From positions 62,001-126,000 of the forward strand of contig SHBP01000005.1 of the NCBI GenBank assembly GCA_004211905.1: a stretch of DNA of 64,000 nt, written 5' to 3'. Position 1 is the first letter of the stretch. The number at the start of each line of letters is the position of its first letter. The position numbers and the translations under genes are program-made. This stretch comes from SAR92 clade bacterium (GTDB lineage Bacteria; Pseudomonadota; Gammaproteobacteria; Pseudomonadales; Porticoccaceae). Below the pieces are notes generated by a model. It had not been told where the DNA came from, made no database searches, and saw nothing but the letters and a program-made list of their open reading frames with translations. Below are positions 1 through 64,000 of this stretch, one piece after another.

Positions 1-567
1 GCATTGCATGAGATGGTTTCTAGTCGAAAAAATACTGATGAATACTATGCCAGAGTCAAAGGAGCCTGGAAGCTTGGCGAAAAATCTCTACGTGTATTAA
101 AACGTCTTTGCAATTGGCGTGAGATGAAGGCGCGGCAGAGAGACAAACCAAGAGGTCATGTGGTTAAAGATGGTGTTTTATTAGAGTTAGCTCGACGAAT
201 GCCAACGACACTCGCTAACTTTAATGGGATTAATGATTTACATCCTGGACAGATAAAGCGGTATGGTTTGGAATTATTGAGTGAAATTCAGATGGCAGGG
301 GCAGATGAAATGGTAAGACCGCTGCCTGAGCCACTAAATAAAGCTAATGCTAGTGTGTTGAAGGTCATGAGAAATTGTTTAGGTGATATGGCTGAAGAAT
401 TAAGTATCCCCCAAGAGTATTTGGCCAATAAAAAAGAGTTAGAGGCTATTTTACGCAGTGCTATTGATAACGACTGTCAATGGCCTGTGCGATTTACTCA
501 AGGTTGGAGGGCACCCCACGTTAGGCCTGCATTAGAAAAAATACTTGAGAGTGAAGATTATCAATGA
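1..567 (+). CDS. rnd: Ribonuclease D, C-terminal part (5' end outside window)
   Basis: The reading frame is already open at base 1, so this is the 3' part of a gene (about 188 codons). RNase D is a 3'-to-5' exoribonuclease that trims tRNA precursors and other small RNAs. The visible part lacks the DEDD exonuclease domain, which should lie upstream. It holds the helical HRDC-type region typical of the C-terminal half: an ELARRMP stretch near residue 60 and a second helical repeat after residue 110. The assignment is helped by the next two genes, ycgL and ycgN, which commonly follow rnd in gammaproteobacteria. The stop overlaps the ycgL start by 4 bases, suggesting translational coupling. Confidence 0.85.
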   Translation, partial: ALHEMVSSRKNTDEYYARVKGAWKLGEKSLRVLKRLCNWREMKARQRDKPRGHVVKDGVLLELARRMPTTLANFNGINDLHPGQIKRYGLELLSEIQMAGADEMVRPLPEPLNKANASVLKVMRNCLGDMAEELSIPQEYLANKKELEAILRSAIDNDCQWPVRFTQGWRAPHVRPALEKILESEDYQ

Positions 568-869
568 GCATGCAAAGAACCAAGTTACTATGCGATATTT
601 ACAAAGGTAGCCGTAAAGCTGAGATGTATATCTTTGTTGATCACAATGAGGGCCTAAGTAAGGTGCCTGAGGATCTGTTGGTAAAGTTTGGTGAACTTAA
701 ATTGGTAACTACTCTTTTATTGACTGAAGATAAGACGCTTGCTCGCTCAGATGCTAAGAAGGTACTACAAGATATTGCTGGTACGGGATTCTTTTTGCAA
801 ATGCCTCCAACGGTGTATCCTTTAGATGATACGTTGGCGGAAAATAGCAAACTACCAAGAGGTTTTTAG
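564..869 (+). CDS. ycgL: YcgL domain-containing protein
   Basis: A 101-residue protein matching the YcgL family in length and pattern: a short N-terminal YKGSRK segment, then the MYIFVD strand and a C-terminal FFLQMPP motif. The family has no established biochemical role; it is a small soluble alpha/beta protein. It starts with ATG inside the end of rnd (ATGA overlap) and its stop abuts the GTG start of ycgN, so rnd, ycgL and ycgN are probably one transcript. This gene order is widespread in gammaproteobacteria. Family assignment is firm, function unknown. Confidence 0.88.
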   Translation: MSMQRTKLLCDIYKGSRKAEMYIFVDHNEGLSKVPEDLLVKFGELKLVTTLLLTEDKTLARSDAKKVLQDIAGTGFFLQMPPTVYPLDDTLAENSKLPRGF

Positions 870-1307
870 GTGGATAAGTTCTGGCAGACTAAGACTCTTC
901 AGGCAATGACTAGCTCTGAGTGGGAATCCCTTTGTGATGGTTGCGCTAAGTGTTGCTTGGTGAAGCTTGAAGACTATGAAACGGGTGAGATAGAGCATAC
1001 TAATGTTGCCTGTGAGTTGTTGGATGTGGATTCATGTCGATGTCGCAATTATGAGCAACGCCATTCGATTGTTGATGATTGTATTACTCTAGATAAAGAC
1101 AACATACATACCTTGGGGTGGTTACCTGAAACCTGTTCTTATAGATTGATCTCTGAGAAAAAGCCGTTGCCTGACTGGCACCATCTAGTGACGGGCGATC
1201 CAGAATCTCATCATAGCTATGGCGCTTCTTTGCGGGGATGGGTAGTATCAGAGCTTGATGTGAGACAAGAAGATATTCAAGAGCATATTATTCAGTGGGT
1301 TGATTGA
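870..1307 (+). CDS. ycgN: YcgN family cysteine-cluster protein
   Basis: A 145-residue member of the UPF0260/YcgN family. Near the N-terminus it has the cluster C22-x2-C25-x2-C28-C29, followed by further cysteines in ACELL, DSCRCR, DDC and PETC segments. This is the pattern of a zinc- or Fe-S-binding 'YkgJ-like' protein. The true ligand and role are not known. It starts with GTG directly after the ycgL stop (no gap). The next gene starts inside its 3' end, so the cluster continues as an operon. Confidence 0.87.
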   Translation: MDKFWQTKTLQAMTSSEWESLCDGCAKCCLVKLEDYETGEIEHTNVACELLDVDSCRCRNYEQRHSIVDDCITLDKDNIHTLGWLPETCSYRLISEKKPLPDWHHLVTGDPESHHSYGASLRGWVVSELDVRQEDIQEHIIQWVD

Positions 1308-1309
1308 TT

Positions 1310-1672
1310 ATGTACAGTGCAGAGGACTATTTTTGGGGCTGGACAGCATATATAACTGGTGCGCTATGCCTATTATTTGTGAGTTGGTACCTTATGAGAA
1401 ATCTTCGATTCTCTTGGGTCAGGCACATCCTTATTATATTGGCCGCTATATTTCTTCTCACGCCAGTAGCGGCTTACACTGATGACCCCAGGCTGGCCCC
1501 TGCTTTTTTTGTGAGTTTCTATGAAGGCTTCGTATCGAACCCCGATACAGGGTTTCAGCGGGGTGCTGCACCTATCGTTGCATTAATGGTATTGGGATTA
1601 GCCGGTTATTTACTGCTTAGGCTGCTTGTGTGGAAAGTAAAAAAACCTAAGGCATTAAAGGCCGAGCCTTAA
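1310..1672 (+). CDS. Small integral membrane protein, function unknown
   Basis: About 120 residues with three hydrophobic segments: roughly residues 10-30, 40-58 and 85-105. The C-terminus is short and basic (KVKKPKALK). I chose ATG at 1310 (MYSAEDYFWGW); a TTG at 1304 in the same frame is also possible. Either way it begins at or inside the last codons of ycgN, so it is probably the last gene of the rnd operon. I do not recognise a named family. The topology suggests an inner-membrane protein with a short periplasmic loop containing a DDPRLAP segment. Confidence 0.7.
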   Translation: MYSAEDYFWGWTAYITGALCLLFVSWYLMRNLRFSWVRHILIILAAIFLLTPVAAYTDDPRLAPAFFVSFYEGFVSNPDTGFQRGAAPIVALMVLGLAGYLLLRLLVWKVKKPKALKAEP

Positions 1673-1698
1673 TCGTTACCACGATTATCGACCTTTCG

Positions 1699-2022
1699 TT
1701 AAAGGCTCTTGTCCTCTGCCAACCAGTAAGCAAACCCGCAGCTAATACTCGTGATCCCAGCAGCCATGAGTACAGTCATCGGATTAATGACAAAAGACGT
1801 CGGGACTTGTTGCATGATCATCTCAAGCGGAAAGTAAGCATAGGTAATGGTTGCACCAATAACAGCGGCACTTCCAATAATAATAGCCTCCTTAGTTTTA
1901 GATAGTTTTTTCTGCCGACCTATATCAACTGCTACGCGACTGACAAAGTCTTTCCCGCCGTAATAGGGTTCTTTTTGTCTAGCTTGCTTAAAAAGAGCAT
2001 CTAAATTTATTGGTTTACTCAT
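1699..2022 (-). CDS. Small membrane protein encoded with an ECF sigma factor, possible anti-sigma factor
   Basis: A 107-residue protein with a basic cytoplasmic N-terminal part (residues 1-45) and two hydrophobic segments near residues 46-66 and 80-98. Its start overlaps the stop of the sigma-factor gene by 4 bases, so the two are translationally coupled. Anti-sigma factors of ECF sigmas are often encoded exactly like this and are often membrane proteins with a cytoplasmic N-terminus. However, I see no zinc-binding anti-sigma (HxxxCxxC) motif. The anti-sigma role is inferred from position and topology only. Confidence 0.65.
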   Translation of the reverse strand: MSKPINLDALFKQARQKEPYYGGKDFVSRVAVDIGRQKKLSKTKEAIIIGSAAVIGATITYAYFPLEMIMQQVPTSFVINPMTVLMAAGITSISCGFAYWLAEDKSL

Positions 2023-2579
2023 CTTATCTCCTCAGAATTCCAACCTGCAAGATTTTGGCGCAAGGTTATCTTTCCTCGATTAATTGCTGTTTTGACGGTG
2101 CCCAACGGGATTTCCATGATATCTGATATCTCGCTATGTGTTAACTCCCGATGGAGATTTAGGTGCAGCGCCATTCTCTGTGTTGCAGGCAGTACCTTCA
2201 TTGCTCTAGCTAAGTCTCGGTGAAGGTCCTGCTGGCTGGTCTCTGTCCGCATCTGCGAGGCCGGTATGTCCGTTAACACCTCTACGCCGGTCTCTTCGCG
2301 ATTTCTAGCCACCCTAAAATGGCTAATCATCAGATTGTAGGCAATTCGATATAACCAGCTACTGAATTTAGCACTACCTCTAAAAGTTTTAATTGATTGA
2401 TAGGCTTTTAAAAATGTTTCTTGAGACAAATCATCCGCCAACCCTTCGTCCCAATTCGTCATTTGACGAAGAGAATATCGCAGGTCAGATTGATGTCTCT
2501 CTACAAGAACGCTAAAAGAGTCCTGACACTGAAGTGTCTGAACTCTTTTGATGAGAGCCTGATCCGTGGCTGATATCAT
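2019..2579 (-). CDS. ECF-type (sigma-70 family) RNA polymerase sigma factor
   Basis: At 186 residues this has the size of an extracytoplasmic-function sigma factor. Region 2 is visible around residues 25-95 (LSQETFLKAYQ, then FSSWLYRIAYNLMISHFR). Region 4 is near residues 130-180, with a helix-turn-helix including HSEISDIMEIPLGTVK. It directs RNA polymerase to a small regulon that cannot be named from the sequence. It lies 5 bases downstream of the DUF6249-like gene and overlaps the small membrane gene after it, so all three probably share one transcript. I could not identify its target promoter motif upstream of the operon. Confidence 0.9.
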   Translation of the reverse strand: MISATDQALIKRVQTLQCQDSFSVLVERHQSDLRYSLRQMTNWDEGLADDLSQETFLKAYQSIKTFRGSAKFSSWLYRIAYNLMISHFRVARNREETGVEVLTDIPASQMRTETSQQDLHRDLARAMKVLPATQRMALHLNLHRELTHSEISDIMEIPLGTVKTAINRGKITLRQNLAGWNSEEIR

Positions 2580-2584
2580 CTCGT

Positions 2585-3385
2585 TTACTCATTACCTGTA
2601 GAAGTTTTATCTGATAATTTCCAAATAATTATTCTAGCAATGCCGATACATAAAGGAATAAGTGCTACAGTTGCTATATTCCAGCCGATCATTGAGCCTA
2701 AAAAGACAAACAGGCCCAGTCCTATCGCTGTCAACCTAATTCCGCGACTAAGGGTGTTGCTAGAGTTGTCAGCAAGATCTCCTGACTCCATTAACTCTGC
2801 AGGTACCTCTTGCCCTGAGTCAAGGAACTTTTCAATTAAGGCATTGCGCTGACGACGTTTTCGGTGCTTATAGTAAAGGATTGTTCCAATAATTAGAATT
2901 GGGGATCCTAGGGTAAACATAATGGCAACAATGGCAATTACTGCCTCAGTTGCGCTGGTATTTGTGTCGATATCGACTTCGATTCCCGATTCGATTTCTT
3001 TTATAGTCTCGAGGATCTCCTTTTTTTCGGCCGCGTCTAGATCATCCCACTCAGTCTCAACAAGTTTACTAATCGCTTTGGTGAGAGCTTGGATGTCTTT
3101 GTCTTCTCCATCTATCGAAATAAAGACATGCTCCTCAGAGGTTTCTTCATCCGCTTCTAGACCAAAGCTTATTTTTTTCTTAATTACCATATTGCCAGAT
3201 TCTTTCTGCGCTTCATTTGCCACAGAATGGGAGAGTTTGGTTGTTTGGTTACTTGACGCTAGCTCATCACTTTGAACTGCTTCACTAGCAAAAACAGGGG
3301 TTGTTAATGTTGTTGAGACCATGCCAATTGGAATTAGATATAGGGCAATTACTAATAAAAGGGGTTTCAGTCGCTTGGTTTTCAT
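2585..3385 (-). CDS. DUF6249-like membrane protein with signal peptide, first gene of sigma-factor operon
   Basis: About 266 residues. I chose ATG at 3385 because GGAG lies six bases before it; an in-frame ATG at 3397 is possible. The N-terminus is a signal peptide or anchor (MKTKRLKPLLL, cleavage likely after PVFA). An acidic extracytoplasmic stretch follows (residues about 35-150). Next comes one membrane segment, a basic cytoplasmic loop with YYKHRKRRQRN and a GQEVPAELM motif, and two further membrane segments. The C-terminal half matches the DUF6249 pattern as I recall it. A plausible role is sensing envelope state for the adjacent sigma factor, but that is inference. Confidence 0.72.
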   Translation of the reverse strand: MKTKRLKPLLLVIALYLIPIGMVSTTLTTPVFASEAVQSDELASSNQTTKLSHSVANEAQKESGNMVIKKKISFGLEADEETSEEHVFISIDGEDKDIQALTKAISKLVETEWDDLDAAEKKEILETIKEIESGIEVDIDTNTSATEAVIAIVAIMFTLGSPILIIGTILYYKHRKRRQRNALIEKFLDSGQEVPAELMESGDLADNSSNTLSRGIRLTAIGLGLFVFLGSMIGWNIATVALIPLCIGIARIIIWKLSDKTSTGNE

Positions 3386-3598
3386 AGTTTTCTCCATAAA
3401 TTGTGATCAAAGCCCTGAAGCTTGCTACTTCAGTAATATTTTAGCATTTTTGTTCATAAGTACTGTTTGGTCATACTTAGTGTCAGTTTTCTCAAGTAAG
3501 ACGCTCCAATCAGTTAATTTAGATTCAAAATAGTAATCAGAATAGATTAAACTAGCCGCCGTAGAATTAAATTACTCTTAAACCGTGGAATAAATGCG

Positions 3599-4444
3599 AT
3601 GAAATTTACTGGTACTAATAATTACGTAGCGACAGAAGAGTTACAGATGGCCGTTAATGCGGCAGTTACGCTGCAACGACCTCTCCTTATCAAAGGAGAG
3701 CCTGGAACAGGAAAAACCATGCTTGCTGAAGAGGTTGCTAAAGCATTAGGTAAACCCCTTTTAGCGTGGCATATCAAATCGACTACTAAGGCTCAGCAGG
3801 GGCTTTATGAGTATGACGCAGTATCAAGATTGAGAGACTCTCAGCTAGGTAGTGATAAGGTCCAAGACATCCGCAACTATATTGACAAGGGTAAACTCTG
3901 GGAAGCCTTTACAGCGGATGAGCAGGTTGTTCTTCTAATTGATGAGATTGATAAAGCTGATATTGAGTTTCCTAATGATTTGCTACTTGAACTTGATCGC
4001 ATGGAGTTTCACGTCTATGAGACTGGCGAAACCATTAAAGCAGTGCAGCGACCAATCGTTATTATCACGAGTAATAACGAAAAAGAGTTACCAGATGCTT
4101 TTCTGCGCCGCTGTTTCTTCCACTTTATTAATTTCCCTGATCGCATGACAATGCAGCGGATTGTGGATGTTCACTTTCCAAAGATTAAAAAGCAGTTGGT
4201 TGATGACGCCATGGACATATTTTTTGATGTAAGAAAGATCCCAGGTTTAAAGAAAAAGCCATCAACTTCTGAATTGGTTGATTGGCTAAAGCTCATTATG
4301 TCGGATGATATTCCAGAGGATATTTTGACTAATCGTGATCCAACTAAAGCTATACCGCCGTTGTATGGAGCACTTTTGAAAAATGAACAAGATGTTCATC
4401 TATTAGAGCGGTTGGCATTTATGACACGTCGCGAAGCGCGATAA
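3599..4444 (+). CDS. MoxR-family AAA+ ATPase
   Basis: A 281-residue MoxR-type AAA+ ATPase. Walker A is GEPGTGKT at residues 33-40, and Walker B is LLIDEIDKAD at about residues 113-122. The sensor region ITSNNEKELP and the arginine-rich DAFLRRCFFH segment follow. MoxR ATPases act as chaperones that remodel or load cofactors into partner enzymes, usually with a VWA-domain protein. The gene immediately downstream (24-base gap) is such a VWA protein, so the pair is almost certainly functional together. No obvious client enzyme is encoded beside them. Neighbours upstream are on the other strand. Confidence 0.88.
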   Translation: MKFTGTNNYVATEELQMAVNAAVTLQRPLLIKGEPGTGKTMLAEEVAKALGKPLLAWHIKSTTKAQQGLYEYDAVSRLRDSQLGSDKVQDIRNYIDKGKLWEAFTADEQVVLLIDEIDKADIEFPNDLLLELDRMEFHVYETGETIKAVQRPIVIITSNNEKELPDAFLRRCFFHFINFPDRMTMQRIVDVHFPKIKKQLVDDAMDIFFDVRKIPGLKKKPSTSELVDWLKLIMSDDIPEDILTNRDPTKAIPPLYGALLKNEQDVHLLERLAFMTRREAR

Positions 4445-4467
4445 CCTCAAATTAAATTGCTAAATTT

Positions 4468-5643
4468 ATGTTAATTAATTTTTTCAATACACTTAAAAAG
4501 GCCAGAGTTCCTGTTTCAATTAAGGAGCTTCTTGATCTATTGAGCGCTATGGAGCAGAACCTTTCCTTTGGCTCGGTAGATGATTTCTACCTTTTGGCGC
4601 GCACTTGCTTAGTTAAAGATGAAAAATACTATGATCGCTTTGATCGAGCTTTTGGAGCATATTTCAAAAATTTAGAAAATATTGACGGTATTGTCGAAGC
4701 ATTACTTCCTGAAGATTGGTTGCGCAAAGAATTTGAAAAGCATTTCACCGATGAGGAAAAAGCTAAGGTAGAGAGTCTTGGTGGTCTTGAAAAGTTAATT
4801 GAAGAATTTAAAAAGCGACTTGAAGAGCAAAAGGAAAGACATGAGGGTGGCAATAAATGGGTGGGCACCAATGGTACGTCACCGTTTGGTCATGGTGGTT
4901 ATAACCCTGAAGGTATTCGAATTGGTGGCCCCGGGGGGAAGGGCACTGCAGTAAAGGTTTGGGATGAAAGGCAGTACCAAGATCTAGATGATTCAGTTCA
5001 AATTGGCACTCGAAATATCAAGGTCGCTCTGCGCCGATTACGAAAATTTGCTCGCGAGGGTTCTGCTGACCAATTGGATCTTGATGATACTATTCGCAGC
5101 ACAGCCAGAAATGCTGGTTTGCTTGATATTAAGATGGTTCCAGAGCGGCATAATGCCGTCAAAGTGCTCATTTTCTTTGATGTAGGTGGTTCAATGGACC
5201 CCTACGTGAAACTCTGTGAGGAATTGTTCTCAGCCGCTAAGACAGAGTTCAAACACCTAGAGTACTTTTACTTTCATAATTGCCTATATGATTACGTTTG
5301 GAAAGATAACCACAGACGAAGAGAAGAGCAAATCGCGACCCATGATTTGATCCACAAGTATTCATCGGATTATAAGGTGATATTTGTAGGAGACGCGTCT
5401 ATGGCACCCTATGAGGTCACAAGCCCGGGTGGAAGTGTAGAGTATAATAATGAAGAATCTGGTGCTGTATGGATGCAGCGTATGGCTGAAACTTATGACA
5501 AATTGGTATGGTTAAATCCTGTGCAAGAGAAATATTGGGATTACACTCCGTCTATCACTATGCTCAAAGACTTAACCGAAGATAAGATGTTTCCATTGAC
5601 ATTGGGTGGGCTAGAGAAGGGAATGGCTCTTTTGTCTCGATAG
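4468..5643 (+). CDS. CoxE-like VWA domain protein, partner of MoxR ATPase
   Basis: A 391-residue protein of the CoxE/COG3825 type. It has a helical N-terminal half (residues 1-130, with a charged coiled-coil-like segment near 95-125), a glycine-rich linker (about 140-165), and a C-terminal von Willebrand A domain. The MIDAS-like motif is D238-V-G-G-S242, with glycine where the classic DxSxS has serine; this variant is usual in the family. In carboxydotrophs CoxE helps CoxD (a MoxR ATPase) mature CO dehydrogenase. Elsewhere the role of the pair is undefined. It starts at ATG with only a weak ribosome-binding site. Confidence 0.85.
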   Translation: MLINFFNTLKKARVPVSIKELLDLLSAMEQNLSFGSVDDFYLLARTCLVKDEKYYDRFDRAFGAYFKNLENIDGIVEALLPEDWLRKEFEKHFTDEEKAKVESLGGLEKLIEEFKKRLEEQKERHEGGNKWVGTNGTSPFGHGGYNPEGIRIGGPGGKGTAVKVWDERQYQDLDDSVQIGTRNIKVALRRLRKFAREGSADQLDLDDTIRSTARNAGLLDIKMVPERHNAVKVLIFFDVGGSMDPYVKLCEELFSAAKTEFKHLEYFYFHNCLYDYVWKDNHRRREEQIATHDLIHKYSSDYKVIFVGDASMAPYEVTSPGGSVEYNNEESGAVWMQRMAETYDKLVWLNPVQEKYWDYTPSITMLKDLTEDKMFPLTLGGLEKGMALLSR

Positions 5644-5704
5644 ATTAACAGGCTCCAGTAGTTGTTCCTCGAGTTAAAAAAGTGTAACTAAAAAGAAGAA
5701 TGAT

Positions 5705-7378
5705 ATGTTTATAGCAGGCGCGGTCACCAAAGCTCAAAAGAGGGTGGGTATAGCTCTTGAGCAGCCGCCATTGCCGGCTAAATCAATTCTTCAGATATGG
5801 ACTAATGCAGTATCGGATTCTCCCTCGCACCCTGCCTTTACGTGTCTTGGGCAAACTCTAAGTTATGGTGAAGTCGACCAGTTATCCCGAAGAGTCGCTA
5901 GTTATTTTCAAAAAACGCTTAAGTTAAAGACCGGAGATCGGATTGCGATCCAGTTGCCTAATCTGATTCAGTATCCGATTGTTGTCATTGCTGCAATGAA
6001 GCTTGGGTTGGTTGTGGTCAATACAAATCCAATGTATACCGTTCGAGAGCTGGTGCATCAGTTTAATGATTCCGGTGTTAAGGTTGTTGTTGCTCTAGAT
6101 CAGTTTTATTCTACTCTGGCAGAGGCCTTGCCTCAGACGAGTATTGAACATGTTATCGTGACAAGGCCGATAGATCTGTTGGCTTCACCTAAGCAAGAGA
6201 GTCTTGCAATTTTAATGAGACTTTTAGGGAAAAGGCCATCGATCAAAGGTAATAGCGTCATTCCGTTTAAAGACCTGTTGGCAGTGGGAACGAGTTACAC
6301 TCCATACATTTCCTCTCTAGATGACATATGTGCTCTTCAATATACTGGGGGAACTACCGGGGCGTCTAAAGGTGTTAAATTAACCCAAACAAGCTTGCTC
6401 TCTAATATCGCTCAGGCTTTAGAGGTTATTTCCGTAGGTGAAGATTCTCTTAAGTACAGTACTTCCATAGCCCCCTTGCCGCTCTATCATATTTACGCAT
6501 ATTCACTTTGTTTCGGAATGCTTCCGGCTATTCGCGGGCACTCTATTTTGATCCCTGATCCTCGTAATATTCCTCTGTTTGTTAAAGCGATAAGGAAGTT
6601 TAAATTCGATATTTTTTGCGGACTGAATTCCTTGTTCGTCGCTTTATTGCAAGATAAAGACTTTAAACGTTTGGACTTTTCAGGATTAAAGATGACTTTG
6701 TCCGGTGGCATGGCATTAATGACCTCAGTTGCTGAAGACTGGCAGAAGGCGACTGGTTGCGTGATTAGCGAAGGTTATGGCATGACAGAATCCTCTCCAG
6801 TTATTTCCATGAACCCCTCGGGTTTTGAAAAAATAGGGACCGCTGGAATTCCGATATCTGGCACAGAAATTAAAGTAATTGATGAGCAGGGAGTTGAACA
6901 GCTTGTTGGAGCGGTTGGTGAACTTTGTATCAAGGGTGCTCAGGTGATGGCTGGATACTGGAAGCAACCTGAGCAGACTGCCGAAGTTATCATTGATGAA
7001 TGGCTCCACACCGGAGATATAGTTACGGTTGATGAAGAAGGTTATATAACCATTGTTGATCGATTAAAGGATATGATTATTGTTTCAGGCTTTAACGTTT
7101 ACCCCAATGAGTTAGAGCAAGCTTTGACTACGCATCCGCAGGTGGCGCAGTGCGCAGCCATTGGCGTGCCTGACCCCAAGGCTGGAGAAGTGGTAAAAAT
7201 GTTTGTTGTAAAAGCAGACTCGTCACTTACAGAGTCAGCAGTTATTGAATATTGCAAAGCGAATATGGCTGGTTACAAGGTGCCTAAGCTAGTTGAGTTT
7301 CGTGCTGAGTTACCCATGACCAATGTAGGAAAAGTTCTAAGGAAAGATTTGAAAGCAGAAGAATTAGCTAAATCTTAA
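5705..7378 (+). CDS. fadD: Long-chain fatty acid--CoA ligase (FadD type)
   Basis: At 557 residues it has the full length of bacterial FadD, a membrane-associated enzyme that activates fatty acids to acyl-CoA with ATP. The AMP-binding signature YTGGTTGASKG lies at about residues 212-222. Further motifs are EGYGMTESSP (about 350), the hinge region LHTGDIVTVDEEGY and DRLKDMIIVSGFNVYP (about 440-465), and the C-terminal lysine region NVGKVLRKDL. It is a single gene with a terminator-like hairpin after its stop. FadD acyl-CoA feeds beta-oxidation and lipid synthesis; no fad operon partners are adjacent. Confidence 0.9.
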   Translation: MFIAGAVTKAQKRVGIALEQPPLPAKSILQIWTNAVSDSPSHPAFTCLGQTLSYGEVDQLSRRVASYFQKTLKLKTGDRIAIQLPNLIQYPIVVIAAMKLGLVVVNTNPMYTVRELVHQFNDSGVKVVVALDQFYSTLAEALPQTSIEHVIVTRPIDLLASPKQESLAILMRLLGKRPSIKGNSVIPFKDLLAVGTSYTPYISSLDDICALQYTGGTTGASKGVKLTQTSLLSNIAQALEVISVGEDSLKYSTSIAPLPLYHIYAYSLCFGMLPAIRGHSILIPDPRNIPLFVKAIRKFKFDIFCGLNSLFVALLQDKDFKRLDFSGLKMTLSGGMALMTSVAEDWQKATGCVISEGYGMTESSPVISMNPSGFEKIGTAGIPISGTEIKVIDEQGVEQLVGAVGELCIKGAQVMAGYWKQPEQTAEVIIDEWLHTGDIVTVDEEGYITIVDRLKDMIIVSGFNVYPNELEQALTTHPQVAQCAAIGVPDPKAGEVVKMFVVKADSSLTESAVIEYCKANMAGYKVPKLVEFRAELPMTNVGKVLRKDLKAEELAKS

Positions 7379-7397
7379 GTTTTGTGCGTTAACTAAA

Positions 7398-7423
7398 AAG
7401 GCCAGCACGCCTATGCTGGCCTT
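7398..7423. terminator. Bidirectional rho-independent terminator between fadD and nhaB
   Basis: A perfect 10-bp stem (AAGGCCAGCA / TGCTGGCCTT) with a 6-base loop lies between the convergent fadD and nhaB genes. On the minus strand the stem is followed by a TTTTT run, a good terminator for nhaB. On the plus strand the tail is CTCG, so termination of fadD would rely mainly on the stem. Confidence 0.8.
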
Positions 7424-7440
7424 CTCGATAAACCGCTAAA

Positions 7441-8946
7441 TTACAGTCTATACAAAACGCAGAGTAAACCAACAGTGGTCAGCACCGCAGTATAGGGAAG
7501 GGCCATTATTACCATGCGCATATAAGATAAGCGGATAAGTGGCGCTAGCGCTGAGGTCAACAAGAACAGGAAGGCAGCTTGTCCATTTGGTGTTGCAACA
7601 CTGGGTAGGTTTGTTCCAGTATTAATCGCTACCACAAGCTTGTCAAAATGATCACGAGTAATATCCCCAGCATCTAATACCGCTCTAACTTCGTTAATAT
7701 AAACTGTAGCCACAAACACATTATCGCTGATTGCGGACAAAACTCCATTTGCAAGGAAGAACATACCTGGTTGGATCGCAGGATCTTCCGCAAGAACCCA
7801 GGCAATCACAGGAGAAAAAAGATGCTGCTCATGAATTACTGCAACGATGGCAAAAAAGACAACGAGCAATGCGGTAAATGGAAGGGCTTCTTCAAAGGCG
7901 TGACCGATGCGATGTTCATCAATCACACCGTTGTAGGCTGTTAATAGGATGATTACCATGAGACCGATAAGCCCTACCGCGGCCCAGTGAAACGCAAGTC
8001 CTAATACAAGTATCACCGCTACGATAAACTGTACGATAAGAGACGCATTGTCATGCTGTGTTCGTTTTGCGGATTCATGGTCACTGGATGCTTGAAGCAC
8101 TTGGCGAACCTGCTCTGGTAATTGAGCACCGTATCCTAAAATCTTGGTTTTCTCCAAAAGAATACAAGTCGCTAGACCGCATACAAGAACTGGCATAGTG
8201 ACTGGAGACATGCGGACAAAAAATTCTATAAATTCCCAGCCTGCGCGTTCGGCGATCAACAGGTTTTGTGGCTCACCTACTGTGGTACATACGCCTCCTA
8301 GAGCGGTACCTACAGCCCCATGCATAATTAAACTACGCAAGAATGCCTTAAAGTCTTCTAAGTTAGCTTCATGCTCAGACAGCAGTGTTGAGTCATTAGT
8401 GTGGTCATGACCTTCATCGGCCAGAGTTTTTCCAGAGGCAATTTTGTGATAAACAGAATAAAACCCAACAGAAATAGTGATTAAAACAGCAGTCACGGTT
8501 AGAGCATCGAGGAAGGCAGATAGAAATGCCCCTGAAAAACAAAACATGAAAGACAAGGTTGTTTTAGACTTAACACTGAGAAGGATTTTGGTAAACACAA
8601 ATAGCAACATATCCCGCATAAAATAGATGCCAGCAACCATAAACATCAACAGTAGAATAACTTGAAGGTTTGCAGTCACTTCGAGATAGACTGCATCTGG
8701 ACTCGCCATGCCTAACACAATAGCTTCAATTGCCAAAAGTCCACCGGGTTGGAGAGGGTAACATTTCAAAGCCATTGCTAGGGTAAAGATAAACTCAGCA
8801 ATTAACGCCCAGCCAGCAACTACAGGACCCAACGAAAATAGTAGTATTGGATTAATGACTAAAAAAGCGATGATGGATGATTTGTACCAATCAGGCGAGT
8901 CACCTAAAAAATTCTCTTTAAAAGCTTGGGTAAGCGTTGTTTCCAT
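7441..8946 (-). CDS. nhaB: Na+/H+ antiporter NhaB
   Basis: About 501 residues, many hydrophobic segments, matching NhaB in length and sequence pattern ([14 protein letters not shown] at the N-terminus, [17 protein letters not shown] near the middle, [22 protein letters not shown] near the C-terminus). NhaB is an inner-membrane electrogenic sodium/proton antiporter important for sodium and pH homeostasis, which suits a marine cell. I chose ATG at 8946 because AAGGAG sits 7 bases upstream; a longer reading to 8964 has no such site. The region before it is a divergent spacer with nudC. Confidence 0.93.
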
Positions 8947-9151
8947 TAACCATCTCCTTAACACATTTCAAATTATCAGCAGTTGTATTGTACGACGCTT
9001 TACTATTTATCCGCTACTGAATAGATAAAACTTTATCATCTTTCATGGTAGACTCTGATAAAACTACTGGGTCGCGCGAAACCATAGCTTTACACCCTAA
9101 ATATTGCAAGCGGTCATAGTTCAATACACAACCCTTAAAGGAATCATCATT

Positions 9152-10003
9152 TTGTTAGTACCCTCAAGCTTGGGTGGGTTTTACGCAGGCTCAACAAAAA
9201 ATAATACTGAGACAAAGTGGGTCATAGCCGTTGTGGGTAGTGAGATTCTATTATTTTCTGGCGATGACTCTGATCCTCGACTTGCTGTCTCCTTAGATGA
9301 AGCAGATGTACTTAGCTTTTTCTGCGTACGGCGCCTCTTTATCGGACAGTGGCATGGGGGTGATTGCGAGGTGTGGGACTTACTTCCTGAAGCGACGGCC
9401 TGTGAAGGATTTTTTCGATCAGAATTACGGTCGCTGCTCGCTCATTCTAATGAAGCGGAATTCTCTCTTGCTAGTAGAGCGATTCAACTACTTGATTGGG
9501 AAAGAAAGCATCAGTTTTGCGGTAAATGTGGCTCCCCAAATAAAATATCACTAACCGAGCATTCATTAATATGTGATACCTGTAATTTAAATCATTATCC
9601 TAGGATTTCTCCTTGTGTGATCGTGGCTGTGACCCTTGGCGACAAATGTCTTTTGGCCCGGCATGCGAATTGGCCTGAAGGCAGGCTTAGTACTCTTGCG
9701 GGGTTTATTGAAGCCGGAGAAAGTGCAGAACAAGCATTGCACAGAGAGGTTTTCGAGGAGGTCGGCGTGGAGATTGATAATCTTCGCTATATTGGAAGTC
9801 AGGCATGGCCCTATCCAGGTCAATTGATGTTAGGTTATATTGCTGAAGCTAAAAGCGACACCATCAATGTCGATGGCATAGAAATAGCTGAAGCAGATTG
9901 GTTTAGGTACGATAACTTGCCGTCAATTTTGGCGCCACCGACTATAATGGCTGGCCGTCTAATTAAACAGTTTGTTGATGAGGCGGTTGAGATATATGGT
10001 TGA
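9152..10003 (+). CDS. nudC: NAD(H)/NAD-RNA pyrophosphatase NudC
   Basis: A Nudix hydrolase that cleaves NADH to NMNH and AMP and removes NAD caps from RNA. Zinc-binding pairs are C123-x2-C126 and C141-x2-C144. The Nudix box lies near residues 183-205, with GFIEAGES followed by REVFEEVG. The downstream SQAWPYPGQLM segment is the NudC-specific SQPWPFPxS motif; here the P before F is replaced by Y. The start is uncertain: I prefer TTG at 9152, with AAAGGA about nine bases upstream, over TTG at 9104. Both give a protein slightly longer than the E. coli enzyme. Confidence 0.88.
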   Translation: MLVPSSLGGFYAGSTKNNTETKWVIAVVGSEILLFSGDDSDPRLAVSLDEADVLSFFCVRRLFIGQWHGGDCEVWDLLPEATACEGFFRSELRSLLAHSNEAEFSLASRAIQLLDWERKHQFCGKCGSPNKISLTEHSLICDTCNLNHYPRISPCVIVAVTLGDKCLLARHANWPEGRLSTLAGFIEAGESAEQALHREVFEEVGVEIDNLRYIGSQAWPYPGQLMLGYIAEAKSDTINVDGIEIAEADWFRYDNLPSILAPPTIMAGRLIKQFVDEAVEIYG

Positions 10004-10058
10004 GCGGTGACCACGTCATGAGATCTAATTAATTTAAATTATTATTTGGGAGTTTTAA

Positions 10059-11126
10059 GTGGAGTTTCTATTCGAATACGGTTTGTTTTTTGCAAAAGTT
10101 GCCACTGGTGTAGTTGCCTTTGTCATTGTTGTCAGCGTCATTTTTAGCGCTAGTCAGAAAAACAAACAGAGTCCTGAAAGAGGGCATTTAGAGATAACCC
10201 CATTGAATCAACAGTTTGAACAGTTAAAGGAAACTATGCTGCTAGCTACTGTAGATGAGTCCTTACAAAAAGCAGAAGAAAAGAAACTCCACAAAGCCAA
10301 GAAAAAACAACTATCGAATGAAAAGAAAGCATTAAAGAAAAACTCAGAAGTGGCCAATGAAGCAAAAAGCAAGGTCTATGTGCTTAGTTTTGACGGGAAT
10401 ATAAGTGCGAGTGCTGTGGGACACTTGCGCGAAGAAGTCACTGCTGTATTAACTCAGGCTACACCAAAGGATGAAGTCCTCCTTAGATTGGAGAGTGCTG
10501 GAGGTATGGTTCACAGTTATGGTCTTGCGAGTAGTCAACTTGATCGTCTGCGTAAAAAGAATATTCCGCTGACTGTCTGCGTTGATAAGGTCGCGGCGAG
10601 TGGTGGTTACATGATGGCTTGTGTAGCAGATAAGATACTCGCTGCTCCTTTTGCCATCATTGGCTCAATAGGTGTAGTTGCACAGATGCCAAACTTCAAT
10701 AAAGTGTTAAAGAAACATGATGTAGATTTTGAATTGCTGACCGCGGGCGAACATAAGCGCACATTAACTATGTTTGGCGAAAATACTGACAAAGGCCGTG
10801 AGAAATTTGTAGAAGAATTAGAAGAAACTCATCAGCTATTTAAAGACTACGTGTCGACCCGCCGTCCTCAGGTTGATATTGACAAGATTGCGACCGGTGA
10901 AATTTGGTATGGAGCAAGAGCTCAGGATATGGCGCTCATTGATGACATACAAACCAGTGATGAGTATTTAGTGTCCCGGATAGAGGAAGCTGATGTGTTC
11001 GAAATTAGCTACGTATTTAAGAAAAAGTTGCACGAACGTTTGGGAATAGCCGCCGAGGAGAGCGCTGATCGGCTTCTTGTTAGATGGTGGGCTCGGTTAA
11101 CTCAAGGCTCAGACAAGCATCTCTAG
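10059..11126 (+). CDS. sohB: Protease SohB (S49 family)
   Basis: A 355-residue S49-family inner-membrane serine protease. One N-terminal membrane helix (residues 8-30) is followed by a lysine-rich, probably coiled segment (about 65-105) and then the SppA-like catalytic core. The nucleophile is expected at S181 in AASGGYM; a basic partner lies downstream in the core. SohB is a multicopy suppressor of degP loss in E. coli and is thought to degrade envelope proteins. The start is GTG at 10059, preceded by a GGGAG element. It stands alone between nudC and a convergent antiporter gene. Confidence 0.9.
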   Translation: MEFLFEYGLFFAKVATGVVAFVIVVSVIFSASQKNKQSPERGHLEITPLNQQFEQLKETMLLATVDESLQKAEEKKLHKAKKKQLSNEKKALKKNSEVANEAKSKVYVLSFDGNISASAVGHLREEVTAVLTQATPKDEVLLRLESAGGMVHSYGLASSQLDRLRKKNIPLTVCVDKVAASGGYMMACVADKILAAPFAIIGSIGVVAQMPNFNKVLKKHDVDFELLTAGEHKRTLTMFGENTDKGREKFVEELEETHQLFKDYVSTRRPQVDIDKIATGEIWYGARAQDMALIDDIQTSDEYLVSRIEEADVFEISYVFKKKLHERLGIAAEESADRLLVRWWARLTQGSDKHL

Positions 11127-11141
11127 CTCGATAGGGATTTA

Positions 11142-12308
11142 TTAGTCCCGGCGAAGTTTGTCACTAATGGCGATAGGGCTAGGGAAATTAAAAACCACAA
11201 TGTAACTTGAGACAAGAAAAGTGATAATCGCTGTCGCTTGAATTAAGTGTGATGCGTGGGTCCCTATCAGGCCTGTGCTAAACGCCAAATAAGCAATCAT
11301 TAATGAAAATTCGCTGTTTTGACCCAGTCGAAAGCCAATATCCCAGGCTAGCTTTTCACTTTCACTCTGAGAGCGAAGCAGTCGGTGGTATGTCCAAGGC
11401 TTAATGGATAGCATTAAAGTGGCCAATATCACGGCAGGTAATGCAATTAAAGGAATGAGTGATAGATCAAAGCCGCTTCCTAAAGAGAAAAAGAACAAAA
11501 TTAGAAAGAAATCACGCAACGATTTTAGATTTAGGGAAATAAATTGAGCGATAGGACTTGTAGCCATTGCAATTCCTGCGATAAACGCGCCGATTTCCCG
11601 AGACAAACCGAGGTAGTGCGCTAGTTCAGAAATACCCAAACACCAGCCAATTGCGAGTAGGAATATATACTCACTTATGCGATCGAAGCGAGAAAATAGT
11701 GGCAATAAAATACCTTTAACGACGAAAAAGCAAGTGAGCGTTAATAGGGGTAGGGCCAGCAAGGTTTTGCCTAATGGAATAAGGTTTTGACCACTAATAT
11801 CACCCGATATGATAAACAGCAGGGCAAGTATCGCTAAAAAGTCCTGCATCAGTAACATGCCAACCATAAGTTCACCTGAATGCTTATGGTGAAGGGCAGT
11901 CGTTGGTAGCAGCTTGATTCCAATAATAGTGCTTGAAAACATCATGGCTATTCCGATGATGATACTCTCAACTACGGAATAACCAAATAGACTGGCGATG
12001 CTGTATCCAACAATCGCAAACAGTGCCGAGCTAATCAGTGTGATATGAGTGACCTGTCGAAGTACTTTCCACAATGCTTGGGGTTGCATGTCTAACCCGA
12101 GAAGAAACAATAAAAAGATAATTCCAATACTGCCAATCTGGCTAATTAGGTCGACATCTGTAACAAGGGCCAAACCAAATGGGCCTAAAATTGCACCCAA
12201 TAAAATATAGGAAACTAAGAGCGGCTGTCTTCCCAGTAATGCCAGAGAAGCAATGATCGCTCCGCCGCTGAAAATGAAAAAGAATAACTGCAGTAAATCA
12301 CCATGCAT
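11142..12308 (-). CDS. CPA2-family cation:proton antiporter (short, no RCK domain)
   Basis: A 388-residue polytopic membrane protein with about 11-12 hydrophobic segments. It shows the PF00999 Na+/H+ exchanger pattern: LLFLLGLDMQP near residue 70, MFSSTIIGIKLL near 125 and SREIGAFIAGIAMA near 240. It resembles the membrane part of KefB/KefC/RosB-type transporters. However, the chain ends shortly after the last membrane segment, so the cytoplasmic TrkA-N/RCK regulatory domain of Kef proteins is missing. The ion (K+ or Na+) cannot be told from the sequence. It converges with sohB across a 15-base gap. Confidence 0.85.
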   Translation of the reverse strand: MHGDLLQLFFFIFSGGAIIASLALLGRQPLLVSYILLGAILGPFGLALVTDVDLISQIGSIGIIFLLFLLGLDMQPQALWKVLRQVTHITLISSALFAIVGYSIASLFGYSVVESIIIGIAMMFSSTIIGIKLLPTTALHHKHSGELMVGMLLMQDFLAILALLFIISGDISGQNLIPLGKTLLALPLLTLTCFFVVKGILLPLFSRFDRISEYIFLLAIGWCLGISELAHYLGLSREIGAFIAGIAMATSPIAQFISLNLKSLRDFFLILFFFSLGSGFDLSLIPLIALPAVILATLMLSIKPWTYHRLLRSQSESEKLAWDIGFRLGQNSEFSLMIAYLAFSTGLIGTHASHLIQATAIITFLVSSYIVVFNFPSPIAISDKLRRD

Positions 12309-12433
12309 ATATCAGGCTCCGAGATAGTTCCCTCTAGTTTTGACTTGTCCTACTGTAGTTTAGCTAATTCCCAATAGTCTTGCATCCAGCGCAATTGAGT
12401 CAAAGCAAGCTACAGGCCAAAATCATGCCTTTT

Positions 12434-12461
12434 TTGTCAAATTTTGGGATTAAACTAAAAC
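12434..12461 (+). promoter_or_regulatory. Possible sigma-70 promoter for small ORF and nadA
   Basis: TTGTCA (12434-12439, five of six consensus bases) is followed after 16 bases by TAAAAC (12456-12461, four of six). It lies about 70 bases before the small membrane ORF and is the best candidate I see in the 12309-12529 gap. The -10 element is weak. Confidence 0.35.
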
Positions 12462-12529
12462 AAAAGTAAGACACTTTCCCTAGAGGTTGTTAAAATGCCG
12501 GCCTAAAATTCACCCTTAGGTTGAACGCT

Positions 12530-12646
12530 ATGAATGAAGAAAATGTCTCTAAAAAAAATGATGACTCTGCAGTGGATGCGGTAGCCGCAGTTGTCGTTTT
12601 AGTTGTGGTGGTCACAGCCGTGGTATATTGGTTGTCGCGGTTTTAA
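12530..12646 (+). CDS. Predicted 38-residue single-pass membrane protein upstream of nadA
   Basis: A short frame starting at ATG encodes a charged head (MNEENVSKKNDD) followed by one strongly hydrophobic segment of valine, alanine and leucine (about residues 14-34) ending WLSRF. The layout of a polar N-terminus plus one transmembrane helix is that of a typical bacterial microprotein. It ends 25 bases before nadA and lies downstream of the only promoter-like sequence in the gap, so it is probably co-transcribed with nadA. I do not recognise a family; conservation of the peptide would be the test. Confidence 0.55.
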   Translation: MNEENVSKKNDDSAVDAVAAVVVLVVVVTAVVYWLSRF

Positions 12647-12671
12647 TTATTGTGATTGAGGTTGATGCTTA

Positions 12672-13742
12672 ATGAGCGCACAACAACATACAGCTAGTAA
12701 ATTGGTCGAAGAGCAGCGACTGATCGTTGAGGACTACCTAAGCCGTTCTCCATCGGCCAATTCGTCAGACGCAAGTGATTTGAATGTACTGAAAGCTGAG
12801 ATAAAAGCTCAACTTAAAGCAAAGGGTGCCGTTTTAATCGCTCATTATTATACAGATCCTATGATTCAGGAACTTGCGGAGGAAACTGGGGGAGTAGTAT
12901 CAGATTCTCTGGAAATGGCTCGATTCGGTAACAACCACAATGCCGAGACGCTTATCGTTGCCGGGGTTAAATTCATGGGGGAGACGGCTAAGATATTAAC
13001 CCCCCACAAGCGTGTGCTAATGCCGACTCTAGAAGCTACCTGTTCGCTTGATGTTGGCTGTCCAGCAGATCAGTTTTCTATGTTTTGCGATCAACACCCT
13101 GATCGAACAGTGGTGGTTTATGCTAATACTTCAGCGGCAGTTAAAGCACGGGCAGACTGGGTGGTGACCTCAAGTATCGCTTTAGAGGTTATCGATTACC
13201 TAGACAGTCAGGGGGAGAGGATACTCTGGGCTCCCGACAAATACTTAGGAAATTATGTCCAGAAGCAAACCGGGGCAGACATGCTTTTGTGGGATGGAAG
13301 TTGCATAGTTCACGAGGAGTTTAAGGCAAAAGGGATTGTCGATTTAAAAAACATTTATCCTGAAGCCGCAGTATTGGTTCATCCAGAGTCACCAGATTCT
13401 GTGATCAGATTAGCCGATGTAGTGGGCTCAACTTCCCAGTTGATTGATGCGGCTATGAAGTTGCCAAATCAAAAAATGATAGTGGCGACAGATCAAGGTA
13501 TTTTTTATAAGATGCAACAAGCTGTCCCAGATAAGGAGCTTTTAGTGGCGCCTACTGGGGGCAGTGGAGCGACTTGCAGGAGTTGCGCGAGCTGTCCTTG
13601 GATGGGAATGAACGGCTTAGGCAACTTGCTGTCATGTATTGAGAATGGCACTAATGAAATTTTTGTTGATCCTAAAATAGCAGAACAAGCGATCCAATCA
13701 TTAGATCGAATGATGAGTTTTAAGGCTGAACACCTCTCCTAG
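12672..13742 (+). CDS. nadA: Quinolinate synthase NadA
   Basis: A 356-residue NadA. It condenses iminoaspartate with dihydroxyacetone phosphate to quinolinate in de novo NAD synthesis, using a [4Fe-4S] cluster. The expected cluster ligands are visible: cysteine in ATCSLDVGC, in GSCIVHEEF, and in the C-terminal CRSCASCPW segment. The motifs AHYYTDP and [11 protein letters not shown] are family typical. The ATG at 12672 has only a moderate GAGG site. The stop overlaps the convergent protease gene by 4 bases. nadB and nadC are not in the window. Confidence 0.95.
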
Positions 13743-15235
13743 AGTTTTTCTGCTCGCTCTTCCATTGAGACGACATCTCTCAGACGCTGCCTGATTATTG
13801 CGGACTGTTTAAAGTCACTCATGGTAAGTTTTTGAGCAAGCCCGAGCTGCTCTCGTGCCAATGAAAAAGCCCCCACAAGAATAAAATACTCAGCTCTTGC
13901 TTGATGAACGCCAGAGATGTTCCCAGCCAGCCCTCTAACTTCGGCTAATCTGTACCAAACCATTGGATCTTGGTTTCGGTCTCTAGCAAGGATAGTTAGA
14001 ATTTCGCCGGCTTCCTCATACTGATGGTCTAACCATAGCGCTTCAGCCTTTAGGGAAAGTAGAGGGTAGTTGCCCGGGTTCCTATTTAACTGTGCTTCGA
14101 GCTTTTTCAGTCCTGATTTATAATCTTGCTCTGCGATACTTAATTCTATGTTGCTATAGTGAAAGGCAGGTTGGTATGGGTTTTCTTTTACGAGCCTGGC
14201 CAGAATTTCTTGGGCTTCACTAAATTTTCCCGTCTGAATGTAGACTAGAGCTAAACCATAATATGCCGCAGCCTCTTGTTGAGTATTATCGTCTAGCATT
14301 TTTTGAAATCGTTTTATGCTGTCAGATGGAGTTTTTGCCATAGCAACATCGGCCCGCGCTTTCATCAGATAATAATCCGGATGATCAGGATAGTGACGCA
14401 TGGAGTTGCTCAATGTGCGAGCTTTCGCATCTGAGATTCGTTTTTCCGTTACAGGGTGTGTCAGTAGAAACTCTGGGGGTCGATCACCAGAATAACGAAG
14501 ACGCTTGAGCATTGTTTCAAACATATCTCCAACCGCTCCAGGATCTCGTCCGGCCTTCTCCATAGTTCTCAGCCCGAAGCGATCAGCTTCTTTTTCGTTA
14601 GATCGACTGTATCTAAGTTGATTCTCAAGTGTCATGGCTTGGGTTGCAGTCATGGCAGCCATTCCTGCGTCACCGCCAACCGTCGCAGCTAGAACTAGTC
14701 CAGTGAGCAGACCTGCCAGTGTGGCTGCAGAAGAGTTTTGACGAGATTCAAGCCCTCGAGCAAAGTGACGCTGGCTTAAATGAGCCAATTCGTGAGCTAG
14801 CACAGAAACCATCTGATCTTCGTTTTCGGCATATGAGAAAAGTCCGGTGTGAATGCCAACAACTCCCCCAGGAACAGCGAATGCGTTCATAGTCGGATTG
14901 TTCACTATTACTAATTCAATATTGGGATTTTCAAGTTCGCTGTAGGTTGCAAGATTGTAAATGAGGTTCTCTAGGTACTGCTGCATTAATGGGTCATCGA
15001 ATTCACGAACTCGACTTCTAAATACTTTGAGCCATGTTCGACCAATCTGGAATTCTTGCTGCTTCGACACTATTCCAGAGAGACTATCTCCAAGGACAGG
15101 AAGCTTAATTTCGTCGCTTGTAGTGTGAAAAGCTGGCATCACCAGACAAATAGAGCACAGAAGAATGCTCTTTAGCCATAGGGGCCTGAAATATTGTGTG
15201 ACTGAGGTGGCTGGTCGGTTAATATCAGTGTCCAA
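13739..15235 (-). CDS. bepA: Periplasmic M48 metalloprotease with TPR repeats (BepA/YfgC-like)
   Basis: A 498-residue protein close in size to E. coli BepA, a periplasmic chaperone-protease that supports LptD assembly and outer-membrane integrity. A hydrophobic export signal lies at about residues 20-38. The zinc motif H148-E-L-A-H152 is followed by the third-ligand region [12 protein letters not shown] near residue 200. The C-terminal half (about 290-490) is helical with several tetratricopeptide-like repeats. It converges with nadA (4-base overlap) and is divergent from the AI-2E gene. Assignment to BepA rather than another M48/TPR protein is probable, not certain. Confidence 0.85.
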
Positions 15236-15392
15236 AATGTAAAGTGGTATAAAAAATCATTCTACCTACTGTAACGGATAATTTATAAGAGTTCGACAGT
15301 TGAAAGTTTAGCTAGTTTCATGTTCTATAGTGAAATATGAAAATGTAGCAATTGGTAAGTGAATTCAATCACCTTAAAGGCGAGTTGGAACA

Positions 15393-16457
15393 ATGAAGCA
15401 AATCCTGAGTAAGTGGTTAGGTAGGTACCTTGGTAACGAGGAGACTGTGTTTCTCGGTGTCATAATGATTGTATTTATAGCGATGCTCGCGACCGTAGGT
15501 GAATTTCTTGGGCCTGTTTTTGCCTCTATGATCATCGCTTTTTTACTGCAAGGGGTTGTCAATGGCTTAAGTCGTGCCGGAGTGTCAAGGCGAGTGTCAG
15601 TCTTGACTTCATATATTTTGTTTTTATGTGGACTAGTTGCGATTGTTATTGGCATCGTGCCTATCGTAGGACGACAGATGTCACTTTTGTTAGGGGAAGT
15701 GCCAAGTATGATAGGCCGTTCTCGCGACTTCTTGATTGACTTGCCCGAGCGTTACGCTGACTATATTACTGCTGACCAATTTGATTTGATCTGGGTACGA
15801 CTATCTCAAGAGGTGGCGAACGTTGCTGAACAAATACTGAGTTTCTCCTTGAGCAGTTTTCCTAGCTTGTTCGCAGTGGCACTTTACCTGTTGTTAGTGC
15901 CTGTTTTGGTTTTCTTTATGCTGAGCGATAGAGAAAAATTGTTAGCCTTTATCGCCGGAATGCTGCCTGAAAAACGCTCTGTAATGACTGCGATATGGTC
16001 AGAGATGAATATTCAGTTTGCTAATTATATTCGGGGTAAGGCTATTGAAATACTAATTGTTGGTTCCTTGTCGTACATCATTTTTTTGATTCTAGGCCTT
16101 AATTACGCTGCTCTCTTGGCCTTGTTGGTGGGCCTCTCGGTTCTGATTCCTTATATTGGAGCTACAGTGGTGACTTTCCCTGTTCTTTTGGTGGGCTATA
16201 TGCAGTGGGGGTTTTCGTCGGAATTTTTGTGGCTGTTTGTTAGTTATGGGGTTATCCAATTCTTAGATGGCAACGTCTTGGTTCCTTTGTTATTTTCTGA
16301 GGTCGTTAATCTTCATCCAGTTGCGATTATAGTGGCAGTGCTCCTCTTTGGTGGCTTATGGGGTTTTTGGGGGGTATTTTTTGCCATTCCTCTAGCAACA
16401 TTGGTCAAGGCTATTTTTAATGCGTGGCCTGACACATCGATTTCTGATTCAGCTTAG
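15393..16457 (+). CDS. AI-2E family transporter (PF01594)
   Basis: A 354-residue polytopic inner-membrane protein with about 8 hydrophobic segments. The pattern is that of the PF01594 family: paired segments at residues 20-85, a soluble stretch near 95-145, and the conserved LLVPVLVFFMLSDRE and GLWGFWGVFFAIPLATL motifs. Members include permeases with quite different roles (autoinducer export, Na+/H+ exchange), so the substrate is unknown. The paired NarQ/BepA-YfgC neighbourhood does not settle it. It begins at ATG with a GGCGAG element upstream. Confidence 0.85.
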   Translation: MKQILSKWLGRYLGNEETVFLGVIMIVFIAMLATVGEFLGPVFASMIIAFLLQGVVNGLSRAGVSRRVSVLTSYILFLCGLVAIVIGIVPIVGRQMSLLLGEVPSMIGRSRDFLIDLPERYADYITADQFDLIWVRLSQEVANVAEQILSFSLSSFPSLFAVALYLLLVPVLVFFMLSDREKLLAFIAGMLPEKRSVMTAIWSEMNIQFANYIRGKAIEILIVGSLSYIIFLILGLNYAALLALLVGLSVLIPYIGATVVTFPVLLVGYMQWGFSSEFLWLFVSYGVIQFLDGNVLVPLLFSEVVNLHPVAIIVAVLLFGGLWGFWGVFFAIPLATLVKAIFNAWPDTSISDSA

Positions 16458-16591
16458 GGTTAAGAATTCTTCTAAGTGTTTCTTTTCTTGTGCGGTTAGT
16501 ATGGCCCAACATTTAATCTCATTTAAAACGCTTAATGTGCAGTCAAAGCTATGTATTCATCATCTTTGTTGAATGAATTCAGTATAATCTG

Positions 16592-16602
16592 TAGTTAAAC
16601 TA
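16592..16602. promoter_or_regulatory. Candidate GntR-type operator 1 upstream of aceE
   Basis: TAGTTAAACTA fits the FadR-subfamily GntR consensus TNGTNNNACNA (the subfamily that includes PdhR). It lies just downstream of a TATAAT. The flanking TG is shared with the second copy 121 bases downstream. Confidence 0.45.
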
Positions 16603-16710
16603 TTTAATTCAAAATATACAAATATCGATATAAATCAGTGCGATAAATAAGTTTAAAGCTTTTTAATCTAGAGAAGGTTAGAATTAAAACAGCTTTAATT
16701 TAGACAATTT

Positions 16711-16725
16711 TGTAGTTATACTACA
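16711..16725. promoter_or_regulatory. Candidate GntR-type operator 2 overlapping a -10-like element of aceE
   Basis: TGTAGTTATACTACA is a perfect inverted repeat (TGTAG / CTACA, 5-base spacer) and its core TAGTTATACTA fits TNGTNNNACNA. It contains TATACT (16717-16722), a possible -10 element, so a bound protein could block transcription. The -35 region is weak. Confidence 0.5.
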
Positions 16726-16824
16726 TTGCGAGTCTATATTATTCTAGAGACATACAAAATAGCCTGATATCTCATTAAGTGACTCTTCTTCGTAAAATAT
16801 AAGTTAACAAAAAGGGTGGTATAA

Positions 16825-19476
16825 ATGGATGATTTAGATCCAACTGAAACGCGCGAATGGCTAGAAGCGCTCGATTCGATTTGCCGGTCACAGGGCGATG
16901 AGCGAGCCAGTTATATTCTAGCGCAGCTGAATGCTCGTGCCACAGAAAATGGAATAGACCTTCCTCAGTCAGTGACGACTCATTTTTGTAATACGATTCC
17001 AGTAGTTCGAGAGAAAAAGATGCCCGGCGATCTCTTTATGGAACGCCGTATTCGGTCTCTTGTAAGATGGAACGCATTGGCCATGGTGATGAGAGCTAAT
17101 GCTCAAAGTGATGGAATTGGTGGCCACATAGCGAGTTTTTCATCTGCAGCAACCCTTTACGATGTCGGATTTAATTATTTTTTCCGTGGGTCCTCCGATG
17201 ATATGCCTGGAGATCTTGTTTTTTTTCAGGGGCATAGTTCCCCTGGAATGTACGCTCGATCATTTCTAGAAGGTCGTCTGAGTGTTGAGCAGCTTGATAA
17301 GTTTCGTCGCGAAGTGGATGGAACAGGACTATCCTCTTATCCCCATCCTTGGTTAATGCCTGACTATTGGCAGTTCCCTACTGTGTCAATGGGGCTTGGT
17401 CCTATTCAGGCTATTTACCAGGCTCATGTAATGCGTTACTTATCAGCTCGGGATCTAGTTGCACGAGGCAATCGAAAAGTATGGGCGTTTTTAGGTGATG
17501 GAGAATGTGATGAGCCCGAAACCCTTGGTGCTATCTCTTTGGCAGGCAGGGAGGGCTTGGAAAATCTGATTTTCGTGATTAACTGTAATTTGCAACGATT
17601 GGATGGACCAGTTCGCGGTAATGGTAAGATTATCCAAGAATTGGAGGGTGTCTTTAGGGGAGCGGGCTGGAATGTTATCAAGGTTATTTGGGGCAGACAT
17701 TGGGATCAGCTTTTAGAAAGAGATAAGAGTGGTTTACTGCTGCAAAGAATGAATGAAGTGTGTGATGGTGAACTCCAAAATTACAAATATAACGGAGGTG
17801 CCTACACTCGAGAGCATTTCTTTGGCAAGTATCCTGAGCTACTAGAGCTGGTTAAAGATATGACTGATGAGCAGATCATGGCGTTAAACAGAGGTGGTCA
17901 TGATCCTTATAAGGTTTATGCAGCATACTCTGAGGCAATTGAGAGTAAAGGGCATCCCACGGTTATCTTAGCCCACACAGTGAAAGGTTATGGTCTTGGT
18001 GCGGGTGGGCAAGCAGCCAACGACACACACTCAGTTAAAAAATTAGATGTTGAAAATCTACGAATATTTAGGGATCGCTTCGGAATTCCTATTTCAGATG
18101 ATCAGCTGGAAACAGTACCGTACTATCGTCCAGAGGAAAATAGTCCCGAATTGATTTATATGAACGAAAGACGTGCATCTCTTGGAGGACCTTTGCCTTC
18201 TAGGAAATCTGATTTTGAAGAGATGTCTGTCCCCGCACTAAAAGCTTTCGATAAGCAGTTGGGTAGTAGTGGCAAGAGGGAAATATCATCGACCATGGCT
18301 TTTGTGAGAATCTTGTCTACCCTCATCAAAGATAAAGATATAGGCCAGTACGTAGTGCCTATTGTTCCTGATGAGGCTCGTACGTTTGGGATGGAGGGTA
18401 TGTTTAGGCAGTTAGGTATATATACCTCTGCAGGACAAAAATATGTACCCCATGATCGAGAGCAGATCATGTATTACAAAGAAGATAAAAAAGGTGTGAT
18501 TCTAGAGGAGGGTATTAATGAAGCGGGCGCCATGTCGGCATGGTTAGCGTTGGCAACGGCCTATAGCACAAGTTCTCGCCCAATGATCCCATTTTATATA
18601 TTTTATTCAATGTTCGGCTTTCAACGTATAGGAGATCTTGCTTGGGCTTCAGGAGATTGTCAGGCTAGAGGGTTTTTAATCGGAGCTACTGCTGGACGAA
18701 CTACGTTAAACGGAGAAGGGCTTCAGCATCAAGATGGGCACAGCCTAATCTTGGCGAATACCATTCCCAACTGCAAAAGCTATGATGCTACCTATAGCTA
18801 TGAGTTAGCTGTGATTATTCAAAGTGGTCTCAAATGTATGTTTGAGGACAAAGAAAATTGTTTTTACTACCTGACTACGATGAATGAAAATTATGTTCAG
18901 CCCGCTATGCCCACAGGTGTTGAGGAAGGTATTGTTCGAGGTATTTATCCTCTTAAGCGTAGCCAAGAGGTGACGACTAAAAAGAAGGTTACCTTAATGG
19001 GTGCAGGGACTATTCTTAATGAAGTTGTTGCGGCTTCGCAAATACTAAAGGAAGAATTCTCAGTAGAAACTGATATTTGGAGTCTAACCAGTGTCAATGA
19101 ATTAGTTCGAGAAGGTCAAGCGGTTGATCGTTGGAATCTACTTCACCCCACAGAAACACCCAAGATCAGCTATGTGGAACAGCAGGTGGGTGATATTTCA
19201 GATCCTATTGTTATCGCGACTGACTATATGAAAGCCTATGCTGAACAACTGCGGCGATACTTACCCAGTTCCCTGCATGTGCTTGGTACAGACGGGTTTG
19301 GACGCAGTGATAGTCGCGAGACGTTGCGGCACTTCTTCGAGGTAGATCGTTACTTTATTGTCGTCGCAGCGCTAAAAGGATTGGCTGATAAAGAGATTAT
19401 TGAGCAATCTGTAGTCTCTGAGGCAATTGAATCGTTTTCTATTGACCCAGAGAAAATGAACCCGCTTTACATGTAA
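16825..19476 (+). CDS. aceE: Pyruvate dehydrogenase E1 component, homodimeric type
   Basis: An 883-residue single-chain E1 (E. coli 887), which decarboxylates pyruvate with thiamine diphosphate and passes the acetyl group to the lipoyl domain of AceF. The TPP motif starts with GDG at residues 224-226 and ends with NCN at 253-255, followed by LQRLDGPVRGNG. The N-terminal PTETREWLEALDS is typical of AceE. aceF follows 60 bases later, so the two form the usual operon. Unlike E. coli, no lpd gene follows. The long upstream gap with two GntR-like dyads suggests regulation by a PdhR-type repressor. Confidence 0.96.
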   Translation: MDDLDPTETREWLEALDSICRSQGDERASYILAQLNARATENGIDLPQSVTTHFCNTIPVVREKKMPGDLFMERRIRSLVRWNALAMVMRANAQSDGIGGHIASFSSAATLYDVGFNYFFRGSSDDMPGDLVFFQGHSSPGMYARSFLEGRLSVEQLDKFRREVDGTGLSSYPHPWLMPDYWQFPTVSMGLGPIQAIYQAHVMRYLSARDLVARGNRKVWAFLGDGECDEPETLGAISLAGREGLENLIFVINCNLQRLDGPVRGNGKIIQELEGVFRGAGWNVIKVIWGRHWDQLLERDKSGLLLQRMNEVCDGELQNYKYNGGAYTREHFFGKYPELLELVKDMTDEQIMALNRGGHDPYKVYAAYSEAIESKGHPTVILAHTVKGYGLGAGGQAANDTHSVKKLDVENLRIFRDRFGIPISDDQLETVPYYRPEENSPELIYMNERRASLGGPLPSRKSDFEEMSVPALKAFDKQLGSSGKREISSTMAFVRILSTLIKDKDIGQYVVPIVPDEARTFGMEGMFRQLGIYTSAGQKYVPHDREQIMYYKEDKKGVILEEGINEAGAMSAWLALATAYSTSSRPMIPFYIFYSMFGFQRIGDLAWASGDCQARGFLIGATAGRTTLNGEGLQHQDGHSLILANTIPNCKSYDATYSYELAVIIQSGLKCMFEDKENCFYYLTTMNENYVQPAMPTGVEEGIVRGIYPLKRSQEVTTKKKVTLMGAGTILNEVVAASQILKEEFSVETDIWSLTSVNELVREGQAVDRWNLLHPTETPKISYVEQQVGDISDPIVIATDYMKAYAEQLRRYLPSSLHVLGTDGFGRSDSRETLRHFFEVDRYFIVVAALKGLADKEIIEQSVVSEAIESFSIDPEKMNPLYM

Positions 19477-19536
19477 ATCTTGTTTATCAAGGCTTTAGTA
19501 AGGTAGCATGAAATTCACTAGTATGAGGATTTGTTA

Positions 19537-20877
19537 GTGGCAATAGAAACGATAGTAGTTCCAGATCTTGGCGGAGCCGAATCTGTAGATGTGATTGAAT
19601 TAAGTCTAGCCCAGGGCGACAGTATTGGGGTGGAGGATTCATTGCTGGTTCTGGAGTCTGACAAGGCCACCATGGATGTGCCAAGCCCTTATGAAGGTCA
19701 GTTGGTTAAGTATTTGGTTGCTGAAGGTGACACGGTGAAAGTCGGTGACCCCATCGCAGAGCTTAAAGTTCAGGCTGATACAAGCCAAGAAGCGTCGAAT
19801 GAGGCTGCTCAAGTTTTAGATGCTGAGGTCGAAGCAGCTGCAGAAGTTACTGTAGCGCCGGAAGCACCAAAGGCAGCACCAGTAGCAAAGATAGAAGAGA
19901 AGACGGCTGAGTTTGATGTCACTAAATCTTCTTCCCCGGTTGATTCATCTCTCGCCGATTCAGAGAGTGCGGACGATATATATGCTGGACCTGCGGTCAG
20001 AATGCTGGCTAGAGAATTAGGCGTAGATCTGACTAGCGTTCCAGGTAGTGGTCCTCGAGGACGCATTTTGAAGGATGATGTCAATGATTACGTAAAGCGA
20101 GCATTGTCTGATGGTACTCCGAGTGGTCACAATACTGGTGTTGGTATTCCTGAGATCCCCCAGATCGACTTCAGTCAGTTTGGTGACACTGAAAAGGTTA
20201 AGTTAACCAAAATTCAGAAGGTCACGGCCAACAATATGCAGCGTAATTGGCTAAATGTGCCTCATGTGACTCAGTTTGATGACGCCGATATTACTGAGAT
20301 GGATAGTTTTCGTAAATCACTTAAAGCTGAAGGCGAGATACGAGGTGTTCGTGTGACGCCAGTAGCCTTTCTTATAAAAGCTATTGCCACTGCTTTGGAA
20401 GATAATTCTAGTTTTAATCGATCTCTAGCAGGAGACGGCGAGAATTACATTCAAAAGCAATATTGTAATATCGGGATGGCTGTTGATACCCCTCGTGGAT
20501 TGGTGGTGCCGGTTATTCGTAACGCCTCCTCTATGGGAATTTGGGAGATCGCCGGGGAAGTGGCGCAATTCGCAGAAAAAGCGCGCGAAGGGAAGCTTAC
20601 GCCCTCTGATATGCAGGGAGGCTGTTTTACGCTCTCTAGCTTAGGTGCTATCGGTGGAAATGGATTTACACCAATTGTTAACGCGCCTGAATTGGGTATT
20701 CTTGGTGTATCTAAAGCTCAAATGAAACCAGTTTGGAGCGGGCAGGAGTTTGAGCCACGTTTGATGCTTCCTTTGGCCCTTTCTTACGATCATCGATTGA
20801 TTAATGGTGGTGATGCGGGTCGATTTATGACTCAGATAGTTAAGTTATTAAGTGACATTAGGCACTTAGCTTTATAA
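19537..20877 (+). CDS. aceF: Dihydrolipoamide acetyltransferase (PDH E2) with one lipoyl domain
   Basis: About 446 residues. One N-terminal lipoyl domain has the modified lysine K43 in ESDKATM. An alanine/proline-rich linker (about 85-135) is followed by the E3/E1-binding domain (about 150-185, VRMLARELGVDL and GRILKDDV). The C-terminal acetyltransferase core has the active-site histidine H419 in SYDHRLINGG. Asn replaces the Asp of the E. coli HxxxDG motif, a variant I recall from other gammaproteobacterial AceF proteins. E. coli AceF carries three lipoyl domains, this one only one. The start is GTG at 19537 with GAGGA 7 bases upstream. Confidence 0.94.
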   Translation: MAIETIVVPDLGGAESVDVIELSLAQGDSIGVEDSLLVLESDKATMDVPSPYEGQLVKYLVAEGDTVKVGDPIAELKVQADTSQEASNEAAQVLDAEVEAAAEVTVAPEAPKAAPVAKIEEKTAEFDVTKSSSPVDSSLADSESADDIYAGPAVRMLARELGVDLTSVPGSGPRGRILKDDVNDYVKRALSDGTPSGHNTGVGIPEIPQIDFSQFGDTEKVKLTKIQKVTANNMQRNWLNVPHVTQFDDADITEMDSFRKSLKAEGEIRGVRVTPVAFLIKAIATALEDNSSFNRSLAGDGENYIQKQYCNIGMAVDTPRGLVVPVIRNASSMGIWEIAGEVAQFAEKAREGKLTPSDMQGGCFTLSSLGAIGGNGFTPIVNAPELGILGVSKAQMKPVWSGQEFEPRLMLPLALSYDHRLINGGDAGRFMTQIVKLLSDIRHLAL

Positions 20878-20903
20878 TTTGGAAGACACTCGAGGAGGCA
20901 AGC

Positions 20904-21344
20904 ATGCAGTTTTTGCACACCATGGTGCGTGTATCAAATATTGAAAGCTCCTTGGCATTTTATTGCGATGCGCTCGGTATGACTGAAATCTCGCGGTATG
21001 AGGTTGCAAAAGGTCGCTTTACATTAATTTTTTTAGCCGCACCGGGCGATTCAAAAACAGCAATGGAAAAAGACGCGCCATTGTTAGAGCTGACGTATAA
21101 CTGGGATTCAGAGCCTTATGAGGGTGGCAGAAACTTTGGCCATTTAGCTTTCCGTGTAAATGATATCTACGCTGCTTGTTCTCGATTAGCCGATCACGGG
21201 GTTCTTATCAGTCGCCCTCCCAGAGATGGGCATATGGCTTTTGTTAGATCTCCCGATGGTATTTCTATTGAGCTACTGCAAGCCGGGAAGGCCCTGGAAC
21301 CCTCGGAACCTTGGGCATCCATGAGCAACACCGGGGAGTGGTAA
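20904..21344 (+). CDS. gloA: Lactoylglutathione lyase (glyoxalase I)
   Basis: A 146-residue VOC-fold enzyme that isomerises the hemithioacetal of methylglyoxal and glutathione to S-lactoylglutathione. The four metal ligands are all in place: H5, E62, H80 and E123. The protein carries a short C-terminal extension ending SNTGEW. It starts 26 bases after aceF behind a GAGG site, so it may be transcribed with the pyruvate dehydrogenase genes. A glutathione-dependent function implies glutathione synthesis elsewhere in the genome. Confidence 0.93.
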   Translation: MQFLHTMVRVSNIESSLAFYCDALGMTEISRYEVAKGRFTLIFLAAPGDSKTAMEKDAPLLELTYNWDSEPYEGGRNFGHLAFRVNDIYAACSRLADHGVLISRPPRDGHMAFVRSPDGISIELLQAGKALEPSEPWASMSNTGEW

Positions 21345-21356
21345 GAGGTTCTCTTG

Positions 21357-22433
21357 CTACTTGCTTTGTTTAAAGGGCAGCATCTCTAAAGCCTGCTCAA
21401 TATGGTGCTGGATAGCAACGTTTTCTTGGTCAAGATAACGAGCGATAGCGTCCTTGAACTCAGGATGTCGTATCCAGTGTAAAGAATAGGTTCGTATCGG
21501 CTCAAACCCTCTCACTAACTTGTGCTCTCCTTGAGCTCCGGCATCATATCGTTGCAGCTCCATTTTAATAGCAAACTCAATGCCACTGTAGTAGCAGAGT
21601 TCAAAATGTAAGTACGGATATTCTCCAAGGCTCCCCCAGTAGCGACCATAGAGGGTATCGTTATCAAAAAGGTAAAGCGCGCACGCTATGGGCTCAGACT
21701 CGATATTTGCGACGGCCATCGCTATCTGCTCGGGCATTTTGATCGCTATCTGTTGAAAGAAGTCGTACGTTAAGTAGCCTCGGGTTCCATTTCGTTTGGC
21801 ATAGGTGCGCTGATAAAGTCGATAGAAAAGCTGCCATAAGTCGGTAGTGATTTCGTCACCACACAAAACTCTAATATCAATTCCTTGATTAGTAACTTCC
21901 TGACGCTCCTTTCTAATCATTTTACGTTTGCGAGAAGTCATTGCCAAAAGGTAGTCATCAAAAGAATTATAATCCTTATTAAACCAGTGATATTGAACCC
22001 CAGACCTTTTTAACAGTCTGGGATCATGGAGTAGGGGTAGCTCGCTATCATTGGGGAAAAGAATGTGCCAGCTTGATGCTTGGGTCTCTTCAGCAATATT
22101 AGTGACTTCATCAACTAGCTGCCCCCATTGCGTTTGAGTAACAGCTTGCTTACTTCGTAGGCGACTTCCAGTTGAGGGTGTAAATGGAATGGCAGTGACT
22201 AATTTAGGATAGTAATCTAAACCATTTTGATGGTAAGCATTGGCCCACGCATAATCAAACACATATTCACCCATTGAATGGTCTTTTAAATACAGGGGCA
22301 TAAAGCAATTTAATTCTTTGTCTTTTAGTTCGAGATGGATTGGCGTCCAGCCGGTTTCTGCAGAAACACTTCCACTATCTTCAAGAGCTTGCAAAAAGGT
22401 ATCTCGCAGAAATGGATAAGACAAATCCTTCAT
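21357..22433 (-). CDS. GNAT-family acyltransferase of the COG3146 (peptidogalycan-like) type
   Basis: A 358-residue soluble protein resembling the COG3146/DUF482 group. Key segments are an N-terminal SGSVSAETGWTP motif, an internal TSRKRKMIRKERQEV stretch (about residue 155-175), and a C-terminal acyltransferase-like core with ALYLFDNDTLYGRYWG and LHFELCYYSG. The last of these is the best-conserved block in the family. The substrate is unknown. The gene is alone on its strand, convergent with gloA over a 12-base gap. Domain-level call is good, biochemical function is not known. Confidence 0.78.
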   Translation of the reverse strand: MKDLSYPFLRDTFLQALEDSGSVSAETGWTPIHLELKDKELNCFMPLYLKDHSMGEYVFDYAWANAYHQNGLDYYPKLVTAIPFTPSTGSRLRSKQAVTQTQWGQLVDEVTNIAEETQASSWHILFPNDSELPLLHDPRLLKRSGVQYHWFNKDYNSFDDYLLAMTSRKRKMIRKERQEVTNQGIDIRVLCGDEITTDLWQLFYRLYQRTYAKRNGTRGYLTYDFFQQIAIKMPEQIAMAVANIESEPIACALYLFDNDTLYGRYWGSLGEYPYLHFELCYYSGIEFAIKMELQRYDAGAQGEHKLVRGFEPIRTYSLHWIRHPEFKDAIARYLDQENVAIQHHIEQALEMLPFKQSK

Positions 22434-22698
22434 TTCATTTAATCCAATAATTTTAATATCTGAGGGGATATATGGGGTTAGTTCGCCATGATGAAGTATA
22501 ATAGCTTTATTGCTAACAAAAGTTAGATCATCTTAAAAGTTTACGGCCACAGATCCAATTATGATCAAATAAAATTATTAGTTAAAAGCTATGCTTTTGT
22601 GACTTTTTTAGTGCTAATAATACGAGAAGAGCTGCCATTAGGTTATCATAGGCAGAATCGGATAAGACTATAAATTAGCTATCAGCGGAGATATTTGA

Positions 22699-23892
22699 AT
22701 GATTATTAAGCCTCGCGTTCGCGGCTTCATGTGTATTACCAGCCATCCATCTGGTTGTGAAAAGAATGTTCGCGACCAGATTGATTATATTAGAGCTCAA
22801 GAGAGTATTGATGCTCCTAAAAGAGTGCTAGTCATAGGTAGTTCAACGGGTTATGGGCTGTCCGCTAGAATTACAGCAGCCTTTGGTTCAGGGGCTTCTA
22901 CCCTTGGTGTGTTTTTCGAAAAACCGGGCTCGGAGCGGAAGCCGGGCACTGCAGGTTGGTACAATAGCGCCGCTTTTCATAAATATGCCGAAGAAGCTGG
23001 TCTCTATGCCAAAAGTATTAATGGCGATGCATTCTCAGATGACATAAAAAAAACCGCAATTGAAACAATAAAATCAGATATGGGTCAGGTTGATCTTGTG
23101 ATTTATAGTCTTGCCGCACCTCGGCGACAGCACCCAGTTACCGGAGAAGTTTTTAACTCAACATTAAAACCGGTGGGGAAAGATATAACGATGCTCGGCA
23201 TTAACACCGACAAAGAGGTTATCCAGGAGTTTAGTTTAGAGAAAGCCACGACTAAGGAGATCGAGGATACTATCGCTGTAATGGGGGGAGAAGACTGGCA
23301 GATGTGGTTGGATACACTTGGCGCGGCAGGGGTCCTTGCTGACGGTGCAAGAACTACTGCTTTTACCTACATTGGCGAAAAAATGACCTGGGATCTTTAC
23401 TGGGATGGGACTATTGGCCAAGCAAAAAAGGATTTAGACACAAAAGTTCTCTCAATTAGGGAGAAACTAGCCCAGACAGGAGGTGATGCTAGAGTTTCAG
23501 TACTCAAAGCCGTCGTTACTCAGTCAAGTTCAGCAATTCCTGTTATGCCCCTTTACTTGGCTATGTTGTTCAAAGAAATGAAGGCAGAAGGTAGTCATGA
23601 GGGCTGTATTGAACAGCTTTATCGATTATTTACAGAAGGTTTATATTGCGATAACCCCCGCTTGGATAATGAAGGCCGCTTGAGGATGGATGAGCTTGAA
23701 ATGCGACCCAACATACAGGATAAGGTAGCTGAGTCTTGGGCTAAGATATCCACTGAAAATCTCCATAGTTTGACGGATTTTGAAGGTTACAAGCAGGAGT
23801 TTTTAGGTTTGTTTGGTTTTAATATTACTGGTGTGGACTATGAAGCCGATGTTAATCCAGAGGTCGCAATTGACAATCTGGTGAAAGGCTAG
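22699..23892 (+). CDS. fabV: Trans-2-enoyl-ACP/CoA reductase FabV (NADH)
   Basis: A 397-residue FabV, which reduces enoyl-ACP in the last step of the fatty acid elongation cycle and is intrinsically resistant to triclosan. The Rossmann motif [10 protein letters not shown] is at residues 46-55. The catalytic pair Y234-x8-K243 is present in [12 protein letters not shown]. The N-terminal [18 protein letters not shown] is characteristic. A GGAG site precedes the ATG by 9 bases. It is followed 4 bases later by a lipid A-type acyltransferase, so fatty acid supply and lipid A acylation are linked in one transcript. No fabI is seen in the window. Confidence 0.95.
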
Positions 23893-23896
23893 CCTC

Positions 23897-24856
23897 TTGA
23901 CTGATAAAGCCTCTAAGGGGACCAAGTTTAGGGCAGAACTTCTGCATCCCAGGCACTGGCTTCTTTGGCTCGGTTTAGGGTTATGGCGCCTAATAACCAT
24001 GCTCCCTTTTTCGGTATTAGTTTTGCTTGGAACCGGGATAGGCCTTCTGGTATTTAGGTTTCCTAGCAGTCGCAAGAGAATTGCACAAAAAAATATTGAA
24101 GTATGCTTTCCAAATCTGAGTTCAAATGAGCAACACGCTTTGCTGCGCAAAAACTTTATTAATATGGGTATTGCCATCATGGAAGTTGGCATGGCTTGGT
24201 GGTGGTCGAAGCGTCGTTTAAAAAAGCTAATCTCTTACGATGGACTTGAGCATTTGACATCCGTGCCTGATGGTCAGGGAACTATGTTACTTGGAATTCA
24301 TTTTACTACTTTGGAGGTCGGTGGCGCTGCTGTAGCCATGGCAACGCAAATGGACGGTATGTACCGAGCACATGGCAACCCAGTATATGATTATGTTCAA
24401 GCCTGTGGCCGAATATCTAAGGGAAGTGGAGACACGATGGTATTTGAACGCAGGGATGTTAGGGGTAGTATGAGGGCGCTTAAAAACGGACGAACACTTT
24501 GGTACGGGCCCGATCAGGATTATGGCCTTGTACAAGGTTTATTTGCACCGTTTTTTGGTGTTCAGGCAGCCACTGTTTATGCTACGGCTCGATTTGCTGA
24601 GAAAACTGGAGCAGCAGTGGTCCCATTTACCCACATTAGGCTTCCAGGCTCTAGAGGCTATAAAGTAACAATATATCCTCAGCTCAAGTCGTTTCCAGTA
24701 GGCGATGATTTAATCGATGCGACAAGAATTAATCAATTGATTGAAAAGTTTATTCTTGTGCAACCAGACCAATATTTGTGGGCTCATCGGCGATTTAAAA
24801 ATAGGCCTGATGGAGAAGCTGATATTTATGACTTTGATGGGGTCCAGAGTGATTAA
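23897..24856 (+). CDS. lpxL: Lipid A biosynthesis acyltransferase (LpxL/HtrB family)
   Basis: A 319-residue inner-membrane acyltransferase that adds a secondary acyl chain to lipid A. One N-terminal membrane helix (about residues 25-50) precedes the catalytic motif H-x4-E in GIHFTTLE. The conserved WYGPDQDYG segment follows, and WAHRRFKNRP lies near the C-terminus. The start is TTG at 23897, four bases after fabV, with AAAGG inside the fabV 3' end as the probable ribosome site. It could equally be an LpxM- or LpxP-type paralogue; position of acylation cannot be inferred from sequence. Confidence 0.85.
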   Translation: MTDKASKGTKFRAELLHPRHWLLWLGLGLWRLITMLPFSVLVLLGTGIGLLVFRFPSSRKRIAQKNIEVCFPNLSSNEQHALLRKNFINMGIAIMEVGMAWWWSKRRLKKLISYDGLEHLTSVPDGQGTMLLGIHFTTLEVGGAAVAMATQMDGMYRAHGNPVYDYVQACGRISKGSGDTMVFERRDVRGSMRALKNGRTLWYGPDQDYGLVQGLFAPFFGVQAATVYATARFAEKTGAAVVPFTHIRLPGSRGYKVTIYPQLKSFPVGDDLIDATRINQLIEKFILVQPDQYLWAHRRFKNRPDGEADIYDFDGVQSD

Positions 24857-24946
24857 AATTGACCCATTATCAGAGTTTTACTTGTACCTGATCTTCTGCA
24901 TCAGTACCATGACGTCGCAATCGCGCCGTCTAATTTGGAGAAAAAA

Positions 24947-25825
24947 ATGATCACTGGGAGTATTGTTGCATTGGTCACACCCATGCAGTCAGGTTCCATG
25001 ATGGTAGATTGGGCTGCTCTGGAAGTATTAATTGAATGGCATGTGGAGCAGGGGACAGATGCCATCGTCGCAGTAGGGACCACTGGGGAGTCGGCTACAT
25101 TAAATGTTTCAGAACACGGTAAAGTTATTGAGTTCGTGGTAGACAAAGTTGGCGGAAGAATACCGGTTATTGCTGGTACGGGTGCGAACTCAACTTCAGA
25201 GGCAATAGAGCTAACGCAAACAGCAAAAAAAGTAGGTGCCGACGCCTGTCTCTTGGTTACACCCTACTATAACAAACCGACGCAACAGGGGCTGTTTGAG
25301 CACTACAAAGCTATCGCTGCAGCAGTAAATATAGATCAAGTACTCTACAATGTACCAGGGCGAACGGCCTGTGATATGGTTCCAGATACCGTCGCTAGAT
25401 TGAGTAGATTCAGTAATATAGTCGGTATTAAAGAAGCCACAGGAGATGTATCCCGTATCGATGAACTCAAGACTAAATGCGCCCCCGATTTTGCTTTTTA
25501 CTCAGGTGATGACGCAACGGCGCGTGAGTTTATGGTTAAAGGAGGGCATGGAAATATTTCGGTCACGGCGAACGTTGCCCCCAAATTGATGTCTGAAATG
25601 TGTGCAGCGGCTTTACGAGGTGATAGTAAGAAAGCTGAAGAGATCGATTCAAACCTTAACTTACTTCATTGTGCTCTTTTTGTTGAAGCTAATCCCATTC
25701 CAGTCAAATGGGCTATCAGCCAAATGGGCATGATGGAAAATGTACTCAGATTACCAATGACCACGTTGAGTGAAGAGCATCAAAAAGTTGTTGAAGTTGC
25801 CTTGAAAGCAGCCGAAGTTGTATAA
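24947..25825 (+). CDS. dapA: 4-hydroxy-tetrahydrodipicolinate synthase DapA
   Basis: A 292-residue DapA, the same length as the E. coli enzyme. It condenses pyruvate with aspartate semialdehyde at the start of the lysine and diaminopimelate pathway. The Schiff-base lysine is K162 (GIKEATG), with Y134 and R139 forming the usual proton-relay and substrate-binding residues. I chose ATG at 24947 because GGAG lies 7 bases upstream. dapA, bamC and an MBL hydrolase follow each other closely, an order familiar from pseudomonads. dapE, which acts later in the same pathway, lies about 5 kb away on the other strand. Confidence 0.95.
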
Positions 25826-25858
25826 ATTTAATAGTCTACTTAAGGGCCTGATTTAAAA

Positions 25859-26890
25859 ATGAGAATAATTTCATTCGGTATCATAATATTGTTAGCTATC
25901 AATTTAGCAGGTTGTGGCTGGTTTGGCCTGCGTGATCGTAGCAACGACTATCTATTAGCTGAGGAGACAGAACCTACTTTCATTCCACTAGAAAGTAAGA
26001 GTATACCTTTAGGGCAACTATACCCCCTACCGCCAGCCCAAGGGAGTAGTGAGCAACTCGTCTCGTTTGATGTCCCAAGGCCTCAGCCAGCGTCGATAAA
26101 CACCTTCGAGCAATTAGTTAAGATTCAAAGCTTTGATGATCGTCGATGGGTACTAATAAATATTTCTCCAAGTGAACTTTGGCCTAGACTTCGTAACGTT
26201 TTAAATCGTAACGGTGTTCCATCCGCTAGAGCTGAAGGATCTTCAGGAATTATTGAAACAGTGTGGGTTAGCTTTAACTCAGACAATGAGAACTCTCATC
26301 GCTTCCGTTTTAATATTTCCCCCGGCGTTCAATTGGAAAGTACTGAGATTTCGGTGGTCCACAATCAGGTTTTACGTGGCGAAGAAGAGGTAGGGGAGTG
26401 GCCCGAAGAATCAAATAGTGATCAGCGAGAACTCGACATGTTGACTCTGGTAGCAAATGATTTGGCAGGTACTGAAGACTTCGCTAGTGTCTCATTACTT
26501 GCGCAAGAAATTGGAGGTTCGTCAAAGGTTCAAATAATATCTCCTGAAATAGCCGACCCCTTCATAGAGATAAAACTAGGCTATGATAGGTCGTGGGCCT
26601 CTATCGTATACTCAGCTGAACGTGCCGGCTTCACCACTATCGATAAAGATCGTTCAGAGGGGGTACTTTTTGTTAATTACACCGAGCCAAATAAGGCGGA
26701 GCCAGGCTTTTTTGCTGGCTTATTTGGAGGCGGTAGGTCTAATGATGAAATCATCGAGGTGAATTATCGAATTCTTGTTGAGTCGGTTAAAGAAAATGTG
26801 GAAGTTCGGCTAGTGGACTCTAAGGGTGATAGCCTGCCTAAGGCAGAAGCGCTTAAGTTACTGGCAATTGTCCGCAGTAACTTATCATAG
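25859..26890 (+). CDS. bamC: Outer membrane assembly lipoprotein BamC
   Basis: A 343-residue lipoprotein of the BAM outer-membrane protein assembly complex. The signal peptide ends with the lipobox LAGC at C19. The N-terminal region that follows is extended and proline-rich (to about residue 80), as in BamC, where it binds BamD. Two helix-grip domains follow (about 90-200 and 220-340). The downstream position after dapA is the classic one for nlpB/bamC. The next gene starts 2 bases after its stop. Confidence 0.88.
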   Translation: MRIISFGIIILLAINLAGCGWFGLRDRSNDYLLAEETEPTFIPLESKSIPLGQLYPLPPAQGSSEQLVSFDVPRPQPASINTFEQLVKIQSFDDRRWVLINISPSELWPRLRNVLNRNGVPSARAEGSSGIIETVWVSFNSDNENSHRFRFNISPGVQLESTEISVVHNQVLRGEEEVGEWPEESNSDQRELDMLTLVANDLAGTEDFASVSLLAQEIGGSSKVQIISPEIADPFIEIKLGYDRSWASIVYSAERAGFTTIDKDRSEGVLFVNYTEPNKAEPGFFAGLFGGGRSNDEIIEVNYRILVESVKENVEVRLVDSKGDSLPKAEALKLLAIVRSNLS

Positions 26891-26892
26891 AT

Positions 26893-27660
26893 GTGTCGAT
26901 GCGTTTTGCGTCGCTCGGCAGTGGGAGCAAAGGCAATTCAACCATTGTAGAGTCGGATACGGCATGTGTCATGGTAGATTGTGGCTTTGGTCTGCGGAGC
27001 GCATGCGAAAGGCTTGAGAGGGTAGGAAAATCTCCAGAAGATTTGACTGCAATAATTGTCACCCACGAGCATAGTGATCACTGGAAGGGTGTAGGAGCCT
27101 TGTCCGCAAAGTATAATATTCCTGTGTATTTATCTGCAGGAAGTTTTAAAGCAAAAGAGATCCAGTCCGGTGAGTCTCTGTTTAATTGTATTGATAGCCA
27201 CACAGATTTTCATGTGGGCGATATTTGTATCAAACCTGTCCCTGTTCCTCATGACGCGAGAGAACCAATACAATATATCTTAAGCAACGGTAAGGTTCAG
27301 CTTGGCATTCTCACCGACCTTGGCCACTTTACTCCCTACGTTGTCTCCAGTTACTCTAAATGCGACGCATTACTGTTGGAATGTAACTATGATTACGACA
27401 TGCTTTTAGATGGGCCTTATCCGCGATTTTTAAAGGATAGGGTTAGTGGGATGTTTGGGCATTTGAGCAATACTCAGGCAGCAGACTTGCTGCTATCGCT
27501 TGACTTGTCGCGACTAAAAACTCTTGTGATCGGTCATGTTAGCGCTAAAAACAACGACGTTTCCCTCATAAAAACAGCTATTGAGCCAGTATGTGGCGAG
27601 AACATAGCATTGTCTTTTGCTGATCAAGAGTTTGGCAGTCCCTGGATTGATGTAAAATAA
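26893..27660 (+). CDS. MBL-fold metallohydrolase (YycJ/VicX-like)
   Basis: A 255-residue metallo-beta-lactamase-fold hydrolase with the metal motif H58-E-H60-S-D62-H63. An N-terminal LGSGSKGNSTI block and a C-terminal GHVSAKNND segment are typical of the COG1235/YycJ group. Its substrate is unknown; relatives act as nucleases or phosphodiesterases. The start is GTG at 26893 or ATG at 26899; both directly follow bamC. It is the last gene of the dapA-bamC operon and is followed by a small terminator hairpin. Confidence 0.85.
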   Translation: MSMRFASLGSGSKGNSTIVESDTACVMVDCGFGLRSACERLERVGKSPEDLTAIIVTHEHSDHWKGVGALSAKYNIPVYLSAGSFKAKEIQSGESLFNCIDSHTDFHVGDICIKPVPVPHDAREPIQYILSNGKVQLGILTDLGHFTPYVVSSYSKCDALLLECNYDYDMLLDGPYPRFLKDRVSGMFGHLSNTQAADLLLSLDLSRLKTLVIGHVSAKNNDVSLIKTAIEPVCGENIALSFADQEFGSPWIDVK

Positions 27661-27664
27661 GAGC

Positions 27665-27684
27665 TGCTTCGCCAAGCATTTTTT
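27665..27684 (+). terminator. Probable rho-independent terminator after the dapA-bamC-MBL operon
   Basis: A 5-bp stem TGCTT / AAGCA with a CGCC tetraloop is followed by six T residues. The stem is short but the loop is compact and the T tract is directly attached, five bases after the MBL hydrolase stop. Confidence 0.55.
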
Positions 27685-27744
27685 AAAATAAATGGCAAGA
27701 TTTATTTAGAAAAACTTTAACTTATTACTCATCGAATAAATATT

Positions 27745-27753
27745 TTTTCCACA
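27745..27753 (+). promoter_or_regulatory. DnaA-box-like site TTTTCCACA
   Basis: TTTTCCACA fits the relaxed DnaA box TTWTNCACA and is followed by GATA. It lies about 190 bases upstream of the tighter cluster in the same gap. A single site of this type can occur by chance. Confidence 0.4.
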
Positions 27754-27921
27754 GATAGCCTAATGTTTTAAATCTTATTTTAAGTAACGAGCGTAAGTCA
27801 TTGATTTTTGATTACAGATAACCTAAGTTATTGATTATAAAGCCTTTTTTTATCTGGTTAAAAAATGATCAATTTAAGGGATACCTGCATTTTTTAAGGA
27901 TTTATGCGACAAAATAACTGT

Positions 27922-27956
27922 TAATCCACAAAGTTATACACAGAATCTGTGAGTAA
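27922..27956. promoter_or_regulatory. Cluster of three DnaA-box-like sites
   Basis: TAATCCACA (27922-27930, one mismatch to TTATCCACA), TTATACACA (27934-27942, a perfect consensus box as in E. coli oriC R2) and TGTGAGTAA (27948-27956, inverted, one mismatch) lie within 35 bases. The spacing and AT-rich flank resemble DnaA-binding loci. Function is not shown. Confidence 0.5.
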
Positions 27957-27999
27957 CTTTTAAGCCATTTTGAGATCTACGTCGCCAAATTATGTTGCT

Positions 28000-28437
28000 T
28001 CATTGCCGAGAACAAGTGTCCGAGATCAATAGATCCTTGCCTATGAGTTTTTTTAGCTCTGCGATCTCTCTACAAGCTACCTCACTATTGCCCGTTATGT
28101 CGACCAAGCGTAAATTTTCTAAGGAAAGCAAAGGCTCGATCCCGATCAGATTGTTATGGTCGAGTTTGATGTGCGTTAGCTGAGTGAACTGCTGAATTCC
28201 AGCCAAGCTAGTAATTCCAGCATAGCTACAGGAAAGCCTTTCTAAATCGCCTGCACCCATGACAGACTGAAATCTAATAGTTTCTGAGACACAGGTTCTC
28301 AGGTTTTCGTCAAAGATATCAAGTGGCTGATAGAGGGGCTTAGGTTCACTGATCATCACATTATTGAAAGTGACGACATAATTGGCACAGGCCGTCAGCA
28401 TTAACAGCAATGGGAAAACAAAGCTAAATCGTTGCAT
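28000..28437 (-). CDS. Small lipoprotein with leucine-rich-repeat motif, function unknown
   Basis: About 145 residues. I start at ATG 28437 because a lipoprotein signal peptide begins there (MQRFSFVFPLLLMLTAC), with the lipidated cysteine near residue 17. The rest carries two leucine-rich-repeat-like turns (LAGIQQFTQLTHIKLDHNN and LLSLENLRLVDITGN), which suggests protein binding. Four cysteines follow the lipobox. It is divergent from rsmJ across 43 bases. I do not recognise a named family; it is predicted to be anchored in an envelope membrane. Confidence 0.7.
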   Translation of the reverse strand: MQRFSFVFPLLLMLTACANYVVTFNNVMISEPKPLYQPLDIFDENLRTCVSETIRFQSVMGAGDLERLSCSYAGITSLAGIQQFTQLTHIKLDHNNLIGIEPLLSLENLRLVDITGNSEVACREIAELKKLIGKDLLISDTCSRQ

Positions 28438-28480
28438 CTTATACTGCCTAGAGCCGGTGGTTATATGGTTTAATGGTAGC

Positions 28481-29287
28481 ATGATAAGTATTCGAATTTC
28501 CTCTGATAGCCCTCATTATTTAGAGCAAGCCGAGAAGCTATCTTCAGTTCTTGGTTACCCTCTAGTTACAGATGTGGGGTGCAGTGATGATTGCCAGAAC
28601 AATGCTTCATATGTGCTCCTAGTTGGCGAAGATGGGCTAAGTCTATTTCCTAGTAATCGACGACTACACGGGCCGATACGAGTCGATTTTATGCTCGGTT
28701 CTAATAACCATCGGCGTAGGTTTGGTGGCGGTAATGGCCAAGCTATAGCTAAAGCGGTGGGTGTGTCAGGACGTTTCTTGCCGAGAGTTCTGGACCTTAC
28801 GGCTGGATTAGGTGGTGATGGTTTTGTTCTTGCCTCTCTTGGTTGTAGAGTAAGTCTTGTAGAGCGTCATCCCCTAATCTGCAGTTTACTTCGTGATGGT
28901 CTTAATAGAGCTCGGGAAGAAGGGGAATCAGACCCTGAGATTAGAGACTTGATGAATCGCTTGGATCTCATCGAGTGCGATAGTCTGGAAATGCTCTCAG
29001 ATATAACTGTTGACCAAAAACCTGATGTTATTTATTTAGACCCGATGTTCCCTCATCGTAAGAAGTCGGCAAAGGTTAAAAAGGAGATGCAAGCATTCCA
29101 GCATATTGTGGGTTCGGATATAGACTCTGACGTTCTGTTAGAAAGAGCGCTCAAAATAGCGAGGTATCGAGTCGTGATTAAGAGGCCCTCGGTGGCCGAA
29201 TTTTTAGGCGATAAAAAACCGACCTATTCTTTAGAAGGTAAGAGTACTAGGTTTGATATTTTTGCCTTATCTAAAATTCCCAGCTAG
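28481..29287 (+). CDS. rsmJ: 16S rRNA (guanine-1516-N2) methyltransferase RsmJ
   Basis: About 268 residues, a little longer than E. coli RsmJ. It methylates G1516 of 16S rRNA with S-adenosylmethionine. The SAM motif LDLTAGLGGDGFVLASLG lies near residue 100-117 and the catalytic-type motif YLDPMFPHRKKSA near 185. I chose ATG at 28481 (MISIRISS), because a longer reading would run through the signal-peptide region of the divergent lipoprotein. Its stop overlaps the end of the convergent EamA gene by 4 bases. Confidence 0.9.
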   Translation: MISIRISSDSPHYLEQAEKLSSVLGYPLVTDVGCSDDCQNNASYVLLVGEDGLSLFPSNRRLHGPIRVDFMLGSNNHRRRFGGGNGQAIAKAVGVSGRFLPRVLDLTAGLGGDGFVLASLGCRVSLVERHPLICSLLRDGLNRAREEGESDPEIRDLMNRLDLIECDSLEMLSDITVDQKPDVIYLDPMFPHRKKSAKVKKEMQAFQHIVGSDIDSDVLLERALKIARYRVVIKRPSVAEFLGDKKPTYSLEGKSTRFDIFALSKIPS

Positions 29288-30162
29288 CCTGGTCTGCGCA
29301 TCACTATATAATTGCCTATAACGGCTAAGGTAAAGCCTATAGCTGCAGGAGCGGTCCACCGGTAATCTTCAAATACGGTGGATAATAAAATCGCCACAAA
29401 GGGAATCATAAGAGCTCCATAACTGGCCTTTTCTGGTCCTATAAGCACCATTAACTTCAAATATGCACCAAAGGCTAGAATGGTTCCGAATACCGATAGA
29501 TAGATAAGTGAGGCGGAGTACTCTATTCTGTAGTCATAGCTAAATTCGATATCTAAGATTTTGGCTATTATCGCTAGTGCTAGTGTCCCGTATAAGGTGG
29601 ACCATGCATTGATCTTCCATACAGAGTGCCCAAGAAGCCCGCTACGAGTGGCTGCTATGTTGCCGAGCGAGGCCAATACTACCGCTGTTAATGCTAGGGC
29701 AAACCCGGTTAGTGCCGTTGACTCTGAGTTTGCACTGGAAACTTCAGGGTAAAAGAGAAAATACAATCCTGATAGGCCTACTAAACCACCAATTACGGTG
29801 TTTTTTTCGATCGGACGCTTTAAAAAGATCCTGCTATTAATAAGATTGAAGAACACTATTAGAGAAAAGATGACAGCAATAATCCCACTTGTAATGTACA
29901 TTTCAGACATGTAAATGAACCAAAAATTGAGTCCAAAACTGAGGATTCCTTGGATAGCATAAAACAGATGATCCCGCCTAGTCGCATGTAACGAAATAGT
30001 ACGAACTTTACACAGAATGAACAGAAGCACCGAAGCCAACCCCATCCTGTAAATAACAGAGATTATTGGTTCTACCTCACCCAGCTGAAAAGTGATGGCG
30101 AACCAAGTAGACCCCCAGATAGTCACTGTAGAGAAGTACAAAAATAGCTGATTATATTTCAT
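29284..30162 (-). CDS. EamA/DMT-family transporter
   Basis: A 292-residue inner-membrane protein with about ten hydrophobic segments in two EamA repeats (residues 1-135 and 150-290). It has the WGSTWFAITFQLG start typical of drug/metabolite transporters. The substrate is unknown; relatives export amino acids or metabolites. It is followed by nothing on its strand and preceded 33 bases upstream by dapE, with which it may be co-transcribed. The ATG at 30162 is the only sensible start. Confidence 0.85.
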   Translation of the reverse strand: MKYNQLFLYFSTVTIWGSTWFAITFQLGEVEPIISVIYRMGLASVLLFILCKVRTISLHATRRDHLFYAIQGILSFGLNFWFIYMSEMYITSGIIAVIFSLIVFFNLINSRIFLKRPIEKNTVIGGLVGLSGLYFLFYPEVSSANSESTALTGFALALTAVVLASLGNIAATRSGLLGHSVWKINAWSTLYGTLALAIIAKILDIEFSYDYRIEYSASLIYLSVFGTILAFGAYLKLMVLIGPEKASYGALMIPFVAILLSTVFEDYRWTAPAAIGFTLAVIGNYIVMRRPG

Positions 30163-30195
30163 TAAGAGGTCGCTTAAAAAATGGTACGTTACGCT

Positions 30196-31332
30196 TTACA
30201 GAAGCAATTTTGAAACGACCTGTTGATAAATCAATGTTAAATCATCTAAATCTGCGACAGAGATATTTTCATCTACACGATGAATACTTTTATTAATGGG
30301 ACCTAACTCAACCACTTCAGAGCCTGCGGGAGCGATAAATCTGCCGTCTGAGGTTCCCCCTGCAGTCGATAGCTGCGAGTTTAGTCCAGTTACTGCCTCT
30401 ATACTTTCAACAGTTGCCGCTACTAGTGACCCTTCAGGGGTTAAGAAGGGTTGACCGCTTAAGTTCCAATCTAAAGAGTAGTCGAGATTATGCCTGTTCA
30501 GGATATCGATCACTCGTTCCTGAAGTTCTTTATCGGTGACTTCTGTTGAAAAGCGAAAATTGAATAACACCTCGATTTCTCCGGGTATTACATTAGTTGC
30601 CCCAGTGCCACTATTTATATTTGATATCTGGAATGATGTTGCTGGGAAAAAACTATTCCCAGTATCCCAAATTTCAGCCGTTAAGTCAGAAAGTGCGGGC
30701 AGAGCCAAATGAATTGGATTAGATGCGAGATCTGGGTAGGCGACATGACCTTGAACCCCTTTAATCCGCATGCAGCATCCTAGAGAACCACGACGACCGT
30801 TCTTGATAGTGTCACCGCAGCGAACTGAGCTTGATGGCTCTCCAACTAAGCACCATTTTGGAATCATATCCTTTGACTTTAACCATTCAACAACGCGAAC
30901 TGTGCCATCTACAGCATCACCTTCTTCATCGCTAGTAATCAAAAAACCGAGGCGACCTTTATGATTCGGGTTCTCCAAGACAAACTTCTCAGCAGCAATA
31001 ACCATGGCAGCTAAAGAACCTTTCATGTCTGCAGCGCCGCGACCATACAGATGGCCTTCTCTGATCGTCGGTTTAAACGGTTGAGTTGTCCAGTCCTCGA
31101 CGGGTCCCGTGGGGACTACATCAGTATGCCCAGCAAAACAGAAGATAGGGCCCTGAGAACCATGTACCGCCCAAAAATTATCCACTGCTCCGTAAGGCAA
31201 GCGCTCTATGCTAAAACCAACGGCTTCCAGTCGATCAATCATCACTGCCTGGCAGCCGGCGTCCTCAGGAGTGACCGAAGGGAGGGATACTAACTGCATT
31301 GCCAGCTCTGCGCTGGATGTTGGAGTGTACAT
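30196..31332 (-). CDS. dapE: Succinyl-diaminopimelate desuccinylase DapE
   Basis: A 378-residue M20-family di-zinc hydrolase that releases succinate from N-succinyl-LL-diaminopimelate in lysine and cell-wall synthesis. Zinc ligands and catalytic residues are visible: H69 in [11 protein letters not shown]102 in GRGAADMKG, and E136/E137 in SDEEGDA. A further ligand histidine lies near the C-terminus ([12 protein letters not shown]). Length and motifs are those of DapE rather than ArgE. It pairs metabolically with dapA nearby and may share a transcript with the EamA transporter. Confidence 0.95.
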
Positions 31333-31447
31333 GGGTTCGGCCTGAGTTCAATTGAGCGTTATTGTAATACCCAAAGCCTAATCAGGCTATATAACACTGG
31401 GCGAGTTTTTATTTTAATGCGAAATTGCTGATTATTGTAGAAGAAAA

Positions 31448-32230
31448 ATGGCCGATTTGATTAGAAATGACCGTAACTTTGACGACTTGATTGAAAAGTT
31501 TTCACCCAAGGTTTACGCCGGGCTCAAGGGTGATATAGGTCTTGTCATGATTCGACGTGACCTGTTAACGATATTGCCGAATCTCAATACCTAAAAGCGC
31601 TTGAGAGTGCTAGATATCGGTGGAGGCCTGGGGCAGATTTCCTTTTGGCTTGCCGCCATGGGTCATGAGGTCACCTACAATGATATGTCCAGAAAGGTGC
31701 TTGAAGCTGCGCAAGTGTCCGCGACTGATCTGGGCCTAATGGAATCAATATACTGGTGTCAGTGTCCCTATCAAAGTTTAAGTAGAGAAGAACTTGGGAC
31801 CTTTGATGTCGTTCTTTCTCATGCGCTCATAGAGTGGTTTGCAAAGCCTGAGGATCTGCTCGGAGTTTTATCTCAGTTTACGACAAGGTCTAGAGTACTT
31901 TCGTTGACTTTTTACAATCATAAAGCATTGATCTATCGCAACCTTATTTGTGGTAATTTTAAAGTACTGGAAAATGATTTTGTTGCTGACCCCGGAAGCC
32001 TTACCCCTCATACATCTTTTGAGCCTAAATAAATAGATGATTGGGTCTCCATCCTTCTATTAAAGAAGCTAAAGTCTTCAGGAATCAGAGTTTTTGATGA
32101 TTACGTAATGACTAAGAGAGGCGGCCACAATAATGATAAAGTTATGATTGAGGCTGAGTTAATATACTCTGAGATAGAGCCTTATAAATGGCTTGGTGGA
32201 TATAGTCATTTTCTACTATTAAAAAATTGA
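31448..32230 (+). pseudogene. cmoM: tRNA 5-carboxymethoxyuridine methyltransferase CmoM, interrupted by two in-frame stops
   Basis: A single continuous frame from ATG 31448 to TGA 32228-32230 reads as CmoM (formerly SmtA), a SAM-dependent methyltransferase that makes the cmo5U34 methyl ester in tRNA. It contains NFDDLIEKFS at the start, LDIGGGLGQ (SAM motif I), LSHALIEWFAKP, and GIRVFDDYV near the end. Two TAA codons interrupt it at 31592-31594 and 32030-32032, with no frameshift. The second falls where E. coli CmoM has a glutamine, so CAA-to-TAA is likely. Both interrupt conserved coding sequence, so the gene looks recently inactivated, unless sequencing error or readthrough is involved. Confidence 0.8.
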
Positions 32231-32236
32231 CAGGCG

Positions 32237-32929
32237 TCAGACCAATTTGTCTTTAGCGGCATTTATTTTAGCCGCAAGGTAATCGCTGCCACCCCGGTCA
32301 GGATGTAAACGTTGCATTAGTCGCTTATGCGCCTTTAGCACATCTTCCTTTGAGGCATTCAGCTCTAAGCCTAATACTTCATAGGCTTCTTCTTCGGAGA
32401 TGCCTGTCAAGTTTGTATTCTGAAAGTCTCCTCCGGCTTGTTGGCCAGAGCTACCTGTGCGCATTCGGTAAGCGTAAAGCAGGGCATATGATTCTCGATC
32501 ATTTTCTCTTAGGTCACTTGCTAAACTGTCAAGTTCCTCTGAACTCAGTTCGGATAGAGTTTTACCTGCGAATTCGCCAGTTAGAACAGTGCCATCCATC
32601 TGTTTCGATGCAAAGTTAATTGATACGCGTAGATATGATGTTTTGAAATGTGATGGGGTTGTTTTAAATCGACTTAGGATTTGTATCACGGGTAGGGCTC
32701 GTCGTCCCCACTTGAATAAGAAGCTAGCAAGAGGTAGCAATGCTGCGAGTCCAGCACCGACCCAATGCATTCTTCCTGTTACAGAAAGGACGACAGTCAC
32801 TGCCAATACAGCCCAAAAAGCACTTCTCCATAAAAATGCTCGCTTTTGTTCTGGCTCGAGCCGTTTAACTGTTTTCCACCAGTACCAAATTGACAGTATG
32901 AAGATAAGCAGAATGATAAGTCTAGGCAT
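32237..32929 (-). CDS. Membrane-anchored J-domain protein
   Basis: A 230-residue protein with two or three hydrophobic segments in the N-terminal 75 residues, a middle region of unknown fold (about 80-150), and a C-terminal J domain whose HPD motif starts at H209. J domains stimulate DnaK ATPase, so this may recruit DnaK to the inner membrane, though the J domain at the C-terminus is short and unlike DjlA. It resembles the DnaJ-domain/TerB-like membrane proteins in gammaproteobacteria. It stands alone, and cmoM ends 6 bases away on the other strand. Confidence 0.78.
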   Translation of the reverse strand: MPRLIILLIFILSIWYWWKTVKRLEPEQKRAFLWRSAFWAVLAVTVVLSVTGRMHWVGAGLAALLPLASFLFKWGRRALPVIQILSRFKTTPSHFKTSYLRVSINFASKQMDGTVLTGEFAGKTLSELSSEELDSLASDLRENDRESYALLYAYRMRTGSSGQQAGGDFQNTNLTGISEEEAYEVLGLELNASKEDVLKAHKRLMQRLHPDRGGSDYLAAKINAAKDKLV

Positions 32930-33015
32930 CGCCGATTGACTCCATTAACCAGAAGAACAGGATACGATCATCCTAGTGGAATAGTACAGATCCTTCAAAC
33001 CCTTGAGTGATAAAA

Positions 33016-34083
33016 CTAACGCTTTTTAAGAACTTCTCGAAGTTTATCTGCCATTCCAAGGATACTCGATTCGGTGGTTTCCCAGTCAATACAAGCATCT
33101 GTTACAGAAACGCCATACTCCATCTCATCAGGATTGCCAGAAAGCTTTTGATTTCCAGCTTTCAGGTGACTCTCGATCATCGCCCCAACAATAGATGTAT
33201 TTCCCTCTAGAATTTGGTTGGCAACATTATCTAATACTAGAGGTTGTAAATTATGATCTTTGTTGGAATTGGCATGACTACAGTCAACCATAATATTTGG
33301 CGTTATTCCTTCAGCGGAAAGCTCTTGTTCGCAAATCGATACACTTACTGAGTCATAGTTGGGCTTACCGTTGCCACCGCGCAATACCACGTGGGCATAG
33401 GGATTTCCCTTTGTCGTAATGACAGATACTTTGCCATCCGAATTAATACCTAAAAAGCGATGAGGGCTCGCCACTGATTGTAAAGCATTGATGGCCACAG
33501 TTAGGCTCCCATCTGTGCCATTCTTAAAGCCCACCGACGAGGACAATCCAGATGCCATTTCCCGGTGTGTTTGCGATTCTGTTGTGCGCGCTCCAATAGC
33601 TGACCAGGCAATGAGATCTTGCATATACTGAGGAGAGATAGGATCTAGGGCCTCAGTTGCGGTGGGTAGTCCGATTTCTAGAACGTCATGGAGCAACTGC
33701 CGGCCAATATGGAGACCATCTGTAATCTTGAATGAATCGTTCATGAACGGATCGTTAATCAGACCCTTCCAGCCAGTCGTGGTGCGTGGCTTTTCAAAAT
33801 AAACTCGCATAACAACAAGTAGGGTGTCGCTAACTTTGTCGGCTAGGGTTTTTAGCTTGGTAGCATATTCATGAGCTGCCTTTAAGTCATGGATGGAGCA
33901 AGGCCCAACTACAACAAATATTCGGTGGTCTTTGCGTTCCAAAATCTTCTCAATAGCACGACGGCCGCTAGATATTGTTTCTCTAGCCTTGTCAGATATT
34001 GGTATTTCTCGCTTTAGCTCGGCAGGAGTCACCAGTATTTCTGGTTGCTCGATATTAATATTTTCTACGGCTTTACGATCCAT
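33016..34083 (-). CDS. aroG: 3-deoxy-7-phosphoheptulonate (DAHP) synthase, class I
   Basis: A 355-residue DAHP synthase, the first enzyme of the shikimate pathway, joining phosphoenolpyruvate and erythrose 4-phosphate. Class I (AroFGH) motifs are VVGPCSIHD near residue 60, FEKPRTTTGWKGLINDP near 95, and the C-terminal VDCSHANSNK metal region. Which aromatic amino acid inhibits it (AroF, AroG or AroH type) cannot be fixed from sequence alone. It lies 70 bases downstream of the addA-like gene on the same strand; I see no leader peptide or TyrR-type box in the gap. Confidence 0.92.
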   Translation of the reverse strand: MDRKAVENINIEQPEILVTPAELKREIPISDKARETISSGRRAIEKILERKDHRIFVVVGPCSIHDLKAAHEYATKLKTLADKVSDTLLVVMRVYFEKPRTTTGWKGLINDPFMNDSFKITDGLHIGRQLLHDVLEIGLPTATEALDPISPQYMQDLIAWSAIGARTTESQTHREMASGLSSSVGFKNGTDGSLTVAINALQSVASPHRFLGINSDGKVSVITTKGNPYAHVVLRGGNGKPNYDSVSVSICEQELSAEGITPNIMVDCSHANSNKDHNLQPLVLDNVANQILEGNTSIVGAMIESHLKAGNQKLSGNPDEMEYGVSVTDACIDWETTESSILGMADKLREVLKKR

Positions 34084-34153
34084 TTTTGGACTTCCTAGCT
34101 AAGTTAGATTCTCGGGGTGCGCTATTGTACTGAAAAATAGACGTTTTTGAAGA

Positions 34154-37100
34154 TTAATCCACAGTTACTTCGCTAAAGAGCCCTATCTGAGGGAAATATA
34201 GAGCACAACGTACTTGTTCTGACCCTATTTGCCTGTAAAGGTCGGCATAGTGTGCCAACTGCGGCAGGTATCTGTCTATTTGCCTTTGTTCAAACTGGCT
34301 TAGACTTTCATTATCATTTGGCTGGGAAAATTTATAATCAATAATCCAGCGGAAACCACCATCAATAAAGGTCCTATCTATAATAGAAACTCCTACTTTG
34401 TCACTTGCTGAAAGAGAATGACTGAGCGATTGTTCGCAATAAGCCTCTTGATGATCTCCCAGAATCCACTGTCCTTTGGCTTCTTGGGTAATGGTACAAA
34501 TAGCTTTGCTGAGGTCTTCAAGCTCTTGCTCAGACACCAGAATGCCAAGTTCTTTTAACTGTCCAGTCCAAGCCGCGGGTAATCGATTTATTCGATCACT
34601 GGGCCAAGCTCTGAGACCGTCGTTTGCTATTTGCTTCAAGCTTCTATGTAAAACCGTGCCAAGGTGTCGGGCTCTCAGGGATAAGTCACTATCAGGAGTC
34701 AATTCGAGACCTGAAGACTTGGTTTCTGGAACAGTTAGTAATGCATATTTATGGTTATGCAGAGAGACGAAATCTGAGGGAAGTCTACGAATGTGGCGTA
34801 GCTGCCGTTTTTTGTCTTGGGGTGACTCATAGTCTGGCGTAGCTATCACGTTGTAGGCTTCTGTGTTTAGTCCCTCAAGAACTGATGGCCAAATGGGGCT
34901 AATCAAACTTGTTTTACCAGGTGTATTCCACCCTTCTTTTTTCCCAGGTATTAATTTCCCAGAGAGATATAGCTTGCTGATAGCGCGCGTTGCAGCTACA
35001 TATAATACTCGAGTATCTTCGAGACGCTTCTTTAGGTTAGATTCGTGTTTAAGGTACCCATAAACAGGATCATCCTCTTCATCGTGTGCGCCTAACGGAG
35101 CCATTATTAATGCTGATTGATTATCCTCGTCAATGATCTTTTGCCATCGAAGTAATGGTTTACTATCTGAGACGGATTTACTAGTCAAAGACGGCAAAAT
35201 TACATGATCAAATTCCAACCCCTTTGATTTGTGTATGGTCATTATTTGGATCTTTGTTTTCTTCTGCTGATCAACGTTATAGTGAGGAGAGGGATTTGCG
35301 TAGAGTTTTTCTACCGCAAGTTCAAAGAGAGACCAGTCCCCCACCAATCCTGCTACCTGCCAAGTTTCAAGCAGGTCTAAGTAACTCCGCAGGTCACTGA
35401 GATCGGCATCACCAGAAACTGTTGCAGCCCCACCTAAGTTCTGCCAGATGGACTCAACCTCGGTGCGGATATCTAGTCTTCTTCGTTCATCCCATGCATT
35501 TAGCAGTATCGGGACGACTCTTTCGAGCGCGGCACGTCCGTAATCAGTTAGTTTTACTGCTGAGGAAGACGTCATTAATTTTTGCAATTGCCCAAGAATC
35601 GAATCCCCATTGTAGGGAGTTATCATAGTGCTATTTGAAATTGTTAATAAATCCTCTAGACCAAGGCCGCAGAAGGGTGTTCGCAATAATGCTAACCAAG
35701 CAATCCTATCTGCGGGCGAGACAAGAGCCCGTGTCAGCGACATCATATCTAAAACAGGCATTCTTATTCCTAGGGGAGTGATGTCGTGAGCCTCCCAGTT
35801 TAGTCTAGCTGCTTGAAGCGCGGGAATAATATGCTTTAAATGACCTCGGCTACGAACCAAAATAGCAATTGATTGGGTAGGGTTATCCTGATTGATCTGC
35901 AAACAGGTATTGGCAATATGCTTAGCTTCTTCGCTTTCAGCAAAATCACCGGAAAAACCCTGAAAATGAACGGCGGCGTGGTCGCTCTTAGATTTAAACG
36001 CTACTGCACGTGAGTAGGGTATCGCACCACGGCTAATATCGGCTTTTTTCGGGAAAGCGCCCGTAAAAACGTTATTTACCCAATCGACAATTCCCTTTTC
36101 GGATCGAAAATTTGTAGTTAGGTTTATAGGTGTACATTGGACTGTTCCAACGGGATGGCGCTGACTGTTTATAAATAAGCCTACATTTGCGTTACGAAAA
36201 CCATACAAAGATTGCATGGCATCGCCTACTAGGAATAGTGTTCTTCCATCATCAGGCTGCCAGCCGCTGACCAATTGGGCGAGCAACTCTACTTGGGATC
36301 CGGAAGTGTCTTGAAATTCGTCAACTAATATATGTCGTAATTGGTAATCTAAGCGCAGCGTAATGTCAGATACTACCTCGTCGGATGTTGGTGAAACAGC
36401 TTCTAAAGCGGCTAGTGTTATAGCGGAGTAATCACATTGATCAAATGCCTTGAATTCAATATCAAGTTCCGCTGCTAAGCGCGGTAATAGTTGAGCTAGG
36501 GCATTAAGAATCAACTGTTCACTGGTACCCATCGATTTGCTCGGTAGGTGCAAAATATTATTGATTTGACTAACAAGATCAGCCTGCGCTCTGCACCAAT
36601 CTAGGAGTGCCTCCATGCGAGATTTATGCTCTTTCTTATCAGATGGGAAGCCACTATTTTTATCTACCTTCGAACGAATAGCTCCGTCCTTGGTAACCAA
36701 CATCCTTAGGAGAGTTTGCCAATCAGCTATTCCTGAGAGACCTATGTCAGGAAGCTCCTTGATGCCTACCAATTGAGTTAAACATGGGTTTCTGCCATCT
36801 GGTACGTGAGTTGCAGCAAAGTCTGCAAGCTCAATGAGTTCTCCTGCTACTGGCATTAGTCTGTCTTGCAGATCAATGATATTTTCCACGATGATTTGAT
36901 CGATTACCTGTTCGAAATAATGGTGATTGTCCTTAATGCCATAGATGATCGGAAGCCACTCTTCACGCTTACCAAGCAATTCTGATAATAATCGCTCACA
37001 TCGAGCTAAATCGTTTCCTGTGTGAGCTAACAGCACAGTGAGATGCGGTGTCACGGCGTCATCAGTTTCCAGTTTTTGTAGAAGTGAGCGACTTGCACTC

Positions 37101-37552
37101 TGATAGAGCACCTCTGGTTGATCGCTTGGCTCAGATAGATCACCAAGTTTAGTTTCTAGTGAAAACTGACGAGCAATGTAGCGACAAAAACTATCAATGG
37201 TCTGGATGCGCAACCGATTTGGCATGTCCAACAAATTCCAGTTTAAATTTTGGTCTTGTTGCAATGCCTTCCTAGCTAATTCCCAGGTCTGTGCCTCATA
37301 CTGATTCTCAGGCCTTGGTTCATTGGCAGCTGCTTGTAATGCTGAATGAACTCTTGCCGCCATTTCTGCAGCCGCTTTGCGAGTAAACGTAATACCAAGT
37401 ATCTCTTCTGGATTATTTACAGTACCCAGCAAGCATAAAATACGTTGAGTAATGAGTCCTGTTTTGCCCGATCCAGCAGGGGCGGAAACAATAAAGCTCT
37501 CTTGAGGCTCGATGGCTTTAAGGCGCTCTGTGTGGTCGACGACTAAAGTCAC
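34154..37552 (-). CDS. UvrD-family helicase with C-terminal PD-(D/E)XK nuclease (AddA/RecB-like)
   Basis: An 1132-residue superfamily 1A helicase. Walker A is SAPAGSGKT at residues 23-31, followed by the motif-Ia region ITFTRKAAAEMAARV. The VDEFQDTSGSQ motif II appears near residue 410, and the ATRAISKLYLSG region near 870. A nuclease-type IIDYKFS (D1072, K1074) lies at the C-terminus. It begins inside the last 4 bases of the AddB-like gene upstream, so both subunits are co-translated. Such complexes resect double-strand breaks before RecA loading. The protein is AddA-like, but the gene name is left open because the partner is a diverged family. Confidence 0.85.
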   Translation of the reverse strand: MTLVVDHTERLKAIEPQESFIVSAPAGSGKTGLITQRILCLLGTVNNPEEILGITFTRKAAAEMAARVHSALQAAANEPRPENQYEAQTWELARKALQQDQNLNWNLLDMPNRLRIQTIDSFCRYIARQFSLETKLGDLSEPSDQPEVLYQSASRSLLQKLETDDAVTPHLTVLLAHTGNDLARCERLLSELLGKREEWLPIIYGIKDNHHYFEQVIDQIIVENIIDLQDRLMPVAGELIELADFAATHVPDGRNPCLTQLVGIKELPDIGLSGIADWQTLLRMLVTKDGAIRSKVDKNSGFPSDKKEHKSRMEALLDWCRAQADLVSQINNILHLPSKSMGTSEQLILNALAQLLPRLAAELDIEFKAFDQCDYSAITLAALEAVSPTSDEVVSDITLRLDYQLRHILVDEFQDTSGSQVELLAQLVSGWQPDDGRTLFLVGDAMQSLYGFRNANVGLFINSQRHPVGTVQCTPINLTTNFRSEKGIVDWVNNVFTGAFPKKADISRGAIPYSRAVAFKSKSDHAAVHFQGFSGDFAESEEAKHIANTCLQINQDNPTQSIAILVRSRGHLKHIIPALQAARLNWEAHDITPLGIRMPVLDMMSLTRALVSPADRIAWLALLRTPFCGLGLEDLLTISNSTMITPYNGDSILGQLQKLMTSSSAVKLTDYGRAALERVVPILLNAWDERRRLDIRTEVESIWQNLGGAATVSGDADLSDLRSYLDLLETWQVAGLVGDWSLFELAVEKLYANPSPHYNVDQQKKTKIQIMTIHKSKGLEFDHVILPSLTSKSVSDSKPLLRWQKIIDEDNQSALIMAPLGAHDEEDDPVYGYLKHESNLKKRLEDTRVLYVAATRAISKLYLSGKLIPGKKEGWNTPGKTSLISPIWPSVLEGLNTEAYNVIATPDYESPQDKKRQLRHIRRLPSDFVSLHNHKYALLTVPETKSSGLELTPDSDLSLRARHLGTVLHRSLKQIANDGLRAWPSDRINRLPAAWTGQLKELGILVSEQELEDLSKAICTITQEAKGQWILGDHQEAYCEQSLSHSLSASDKVGVSIIDRTFIDGGFRWIIDYKFSQPNDNESLSQFEQRQIDRYLPQLAHYADLYRQIGSEQVRCALYFPQIGLFSEVTVD

Positions 37553-40257
37553 AGGGATCCCACTTTTGGTTTAACAAGTTGAGGTTCTAGAGACTTATTA
37601 ACCGCTGGCTCTTCCGGCCAGCGATTAAGCGGCAACAAGTAAGTTTGATAGATAACACCAATAGGGTGGATGACCTCCATTTGCGCAACGCCGGCTGTAA
37701 ATTCACTAGCAAGGGTATCCATTGACTCATGCCACAGGGCAACTGATTCACTCCAGCCGCGATTCCCTTTTTCGTTATCCAATAATTGACTGTCACTAAT
37801 GCCTGAAAATCGGATATTACCTGCCTTAATTTGTGCAAAGGCGCAGCCATTAACTGCTGGGCGGCAAGCAGAAACATAGAGAGGCAGCTGCGGGTCCTTC
37901 GGGCGCTCACCATCCCAGTGGGATGGGTTAATTGAGCCTGATTTATAATCGATAATCAGTAACTTGTCATCTATTCTATCTATTCTGTCGATACGAAGAG
38001 AGATATCTAGATTGCCGAAAGACGCGGTTTTTTTAACCTCAAGATCTTCAACAATAAAGCCAGGTCTTTTCTTCTCTTCTTCTATCCACTCGATTAACAG
38101 CTTGGTGAGTCTGTCTTTTTCAATCATCCGATAATGGTGGCCGCGCAGAATGGGGTGATGAATTGCCCATTTATTAAGTACTTTTGAGGCTGAAGCGTCA
38201 AGTTGGTTAGCAATAGATTTTTCGGATTGGCGGTGCAGCTCTGTTGAGCTTTTCCAGATATCCCATACCTCAAATAAAGTTTCATGGAGTATTGATCCAC
38301 GATCCATGCTGTTAAGCCCGTGGCTTGGTTGCTCCAAGGGTTGGGCTTTTAACCGATGAATGGCGAACGCATTAAAAGGGCAAGCAGCTTGATTTTTAAA
38401 TAGGGCACTACCTGCGCTGATTGACTCGATAGATTGATCAAATAGCGGAGCTATGTCTTCATGGAGGTATGTTTGATTATCTTGCTTAAGCCAGTGAGGG
38501 AAGGCAGCAATATTTCCGATAATGTCTTTAACCTCGACGGTGGGCATGTCTCGAAGTAGGGCACTTCGCTGGAGTACCTCTTCTCCTTTGGTACTCGAAT
38601 AACTGAAAAACAATTCGCAACTGTTATTGATATATCCCAGGAGTAATCGCCGAGCAATTTCGAGCTCCCTCTCAGGTAAGCTATGGGGCATTTTGTGTAG
38701 GCGTTGAAACTGTGCGGGTAGTAATGGGTTTATTGCAACTGAGGCAGGGAATGTCTGGCTGTCCATACCTGAAATCCATAGGCTATCGAAAGATAGGCCC
38801 GAGGCTTCTAGAAGCCCTAATAGTTGTAGAGGAGCGTCCGCTGTTTTCGGATGAAATATTGCGTCTTTAGCAAGATGACCAAGATGCTTCAGAGCGGTGG
38901 CATATCCAATTTCAATTCCCAAGATATCAAGCTCTGAGAACTCTTGCAGCACCCGATGCCAATGCTCCTTCTGCTGATACTCCAGACTGTTCAATGTTCG
39001 TTTTCCTGGCCAGCCCAGGGTTGCAAGATACGCGCTAAAAGACTTAGCCCACTGGGAAAAGCTTTGCTGTTCGCGATTGAAGTTTGTGTGGTTATCCCGT
39101 AACTCGGCTAGAGGTTCTAGAATGTCGGGAGGTAATTCTGTTTCACGCTCACCTATAATTACGTGACAAAACTCGGAAAAATTATGCTCAAAACGTCGTG
39201 TTTTTCTTAAACCAAGTTCAGTATTGACTTTGGATTGCACAGGCACTTCATTTAAAAGATTGTGAGGGCTGTACATTATATCTAGCCATTCAGACAGAGG
39301 CTTCTTAACGCTTAAACATTCGATCAGTCCTAGGGCGCTATTAATAAGACTAGTTTGACTCAGAGGTGTGCCGGCCGAGATGTTGACTAAAGACTCGACA
39401 TCATGGGTTCGAAGAGCCTCATCGACAATTCGTGCTACCTTCGAGAGAGAATTGCTAAGGTCTGGCACAACGATCCCGATGCGTTGGTTAGGATTAGATT
39501 TCAATTTTTGTGCGGCCCAATTAGCAGCGCTACGGAGTTCATGATCAGGGTCATCGGTCAGCACTACAGAACCTAGAGTCTCTTTTGGCGTAGCCTCAAT
39601 TGTTCTAACTTTGTCGCTAGCGGTATTGAGTAATTTCTTTAAAAGTGGGGGAGTTGACTGAAAACCGTAGGTTAAGATTTCTCGTTCTTGGTGAAACAAG
39701 CTAGTTTCGAACGCTTTAATAATGGCTTGCCAGCTATCCGGAATTGTGATGAGAGAATTTCTGGCTAATAGCCGTTTGTATGACTTAACCCACCGCTTAA
39801 ACAATACCGATGCCGGTGTTTCATCTTGAATCTGCTCAACAGTTAAATCCCACTGCTGAATCGATGTATAGGTATCGCTGGCAATCTTTGCATATTTACT
39901 ACTAACTTCAGGGTCATTTTCACTAATCGAGCGTTCCCAGTAGTATCGATTTTGCTGGAAACCAACGATAGCCATGCCGGATATTGCTTCATCATTGTGA
40001 TCTTGGAGCTCTTCCCAGCAGAACTTTAACCAATGGTCGATAGAAAAAACCCGAGGTGAGTGCCATACGCGCTGAGTGGATCGGCAATGAATTCCCCAGG
40101 CTTCAGTAATTTTTGCCGCCAATCGATGGTTGGGCGTAATAATGAGTCGATCTTCATTAATAGCTTGTTGAAATAGCGTTATATCGATGAGTGGCGGTAA
40201 CATTAGCGGAAAATCTGCAACTTTATTTAGAAACACGCGTATATAATCGCAAAACAT
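37549..40257 (-). CDS. AddB-like PD-(D/E)XK nuclease/helicase-fold protein (TIGR03623 type)
   Basis: About 902 residues. The N-terminal half resembles an inactive UvrD-fold (ITPNHRLAAK near residue 40, no canonical Walker A). The C-terminal part carries a PD-(D/E)XK nuclease domain with IIDYKSGS (D770, K772). This matches a family I recall as 'probable DNA repair protein' with homology to AddB. The adjacent overlapping AddA-like helicase is its natural partner. The start is uncertain: ATG 40257, or ATG 40203 (MLPPLIDITL), which would leave room for a TATA-rich promoter between it and rmuC. Fe-S cysteines of true AddB are not evident. Confidence 0.8.
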   Translation of the reverse strand: MFCDYIRVFLNKVADFPLMLPPLIDITLFQQAINEDRLIITPNHRLAAKITEAWGIHCRSTQRVWHSPRVFSIDHWLKFCWEELQDHNDEAISGMAIVGFQQNRYYWERSISENDPEVSSKYAKIASDTYTSIQQWDLTVEQIQDETPASVLFKRWVKSYKRLLARNSLITIPDSWQAIIKAFETSLFHQEREILTYGFQSTPPLLKKLLNTASDKVRTIEATPKETLGSVVLTDDPDHELRSAANWAAQKLKSNPNQRIGIVVPDLSNSLSKVARIVDEALRTHDVESLVNISAGTPLSQTSLINSALGLIECLSVKKPLSEWLDIMYSPHNLLNEVPVQSKVNTELGLRKTRRFEHNFSEFCHVIIGERETELPPDILEPLAELRDNHTNFNREQQSFSQWAKSFSAYLATLGWPGKRTLNSLEYQQKEHWHRVLQEFSELDILGIEIGYATALKHLGHLAKDAIFHPKTADAPLQLLGLLEASGLSFDSLWISGMDSQTFPASVAINPLLPAQFQRLHKMPHSLPERELEIARRLLLGYINNSCELFFSYSSTKGEEVLQRSALLRDMPTVEVKDIIGNIAAFPHWLKQDNQTYLHEDIAPLFDQSIESISAGSALFKNQAACPFNAFAIHRLKAQPLEQPSHGLNSMDRGSILHETLFEVWDIWKSSTELHRQSEKSIANQLDASASKVLNKWAIHHPILRGHHYRMIEKDRLTKLLIEWIEEEKKRPGFIVEDLEVKKTASFGNLDISLRIDRIDRIDDKLLIIDYKSGSINPSHWDGERPKDPQLPLYVSACRPAVNGCAFAQIKAGNIRFSGISDSQLLDNEKGNRGWSESVALWHESMDTLASEFTAGVAQMEVIHPIGVIYQTYLLPLNRWPEEPAVNKSLEPQLVKPKVGSL
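40236..40250. promoter_or_regulatory. TATA-rich divergent promoter element between addB-like gene and rmuC
   Basis: GCGTATATAATCGC contains a perfect TATAAT (40242-40247) on the plus strand, 47 bases before rmuC, and a TATATA on the minus strand. -35 elements are weak on both strands. If the minus-strand signal is used, the AddB-like protein must start at 40203. Confidence 0.4.
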
Positions 40258-40293
40258 CGGTGTAATTAACAGCAGGCTGATACAATAAACTTT

Positions 40294-41568
40294 ATGGATA
40301 CTTCTTTTAGCGATTTTTTTGTTTTGTGGGGGTTGCTAGGCCTAGCGATCGGACTTGTTGTTGGCTATTTGTTCGGCCGTTCAAAGTCCGGTAGTGAGAT
40401 GAACTCCGCATATCCTGAGCTCTTAGCTAACAAACGGGTACTTGAAGAAAAACTCTCTAGCCAGCAACAGCAATACGAATCCCAACTGAAACTTCTTCAA
40501 GATGCTAAGCAAATGCTAACTCAAGAATTTGAAAATCTTGCCAATCGCATTTTCGACGAGAAACAGACCAAATTTTCTGCACAAAGCAAGGAGGCTCTGG
40601 AGGTATCCTTGAGCCCGTTACGTCGAGATATTGGCGATTTTCGCAAACAGGTTGAATCTGTTTATGACAAAGAGAACGCAGATCGTAATAAACTTGTAGG
40701 GCAAATTAGTGAACTTCAAAAACAAACGATGCAAATTTCCGCTGATGCGGTCAGCCTTGCCAATGCGTTGCGTGGTGACAACAAGGCCCAAGGTAACTGG
40801 GGTGAGTTCGTGCTGGAGAAGTTACTAGAGGATTCGGGCCTTACTAATGGACGAGAATATGATACTCAGGTCGCTCTAAAAGATGAAGATGGAAGACGTC
40901 GTAATCCTGATGTAATTATTCACCTGCCGGAAGGCAGAGATATTGTTATCGATGCAAAAGTAAGCCTAGTCGACTACGAGGGTTACTTTCATGCAGAGGA
41001 TGAGGATACAAAGCAACAGTGCTTAAACCAACATTTAGCGTCTTTAAAAGCTCATATTAGAGGGTTGAGTGGCAAAGATTACGAAAGCCTTGAAGGTGTA
41101 AATAGTCTTGATTTTGTTCTTATATTCATTCCTGTAGAGTCAGCTTTCATGTTGGCGCTTGATCAGGCGCCAGACATGATGAGAGATGCCTACGACAGGG
41201 GCATTATTGTTGTCAGCCCTAGTACCCTCATGGTGACTTTGAGAACAATTAAGAACCTGTGGCGCTATGCGGATCAAAATCGTAATGCACAGGTCATTGC
41301 GGATAAAGCTGGAGGCTTATATGACCAGTTTGTTCTTTATATTGAAGCGTTGGAGGATGTCGGTCGGCATCTCGATAAGAGTCGAGAAGTTTGGGATACA
41401 GCACACAAGCGCCTTGTGAGTGGCCGTGGGAATTTAGTACGACGAAGTGAAGAGCTGAAAAAACTTGGCGCCAAGGCAAAAAAGAGCATTTCCGATAATG
41501 TTCGTTCTATTGCAAACCAACAAGATGTACTGGCCGATGTCAGTAAGGACGAGGACGGTTCTAAGTGA
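40294..41568 (+). CDS. rmuC: DNA recombination protein RmuC
   Basis: A 424-residue RmuC-family protein, proposed to be a nuclease limiting DNA inversions. One N-terminal membrane helix (residues 8-28, ending VGYLFGRSK) precedes a long coiled coil (about 45-170). The conserved C-terminal domain has NKAQGNWGEFVLEKLL, PDVIIHLPEGRDIVIDAK and LIFIPVESAFMLA. The PDVII/IDAK pair is the restriction-nuclease-like active-site region. It is divergent from the AddAB-like repair genes, so three recombination-related genes sit together. The next gene overlaps its 3' end by 4 bases. Confidence 0.93.
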   Translation: MDTSFSDFFVLWGLLGLAIGLVVGYLFGRSKSGSEMNSAYPELLANKRVLEEKLSSQQQQYESQLKLLQDAKQMLTQEFENLANRIFDEKQTKFSAQSKEALEVSLSPLRRDIGDFRKQVESVYDKENADRNKLVGQISELQKQTMQISADAVSLANALRGDNKAQGNWGEFVLEKLLEDSGLTNGREYDTQVALKDEDGRRRNPDVIIHLPEGRDIVIDAKVSLVDYEGYFHAEDEDTKQQCLNQHLASLKAHIRGLSGKDYESLEGVNSLDFVLIFIPVESAFMLALDQAPDMMRDAYDRGIIVVSPSTLMVTLRTIKNLWRYADQNRNAQVIADKAGGLYDQFVLYIEALEDVGRHLDKSREVWDTAHKRLVSGRGNLVRRSEELKKLGAKAKKSISDNVRSIANQQDVLADVSKDEDGSK

Positions 41569-42026
41569 GTCTCATGTTGGTCACCCTATCGGGAGCAGTC
41601 CTAGTTACACCTCTTGCTATCTATGCAGTTTATCTGGCGTATCAGTTAGTTAAAAAAAAGCGCAAAGAACGTGAACTGTCTGATAAGCTAAATAGCGAGC
41701 GCTTAGAGGGAGACAAAGATGCTCGGCAATCCATTCAAATTATTTCTAGAGCGCTACTACAAAAAGATCTTTCCGAGACAGAGGCCGCAATGCGTATTGC
41801 TTTTCTCGCGCAAAAGCTGACTCCTAGTGCAGATGAGGCCACTGCCTTATTGATATTCCAACAGTTAGCAGAAGCCACAGCGCATATACCCATTCTGGAG
41901 GATTGGAATGCTCTTGAACGCACTGAAAAACACCGTTTAACAGCTGAACGGGAAGGCATTGAATCGAAGTATAGTGAGTTCGTCCAGGATAGTGCGGCCA
42001 AATTGTCAAAGATACGATTAGCCTAA
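41565..42026 (+). CDS. DUF2489 family protein with N-terminal membrane anchor
   Basis: A 153-residue protein with one hydrophobic N-terminal segment (about residues 5-27) followed by a charged, helical cytoplasmic part. The RALLQKDLSETEAAMRI and EKHRLTAEREGIESKY segments match DUF2489, a family of unknown function common in gammaproteobacteria. It begins with GTG inside the end of rmuC (4-base overlap), indicating coupling with RmuC. It converges with trmA, sharing its last 4 bases. Confidence 0.8.
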   Translation: MSLMLVTLSGAVLVTPLAIYAVYLAYQLVKKKRKERELSDKLNSERLEGDKDARQSIQIISRALLQKDLSETEAAMRIAFLAQKLTPSADEATALLIFQQLAEATAHIPILEDWNALERTEKHRLTAEREGIESKYSEFVQDSAAKLSKIRLA

Positions 42027-43123
42027 ACTTTACGCTTTAAAAATATGCCTGTTTCGAGATGATCGGTCCAAGGAAACTGATCAAAAGCAGCGACCTTTTC
42101 GATGGTGTGAGTTTTCGTTAATTCGCTCAGGTTTTTGATTAAACTTAGCGGATTGCAAGATATATAGAGAATTCGATCAAACTGTGTGCTTAATGCTTCA
42201 GTCCCCTGATCTAGGCCAGCTCTAGGTGGGTCAAGAAATATCGTAGAGAAATTAAATGCACCTAAGGCTACATCTTTCAAGCGACGGAATGGCCTGTCGC
42301 CATTTAATGCCTGAGTTATCTCCTCACTAGACAAACGAACCACGGTGACATTGTCGATTCCATTTAAGTCAAAGTTTCTTTTCGCAGATGCAACAGATAC
42401 CTTGGATACCTCAGTGGCTAGCACCTTGTCAAAATGCTGGGCTAAGACGGCAGTAAAGTTGCCATTACCACAATAAAGCTCTAGTAAATCTGACTGGTCA
42501 GCATAGTCGGCACAGCAGTGACTAGCCCATTCAAGCATCTTAGAATTGATATAGGCATTAGGCTGAGTAAACCCCGATTCCACCTGTTGGTAATGGTATA
42601 GCCGGCCATCAACAGTTAAACCTTCAGTTACAAAATCTTGGCTTAATACGCATTTTTGCTTGCGACTCCGGCCGATAACAAAGATGGAAAGGTCGGCCTG
42701 TAATTTTCGGGCCTGTTTTTCCCATTCCTCATTCAAAGGCTTGTGGTAAATCAAGGTAACTAGGGTTTCTCCACTCTCAGTAGTTAGAAACTCGACACTA
42801 AACAGACGCTTGCTCAGTAACTCATTTTCATTAACAGCCTTTAAGAGCGGGGTCATCATTTCAGTGATAAGTGGCCCGCCGATTGGAAAGCTGTCAATAA
42901 TGTAGGGTTTCTTTTCGCCTGGACGATTCATCGCGTAGTGGGCGGAACCATTTTCATGCCAGATTCTAAACTCCGCCCGCATTCGAAAGTGCAGAGGTCT
43001 AGATTGATGGACTTCGATGGAATAATCACCAAGTTGACTGAGATCGCTCTTAAAGCGATTGAGCTTTTTGTCTAGTTGCAGTTGATAGTTTTTATCGCTG
43101 TATAGATCATTACTTGTGTTCAT
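42023..43123 (-). CDS. trmA: tRNA (uracil-54-C5)-methyltransferase TrmA
   Basis: A 366-residue TrmA, the same length as the E. coli enzyme, which makes m5U54 in the T-loop of tRNA. The nucleophile is C323 (ISCNPLSL) and the general base E357 (HLETG), with DPPRAGLDQ near residue 298 and the SAM motif ELYCGNGNF near 215. The start ATG overlaps the phhB stop (ATGA), so phhB and trmA are coupled. TrmA also acts on tmRNA and is thought to fold tRNA as a chaperone. Confidence 0.95.
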   Translation of the reverse strand: MNTSNDLYSDKNYQLQLDKKLNRFKSDLSQLGDYSIEVHQSRPLHFRMRAEFRIWHENGSAHYAMNRPGEKKPYIIDSFPIGGPLITEMMTPLLKAVNENELLSKRLFSVEFLTTESGETLVTLIYHKPLNEEWEKQARKLQADLSIFVIGRSRKQKCVLSQDFVTEGLTVDGRLYHYQQVESGFTQPNAYINSKMLEWASHCCADYADQSDLLELYCGNGNFTAVLAQHFDKVLATEVSKVSVASAKRNFDLNGIDNVTVVRLSSEEITQALNGDRPFRRLKDVALGAFNFSTIFLDPPRAGLDQGTEALSTQFDRILYISCNPLSLIKNLSELTKTHTIEKVAAFDQFPWTDHLETGIFLKRKV

Positions 43124-43464
43124 AAAGCGCTATAAATCTCATCAGTTTTCGCAGCCATGACAAAGTCATTCAAATGCAGACCACCTATGCTGTGGCTCCA
43201 CCAGGTAACGGTGACTCCGCCCCATTCAATCAAGAGTGCTGGATGGTGGTCACCTTGCTCCGCAATTATGCTGATTTGATTGGCAAATTCCATGGCTGTT
43301 ACAAAATTTCTAACTTTGAACACTCGGCCTAGCGTCTCGATGCCCTCAGCTACAATGACTTCCCAGTTAGGTACTTGTACCGATAATTCTGCTTGTTCTA
43401 AACTAGTTAGCTTTATTGCAGTCTTAGGCGTTGCAGAAATGTTTTGCTGGGCTAGTAAATGCAA
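43120..43464 (-). CDS. phhB: Pterin-4a-carbinolamine dehydratase
   Basis: A 114-residue pterin-4a-carbinolamine dehydratase that recycles tetrahydrobiopterin-type cofactors. The active-site region has DHHPALLIEWGGVTV followed by WWSHSIGGLHLND, including the conserved paired histidines. There is no ATG near the natural N-terminus. TTG at 43464 is supported by GGAG 7 bases upstream. No phenylalanine hydroxylase gene is adjacent, so the cofactor user is elsewhere or the gene serves molybdopterin or folate metabolism. Confidence 0.88.
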   Translation of the reverse strand: MHLLAQQNISATPKTAIKLTSLEQAELSVQVPNWEVIVAEGIETLGRVFKVRNFVTAMEFANQISIIAEQGDHHPALLIEWGGVTVTWWSHSIGGLHLNDFVMAAKTDEIYSAL

Positions 43465-43477
43465 TGTAACACTCCAC

Positions 43478-43780
43478 TTATAAACAGTTCTTTGGTTTTG
43501 GTAAACCTGCTAATAGAGCAACTTGCTTCGCAGGGCTACCGGGAAATAATTGATTTAGATAAAGACTCCGACCTTTTTCTGAACCTAAGACGGCGGCGAT
43601 TGATTTACACAGGGGCCGCATTGAGGGGGAAAACCCATATTCATCATAAAAAGCACGGGAAATATGCAATATTTCAATGTGCTCAGGGCCCAATTCAATA
43701 CTTTTAGACACCGCAATATCTGCAGCAAGTTCAGTTGACCAGGCTGGTAGTGCGGATAAATTGTGTTTCCCTTTTGTCAT
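43478..43780 (-). CDS. tusE: Sulfurtransferase TusE (DsrC family)
   Basis: About 100 residues of the TusE/DsrC family. TusE accepts sulfur from TusBCD and passes it to MnmA for 2-thiolation of U34 in tRNA. The catalytic cysteine is the penultimate residue (NCL C-terminus), and the PxxWS...AFYDEYGFSPSMRPL pattern is typical. I prefer ATG at 43780 over a TTG six bases earlier. It sits beside yccA, as in E. coli where tusE and yccA are neighbours. phhB follows with a 14-base gap. Confidence 0.9.
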   Translation of the reverse strand: MTKGKHNLSALPAWSTELAADIAVSKSIELGPEHIEILHISRAFYDEYGFSPSMRPLCKSIAAVLGSEKGRSLYLNQLFPGSPAKQVALLAGLPKPKNCL

Positions 43781-43798
43781 ACTCAAAGGCCCATAAAA

Positions 43799-43824
43799 AA
43801 AGCCCTGTCATTAAACAGGGCTTT
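43799..43824 (-). terminator. Rho-independent terminator after yccA
   Basis: AAAGCCCTGT / ACAGGGCTTT forms a 10-bp stem with a 6-base loop. On the minus strand it is followed by a run of seven T residues. It lies 24 bases downstream of the yccA stop and just upstream of tusE, so it separates the two genes on the same strand. Confidence 0.9.
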
Positions 43825-43847
43825 GAATCAAACGTACACCCATTTAA

Positions 43848-44525
43848 CTAGTCATCTCCCATTATCCCAAAGATTTGCAATAGACTAAGGAACAAATTAT
43901 AAATCATGACGAATAAGGTTACTGTGGCTGAAATATAGTTACGCTCACCACCGTGAATAATCGCACTGGTTTGCCACATGATAATACCCGCAGAAAGTAG
44001 CGCAAAAACAGAACTTACTGTCAGAGACAATAAAGGTATTTGTAAAAAGACATTGGCAATAGCAGCGACAAATGCGACGAGCATCCCGGTCATCAAAAAG
44101 CCAGTCATAAAACTCAAGTTCTTACGAGTAGTAAGCACGAAAGCCGAGGCTGCAAAGAACACTAGAGCGGTAGAACCTAATGCTAACACAATAGGCTCGG
44201 CGCCTTTCACTGCCATATACATATTAAGAATTGGTCCTAAAGTAAAGCCTAACCAACCTGTCAGCGCAAACACCCAAAACAGCCCTTTACTACTGTTTTT
44301 ATTCTTCTCGGTCATCCAAAGACAAAAGAAATAGGGGAGTAAGGTAAATAAACCAAAGAGAGGTGCGTCCACTGCAATTGAGATACCTGCCATAATTGCA
44401 CTAAATGCAATGGTAGTGCCTAACAGCATATACGTGCTACGAAGCACTTTTGTCACCTCAGGGCTCAGTGCGGTAGCCTGAATTCCACTTGTGGCAGAGT
44501 TACTTCGATATTTCTCAGTTTCCAT
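43848..44525 (-). CDS. yccA: Bax inhibitor-1/YccA family membrane protein
   Basis: A 225-residue protein with seven hydrophobic segments and the BI-1 family N-terminal VLRSTYMLLGTTIAFSA. Other family marks are NLFLSLLQIFGIMGDD at the C-terminus and the central GPILNMYMA. In E. coli YccA interacts with and modulates the membrane protease FtsH. The gene is preceded by 108 AT-rich bases and ends at a strong terminator, so it is probably a single-gene unit despite the tusE neighbour. Confidence 0.92.
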   Translation of the reverse strand: METEKYRSNSATSGIQATALSPEVTKVLRSTYMLLGTTIAFSAIMAGISIAVDAPLFGLFTLLPYFFCLWMTEKNKNSSKGLFWVFALTGWLGFTLGPILNMYMAVKGAEPIVLALGSTALVFFAASAFVLTTRKNLSFMTGFLMTGMLVAFVAAIANVFLQIPLLSLTVSSVFALLSAGIIMWQTSAIIHGGERNYISATVTLFVMIYNLFLSLLQIFGIMGDD

Positions 44526-44633
44526 TTTTTGTCTCCTTTAAAACATAATGAAAATATTTTCTAGCCGTTCTCGAAACGTAATTGTTACAAAAAACATACG
44601 CATAATAAACTACATGGGGTTTATTTTATGAAT

Positions 44634-45347
44634 TTAAACTATTGTGAACGAAGTTTGATTCAACCCTTGTTCGTTTAGTGTTAGACACCAGCCTTTTTGA
44701 TCCCAATCACCGAGGACGATTCGTCGGCCTGTATCAATGTGATGAGTGTCTGGTCTGTGAGTATGGCCGTGTATAAGAGTGGTCACATTGTGTTTGGACA
44801 TGACTTCATTCACTGCTTGCGGGTTAACATCCATTATGTGACTGGCTTTGTTACTATTGGCAGCCGCACTCTTTCGGCGCCAGTTGGATGCAATATTTTG
44901 ACGTATTTTCAGTGGTAGATGAATCAAGCACCATAGGTAAATTGGATGTCGAGATTTTCGTCGAAATTTTTGATAATCCAAATCATCGGTGCACAGTGAA
45001 TCTCCATGCATCACTAAAGCCGTCAATCCAAAGTAATCAATAACGTGTTCGTCTTCTAATAGTTGTGCGCCAGTTTGAGATGCGAAGTTTTTACCGAGAG
45101 TAAAGTCCCGGTTGCCTCGCTGGACATATAATTTCACCCCTTTTTCTGAAAGAGCTTTCAGTGCATTTTTAACATTTAATGCCATTTCTGACGGGTCATC
45201 GTCTCCAATCCAAGCTTCAAAAAGGTCGCCCAGAATGTATAAAGCTTCTGTCTCAGTATGTGGTTGAGATAAGAAATCCAAAAACGCCCGGACAATAGCC
45301 GGGCGTTCAGGTGAAAGGTGTATGTCTGAAACAAATAGTACGGACAT
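44634..45347 (-). CDS. lpxH: UDP-2,3-diacylglucosamine diphosphatase LpxH
   Basis: A 237-residue calcineurin-like phosphoesterase that makes lipid X in lipid A synthesis. Metal-binding residues are in D8-x-H10 (FVSDIHLS), GDLFEAWIGDD, RGNRDFTLG, HGDSLCTDD and HGHTHRPDTH. It starts 12 bases after ppiB, so the two are one transcript. The protein acts on the cytoplasmic face of the inner membrane. Confidence 0.95.
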   Translation of the reverse strand: MSVLFVSDIHLSPERPAIVRAFLDFLSQPHTETEALYILGDLFEAWIGDDDPSEMALNVKNALKALSEKGVKLYVQRGNRDFTLGKNFASQTGAQLLEDEHVIDYFGLTALVMHGDSLCTDDLDYQKFRRKSRHPIYLWCLIHLPLKIRQNIASNWRRKSAAANSNKASHIMDVNPQAVNEVMSKHNVTTLIHGHTHRPDTHHIDTGRRIVLGDWDQKGWCLTLNEQGLNQTSFTIV

Positions 45348-45359
45348 TAACGGCAGGCT

Positions 45360-45869
45360 CTATCTGTCGGCATAAGCATCGCTAATAGTCGTCTCAGTGA
45401 TTTCAATACTGTCTACAGGCACATCTTGGTGTCCCCCACGATTGCCGGTCGCAGTACCCTTAATGTTGTCAATGACGTCCATTCCATCTACCACTTTCCC
45501 AAACACGGCATAGCCCCAACCTTGCATGTTCTTTCCACTATGGTTCAGAAACCCATTGTCTGCTACGTTAATGAAAAATTGTGACGATGCCGAGTGAGGC
45601 TCGCCAGTGCGGGCCATGGCCAAGGTTCCGATTTCATTCTTGAGGCCATTATCAGCTTCATTTTCAATCGATGCTCTACCAGCTTTCTGGTTCATGTCTG
45701 AGTCCATGCCGCCACCTTGAACCATAAAGCCATTGATTACTCGATGGAAGATGGTTCCAGTATAGAAATCGTCCCGAGCATACTGCAAAAAATTGGCCGC
45801 AGTTATAGGCGCTTTGTCAAAATCAAGTTCGATTGAGAAATCGCCCATGTTGGTTCGAAATGTAATCAT
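45360..45869 (-). CDS. ppiB: Cytosolic peptidyl-prolyl cis-trans isomerase (cyclophilin, PpiB)
   Basis: A 169-residue cyclophilin without a signal peptide. Active-site features are visible: [35 protein letters not shown] and [15 protein letters not shown]. It catalyses proline isomerisation in protein folding. It is the first gene of a ppiB-lpxH unit. glnS and cysS lie divergently on the other side, an arrangement also seen in E. coli where ppiB is near cysS. Confidence 0.94.
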
Positions 45870-46065
45870 CAGTAGTCCTTAAGGTTTTAAAAAGTTATGG
45901 GGGTATTTTAGGCGCTATCGGTCGTGATTTAAACTAATCTTTAGTGATATTTATGCTTAATCGTGTAATACATAAATAAAATGGCTTGATCTTCGGCTTT
46001 TTGTTTATCGCAAACCGCAGGGTCGGTATACTTGCGCAGATCACAGGACTGCCTTAAGCGATATC

Positions 46066-47730
46066 ATGACCGATTTAGATAAACCGACAAATTTCATTCA
46101 ACAGATTATTAGCGCTGACCTAGATGCCGGTCGAGTCAATAACGTTGTCACGCGTTTCCCCCCTGAACCCAATGGGTATCTTCATATAGGGCACGCTAAA
46201 TCTATTTGTCTAAATTTTGGCCTTGCGGCTCAATATAACGGTAGGTGTAATTTACGGTTCGATGACACTAACCCTGAAAAAGAAGATCAAGCATTTGTCG
46301 ATGCTATTACGGCGGACGTTAGATGGCTTGGTTTTGATTGGGAGGGGGATGCTTGCTATGCCTCTAACTATTTTGATCAATTATATGCTTGGGCCCAATA
46401 TTTAATTGGCGAAAACAAAGCCTACGTTTGTGAACTTAGCGCCGAGCAGATGAGAGAGTATCGGGGTACTCTTACTGAGGCAGGAACTAATAGTCCCTAT
46501 AGAGAAAGGTCGGCTGAAGAAAGCTTGAGCCTGTTAGAAAAAATGCGAGATGGCAAGGTTGATGAGGGCGCTATGACGCTTAGAGCCAAGATTGACATGG
46601 CATCAGCTAATATTAATCTTCGTGACCCTGTGCTCTACAGAATAAAGAAAATGGCCCATCATAGAACGGGTGACAAGTGGAATATCTACCCGTCTTATGA
46701 TTTTGCTCATGGCCAGGAAGATGCCATAGAGGGAGTTAGTCATTCGATTTGCACACTTGAGTTTGCTGCTAATAGGCCTTTGTATGATTGGTTTACTGCT
46801 AACTTGCCACTGCCGTCTGTGCCCAAGCAATATGAGTTTGGTCGTCTGAATCTGAACTACACAGTGATGAGTAAGCGCAAATTAAAACTGCTAGTCGATG
46901 ATAATCACGTCGCTGGATGGGATGACCCCCGTATGCCAACAATATCAGGGTTACGCAGACGTGGTGTCAGTGCCCAGGCAATTCGTAACTTCTGTGACAG
47001 TCTAGCGGTGGCGAAAACCGATGGTATTGTCGATGTGGCCCAGTTCGAGCACTTCATTCGGGATGACCTAAATGTAAACGCCCATCGTGCCATGTGTGTT
47101 TTAAAGCCCCTGTTATTGAGACTTTCTAATGTAAAGGACGGCAGCTGTGAACCATTTAGCGTTGCTAACCATCCCAATAGAGAGGAGCTAGGCTCTCGTC
47201 ATCTCAATTTCAGTAATAAATTGTTTATTGATCGAGCGGACTTTAGTGAAGATACAACATTGTCGCGCAAAAAGTTTAAGAGGCTCGTTATCGGTGATTA
47301 TGTGCGTTTGCGCGGTGCCTATATCGTTCGAGCTGATGAAGTTATTAAAGATTCCACCGGTAATATTGTTGAAGTGGTGGGCTCTATAGTTCCCAATACC
47401 GTCGGCGCAGATGCCCCCGAGGGAATTCGCCCTCGAGGTGTTATTCATTGGGTTGACTCGGCCACCGCTATTGAATGTACGGTAAACCTCTACGACCGCT
47501 TGTTTAACGAAGCTGCTCCTGATGAAGGCAACAAGAATTTCTTAGAACATATCAACCCAGCCTCTCTTGTCAGGATCACAGGCTGTAAAGCAGAGTCGAG
47601 TCTTTCTGATGCAGCAGTGGGGCACCATTATCAATTTGAGAGAGAGGGTTATTTCACTCGCGACAGCATAGAAAAAGATGCCTTAGTGTTCAATTGCACT
47701 ATTGGGCTGCGGGATAATTGGAAAGCATAA
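46066..47730 (+). CDS. glnS: Glutaminyl-tRNA synthetase
   Basis: A 554-residue class I synthetase, the same length as E. coli GlnS. Signatures are [15 protein letters not shown] (HIGH motif, about residue 33-47) and VMSKRKL (KMSKS counterpart, about 268). The C-terminal beta-barrel anticodon-binding region (about 340-550) is complete. The upstream region contains TATACT at 46027-46032 with a weak -35, a possible promoter. cysS follows one base after its stop. Confidence 0.96.
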
Positions 47731-47731
47731 T

Positions 47732-49120
47732 ATGACCGACATAGAGACACCAAAGTTGTTACTTTACAACACTCTAGGGAAAACGAAGCAACAGTTTCAG
47801 CCCATCGATCCAAACCGGATTACTATGTACGTCTGTGGCCCAACGGTTTATAACCGCGTACATATTGGCAATGCCCGCCCAGTAGTTGTGTTTGATACCC
47901 TATACCGTCTGCTCAAAACTATGTATCCCAATGTAGTTTATGCCCGAAATATTACTGATATTGACGATAAAATCATGACGGCCGCAGCGGAACTCAATGA
48001 AGATATTTCGGTGTTATCGAAACGGTATGCCGAGGCTTATTTTGAGGATATGGCCGCGCTTGAGAATCTTGAGCCTACCATTACACCTTATGCGACCCAG
48101 CACATACCCGAAATGATTGATATGACTAGTCTATTGATCGAGAAAGGACATGCCTATGAGTCCCAAGGCCACGTGCTGTTTGCTGTGCAAACAATGGAGA
48201 ACTATGGACAGCTTTCAGGTCGCTCACTGGATGACATGTTGGCGGGTGCTCGAGTTGAGGTAGCTGACTATAAAAACTATGCGGGAGATTTTGTTCTTTG
48301 GAAACCTTCGTCTGCTGATGAGCCGGGTTGGGATAGCCCTTGGGGTAGAGGTCGACCGGGCTGGCATATAGAATGCTCCGTGATGAGCGAAAAGCATCTT
48401 GGAGAAACTATTGATATTCATGCAGGTGGTCAAGATCTTATTTTTCCCCACCATGAGAACGAGATAGCACAGAGCTGCTGTGCCCACGACGGCAAGGCTA
48501 TGGCAAATGTCTGGATGCACAATGGGTTTATTAATTTTGATGGGGAAAAGATGTCCAAATCTTTGGGCAACTTTCGATTAGTTAAGGATTTGCTAGGACA
48601 CTACCCAGGAGAAGTACTGCGCTTTGTTATTTTGTCTGCCCATTATCGGTCTGAGCAAAATTTCAGTAAAGATCTGCTTGATAGTGCTTGGCGCAGCCTG
48701 GACTCCCTATATGGGTATTTGCGGGGTATGGAAAGCAGCACACCGTCTTTAAATCAAGCTGGCGAAGGTTATCAAGCACTACTTGATGATTTGAATACAC
48801 CAATGGCGATTAGTGAACTGCATCGGATAGCTAAAAAGATGCACAGTGCCCAGGGTATAGAACAGCAGACCTTGCGGTCCGAATTGTTAGGCTTGGCTGG
48901 ACTAATGGGTTTACTGCAGCAGGACCCCGAGAGCTGGTTTACTCACGCTCGAGGTTCTGATGACATAACCAAAGAAGAAGTGGAAGATATGATAGCGAAG
49001 CGTCAGCAATCAAAGATAGACAAAGATTACGCCGGTGCTGATGAGATTCGGCAGGCGCTGCTTGACCGTGGCGTGGTGCTTGAAGACAGCCGCGAGGGTA
49101 CAACATGGCGGCGTAGTTGA
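47732..49120 (+). CDS. cysS: Cysteinyl-tRNA synthetase
   Basis: A 462-residue CysS. The zinc-binding cysteine C35 ([10 protein letters not shown]), the HIGN signature at 44-47 and the KMSKS motif from K273 (EKMSKSLGN) are all present. Additional zinc-site residues are in [10 protein letters not shown] and [13 protein letters not shown]. The ATG at 47732 starts one base after the glnS stop. A shorter upstream reading from 47702 would overlap glnS and adds nothing. An inverted repeat 20 bases after the stop may terminate the transcript. Confidence 0.96.
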
Positions 49121-49133
49121 CGGTAACTCACCG

Positions 49134-49901
49134 CTAATCAGAGGCCATCATGGCCTCTATCTCATAGGTTTCCAACATATCAACGCCCCTAGCGAGGAGG
49201 GCGTAACCCAGAGATCGACTGCCTACTTCGTAAGCCACAAGGGTTGAATTAGCAAGAAATTCGCTGGCCGAGAGATCATATTTTTTTGGAATGATCTCAT
49301 GATCTACATATATGAAGTCAGGTTCAATTTGCTGAATTCTTTCTGACTCTAGGTCTTCCCATAGTTCTAGGACAACACCGACTAATGGCCAGTCAGACGC
49401 GCGGGCCATAGCGCATAGTTCATAATCAAAACTCATAATCACCGTTTGTTTTGCAACTGGCTCGAGAATTGTTTCGATCGTTTCTAGCATAGCCTCTCGG
49501 CCACAGTGAGCTATGGACTCGTCTTTTATTTCGACGAAGGCAATAACAGCTGGATTACGCACCAGAACCGCCACCAAGGCCTCTAAGGGAGCTATAGTCT
49601 CATCAGCATACCTGTCCCCCAGTCTATCGGGTTCATAGGCAGATACCTTAAGGAGTGAGGCTCTGCTCATTTGAAACACTGACATTGCCTCTCCGCTGAC
49701 TCGAGAAAGATCACTGTCATGATAAATAATGGGTAATTTATCTTCACTGAACTGAACATCTAGCTCTACAAAGAGGGCACCAGCTTCAATAGCTTTGGTG
49801 ATAGATAAGATAGTATTTTCAGGGTATTTTCCACGAAATCCACGGTGTGCCACTAATTCATTGGCGTTAATGGGTGATGCTGAGAATGTCTCTAGATCCA
49901 T
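49134..49901 (-). CDS. Glycerophosphodiester phosphodiesterase
   Basis: A 255-residue GDPD-family enzyme hydrolysing glycerophosphodiesters to glycerol-3-phosphate and an alcohol. Motifs are VAHRGFRGKYPENT (about residue 16-29), FVELDVQFSEDKLPIIYHDSDL (about 44-65), and EIKDES near 124. No signal peptide, so it resembles cytoplasmic UgpQ. The stop codon lies in an inverted repeat shared with the cysS 3' region. It is convergent with cysS and divergent from the enoyl-CoA hydratase gene. Confidence 0.88.
   Translation of the reverse strand: MDLETFSASPINANELVAHRGFRGKYPENTILSITKAIEAGALFVELDVQFSEDKLPIIYHDSDLSRVSGEAMSVFQMSRASLLKVSAYEPDRLGDRYADETIAPLEALVAVLVRNPAVIAFVEIKDESIAHCGREAMLETIETILEPVAKQTVIMSFDYELCAMARASDWPLVGVVLELWEDLESERIQQIEPDFIYVDHEIIPKKYDLSASEFLANSTLVAYEVGSRSLGYALLARGVDMLETYEIEAMMASD
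49140..49158. repeat. Perfect inverted repeat between cysS and the glycerophosphodiesterase
   Basis: AGAGGCCAT / ATGGCCTCT with a single central base. It encodes the last residues of the glycerophosphodiesterase and begins 20 bases after the cysS stop. It could act as a terminator-like stem for cysS, but no T-run follows. Confidence 0.5.
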
Positions 49902-49978
49902 TGATTAATTCCTCGCTGGTACAAAAATGACGGCATTCGATGTTATCCTTAAGAGACTTTAACAATAAGGACTAACTC

Positions 49979-50731
49979 ATGTCTCTGGTGCTGTTCGAAA
50001 TACGTGACAATATTGCTCTACTAACACTAAATAATCCAGACAAGCGCAACATGTTGACCCTCGAGGTCTGCGAAATGATTGTTGATTACGTAGATCAAGC
50101 AGAGAAGCATCCAGATGTGAAAGCACTAATAGTTACCGGAAACGGGCCTACTTTTTGCGCGGGAGGTCAACTTAGCGATATAACACCCGACAAGCTCATG
50201 CTTGAGAATATCTACAGTGGCTTTCTGTGCATAGCACAATGTGAATTGCCTACTATAGCTGCGGTCAACGGCCCTGCGGTAGGGGCAGGATTTAATATGG
50301 CGGTGGGCTGTGATGTACGAATCGTGACAGATAACGCTCGTTTTGAGCCAAGATTCTTCGGCCTTGGCCTGCATCCTGGTGGAGGTAATACCTGGATGTT
50401 ACGTCAACTTGCGAACTGGAATACTGCTGCTGGAATGTTGCTTTTTTCCCAGTCCATCAGTGGACAAGAGTCTGTCGATAAAGGACTTGCATGGAAGTGT
50501 GTGCCTAGTGATGAGCTAGTCGATGAGGCCTTTGCATTCACCAAAAATATTCGCTCCTTGCCTAAAGAGCTACTAATTAGGACCAAGCAAACATTGCGCG
50601 AGGCGGGCTCCACAAATAGCCATAGCGACATTGTTGATCTTGAAACAGCACAGCAAGTTTGGTCTATCAAGCAACCCTTTGCTCGAGATGCGATAAATGC
50701 AATGATGAAAAAAATCAGCAGCTCTCGTTAA
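49979..50731 (+). CDS. Enoyl-CoA hydratase/isomerase family protein
   Basis: A 250-residue crotonase-fold protein. The N-terminal LLTLNNPDKRNML, the oxyanion-hole region ALIVTGNGPTFCAGGQLSD (residues 45-65) and the second conserved block AAVNGPAVGAGFNMAVGCDVRI (about 93-115) are present. The position usually occupied by the first catalytic glutamate holds residues of a PRFFGLGLHPGGG segment, so I cannot tell which crotonase reaction it performs. The start has AAGGA 7 bases upstream. It is a single gene. Confidence 0.85.
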   Translation: MSLVLFEIRDNIALLTLNNPDKRNMLTLEVCEMIVDYVDQAEKHPDVKALIVTGNGPTFCAGGQLSDITPDKLMLENIYSGFLCIAQCELPTIAAVNGPAVGAGFNMAVGCDVRIVTDNARFEPRFFGLGLHPGGGNTWMLRQLANWNTAAGMLLFSQSISGQESVDKGLAWKCVPSDELVDEAFAFTKNIRSLPKELLIRTKQTLREAGSTNSHSDIVDLETAQQVWSIKQPFARDAINAMMKKISSSR

Positions 50732-50798
50732 CTCAGAGTGACACAGGACATTATAACCAAAGATGACTGCCGAGAGGTCTTGGCAAAATGGAATATAA

Positions 50799-51311
50799 AT
50801 GTACTTTGATCTAGGTTCTATTTGTAAAGAATTTGAAAAGTTCATTACTAGAAAATCAACTCTCCAATTCACATTTGTACTCTATGTTATAACGACGCTG
50901 TTATTTGCAGTGGCTATGTATTATTGGGATTTCCAAATAATTGATGAAATGTATGATGCGGATGAAATACTAACTCACTTAGCGATGCTGAGCTCAGAGC
51001 AAAAGGGTATACACATAGTATTGACCACAACCTTGGATGTCGTTTATCCATTTATATACGGTTTTTTTCAAGCTGGTATGGCTTATAGATATTTAGGAAA
51101 CGTAGGTCGCTGGGCAGCCTTACTTAGTATCCTCTGCATTCCGGTCGACCTTATAGAGGGTTTTTCTCAGGTTATGTTGCTTTTGGGCGATGAAAGCTTC
51201 ATTACGCTGAAAACACTAGTTACACCAATAAAGTTTGGCCTTTTTATACCAGGATTGTGTTGTGCACTAGTTGCTGGCTGTCTAGCTTTCTGCCGAAAAG
51301 TAACAGGGTAG
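50799..51311 (+). CDS. Predicted four-helix membrane protein, function unknown
   Basis: A 170-residue protein with four hydrophobic segments at about residues 25-42, 75-95, 105-125 and 142-165. The N-terminus (MYFDLGSICKEFEKF) is amphipathic. I do not recognise a family. It lies 68 bases after the enoyl-CoA hydratase gene on the same strand and could be co-transcribed. A hairpin between it and folD (51345-51364) has no convincing T-run. Confidence 0.65.
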   Translation: MYFDLGSICKEFEKFITRKSTLQFTFVLYVITTLLFAVAMYYWDFQIIDEMYDADEILTHLAMLSSEQKGIHIVLTTTLDVVYPFIYGFFQAGMAYRYLGNVGRWAALLSILCIPVDLIEGFSQVMLLLGDESFITLKTLVTPIKFGLFIPGLCCALVAGCLAFCRKVTG

Positions 51312-51375
51312 AACGCAGTCCTTTGCAATAGAGAGTTTTGGCGAGCTCATCTGCTAGGATGAGCCCTCAGGTTTA

Positions 51376-52218
51376 TTAAAGGCTCTTTTCAGCCGCTATT
51401 ACCGATTGTTGTATTAAGGTGTTAATGGTCATTGGACCAACGCCACCAGGTACTGGTGTATAGGCTGCAACGCGATCTACCAGAGGACCTAGCTCAATGT
51501 CGCCCACCCCGCCTGGGTGATATCCCGCATCAATAACAACTGCACCATCTTTAATCCACTCAGCTTGAATGAATTCAGGTCGACCAACGGCTCCCACAAT
51601 AACATCTGCCTGTTTGATTAGATCAGGCAAATTTTGTGTTCGAGAGTGGCAAATGGTAACGGTTGCATGACCATTCAAGAGCATCAGGGACATTGGCTTA
51701 CCAAGAATTGGGCTTCTACCCACTACCACAGCATGCTTTCCGATAAGATCAATATCATAGGCTTCAAGAATTCTCATAATCCCCTGAGGCGTTGCTGAGC
51801 CATAGGCTTCTTCGTCCATCGCCATTCGACCAAACCCATGGCAGGTTACGCCATCGACGTCCTTGGCAATATCAATTTGATCAAAACAAGCACGCTCGTC
51901 AATCTGCGATGGAACTGGGTGCTGCAGCAGAATCCCATGACAGTTAGGGTTGATATTGAGTTCGTCGATTTTCGCTAGTAGCTCTCTGGTTGAGGTAGTT
52001 GAAGGCATTTCTACCGCTATTGATTCCATGCCGATACGTTTGCAAGCATTCTGTTTCATCTTTACGTAGGTAGCAGACGCCGGATCAGCACCAACTAAGA
52101 TGGTTGCGAGAATCGGCGCTTGACCGTTATTTTGTTCTTTAATCGCCGCCACACGCTGTGTGAGATCAGCTTCTGACTCTAAGGAGAGCGCTTTACCATC
52201 AAGGATGAGAGCAGACAT
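51376..52218 (-). CDS. folD: Methylenetetrahydrofolate dehydrogenase/cyclohydrolase FolD
   Basis: A 280-residue bifunctional enzyme interconverting methylene-, methenyl- and formyl-tetrahydrofolate with NADP. Catalytic residues Y51 and K55 are in SATYVKMKQ. The nucleotide-binding signature [18 protein letters not shown] (about residue 160-177) and [14 protein letters not shown] near the C-terminus are typical. It is alone on its strand and divergent from the xdhC-like gene. Confidence 0.95.
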
Positions 52219-52413
52219 TTTAGTTCCTTTTTCAGGGGTTTCATTTTTAGGTGCACAAAATAGTCAAGCCACGACCAGAACGCAACCTTTTTTATAGGCT
52301 AGGAGGTGATATAAGTAACCATTGGTCGGATGCTGATAAATATCTCTTGTCACGGTTTTGTGTTCATATAATTTTACTGCCCCAAACTGCCACACTAGCA
52401 GGCCATACCTAAA

Positions 52414-52429
52414 GATCTACATGTAGATC
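52414..52429. promoter_or_regulatory. Perfect 16-bp palindrome upstream of the xdhC-like gene
   Basis: GATCTACATGTAGATC is a perfect palindrome 48 bases before the xdhC-like start. Its size and position between folD and xdhC suggest a dimeric regulator binding site, possibly controlling the xdhC-mocA genes. Confidence 0.5.
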
Positions 52430-52477
52430 ATTGTGTCTCTGTGGTAGACTTGGTGTACCTTAGGTAGAGACGTTTTC

Positions 52478-53536
52478 ATGGCCATCACAACTAATAGCAC
52501 TAGCCATTTACAACACCTTTTAGCGAGCTGGTATCCGCAAAAAGACGACTGTTTGTGGGTACTTGGCACTGTCTATAAAACTGAAGGTCCATGCTACCGC
52601 AAGCCTGGAGCAATGATGCTTTTCAATAGCATAGGGCAGCAGTTTGGACTATTAAGTGGAGGTTGCTTAGAGGCAAACATTCAACAGCGAGCTGCTCAGG
52701 TCATGAGTACGCAGAAGTCTATTACCCTATGCTACGACGGAGCCGATGAGGATGATATTTCATTTCAGCTCGGTATTGGTTGTGGAGGCATTGTTCACAT
52801 TATTCTGCAAGCTGTGTTACCTGAAAATAACTATTTGGATCTAGTCACAGTCTACGAAAGTTTAGTGAGCCGAAATCAGGGTTATTATTGGCAGTCAATA
52901 GAGAATGGCGAAGAGGCACATGCCTCTTGGAAAAGTGTTGAGGCCCACCAACAGCTGTTAACCGATGATGGTCTTGCAGGTTCGGATTCGCGAGCGTGGT
53001 TAATGGATAGCCATGATAAAAACTGGCTTGTAAGCTATCAAACGCCAGCTCCACATGTACTAGTGGTAGGTGGTGGGGTTGATGCTAGGCCTCTAGTTGA
53101 GATGGCGAAGGTAATGGGCTGGATGGTTACCCTATGGGACTCACGGCCGGCTAACGCGCGACGCGAATTTTTCTCAACGGCTGATCAAATCATACGTTGC
53201 CCTGCTGAAGAAATTCACGACCAGGCGGACGTACAGTCAGTGGACGCGGCAATTATTATGAGCCACAACATAATTATGGATGCTCAAGCTTTAAGTAGCA
53301 TGCAGTCATTGGACCTTGGCTATATTGGTCTTTTAGGGCCGATTCATCGTCGTGCTGAGGTGCTGGAGAAGGCCGGATTGACAGAAGATACCCTAAGAAC
53401 CCATGTGTCTGGACCCGCAGGCATTAATATTCAAGGTGAGTTTCCTGAAGAGATAGCATTGTCAATTCTTACAGAATGCCACATGGTGCTCTATAAACGA
53501 CGAGAATTAGATTGCGCTAAAGCTTCCAAATGTTAA
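52478..53536 (+). CDS. XdhC/CoxI family Mo-cofactor insertion/sulfuration protein
   Basis: A 352-residue protein of the XdhC/CoxI family. The N-terminal domain has KTEGPCYRKPGAMML and GLLSGGCLEANIQQRA (about 28-70). The C-terminal Rossmann-like domain begins near PHVLVVGGGVDARPL (about residue 190) and ends with HVSGPAGINIQGEFPEEIALSIL. XdhC binds molybdenum cofactor and mediates its sulfuration and insertion into xanthine dehydrogenase-type enzymes. No such enzyme is encoded here. It overlaps the mocA-like gene by 7 bases. Confidence 0.87.
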   Translation: MAITTNSTSHLQHLLASWYPQKDDCLWVLGTVYKTEGPCYRKPGAMMLFNSIGQQFGLLSGGCLEANIQQRAAQVMSTQKSITLCYDGADEDDISFQLGIGCGGIVHIILQAVLPENNYLDLVTVYESLVSRNQGYYWQSIENGEEAHASWKSVEAHQQLLTDDGLAGSDSRAWLMDSHDKNWLVSYQTPAPHVLVVGGGVDARPLVEMAKVMGWMVTLWDSRPANARREFFSTADQIIRCPAEEIHDQADVQSVDAAIIMSHNIIMDAQALSSMQSLDLGYIGLLGPIHRRAEVLEKAGLTEDTLRTHVSGPAGINIQGEFPEEIALSILTECHMVLYKRRELDCAKASKC

Positions 53537-54111
53537 AAAAAGCTATTCTTATTTTGGCTGCTGGCGCGGCCTCAAGATTTGGGTCTCCGAAGCAACTGGC
53601 TAGGATTAGATCAAAGACTCTTATTCAGCGAACTTATGACTGTGCTACACAGCTTTTTCCTGATGATACTTTTGTGGTACTTGGTGCACATCGTGATGCA
53701 ATCTTAGAAGAGCTCACCGTCGCCAATAGTATCCCTCAGTCAAGGATTCTCTATAACCGAAATTGGGCCTTAGGTATCGGTGAGTCAATTAATTTTGGAA
53801 TTCAGGTCTTGGAGAGTCAATACGATGAGATCATGATTATTTTGGCAGACCAGGTACAGATCACTCCTAGAGATATTCAGACCCTTGTAGATTCATGTGT
53901 TGAAGATGCCATAATCTGTGCGGATTACAACGGAGGTAGGGGTGTACCTGCTATTTTTCCAAGAAGGTACTTTGAGCACCTGACTGGACTATCGGGAGAT
54001 ACAGGAGCCAAAGCTTTGTTGCAGCGCGAAGATATTAAGATAATAGCCGTACCAATGCCCAATGCGGCAATTGACGTTGATTATCCAGATGACTTAGTAA
54101 ATATCGAATAA
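53530..54111 (+). CDS. MocA/MobA-like nucleotidyltransferase
   Basis: A 193-residue nucleotidyltransferase of the MocA/MobA-like group. The N-terminal AAGAASRFGSPKQLARI is the nucleotide-binding LxxGxSxRxG-x-PK motif. The middle IIILADQVQI and ADYNGGRGVPAIFP segments match the CTP:molybdopterin cytidylyltransferase pattern, as does the LSGDTGAKALL block. The overlap with the XdhC gene fits a role in molybdenum cofactor maturation. GTP versus CTP specificity cannot be settled by eye. Confidence 0.85.
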   Translation: MLKKAILILAAGAASRFGSPKQLARIRSKTLIQRTYDCATQLFPDDTFVVLGAHRDAILEELTVANSIPQSRILYNRNWALGIGESINFGIQVLESQYDEIMIILADQVQITPRDIQTLVDSCVEDAIICADYNGGRGVPAIFPRRYFEHLTGLSGDTGAKALLQREDIKIIAVPMPNAAIDVDYPDDLVNIE

Positions 54112-54126
54112 ATCGCTGTACTAAAA

Positions 54127-55353
54127 TCAGATAATATCGGCCAATGCATCAATCAGGCGCCTGACCTCCTCTTTGCTGGTGTAATGGACAAACGACAGCC
54201 TCACAACTCCTTGCTCAGGGGGTATACCAAGTGCTTCCATAAGGCGGTAGGCATAGCAATTTCCATTGGCGATTCCGATGCGCTGTTTTGCTAGCTTCTC
54301 AGCAATAATCTCTGGATCAACGCCATCGACAGTAAAGGAAACCGTTGGTGCTCTATTATCAGTTGTGGATTTACCGATTAAATTAATGCCTTTGCGTTGC
54401 TTTAAAAAGTCTAGCAGCGGTTCTAAGTTCTCTGTTTCAGCACGATGTAGGAGAGCCCCCACGCGAGTGGTTTTAGATGAATCAGCTTTAGCGTCAAAAT
54501 GGTGGGCATCTATTGCCTCAAAGTAATCAATCACACCATTGACTGAGGCAATCTGGGCATGATCCGGTCCTGCAGGCGTAAATCGGCTCGTAGCGTGATC
54601 TACATTGAAAAAATGGCCTTGGTTAGGCAGTAATTCGTTGACTGCTTGGCGCATTACCATGACCCCAAGGTGCGGACCATAGACTTTATAAAGCGAGAAA
54701 AAATAGATGTCAGCGCCTAACTCGTCGACATCGGGTAGCCCATGACCCGCATAAGAAACCCCGTCAACAAATGCAAGCGCACCGGCAGCATGGATTTTAT
54801 CCGTCCACTCACGCACTGGGTTAATACTGCCTACAATATTAGAGCAATGCGTAAAAGCGACAATGCGGGTGTTTTCATTCAGTAATGCATCTAGCCTTTC
54901 GATTTCAAGTTCAGCAGTTTCGGGGTTAATTTGCCATTCTCTGATGACAATACCCTGTGCCTCCAGTTTTCTCCAAACACCAATGTTGGCCTCGTGGTCT
55001 TGATTGGTAACAATGATTTCATCGCCGGCGTTTAGGTGATCTCGCAGTGCTTGTGCGACAACATAGCTGTTTTGTGAGGTAGAGGCACTGAAGTGTACCT
55101 CCTCAGCATCAACATTGAGCCAAGACGCCATGCGCTCACGTCCTCGGGTCATTTCCATACCCGCACCATGGGAGGGCTCAAAACCATAATAGGGTTGAAC
55201 TTTAGTTGCCGAGTAGTAGTGATGTAGAGCATTTATCATCTGAACACAGGCGTAGGAGCCTCCAGCATTCTCAAAATGCGAAAAGCCTTCAAGCGTGGGT
55301 TCGCTAAACGCTGGGAATTGATTTCTAACAAACTCTATATCTAATGTGGTCAT
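54127..55353 (-). CDS. Class V aminotransferase, cysteine-desulfurase-like protein
   Basis: A 408-residue PLP enzyme of the cysteine-desulfurase-like (TIGR01976-type) group. The N-terminus contains FPAFSEPTLEGFSHFENAGG. The PLP lysine is K223 in FSLYKVYGPHLG, after the aspartate motif VDGVSYAGHG. It differs from IscS in lacking the usual SSGSACTS cysteine loop; the equivalent C-terminal loop reads ANGNCYAYRLMEAL, with one cysteine. A role supplying sulfur to the neighbouring Mo-cofactor proteins is possible, but it is convergent, not in their operon. Confidence 0.82.
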   Translation of the reverse strand: MTTLDIEFVRNQFPAFSEPTLEGFSHFENAGGSYACVQMINALHHYYSATKVQPYYGFEPSHGAGMEMTRGRERMASWLNVDAEEVHFSASTSQNSYVVAQALRDHLNAGDEIIVTNQDHEANIGVWRKLEAQGIVIREWQINPETAELEIERLDALLNENTRIVAFTHCSNIVGSINPVREWTDKIHAAGALAFVDGVSYAGHGLPDVDELGADIYFFSLYKVYGPHLGVMVMRQAVNELLPNQGHFFNVDHATSRFTPAGPDHAQIASVNGVIDYFEAIDAHHFDAKADSSKTTRVGALLHRAETENLEPLLDFLKQRKGINLIGKSTTDNRAPTVSFTVDGVDPEIIAEKLAKQRIGIANGNCYAYRLMEALGIPPEQGVVRLSFVHYTSKEEVRRLIDALADII

Positions 55354-55478
55354 AAATTGTCTCTTTAGTTATGCTTAATGCATAGTCTCATTCCATTTGT
55401 GCATTGGCAACCTCAGGCTGTTCAGAGTTTGATTAGACAAGTTATTCAGCTATGATTGCGGGAAAAAGGAATAATGAT

Positions 55479-56789
55479 ATGCAGGAATCTCAACCCAATA
55501 ATATCCGAAAAGTTGCACTCACCTCATTAGCTGGTACTAGTATCGAATGGTATGATTTTTTCCTTTACGGTACCGCCGCCGCTATCATTTTTCCTAAGGC
55601 TTTCTTTCCTGCAGATATGCCAGCAATGGTCGCGCTTATCGCTTCGTTTAGCACTTTTGCGGTAGGTTTCTTAGCTCGGCCGTTAGGTGGAATTGTTTTT
55701 GGTCACTTTGGCGATCGTGTTGGGCGCAAACAAACCTTAGTCATTGCCTTGATGATAATGGGTGCCTCAACTACCTTAATTGGGCTACTTCCCACCTATG
55801 AAACCATTGGTTATTTAGCCCCTCTCATACTGGTGTTTCTGCGTTTCGTCCAGGGGTTAGCTATTGGCGGGCAGTGGGGTGGTGCGATGCTTCTGGTGAC
55901 CGAAAGCGCACCTCCTGAAAAACGCGGTTGGTATGGGGCCTACGCCCAAGCGGGAGCGCCTATTGGTGTCATTCTTGCTAATTTGGCCTTTCTTGGCGTA
56001 AGTGGTGGGTTGAGCGAAGAAGCCTTTATGGATTGGGGTTGGCGGATCCCTTTCATTGCCAGTATTCTATTGATTCTAGTTAGCTTGTATGTCCAATTAA
56101 ATCTTGAAGATACAGAGGCATTTAAAAAATTAGCAGCTAGCCAAGATAAAGATTCGAGCCCAGATAAAGTGGTAGAGAGATCACCGATTATTGAGGTGCT
56201 ATCGCGCCATCCTGGTCGAATCTTTCTTGCTGCAGGGGCGTTTCTTTCCATTCAGGTGACTTTCTATATCTTAATAGCTTTTATTATGGCCTATGGTGTC
56301 AACTCACCCTCAGTCATGCTTTCTCGAGACACGATGCTCGCCTCGGTACTTATTGCGGCTCTTATTATGGTTCCCGCCCAGTTTTGGGCCGCCGGATTGT
56401 CAGATAGAGTAGGGCGCAAACGCGTCTATCTTTGGGGTGCAACTCTATCAGGTATCTGGGCCTTTGCTTTGTTTCCATTGGTTGATACTGGTAATGTCTA
56501 CATTGTTACGGGGGCGATTAGTCTTGGGCTTATTTTTATCGGTCTACAATATGGTCCTCAGGCTGCATTTTTTACTGAACTGTTTACTACCGAAGTCCGT
56601 TACTCAGGAGCATCCTTGGGGTATCAAATAGGCGCCATTCTCGGAGGAGCACTTGCTCCTACCATCGCTGTAATGCTGTGGAACACCTATGGCATCATTT
56701 ACGTTTCGGTCTATATGGCGCTAGCAGCGCTGGCGACGATTATTTGCGTTTCATTACTCTCAGAAACATCTGGTAGTAATTTAGAGTAA
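55479..56789 (+). CDS. MHS-family major facilitator transporter
   Basis: About 436 residues with twelve hydrophobic segments. The metabolite:H+ symporter pattern is clear: SLAGTSIEWYDFFLYGTAAA near the start, HFGDRVGRKQTLV between helices 2 and 3, and RFVQGLAIGGQWGGAMLLV after. Close families import proline/betaine, shikimate, alpha-ketoglutarate or citrate; the substrate is unknown. I chose ATG at 55479 because AAAAAGGA lies 8 bases upstream; an ATG at 55452 adds nine residues and no better site. Confidence 0.88.
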   Translation: MQESQPNNIRKVALTSLAGTSIEWYDFFLYGTAAAIIFPKAFFPADMPAMVALIASFSTFAVGFLARPLGGIVFGHFGDRVGRKQTLVIALMIMGASTTLIGLLPTYETIGYLAPLILVFLRFVQGLAIGGQWGGAMLLVTESAPPEKRGWYGAYAQAGAPIGVILANLAFLGVSGGLSEEAFMDWGWRIPFIASILLILVSLYVQLNLEDTEAFKKLAASQDKDSSPDKVVERSPIIEVLSRHPGRIFLAAGAFLSIQVTFYILIAFIMAYGVNSPSVMLSRDTMLASVLIAALIMVPAQFWAAGLSDRVGRKRVYLWGATLSGIWAFALFPLVDTGNVYIVTGAISLGLIFIGLQYGPQAAFFTELFTTEVRYSGASLGYQIGAILGGALAPTIAVMLWNTYGIIYVSVYMALAALATIICVSLLSETSGSNLE

Positions 56790-56829
56790 GCAATTAAAGG
56801 AGGCTTACGCATCTAGCCTTATGGTTTGG

Positions 56830-57084
56830 TTACTGCGGAGAAGATTTGTCTTGTTGCGCTTCATATTGCCTTAGAAGGGCTTTTCCAGAACTCGCAATAA
56901 TGACTGCAACCACAAAAGGAGCCCAGCTCTCCCCGTAAAACGAGGCTTGGAAAAATAAGACGACGCCCACAAACGACCCAATTATCCACATTGAGCCAAA
57001 CACACTATCTGCAGATTTAATATTCATTAATTTTGTCACTATTTTCATATCTTTATCCTCTGCATCGTTTCGTCTGTTTAACAC
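56830..57084 (-). CDS. Small two-helix membrane protein, function unknown
   Basis: About 84 residues (or 72 if started at the internal MKIVTKLM). Two hydrophobic segments at about residues 33-48 and 56-72 flank a short FYGESWAP loop. The C-terminus is polar (QYEAQQDKSSPQ). No family is recognised. It is convergent with the transporter and divergent from the large secreted protein gene, so it stands alone. Confidence 0.55.
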   Translation of the reverse strand: MLNRRNDAEDKDMKIVTKLMNIKSADSVFGSMWIIGSFVGVVLFFQASFYGESWAPFVVAVIIASSGKALLRQYEAQQDKSSPQ

Positions 57085-57125
57085 TGCATGATGCCAACCA
57101 TTAAATCAGAAATGGGTAGAAGCGC

Positions 57126-57161
57126 AACCTGAGCTGAGATTATCCCGGATATCCTCAGGTT
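57126..57161. repeat. Long imperfect hairpin in the gap before the 1380-residue secreted protein
   Basis: Perfect 8-base arms AACCTGAG / CTCAGGTT enclose a second stem (GATTATCC / GGATATC, one bulge). No T-run follows on either strand, so it is less likely a terminator than an operator or structured leader. Confidence 0.45.
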
Positions 57162-57319
57162 AGGTTTGATACGGAGAGAGCGTGCAGTTATAACAGGTGC
57201 GTAGTGGCAGACTAGAGAGGCTTCTTGATTAAGCGCATATACTGATCATGATCTACACTATATCCATAAACCACTTGTTGCGCGGAAAACACGAAATCAT
57301 TTAAATGAATGGTGAAACC

Positions 57320-60300
57320 ATGAAAAGGATCATACTTACATCACTTATCCTATTTTTGACTACGGGTATGGTTTGGGCAACTGTCACACCATCTCCCTCA
57401 GATAGTCGAACTGTGTTTGGACCTCGACCCCTGTTCGCCGCAGGTGGCGCAACAAAAGTCATCGTCGACGATTTTGGCTACATCGACTACACGCTGACTG
57501 ATCAAACTCGCTCAATAATCCAGAACAGTATATCCGACTGGAAAAGCCAGGGAATTCATTATGGAGCTTATTATGGATTGGGCGGCTCAGAAACGAGTGC
57601 GGCAACCGATCCTGCAATACTGGACGTCGCCGGCGCAGTAAATCTTGATGGAACGCTCGAGAGTAATTTTTCATTCACTCGGCAAGGGCAACTCGATTAT
57701 CTACTCGCCTCAGGAAAACTCGCCATCGATCTCGGAACGAGCTATGTGTTCATGGATGGTGGATCACCGAATCTAAGTAATCCGTCTTTCGATTCCGAAA
57801 CATTAAGCGCGTTCAACTCCTACTTAGGAGAGACCTACACATCTGCCGAACTATTGTCTCTCGGCATATCTGAACTGACCAGCTTCGATTATGGCCAGCA
57901 TTTGCGAGATGCAGGTTATACCGACTCTGACAGCATATACAACTCTCCTCCAAGCGATGACCTCTATAATGCGTGGCTTAAACACATGCGCGAAGTTGAG
58001 CGTACTTTTTTTACGCAATGGACTAGCCAACTTCGGGAGTACGGTTCTGAAAATTACGATAGAACGATTTATCTTGGTGCGAATAGATCCACGGGCTCTC
58101 GTCAATGGGCCAATATCGATTTATTTGATTATGGGATAGCCGAAACATTCCTGGATGCACTCGGATGGCCCTATCGAAATTTAGTCCCCGTATACAAAAC
58201 TATTGATAATTTTGATAAGCGATTCTGGTCTTGGAACTTTCCTTCGAATACTAATTTTGAATCGGGAGATGCTAATGCACTTGGTTTCGGCATGCCTCTG
58301 GGTGCTGATGAGGCCGAAAAATTGTTTTTTGCAGAAACATTCAGCGCCGGGGCTCTCGTACAAAACGGCATAAATTGGGTTGATTTTCATCGAAATGATA
58401 AACGAATCGATTCGATACGTTCATTTCTCCAGTTCCCGACACGAAACTCGTCCTTGTTCAATTTGAATACGTATGGCCAATTTGGAATTTTATTAAGTGA
58501 AATAGGCGAGGTCGAAGATGTAGGATCTACGAATCCGTCTTTTAACGGCGCATCTTATCTGCTGTCCGACCTACAATGGATGTACGACGTTTTGTTCGCC
58601 GCGCATCCTGATCGAAGAGATGGTTCTGATTTACTGACGTTAGCGAAACTGCAGAAGTACGACGCCGTCGTATTACCAAACTCCCGCTATCTATCAGACA
58701 GCCAAATAGAAATGCTAACGGCGTATGTGAGCGCGGGAGGCACCCTAATAGGATTCGGCAGAGTCGGTGACCAGGATGACAGCGGAGTGCCGAGAGGGCC
58801 GACACGCAGTTTTGATGATTACTTTGAACAAAACTTAATTAGCGAACTGGGGGCCGGAAAAATCATTGCATTTTCAACGGACATAGGCAAGTCCTACTAC
58901 GATAATGCGGCAAACGAAACGACAAAAACAAGTCTACGAGATTCGTTCACAAATATCGTCGATAGCCAGGTCAGTCCAGACCTCTCTCTAACCTATACCG
59001 GTTCAGGTAGTGGTCCTGGAGAATCACCAGATGTTTTTGTAAACCGATTCAAGTCCGACGACGGGTCGTGGATTGTACACCTCGTCAACCGCAACATGGA
59101 AACAGATGAGAGTGGATCATCAGCGCAGAAGATCTCCGACCTAGTAAGCACAGAAATTACGACGCTCCTTCCTTCGGGGTATGACGACGGTAGCGCTGTC
59201 GTTTCATTTATCGACGCAGACGCTTCAGAAGTAACAACACTTTCATACGAGGTTAACGGATCAAACATTGTTTTCAATCTGCCGGATTTTTCACTATGGT
59301 CAGTCGTACAAATCGGATCAGCAATGAATTCATCAACATCCATAGACGATTTGCCGCATTCAACGCCAGGAACCGAGGGTCAGACACGAACGGATGACAG
59401 AGACGAGGATGGGGAAATACGCTATGTCTATTGGTATTGGAAAGGCGGCAACCACGGAACAGTCCCATTTGATGTTCCATTCGTGGCAACCGATGATCTT
59501 GGATTAAAGTCGATCAGTCTTTATTACCGATTTAGTGCGGATCGAACCGAATGGAGCGACTGGACACTTATCGACTCAACCGAAATTTCTGGAAAAGTGG
59601 CCAGCGGTAATTTTTCTTTCGATGCACCTGATGGGGAGGGCCACTACGAGTTTTCTAGCGAAGCTACAGATTCATCAGATCAGGTGGAGGTTGTTACGCC
59701 TTGGAATGAACAAGCATTCGGAGTTGATCAGACCGCTCCAATTCCACCTGAATCTATATCATCGAACGGTGGTCAGCAAAACGGTTTTTGGACCACCGAT
59801 CTATCCGATCTAAACTTTAGTTGGAGCTCATCAAGTGACAATTTGTCTGGCGTAAATCAGTATCAGGTAAGTATTACAGGCGTTAATGGATCGGCCATCG
59901 TTCTTGAAAATATAATGTCTGGAGAAACATGGACTCCTAACACCAGTGATTTGGTGTCTGGAAACACATACAAATTTAGGTTACGAGTTTCAGATAACGG
60001 GGGAAACTGGAATAGCGGGCATGACGTATTCGATCTTCTTTATGGTGAATCTCCAGTGGCAGATGTGATTAATCCTGCCGTAGCTGCGAGCGATAGTAAG
60101 CTCACAATTTCTTGGGTAAATCCTGATGACTCAAATTATGTTGGAGCAAGAGTGGATGTCAGACCGACGGATGAACCCTATGCTTCTTGGATACAATCTG
60201 GAGTTGTGGGTAAGGATCAGCAAGGTGAAGTGAGTGTCCCGCAATTGATCAATGGAGTTGCGTATCAAGTTCGAGTGATCGCTTTTGCAGCAAATAATAA

Positions 60301-61447
60301 GTACGGAAATTATATGACATTATCTAGTACGTACACTCCAGATGTTGATTCTGATGGAGATGGCGTAAGTGATAGTGCCGATGCTTTCCCTACAGATGCG
60401 ACTGAAACAGTTGATACTGATGGTGACGGTATTGGTAACAATGCTGATACCGATGATGACAACGATGGACTTTCAGATGTCGATGAGGGTGAGCTGGGTA
60501 CTGACCCACTTTTAATTGATACTGATAGTGATGGTGTGAATGATCTTGAAGATGAGTACCCTCTGGACCTTAATGAGTCTGCCGATACTGATGGTGACGG
60601 GGTGGGAGATAACTCTGACTGGGCACCTAACGATAGCACTGAATCTGCTGACACTGATGGCGATGGGGTAGGGGATAACGCCGATGCTTTCCCAACAGAT
60701 GCGACCGAAACGCTCGACACTGACGGGGATGGTGTGGGAGATAACACTGACTGGGCGCCTAACAATAGCGCTGAATCTGCCGACACTGATGGCGATGGGG
60801 TAGGCGACAATGCAGATGCTTTTCCAACAGATGCGACCGAAACGCTTGATACTGACGGCGATGGCGTTGGTAATAACAACGATAATGACGACGATGGTGA
60901 CGGTGTTGTGGATAGCGATGATCCGTTTCCGTTGAATGGGGAATATAGCGCCGATTCTGATGGTGACGGTATGCCAGATGCCTGGGAAACAAATTATGGA
61001 TTAGATCCAAATGATCCCTCTGATGCATCAAGTGACATAGATAACGACGGTATTTCCGCGCTAGATGAATTCTTAGGAGGCACGATACCTTCGGGCTCAG
61101 TCGATTTGGATGGTAATGATAATTATGATGCTTTAACTGATGGACTTTTACTATTGAGAGGGATGTTTGGTCTTGATGGAGATGCTTTGATCACTGGAAC
61201 AGTCGCATCTGATGCAACCTATACATTGGCAGAGGATATTGAGACGCGTATCGCTAATCTTGGTGATCTTGTTGACATTGATGGTAACGGGCAGATAGAT
61301 GCTCTTACAGATGGTTTGCTTACTCTACGTTATCTATTCGGTTTAGAGGGTGATACTTTAATTACTGGGGTGGTGGCCTCTGACGCGACAAGAACTTCTG
61401 CAGAAGAAATTGAGGCACACCTAGAGACCTTGGTGCCAGATTTGTAA
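57320..61447 (+). CDS. Large secreted multi-domain protein: TIM-barrel-hydrolase-like N-terminus, calcium repeats, dockerin-like C-terminus
   Basis: About 1375-1380 residues without a single cysteine that I can see. ATG 57320 is chosen because a signal peptide starts there (MKRIILTSLILFLTTGMVWA) and GGTGA precedes it; ATG 57305 is possible. Residues to about 430 suggest a glycoside-hydrolase-like (beta/alpha) barrel (VDDFGYIDY, YVFMDGG, DYGIAETFLD). About 440-500 resembles the trimerisation/GATase-like domain of GH42 beta-galactosidases (YDAVVLPN, YVSAGGTLIGFG). Then come beta-sandwich domains (about 690-1010), thrombospondin type 3-like calcium repeats (1013-1230), and two C-terminal dockerin-like repeats. 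Substrate unknown; barrel call tentative. Confidence 0.6.
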   Translation: MKRIILTSLILFLTTGMVWATVTPSPSDSRTVFGPRPLFAAGGATKVIVDDFGYIDYTLTDQTRSIIQNSISDWKSQGIHYGAYYGLGGSETSAATDPAILDVAGAVNLDGTLESNFSFTRQGQLDYLLASGKLAIDLGTSYVFMDGGSPNLSNPSFDSETLSAFNSYLGETYTSAELLSLGISELTSFDYGQHLRDAGYTDSDSIYNSPPSDDLYNAWLKHMREVERTFFTQWTSQLREYGSENYDRTIYLGANRSTGSRQWANIDLFDYGIAETFLDALGWPYRNLVPVYKTIDNFDKRFWSWNFPSNTNFESGDANALGFGMPLGADEAEKLFFAETFSAGALVQNGINWVDFHRNDKRIDSIRSFLQFPTRNSSLFNLNTYGQFGILLSEIGEVEDVGSTNPSFNGASYLLSDLQWMYDVLFAAHPDRRDGSDLLTLAKLQKYDAVVLPNSRYLSDSQIEMLTAYVSAGGTLIGFGRVGDQDDSGVPRGPTRSFDDYFEQNLISELGAGKIIAFSTDIGKSYYDNAANETTKTSLRDSFTNIVDSQVSPDLSLTYTGSGSGPGESPDVFVNRFKSDDGSWIVHLVNRNMETDESGSSAQKISDLVSTEITTLLPSGYDDGSAVVSFIDADASEVTTLSYEVNGSNIVFNLPDFSLWSVVQIGSAMNSSTSIDDLPHSTPGTEGQTRTDDRDEDGEIRYVYWYWKGGNHGTVPFDVPFVATDDLGLKSISLYYRFSADRTEWSDWTLIDSTEISGKVASGNFSFDAPDGEGHYEFSSEATDSSDQVEVVTPWNEQAFGVDQTAPIPPESISSNGGQQNGFWTTDLSDLNFSWSSSSDNLSGVNQYQVSITGVNGSAIVLENIMSGETWTPNTSDLVSGNTYKFRLRVSDNGGNWNSGHDVFDLLYGESPVADVINPAVAASDSKLTISWVNPDDSNYVGARVDVRPTDEPYASWIQSGVVGKDQQGEVSVPQLINGVAYQVRVIAFAANNKYGNYMTLSSTYTPDVDSDGDGVSDSADAFPTDATETVDTDGDGIGNNADTDDDNDGLSDVDEGELGTDPLLIDTDSDGVNDLEDEYPLDLNESADTDGDGVGDNSDWAPNDSTESADTDGDGVGDNADAFPTDATETLDTDGDGVGDNTDWAPNNSAESADTDGDGVGDNADAFPTDATETLDTDGDGVGNNNDNDDDGDGVVDSDDPFPLNGEYSADSDGDGMPDAWETNYGLDPNDPSDASSDIDNDGISALDEFLGGTIPSGSVDLDGNDNYDALTDGLLLLRGMFGLDGDALITGTVASDATYTLAEDIETRIANLGDLVDIDGNGQIDALTDGLLTLRYLFGLEGDTLITGVVASDATRTSAEEIEAHLETLVPDL
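60341..60960 (+). repeat. 22-residue calcium-binding repeats encoded by 66-base tandem units
   Basis: The coding sequence repeats a DTDGDGVGDN-type unit with a 66-base (22-residue) period. Alternate units end in DAFPTDAT or DWAPN. A higher-order 132-base period is nearly identical between about 60641 and 60773 onward. The pattern is that of thrombospondin type 3 repeats, which bind calcium. Confidence 0.85.
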
Positions 61448-61709
61448 GAGTGATTGTTGTGGAGCCGCGATTTAAATGGCCTATTATTTTCAGCATTGTT
61501 ACCAATACACGCATAATTACTGGGTAAAAACTATCGCATTTGTGTCAATATGCAATTTGGATATAAGATTCACTGTCGAAGTGGGTGGTTTTTGTTTGTG
61601 CGAACGTAATTTGTATTGGGTGTTAGATAAAATAAGTTGCAGGCAAGTGGAATAATTTTGACTATTCATAGTAAATCAATGCCTTTACTTTGGGGAGAAT
61701 CCTCCGGTT

Positions 61710-63590
61710 ATGAACCAAAATTATTATTTGCTAGCATGTTTCAAAAGGTCTCTGGACATGAAATATTGGACTGTGATGTTAAAACGTATTGTTCAGCTTA
61801 AGGTTTTACTGGTGGCCTGTAATGTATCAGTCATGGCCGCAGCTCAGGAAATATATCCTCGTGAAGATAAAATAGCGAAGCTAAGCAATAGTCATTTCTC
61901 AGAAAAAAGTTCTTTTGTGGAGTACCAGGGAACGTTTGATCTTTCTGTTGAAAACGTAATTTTTAATAGGCAAGAAAATCGAATTAATTTTGTGATTATT
62001 GGAGATGGTTATACTGAAAATGATCTAGATAGCCAGTATAGGCCTATGGTGGAAACGACGTTAGACTATTTCTTTTACAATACAACGAAATCCAGTCCTT
62101 ACCCTCGATACAAGAACTTTTTCAACACATACCGTATAGATATCGCGAGTAATGAATCAGGAGTCGATGATCTTGAAGCGGGCATATATCGAGATACTAT
62201 TTTAGGTGGGGAAAGGGGATGCACTGACTATACTATTGGAATCTGTGGGGCTGACTGGTCACTTGTTAACGCTGCATTTAGACAAGCTGAAGAATTAGAG
62301 GGCTTTGTAACCGACTGGCATTTAGTGATGCTTCATGATGATGCCTGGCATGCTGCGGCCCACTACACTCCAGAAGGACCTGTCCTCCCGATTTACTCAG
62401 CACATTATACCGGTGATGTCGGAGATATGAGAGATGTTGCTATGCATGAGGGGGGTCATGCGTGGCACGGCTTGGCCGATGAATACGGCGGTGATCCGGG
62501 TACTTACCCCTATGCAGAACCATCTGAAATAAATGTAACCACTGACCCTCAGGGCTCAAAATGGAATCATTGGCTAGGGTTCACAATGCCCGATGGCTCA
62601 CTGGTAGACGTGTATGAAGGTGGGCGATATTACGACAAGGGTATCTATAAACCGACTACAGGTAGCAAAATGAATGGCTTTGAAGGAGCTTTTAACTGTC
62701 ATTCATTAAGTAATAATTGTGGCCACAATGCAGTTGGTATTGAAAAGATTATTTTAGATATTTATGCCCTGGTAGATCCGATTGACTCGTATTTGCCAAC
62801 GCAAAACGTATTGGTCGATGCTACTGAAATGTATGTTGGTGTTATCGATTCCAACGTCATAATGATCAACTGGTACATTAATGGTGAACTTGTCCAAGAA
62901 AAGGGGTCTTCAACCCTAAATCTTGTTGAATACTCGTTGCTACCTGGTAGTCATATCATCACTGCTAAAGCATGGGATGAGGTAATTGCGTTTGCTTTCT
63001 CCCTAGACACAGCTCCCCATGAGCTGGACTTGGTGCGAAGAAACTTAGATCAACTTGAGCAGAGTGTTAGTTGGAATATTACTCTCCAAGACAATGATAC
63101 AGATCAGATCGCTAATATTTATGATAACTGTCCTGAAATAGCCAACCAAGCGCAATTGAATACTGATTCTGATGGGGATGGTGATCTTTGCGATGACGAC
63201 GATGACAATGACGGTTACAGCGATGATGTCGATATATATCCTTTAAATAATTTATATTCGGCCGATAGCGATGCAGATGGTATGCCTGATGCTTGGGAAA
63301 TCAAGTACGGTCTAAACCCCAATGATGCTTCGGATGCAGCCAGTGATCAAGACAATGACGGAACAACTGCGTTAGAAGAATTCTTGGCCGGAACAAGCCC
63401 GTCAGGAGTGATCTTAGATATTGATGGGAATGGTGAGGTTGATGCCCTTACTGATGGTTTACTTGTTTTGCGGTACTTGTTCGGTCTAGAGGGTGATCCT
63501 TTAATTAACGGTGTTGTGGCAGAGGATGCTACAAGAACCTCAGCAGAACAGATAGAGTCTTACCTCGATGAATTGATGCCACAGCTATAA
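61710..63590 (+). CDS. Secreted M64-type metallopeptidase with calcium repeats and dockerin-like C-terminus
   Basis: A 626-residue protein. A signal sequence lies near the N-terminus (RIVQLKVLLVACNVSVMAAAQ); the exact ATG among three is uncertain, and 61710 has GGGGAG upstream. FVIIGDGYTENDL (about 93) begins the peptidase domain. The zinc motif HEGGHAWHGLADEYGG starts near H246, the M64 (IgA peptidase) signature HExGHxxxxLADEY. A beta-sandwich region follows (about 370-450), then two or three calcium repeats (480-560), and a C-terminal DGNGEVDALTDGLLVLRY-type module. The last module closely matches the end of the upstream protein. Extracellular proteolysis is likely. Confidence 0.82.
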   Translation: MNQNYYLLACFKRSLDMKYWTVMLKRIVQLKVLLVACNVSVMAAAQEIYPREDKIAKLSNSHFSEKSSFVEYQGTFDLSVENVIFNRQENRINFVIIGDGYTENDLDSQYRPMVETTLDYFFYNTTKSSPYPRYKNFFNTYRIDIASNESGVDDLEAGIYRDTILGGERGCTDYTIGICGADWSLVNAAFRQAEELEGFVTDWHLVMLHDDAWHAAAHYTPEGPVLPIYSAHYTGDVGDMRDVAMHEGGHAWHGLADEYGGDPGTYPYAEPSEINVTTDPQGSKWNHWLGFTMPDGSLVDVYEGGRYYDKGIYKPTTGSKMNGFEGAFNCHSLSNNCGHNAVGIEKIILDIYALVDPIDSYLPTQNVLVDATEMYVGVIDSNVIMINWYINGELVQEKGSSTLNLVEYSLLPGSHIITAKAWDEVIAFAFSLDTAPHELDLVRRNLDQLEQSVSWNITLQDNDTDQIANIYDNCPEIANQAQLNTDSDGDGDLCDDDDDNDGYSDDVDIYPLNNLYSADSDADGMPDAWEIKYGLNPNDASDAASDQDNDGTTALEEFLAGTSPSGVILDIDGNGEVDALTDGLLVLRYLFGLEGDPLINGVVAEDATRTSAEQIESYLDELMPQL

Positions 63591-63614
63591 GTTATTATTT
63601 TAGGTGAAGTTAAA

Positions 63615-63691
63615 TGGGGTGGACGACGGGGATTGAACCCGCGACCACCGGAATCACAATCCGGGGCTCTACCAACTGAGCTACGTCCACC
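63615..63691 (-). tRNA. hisR: tRNA-His (GTG)
   Basis: A full cloverleaf on the minus strand with anticodon GTG, encoded CCA end, and the extra G at position -1 (complement of C at 63691) opposite C73, the hallmark of tRNA-His. It is the last of three tRNAs in one transcript. Confidence 0.95.
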
Positions 63692-63726
63692 ATTAAACAG
63701 GAACAACATTGGGCTGCATCAAAAGA

Positions 63727-63803
<77 letters not shown>

Positions 63804-63823
63804 AAATTTTAAAAGCCGGAAAG

Positions 63824-63900
63824 TGGTCGGGGATGAGGGATTCGAACCCCCGACATCCTGCTCCCAAAGCAGGCGCGCTACCAGACTGCGCTAATCCCCG
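63824..63900 (-). tRNA. tRNA-Pro (TGG)
   Basis: A 77-base cloverleaf on the minus strand, starting CGGGGAT and ending with encoded CCA, with anticodon TGG (in TTTGGGA). It is the first gene of the tRNA operon, about 35 bases after the promoter. Confidence 0.95.
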
Positions 63901-63935
63901 ATTGTCTTACCAAGCGGTCTCTCTTGCGAGCGCGC

Positions 63936-63964
63936 ATAATACTGACAGAGCGTGTTTTCGTCAA
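63936..63964 (-). promoter_or_regulatory. Strong sigma-70 promoter of the tRNA operon with GC-rich discriminator
   Basis: On the minus strand TTGACG (63964-63959) is separated by exactly 17 bases from TATTAT (63941-63936). The bases after the -10 are GCGCGC, the GC-rich discriminator typical of stringently controlled stable-RNA promoters. Confidence 0.85.
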
Positions 63965-64000
63965 TGTGAAATCACAACTTCAGACAAGAATATCAGAGAG

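Follow-up and report, generated by a model that had tools for sequence, protein, structure and literature searches.

Exported enzymes of a SAR92 clade bacterium, each tagged with a dockerin-like plug, probably dock on the cohesin of a JDVT-CTERM surface stalk and so form a cell-surface array. The observations behind this reading are a repeated module of mobile position, conservation of its loops, a partner family of cohesin fold, a sorting signal accompanied by its protease, and the co-distribution and gene neighbourhood of the two partners. The source genome (2.28 Mb, 91% complete; labelled G000 and hereafter the own genome) contains the 64,000-nucleotide stretch of DNA analysed here, termed the window, in which two adjacent genes encode carriers of the module. 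The relevant features are:

57305..61447, + strand: carrier 1, an ORF of 1380 aa with a signal peptide-like start and an N-terminal hydrophobic segment; a large N-terminal region lacking a clear family, fn3, TSP3-like calcium repeats and two C-terminal docking units
60953..61018, + strand: TSP3-like calcium repeat DSDGDGMPDAWE of carrier 1, residues 1217-1238, the best stretch for Pfam TSP3_bac
61103..61273, + strand: docking unit A of carrier 1, residues 1267-1323 (unit search E 5e-15, 63% identity)
61274..61444, + strand: docking unit B of carrier 1, residues 1324-1380 (unit search E 7e-25, 77% identity; also own-unit profile)
61094..61444, + strand: complete two-unit dockerin-like module of carrier 1, from the alignment of 71 modules and the AlphaFold2 model
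61710..63590, + strand: carrier 2, 626 aa, with an M64-like domain, a TSP3-like linker and one docking unit
61977..62591, + strand: M64 peptidase domain of carrier 2, residues 90-294 (Pfam Peptidase_M64)
63264..63329, + strand: TSP3-like calcium repeat DSDADGMPDAWE of carrier 2, residues 519-540 (Pfam TSP3_bac)
63417..63587, + strand: single docking unit of carrier 2, residues 570-626 (unit search and own-unit profile)

An earlier note on this DNA had proposed that both window proteins end in a common module, present twice in the first and once in the second. This was borne out on both counts: a unit of ∼ 57 residues is shared, with cross-matches (E 7e-25 and 5e-15) that are far beyond chance, and carrier 1 holds two units and carrier 2 one. 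Unit A also matched a profile of own-genome units, which includes unit A itself, at E 2e-28. The region marked out in that note begins within carrier 1, in the TSP3-like linker, and the DSDxDGMPDAWE block common to both carriers corresponds to the Pfam TSP3_bac region, which scores 20.8 bits over the whole of carrier 1 and 13.9 bits in carrier 2, below the 25-bit cut-off in each case. The fn3 domain of carrier 1 lies above cut-off (Pfam E 3e-8), and a weak beta-galactosidase-trimerisation-like stretch of the same protein reaches 20 bits with Pfam GH42M, below the cut-off of 25.8. The Peptidase_M64 match of carrier 2 has an E-value of 2.9e-19 and 69.8 bits (cut-off 26). NCBIfam matches of the two window proteins were limited to look-alikes, thrombospondin-repeat models among them, with scores far under the cut-off.

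A search of the whole own genome with the 57-aa unit of carrier 2 gave 27 matches. The 25 clear copies were kept and lie in 13 ORFs, all with signal-peptide-like starts; two matches on contig C17 were dropped (E 0.015, with four internal stops, and E 0.033). The module is therefore not confined to the two window proteins, as had once been conceivable, and it was found on 92 ORFs of the named records. Nor did the carriers prove to be cytoplasmic, the other outcome that would have spoken against the earlier proposal, since a hydrophobic N-terminal segment is present in 63 of the 76 ORFs that include their own start, as against 83 of 172 control ORFs. The C-terminal-only placement originally described did not survive: the module is C-terminal in eight own-genome carriers, N-terminal in four and internal in one, and the corresponding numbers for the 92 ORFs are 52, 30 and 5. 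These mixed positions point to a position-independent docking module and not to a C-terminal secretion signal, which had been the alternative offered in the earlier note. The own-genome carriers include M12B-type, M64 and S8 peptidases, a GH3 + CBM6 enzyme and a GH16 enzyme, together with esterase-like and lectin-like proteins and some proteins lacking a clear family; enzymes probably acting on algal sugars are thus represented alongside proteases. Pfam named no cellulase family among the 13, one of which was scanned without its first ∼ 80 residues. According to a simple pattern, 6 of 79 carriers, including carrier 2, have a lipobox-like start. Docking would be largely superfluous for a carrier already anchored by a lipid, which counts against the docking reading.

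The module usually comprises two units and ∼ 114 aa. Two units are present in 82 of the 92 ORFs, at a spacing of 57 residues in 60 of those 82, and some of the ten single-unit ORFs are cut by contig ends. Within a module the two units are 42-82% alike (mean 53%). In each, a calcium-type loop of the form D-x-D-x-N/D-x-x-x-D-A-L-T-D leads into a helix, and an additional segment contributes another helix. In the 71-row module alignment (A1, whose first row is the carrier 1 module, 61094..61444), 70-71 of the rows have aspartate at calcium-loop positions 1, 3 and 13 of both units. By eye, the modules of C-terminal and N-terminal carriers differ in sequence.

The usual dockerin has a 12-residue loop and a total of 60-70 aa. 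The loop of the module is one residue longer, as seen from a gap in the alignment to 1ohz, and the whole is almost twice the normal length because of the extra helix-bearing segment in each unit, so that both length and loop depart from the usual form. The duplicated calcium-loop and helix motifs of dockerins are nevertheless present in sequence and model, and calcium binding is predicted. The best two PDB profile matches of the module are cohesin-bound dockerins, at weak E-values of 0.016 and 0.02. Pfam Dockerin_1 gave no match to the window proteins at E≤1, and its best own-genome score was 16.1-16.7 bits, below the cut-off of 22.9. No other Pfam family matched as many of the 71 module rows, 32 of which, the window modules not included, were hit at E≤0.1 (best 4.7e-6); Cytochrom_B_N_2 (10 of 71 rows) and similar weak matches to unrelated families were set aside as chance. 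In the AlphaFold2 model of the carrier 1 module (pLDDT 96, pTM 0.88), helices follow the loops at residues 13-24 and 70-81. The top seven rows of a VIA fold comparison with this model are all dockerins, at low Z-scores of 3.5-3.8 over 55-70 residues (next row 2.9), and Foldseek returned nothing at E≤0.001, dockerin 2ccl appearing at E 3.0. The dockerin-like calcium-loop reading of the earlier note thus gains support from the loop pattern and from the searches by sequence and by fold, in which dockerins ranked first, each search being weak alone, and the module is best read as a divergent, enlarged dockerin-like one.

The earlier note had also raised the possibility of a shared attachment system, and the search for a partner did yield a cohesin-fold domain. 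Pfam PF00963 scored above cut-off in 3 of the 84 genomes of the family comparison, several of the matches being on the same chain as the module. In the own genome, Pfam Cohesin returned nothing at E≤10, a null result that alone would have ended the search; the own-genome partner was revealed only by the family-wide Pfam Cohesin search and by a profile, A2, built from its hits. With A2 a single cohesin-like domain was found in the own genome (E 4.4e-33), N-terminal (residues 35-170) in a stalk protein of 1308 aa (contig C12:117172-121098). The broader profile A4 includes this domain, and its E-value for it is not independent. Pfam Cohesin matches 16 of 30 aligned cohesin-like domains at E≤0.01. 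The fold was examined on a modelled relative, the L059 domain, which is 39% identical to the own-genome domain. Foldseek placed cohesin or scaffoldin entry chains in rows 1-20 (best E 9.9e-4), and VIA placed cohesin or cohesin-bearing chains in rows 1-36 (best Z 12.4, rmsd 2.1, 118 of 136 aa). As judged from the model of this relative, rather than of the own-genome domain, the partner family has the cohesin jelly-roll fold.

The C-terminus of the own-genome scaffold matches JDVT-CTERM marginally in one scan (27.1 bits, cut-off 27) and at 34.1 bits in a second, and the signal is above cut-off in five of the six scaffolds scanned. The features of a JDVT-CTERM protein are all found: a GGGC motif, a hydrophobic helix, an arginine cluster and, in the same genome, the sorting protease MrtJ (111.9 bits, cut-off 75). 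In four genomes an MrtJ gene lies next to the cohesin gene. No lamin tail domain was detected on the own-genome scaffold by Pfam at E≤0.1. In G038, G039 and G028 the proteins with an N-terminal cohesin end differently, one of them having a glycanase-like region, and the cohesin is therefore not always borne on a JDVT stalk.

The two partners are co-distributed. In the family comparison 18 of 19 cohesin-positive genomes fall among the 28 module-positive genomes of 84 (Fisher p 2e-10), and in a phylum sample of 397 genomes, for which no more than 10-11 candidates per genome were scored, all six cohesin-positive genomes are among the seven with the module (p 1e-12); the cohesin profile had no match in the 390 module-negative genomes of that sample. 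These p-values are too small, because the genomes compared are related, and co-occurrence is favoured because A2 was seeded in module-bearing genomes. Cohesin and module genes are neighbours in G007, G022, G024, G464, L059, L089, L096 and L131, a list that omits one further adjacent pair in a partly masked stretch. In G014, which lacks the module, the cohesin frame is interrupted by stops. Ten of the 28 module-positive family genomes have no cohesin at E≤0.001, nor at E≤0.1 with A4. In four of these (G001, G015, G027 and G035) a scaffold tail, recognised from the scaffold neighbour gene and JDVT-CTERM end, is cut by a contig start; this excuses the missing cohesin and does not prove its presence, because scaffold-tail paralogues exist, one of them in G033 alongside an intact scaffold. 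A clear partner was not found in the other six (G009, G017, G019, G037, G080 and G081); G017 has the gene order that surrounds the G031 cohesin gene, and the cohesin gene itself is absent.

The surface-attachment reading of the earlier note is thus strengthened by a co-distributed cohesin-fold partner, with binding predicted, and by the surface-sorting signal on its own-genome representative. In the proposed mechanism, 13 proteins would be exported, each bearing the plug at one terminus or internally, and the plug would bind, with calcium, the single N-terminal cohesin-like domain of the 1308-aa stalk. The stalk would be held on the outer membrane, its presumed location, via the JDVT-CTERM signal after MrtJ processing. 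The plugs of the window proteins would use this C12 cohesin, and the outcome would be an enzyme array on the cell surface in which the cargo is interchangeable. The bacterium may keep its digestive enzymes parked on the outside of the cell, in a manner resembling that of gut bacteria that digest cellulose. The small number of receptors, a single cohesin for 13 carriers, counts against docking.

That 13 to 1 ratio would be better accommodated if the plug were dockerin-like and the window carriers used another receptor, the cohesin scaffold serving other carriers or another purpose. The six module-positive genomes without a clear cohesin or scaffold would fit such an arrangement, as would the visible differences between C-terminal and N-terminal carrier modules. 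Against it, one cohesin-like domain is present in the own genome, whose completeness is 91%, four apparent exceptions carry a scaffold tail interrupted at a contig start, and no second candidate receptor came up in the module and cohesin searches; this explanation is considered unlikely.

It is more doubtful that the module serves as a structural or self-associating domain, stabilised by calcium and with no cohesin partner, the cohesin-like domain being an ordinary adhesin beta-sandwich. Pilins and adhesins with similar folds do appear further down the comparisons (VIA rows 37, 42 and 49; Foldseek rows 21, 22 and 25), and several proteins hold both domains in one chain, from which alone co-occurrence would follow. 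However, cohesin-only genes adjoin module-only genes, the cohesin profile matches none of the module-negative genomes of the phylum sample, and the cohesin frame is broken in the module-less G014. A secretion or sorting signal like PEP-CTERM, GlyGly-CTERM or type IX tags is highly improbable. Most carriers do look secreted (63 of 76 versus 83 of 172 controls) and the C-terminal position predominates (52 of 92), but a sorting signal of the PEP-CTERM kind is always C-terminal and has a hydrophobic segment, whereas 30 of the 92 are N-terminal and five internal (four and one in the own genome), and strong hydrophobicity is absent from the C-termini of the 12 own-genome carriers scored, whose 18-aa maxima do not exceed 1.33 (1.78 for the scaffold).

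Docking on the stalk, as preferred here, resembles the cellulosome of Clostridium and Ruminococcus in its dockerin-tagged exported enzymes, cohesin scaffold and common cohesin fold. A cellulosome has a multi-cohesin scaffoldin and cellulases; here the scaffold has one cohesin, no cellulase family was named, the cell is Gram-negative and the module is enlarged. This is a non-cellulosomal cohesin-dockerin system, and its nearest precedents are the hypothetical 'planctosome' and the Saccharophagus modules. The planctosome, as outlined for freshwater Nemodlikiaceae, is a hypothetical cohesin-dockerin peptidase complex (PMC6461901). By description alone, it shares cohesin and dockerin modules, TSP3 repeats, P-domains, a HYR domain on the cohesin protein, M12B Reprolysin_4-like peptidase cargo and a proposed outer-surface tether; it differs in phylum and in its anchor, a lamin-tail protein instead of a JDVT-CTERM stalk, and the own genome also has GH3/CBM6 and GH16 cargo and the ∼ 114-aa module. 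Saccharophagus degradans 2-40, likewise a marine polysaccharide degrader, has two dockerin-like and six cohesin-like ORFs, for which surface anchoring through protein contacts was suggested; on the description compared, partners and anchors were not worked out (PMC2386152). The ANME archaea cohesin-dockerin proteins, as summarised in PMC9012536, are also non-cellulosomal with suggested surface attachment, but belong to another domain of life and have cargo that includes ABC-transporter binding proteins. The JDVT-CTERM signal of the own-genome scaffold belongs to the MrtJ/JDVT-CTERM pair, described as a two-gene neighbourhood in an account (PMC11980579) whose relevant part leaves the role of the sorted protein unstated; here that protein bears a cohesin. 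Searches of open-licence PMC literature for dockerin together with SAR92 or with Porticoccaceae found nothing.

Open-ocean bacteria risk the diffusive loss of secreted enzymes and their products. The chances are about even that planktonic SAR92-type bacteria, including those whose assemblies reach only 1.4-1.7 Mb, maintain a complete enzyme-docking economy at their surface, with plugs on proteases and probable laminarin enzymes and with cohesin receptors on JDVT-CTERM stalks. On the same proposal, streamlined genomes would add single-chain cohesin + plug adaptors and giant, probably type-I-secreted cadherin-repeat proteins with cohesin, the 114-aa plug would constitute a new type of dockerin, and display of the receptor would be the task of the orphan MrtJ/JDVT-CTERM pair, which suggests a function for this sorting pair. 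The module and cohesin form a testable receptor-ligand pair and possibly a new coupling pair for biotechnology. Modular surface docking, if true, would explain how free-living bloom bacteria retain their enzymes, and would move cohesin-dockerin assembly from anoxic cellulose digestion to the turnover of algal biomass in the surface ocean.

Two adjacent open reading frames (ORFs) of the window carry the shared terminal unit, a 57-residue repeat:

57305–61447, + strand: carrier 1, an ORF of 1380 aa with fn3 over its cut-off and weak glycosidase-like signals
61710–63590, + strand: carrier 2, an ORF of 626 aa with an M64 peptidase domain (69.8 bits, cut-off 26)

The unit (DxDGN...DALTDGLLxLRxxFGL...) is C-terminal in both proteins, occurring twice in carrier 1 and once in carrier 2 as the earlier note had described, and TSP3-like calcium repeats were detected in both by a Pfam scan. 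No family was confidently matched by the N-terminal region of carrier 1 (57305–60080), where weak matches (GH42M, GLMA and ThuA-like) point to a possible glycoside hydrolase. An antisense open frame of 189 aa (60310–60879, − strand) lies opposite the TSP3 repeats of carrier 1; rather than a gene, it is most likely a consequence of their repetitive composition. The signal region of carrier 2 (61710–61850) contains a lipobox-like LVAC by pattern match and, given this pattern, carrier 2 could be a lipoprotein that is not freely secreted. A simple pattern found lipobox-like starts in 6 of 79 carriers, carrier 2 included; such proteins, if the pattern is real, would be lipid-anchored without docking.

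The unit is not restricted to these two proteins: a whole-genome search gave 25 clear matches in 13 ORFs, with two further weak matches left out. The C-terminal placement described in the earlier note for these two proteins holds for eight of the 13 carriers, whereas in four the module directly follows the signal peptide and in one it is internal. All 13 have a signal-peptide-like hydrophobic start (12 scored, one judged by eye from the ORF at locus L259). TSP3 repeats precede many C-terminal plugs, and Ig-like domains follow the N-terminal plugs of this genome. The Pfam-assigned cargo includes two M12B reprolysin-like proteins of ∼ 2500 aa that bear LVIVD repeats and P-domains, another M12-type metallopeptidase, the M64 protein and a subtilase, half of which is weakly esterase-like. 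It further includes a CBM6-bearing GH3 enzyme, a GH16 enzyme and a CBM6 protein whose end is weakly esterase-like; the remaining carriers are one C-type-lectin-like protein and others with linker-type domains alone or no domain. The two ∼ 2500-aa carriers (L028:8735-16375 and L034:8232-15713) also have BspA-type leucine-rich repeats, an unusual combination with reprolysin, P-domain and LVIVD.

A scan of named genomes, in which the best 80 of 106 relatives were kept, gave 79 loci. Most of them belong to Porticoccaceae, SAR92 and other Gammaproteobacteria; some records are cyanobacterial, magnetococcal, burkholderial or deltaproteobacterial. The 79 loci contain 92 unit-bearing ORFs (C-terminal 52, N-terminal 30, internal five, position not assignable five). 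Because 82 of the 92 have two units, spaced by exactly 57 residues in 60 of the 82, the functional module is most likely a pair of units of ∼ 114 aa; the single unit of carrier 2 is a minority form. Carriers from a cyanobacterial Prochloraceae MAG (L054, L066 and L070) have starts that are not signal-peptide-like, one with RTX-like repeats by eye, which suggests that they may use another export route.

An alignment of 71 modules comprises the window module and 70 others with two units; of the 82 available, nine were left out as near-duplicates and three as truncated. In both units, at least 70 of the 71 rows have aspartate at loop positions 1, 3 and 13, and the arginine of the helix after the loop is invariant. 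At position 5 the residue is N, D or S apart from a single E, and 48/71 and 50/71 rows have D or E at position 9. The loop is that of a classical dockerin plus one residue, so that a gap is needed in the profile alignment to 1ohz. The dockerin-like nature suspected in the earlier note is supported, each time weakly, by sequence and fold comparisons. In a profile search of the PDB the top two matches, although marginal (E 0.016 and 0.02), were the cohesin-bound Clostridium thermocellum dockerins 1ohz and 2ccl. Structure prediction with AlphaFold2, proposed in that note, gave a confident six-helix model (pLDDT 96, pTM 0.88); Foldseek returned no significant match to it, and in a second-look fold aligner the top seven rows were all dockerins (Z 3.5–3.8 over 55–70 residues; next row 2.9). 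Dockerin_1 was the commonest Pfam family among the 71 rows (32 at E ≤ 0.1, best 4.7e-6), and the window module had no match to it in the same scan. On these profile and model comparisons we read the module as an enlarged dockerin-like domain and do not assign it to Dockerin_1.

Pfam Cohesin had no match in the window's genome; across 84 genomes of the taxonomic family it matched nine at E ≤ 0.1 and three over cut-off, several matches sitting just upstream of the module in the same frame. An alignment of 30 near-complete, non-identical cohesin-like domains was gathered from the loci with iterated profiles and lacks the domain of the window's genome; 16 of its 30 domains matched Pfam Cohesin at E ≤ 0.01, and its best PDB match was a marginal one to the Ruminococcus flavefaciens scaffoldin C cohesin (E 0.0085). 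A candidate for the partner that the earlier note had asked for was found with this alignment, as exactly one domain in the window's genome (contig C12, 117298–117678, E 4.4e-33):

L178:7172-11098: scaffold, 1308 aa, with the cohesin-like domain at N-terminal residues 35–170

A related domain from locus L059, which is not part of the 84 family genomes, is 39% identical to that of the scaffold and was modelled from 11 rows (pLDDT 87, pTM 0.81). Foldseek rows 1–20 were cohesin or scaffoldin entries only (best E 9.9e-4, the sole row < 0.001). The second-look rows 1–36 were cohesins or cohesin-bearing chains throughout, the best with Z 12.4 and rmsd 2.1 over 118/136 residues, and pilin chains first appeared at 8.9. 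By its predicted fold the L059 domain is a cohesin. Some single chains fuse cohesin and module and so resemble adaptor scaffoldins. L059 itself holds a compact system. One of its proteins (L059:3808-6177) carries two cohesins, of which the N-terminal one scores 44.9 bits to Pfam Cohesin, together with a module; after it come a single-cohesin protein of 176 aa and a cohesin protein of 1775 aa that has DUF11 repeats.

Module and cohesin co-occur. Among the 84 family genomes the module was found in 28 (E ≤ 1e-5), the cohesin in 19 (E ≤ 0.001) and both in 18 (Fisher p 2e-10), and among the 35 of the window's genus in 25, 19 and 18 (p 0.001); these p-values are too strong, because the genomes are related, the cohesin alignment started from domains close to modules and no more than 10–11 candidates per genome were scored in the phylum searches. 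A phylum-wide draw of 397 genomes gave seven with the module and six with the cohesin, all six within the seven; collapsed to genera, both fell in the same 4/224. The fairer part of the test is that the cohesin profile had zero matches in the 390 module-negative phylum genomes, with the best 10–11 candidates scored in each. The sole cohesin-positive, module-negative family genome, G014, has a cohesin frame interrupted by stops. A cohesin-only gene adjoins a module-bearing gene in genomes G007, G022, G024 and G464 and at L059, L089, L096 and L131 (at L059 and L131 the module-bearing gene also has a cohesin), and G022 and G024 (∼ 2.5 Mb each) show a single cohesin match and a single module match. 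The 1.4-Mb assembly G023 encodes a protein that runs off its contig after at least 4789 aa (L161:2-14368) and combines one cohesin-like domain with 26 cadherin stretches; it adjoins type-I-secretion-like genes (HlyD, ABC-transporter and outer-membrane-efflux).

In ten module-positive family genomes no cohesin was found, even with a wider profile, which gave one match at E 0.37 and none at E ≤ 0.1. In four of them (G015, G027, G035 and G001) a JDVT-CTERM scaffold tail, 48–75% identical to the scaffold, begins at the contig start, and the N-terminal part is therefore unassembled; in G015 the genes past the tail correspond by eye to neighbours of the scaffold gene. Paralogues of this tail are nevertheless known from G033, which has one in addition to an intact scaffold. 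G009, G017, G019, G037, G080 and G081 are left with no clear partner: G017 has the gene order of the G031 cohesin locus with the cohesin gene missing from it, and G081 has part of a scaffold that is only distantly similar (31–37% identity).

The scaffold also has cadherin-like, HYR and invasin-type repeats and a choice-of-anchor U domain, and ends in the JDVT-CTERM sorting signal (27.1 bits, cut-off 27; 34.1 bits in a second scan). Its most hydrophobic C-terminal 18-aa stretch scores 1.78, against ≤ 1.33 in the 12 scored carriers. Five of six scaffolds of this type reached the JDVT cut-off, and no such end was seen on the N-terminal-cohesin proteins of G038, G039 and G028. The G028 protein (L187:773-6769, 1998 aa) joins an N-terminal cohesin-like domain to a glycanase-like region (94.5 bits to EglC, sub-cut-off), and its cohesin is probably carried by an enzyme, not a stalk. 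JDVT-CTERM was found at E ≤ 0.01 in 19/25 module-positive genomes vs 1/6 module-negative ones (G014), and reached its cut-off in 17/31. A second JDVT-CTERM protein of the window's genome (L258:2-2446, contig C16), an 814-aa open frame with no cohesin match, shares its contig with one carrier; several relatives also have JDVT frames, of ∼ 820–850 aa.

The JDVT-processing protease MrtJ is present in the window's genome (111.9 bits, cut-off 75). Its gene adjoins the cohesin gene in G016, G024, G007 and G025 (94.7–97.5 bits), in G024 in the order cohesin scaffold, MrtJ, module carrier, between flanks that we take, by eye, to be nusA-like and tpiA-like. The window's genome retains MrtJ at the equivalent locus, with the scaffold elsewhere, and the scaffold seems to have moved away or been replaced. 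There the MrtJ gene (L257:5340-5813, contig C23) stands alone between genes named by eye as dnaJ-like and secG/tpiA-like, and relatives (L184:5518-9736 and L186:64-4363) cluster cohesin scaffold, MrtJ and/or module carrier.

The cargo is strikingly like that of the planctosome hypothesis for a freshwater planctomycete, as set out in PMC6461901, the shared features including M12B reprolysin-like peptidases, P-domains, HYR and TSP3. PMC2386152 records dockerin-like and cohesin-like ORFs in Saccharophagus degradans, and PMC9012536 cohesin/dockerin proteins in ANME archaea. Laminarin loci with GH3, GH16 and CBM6 are discussed for North Sea gammaproteobacterial MAGs, SAR92 included, in PMC8371827, the text of which lacks the words 'dockerin' and 'cohesin'. 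No publication on dockerins in SAR92 or Porticoccaceae was found in the open-licence PMC literature.

Most likely the overall mechanism is one of export, anchoring and docking. Sec would take carriers and scaffold out of the cytoplasm, and type II secretion may carry them across the outer membrane, on the model of the MYXO-CTERM pathway described in PMC11980579. The scaffold would be cleaved by MrtJ and held by a lipid anchor. The plug is predicted to bind the cohesin with calcium, which is abundant in seawater, and might do so in two orientations through similar faces of its two units, a dual mode given in the title of 2vn5 for a clostridial dockerin.
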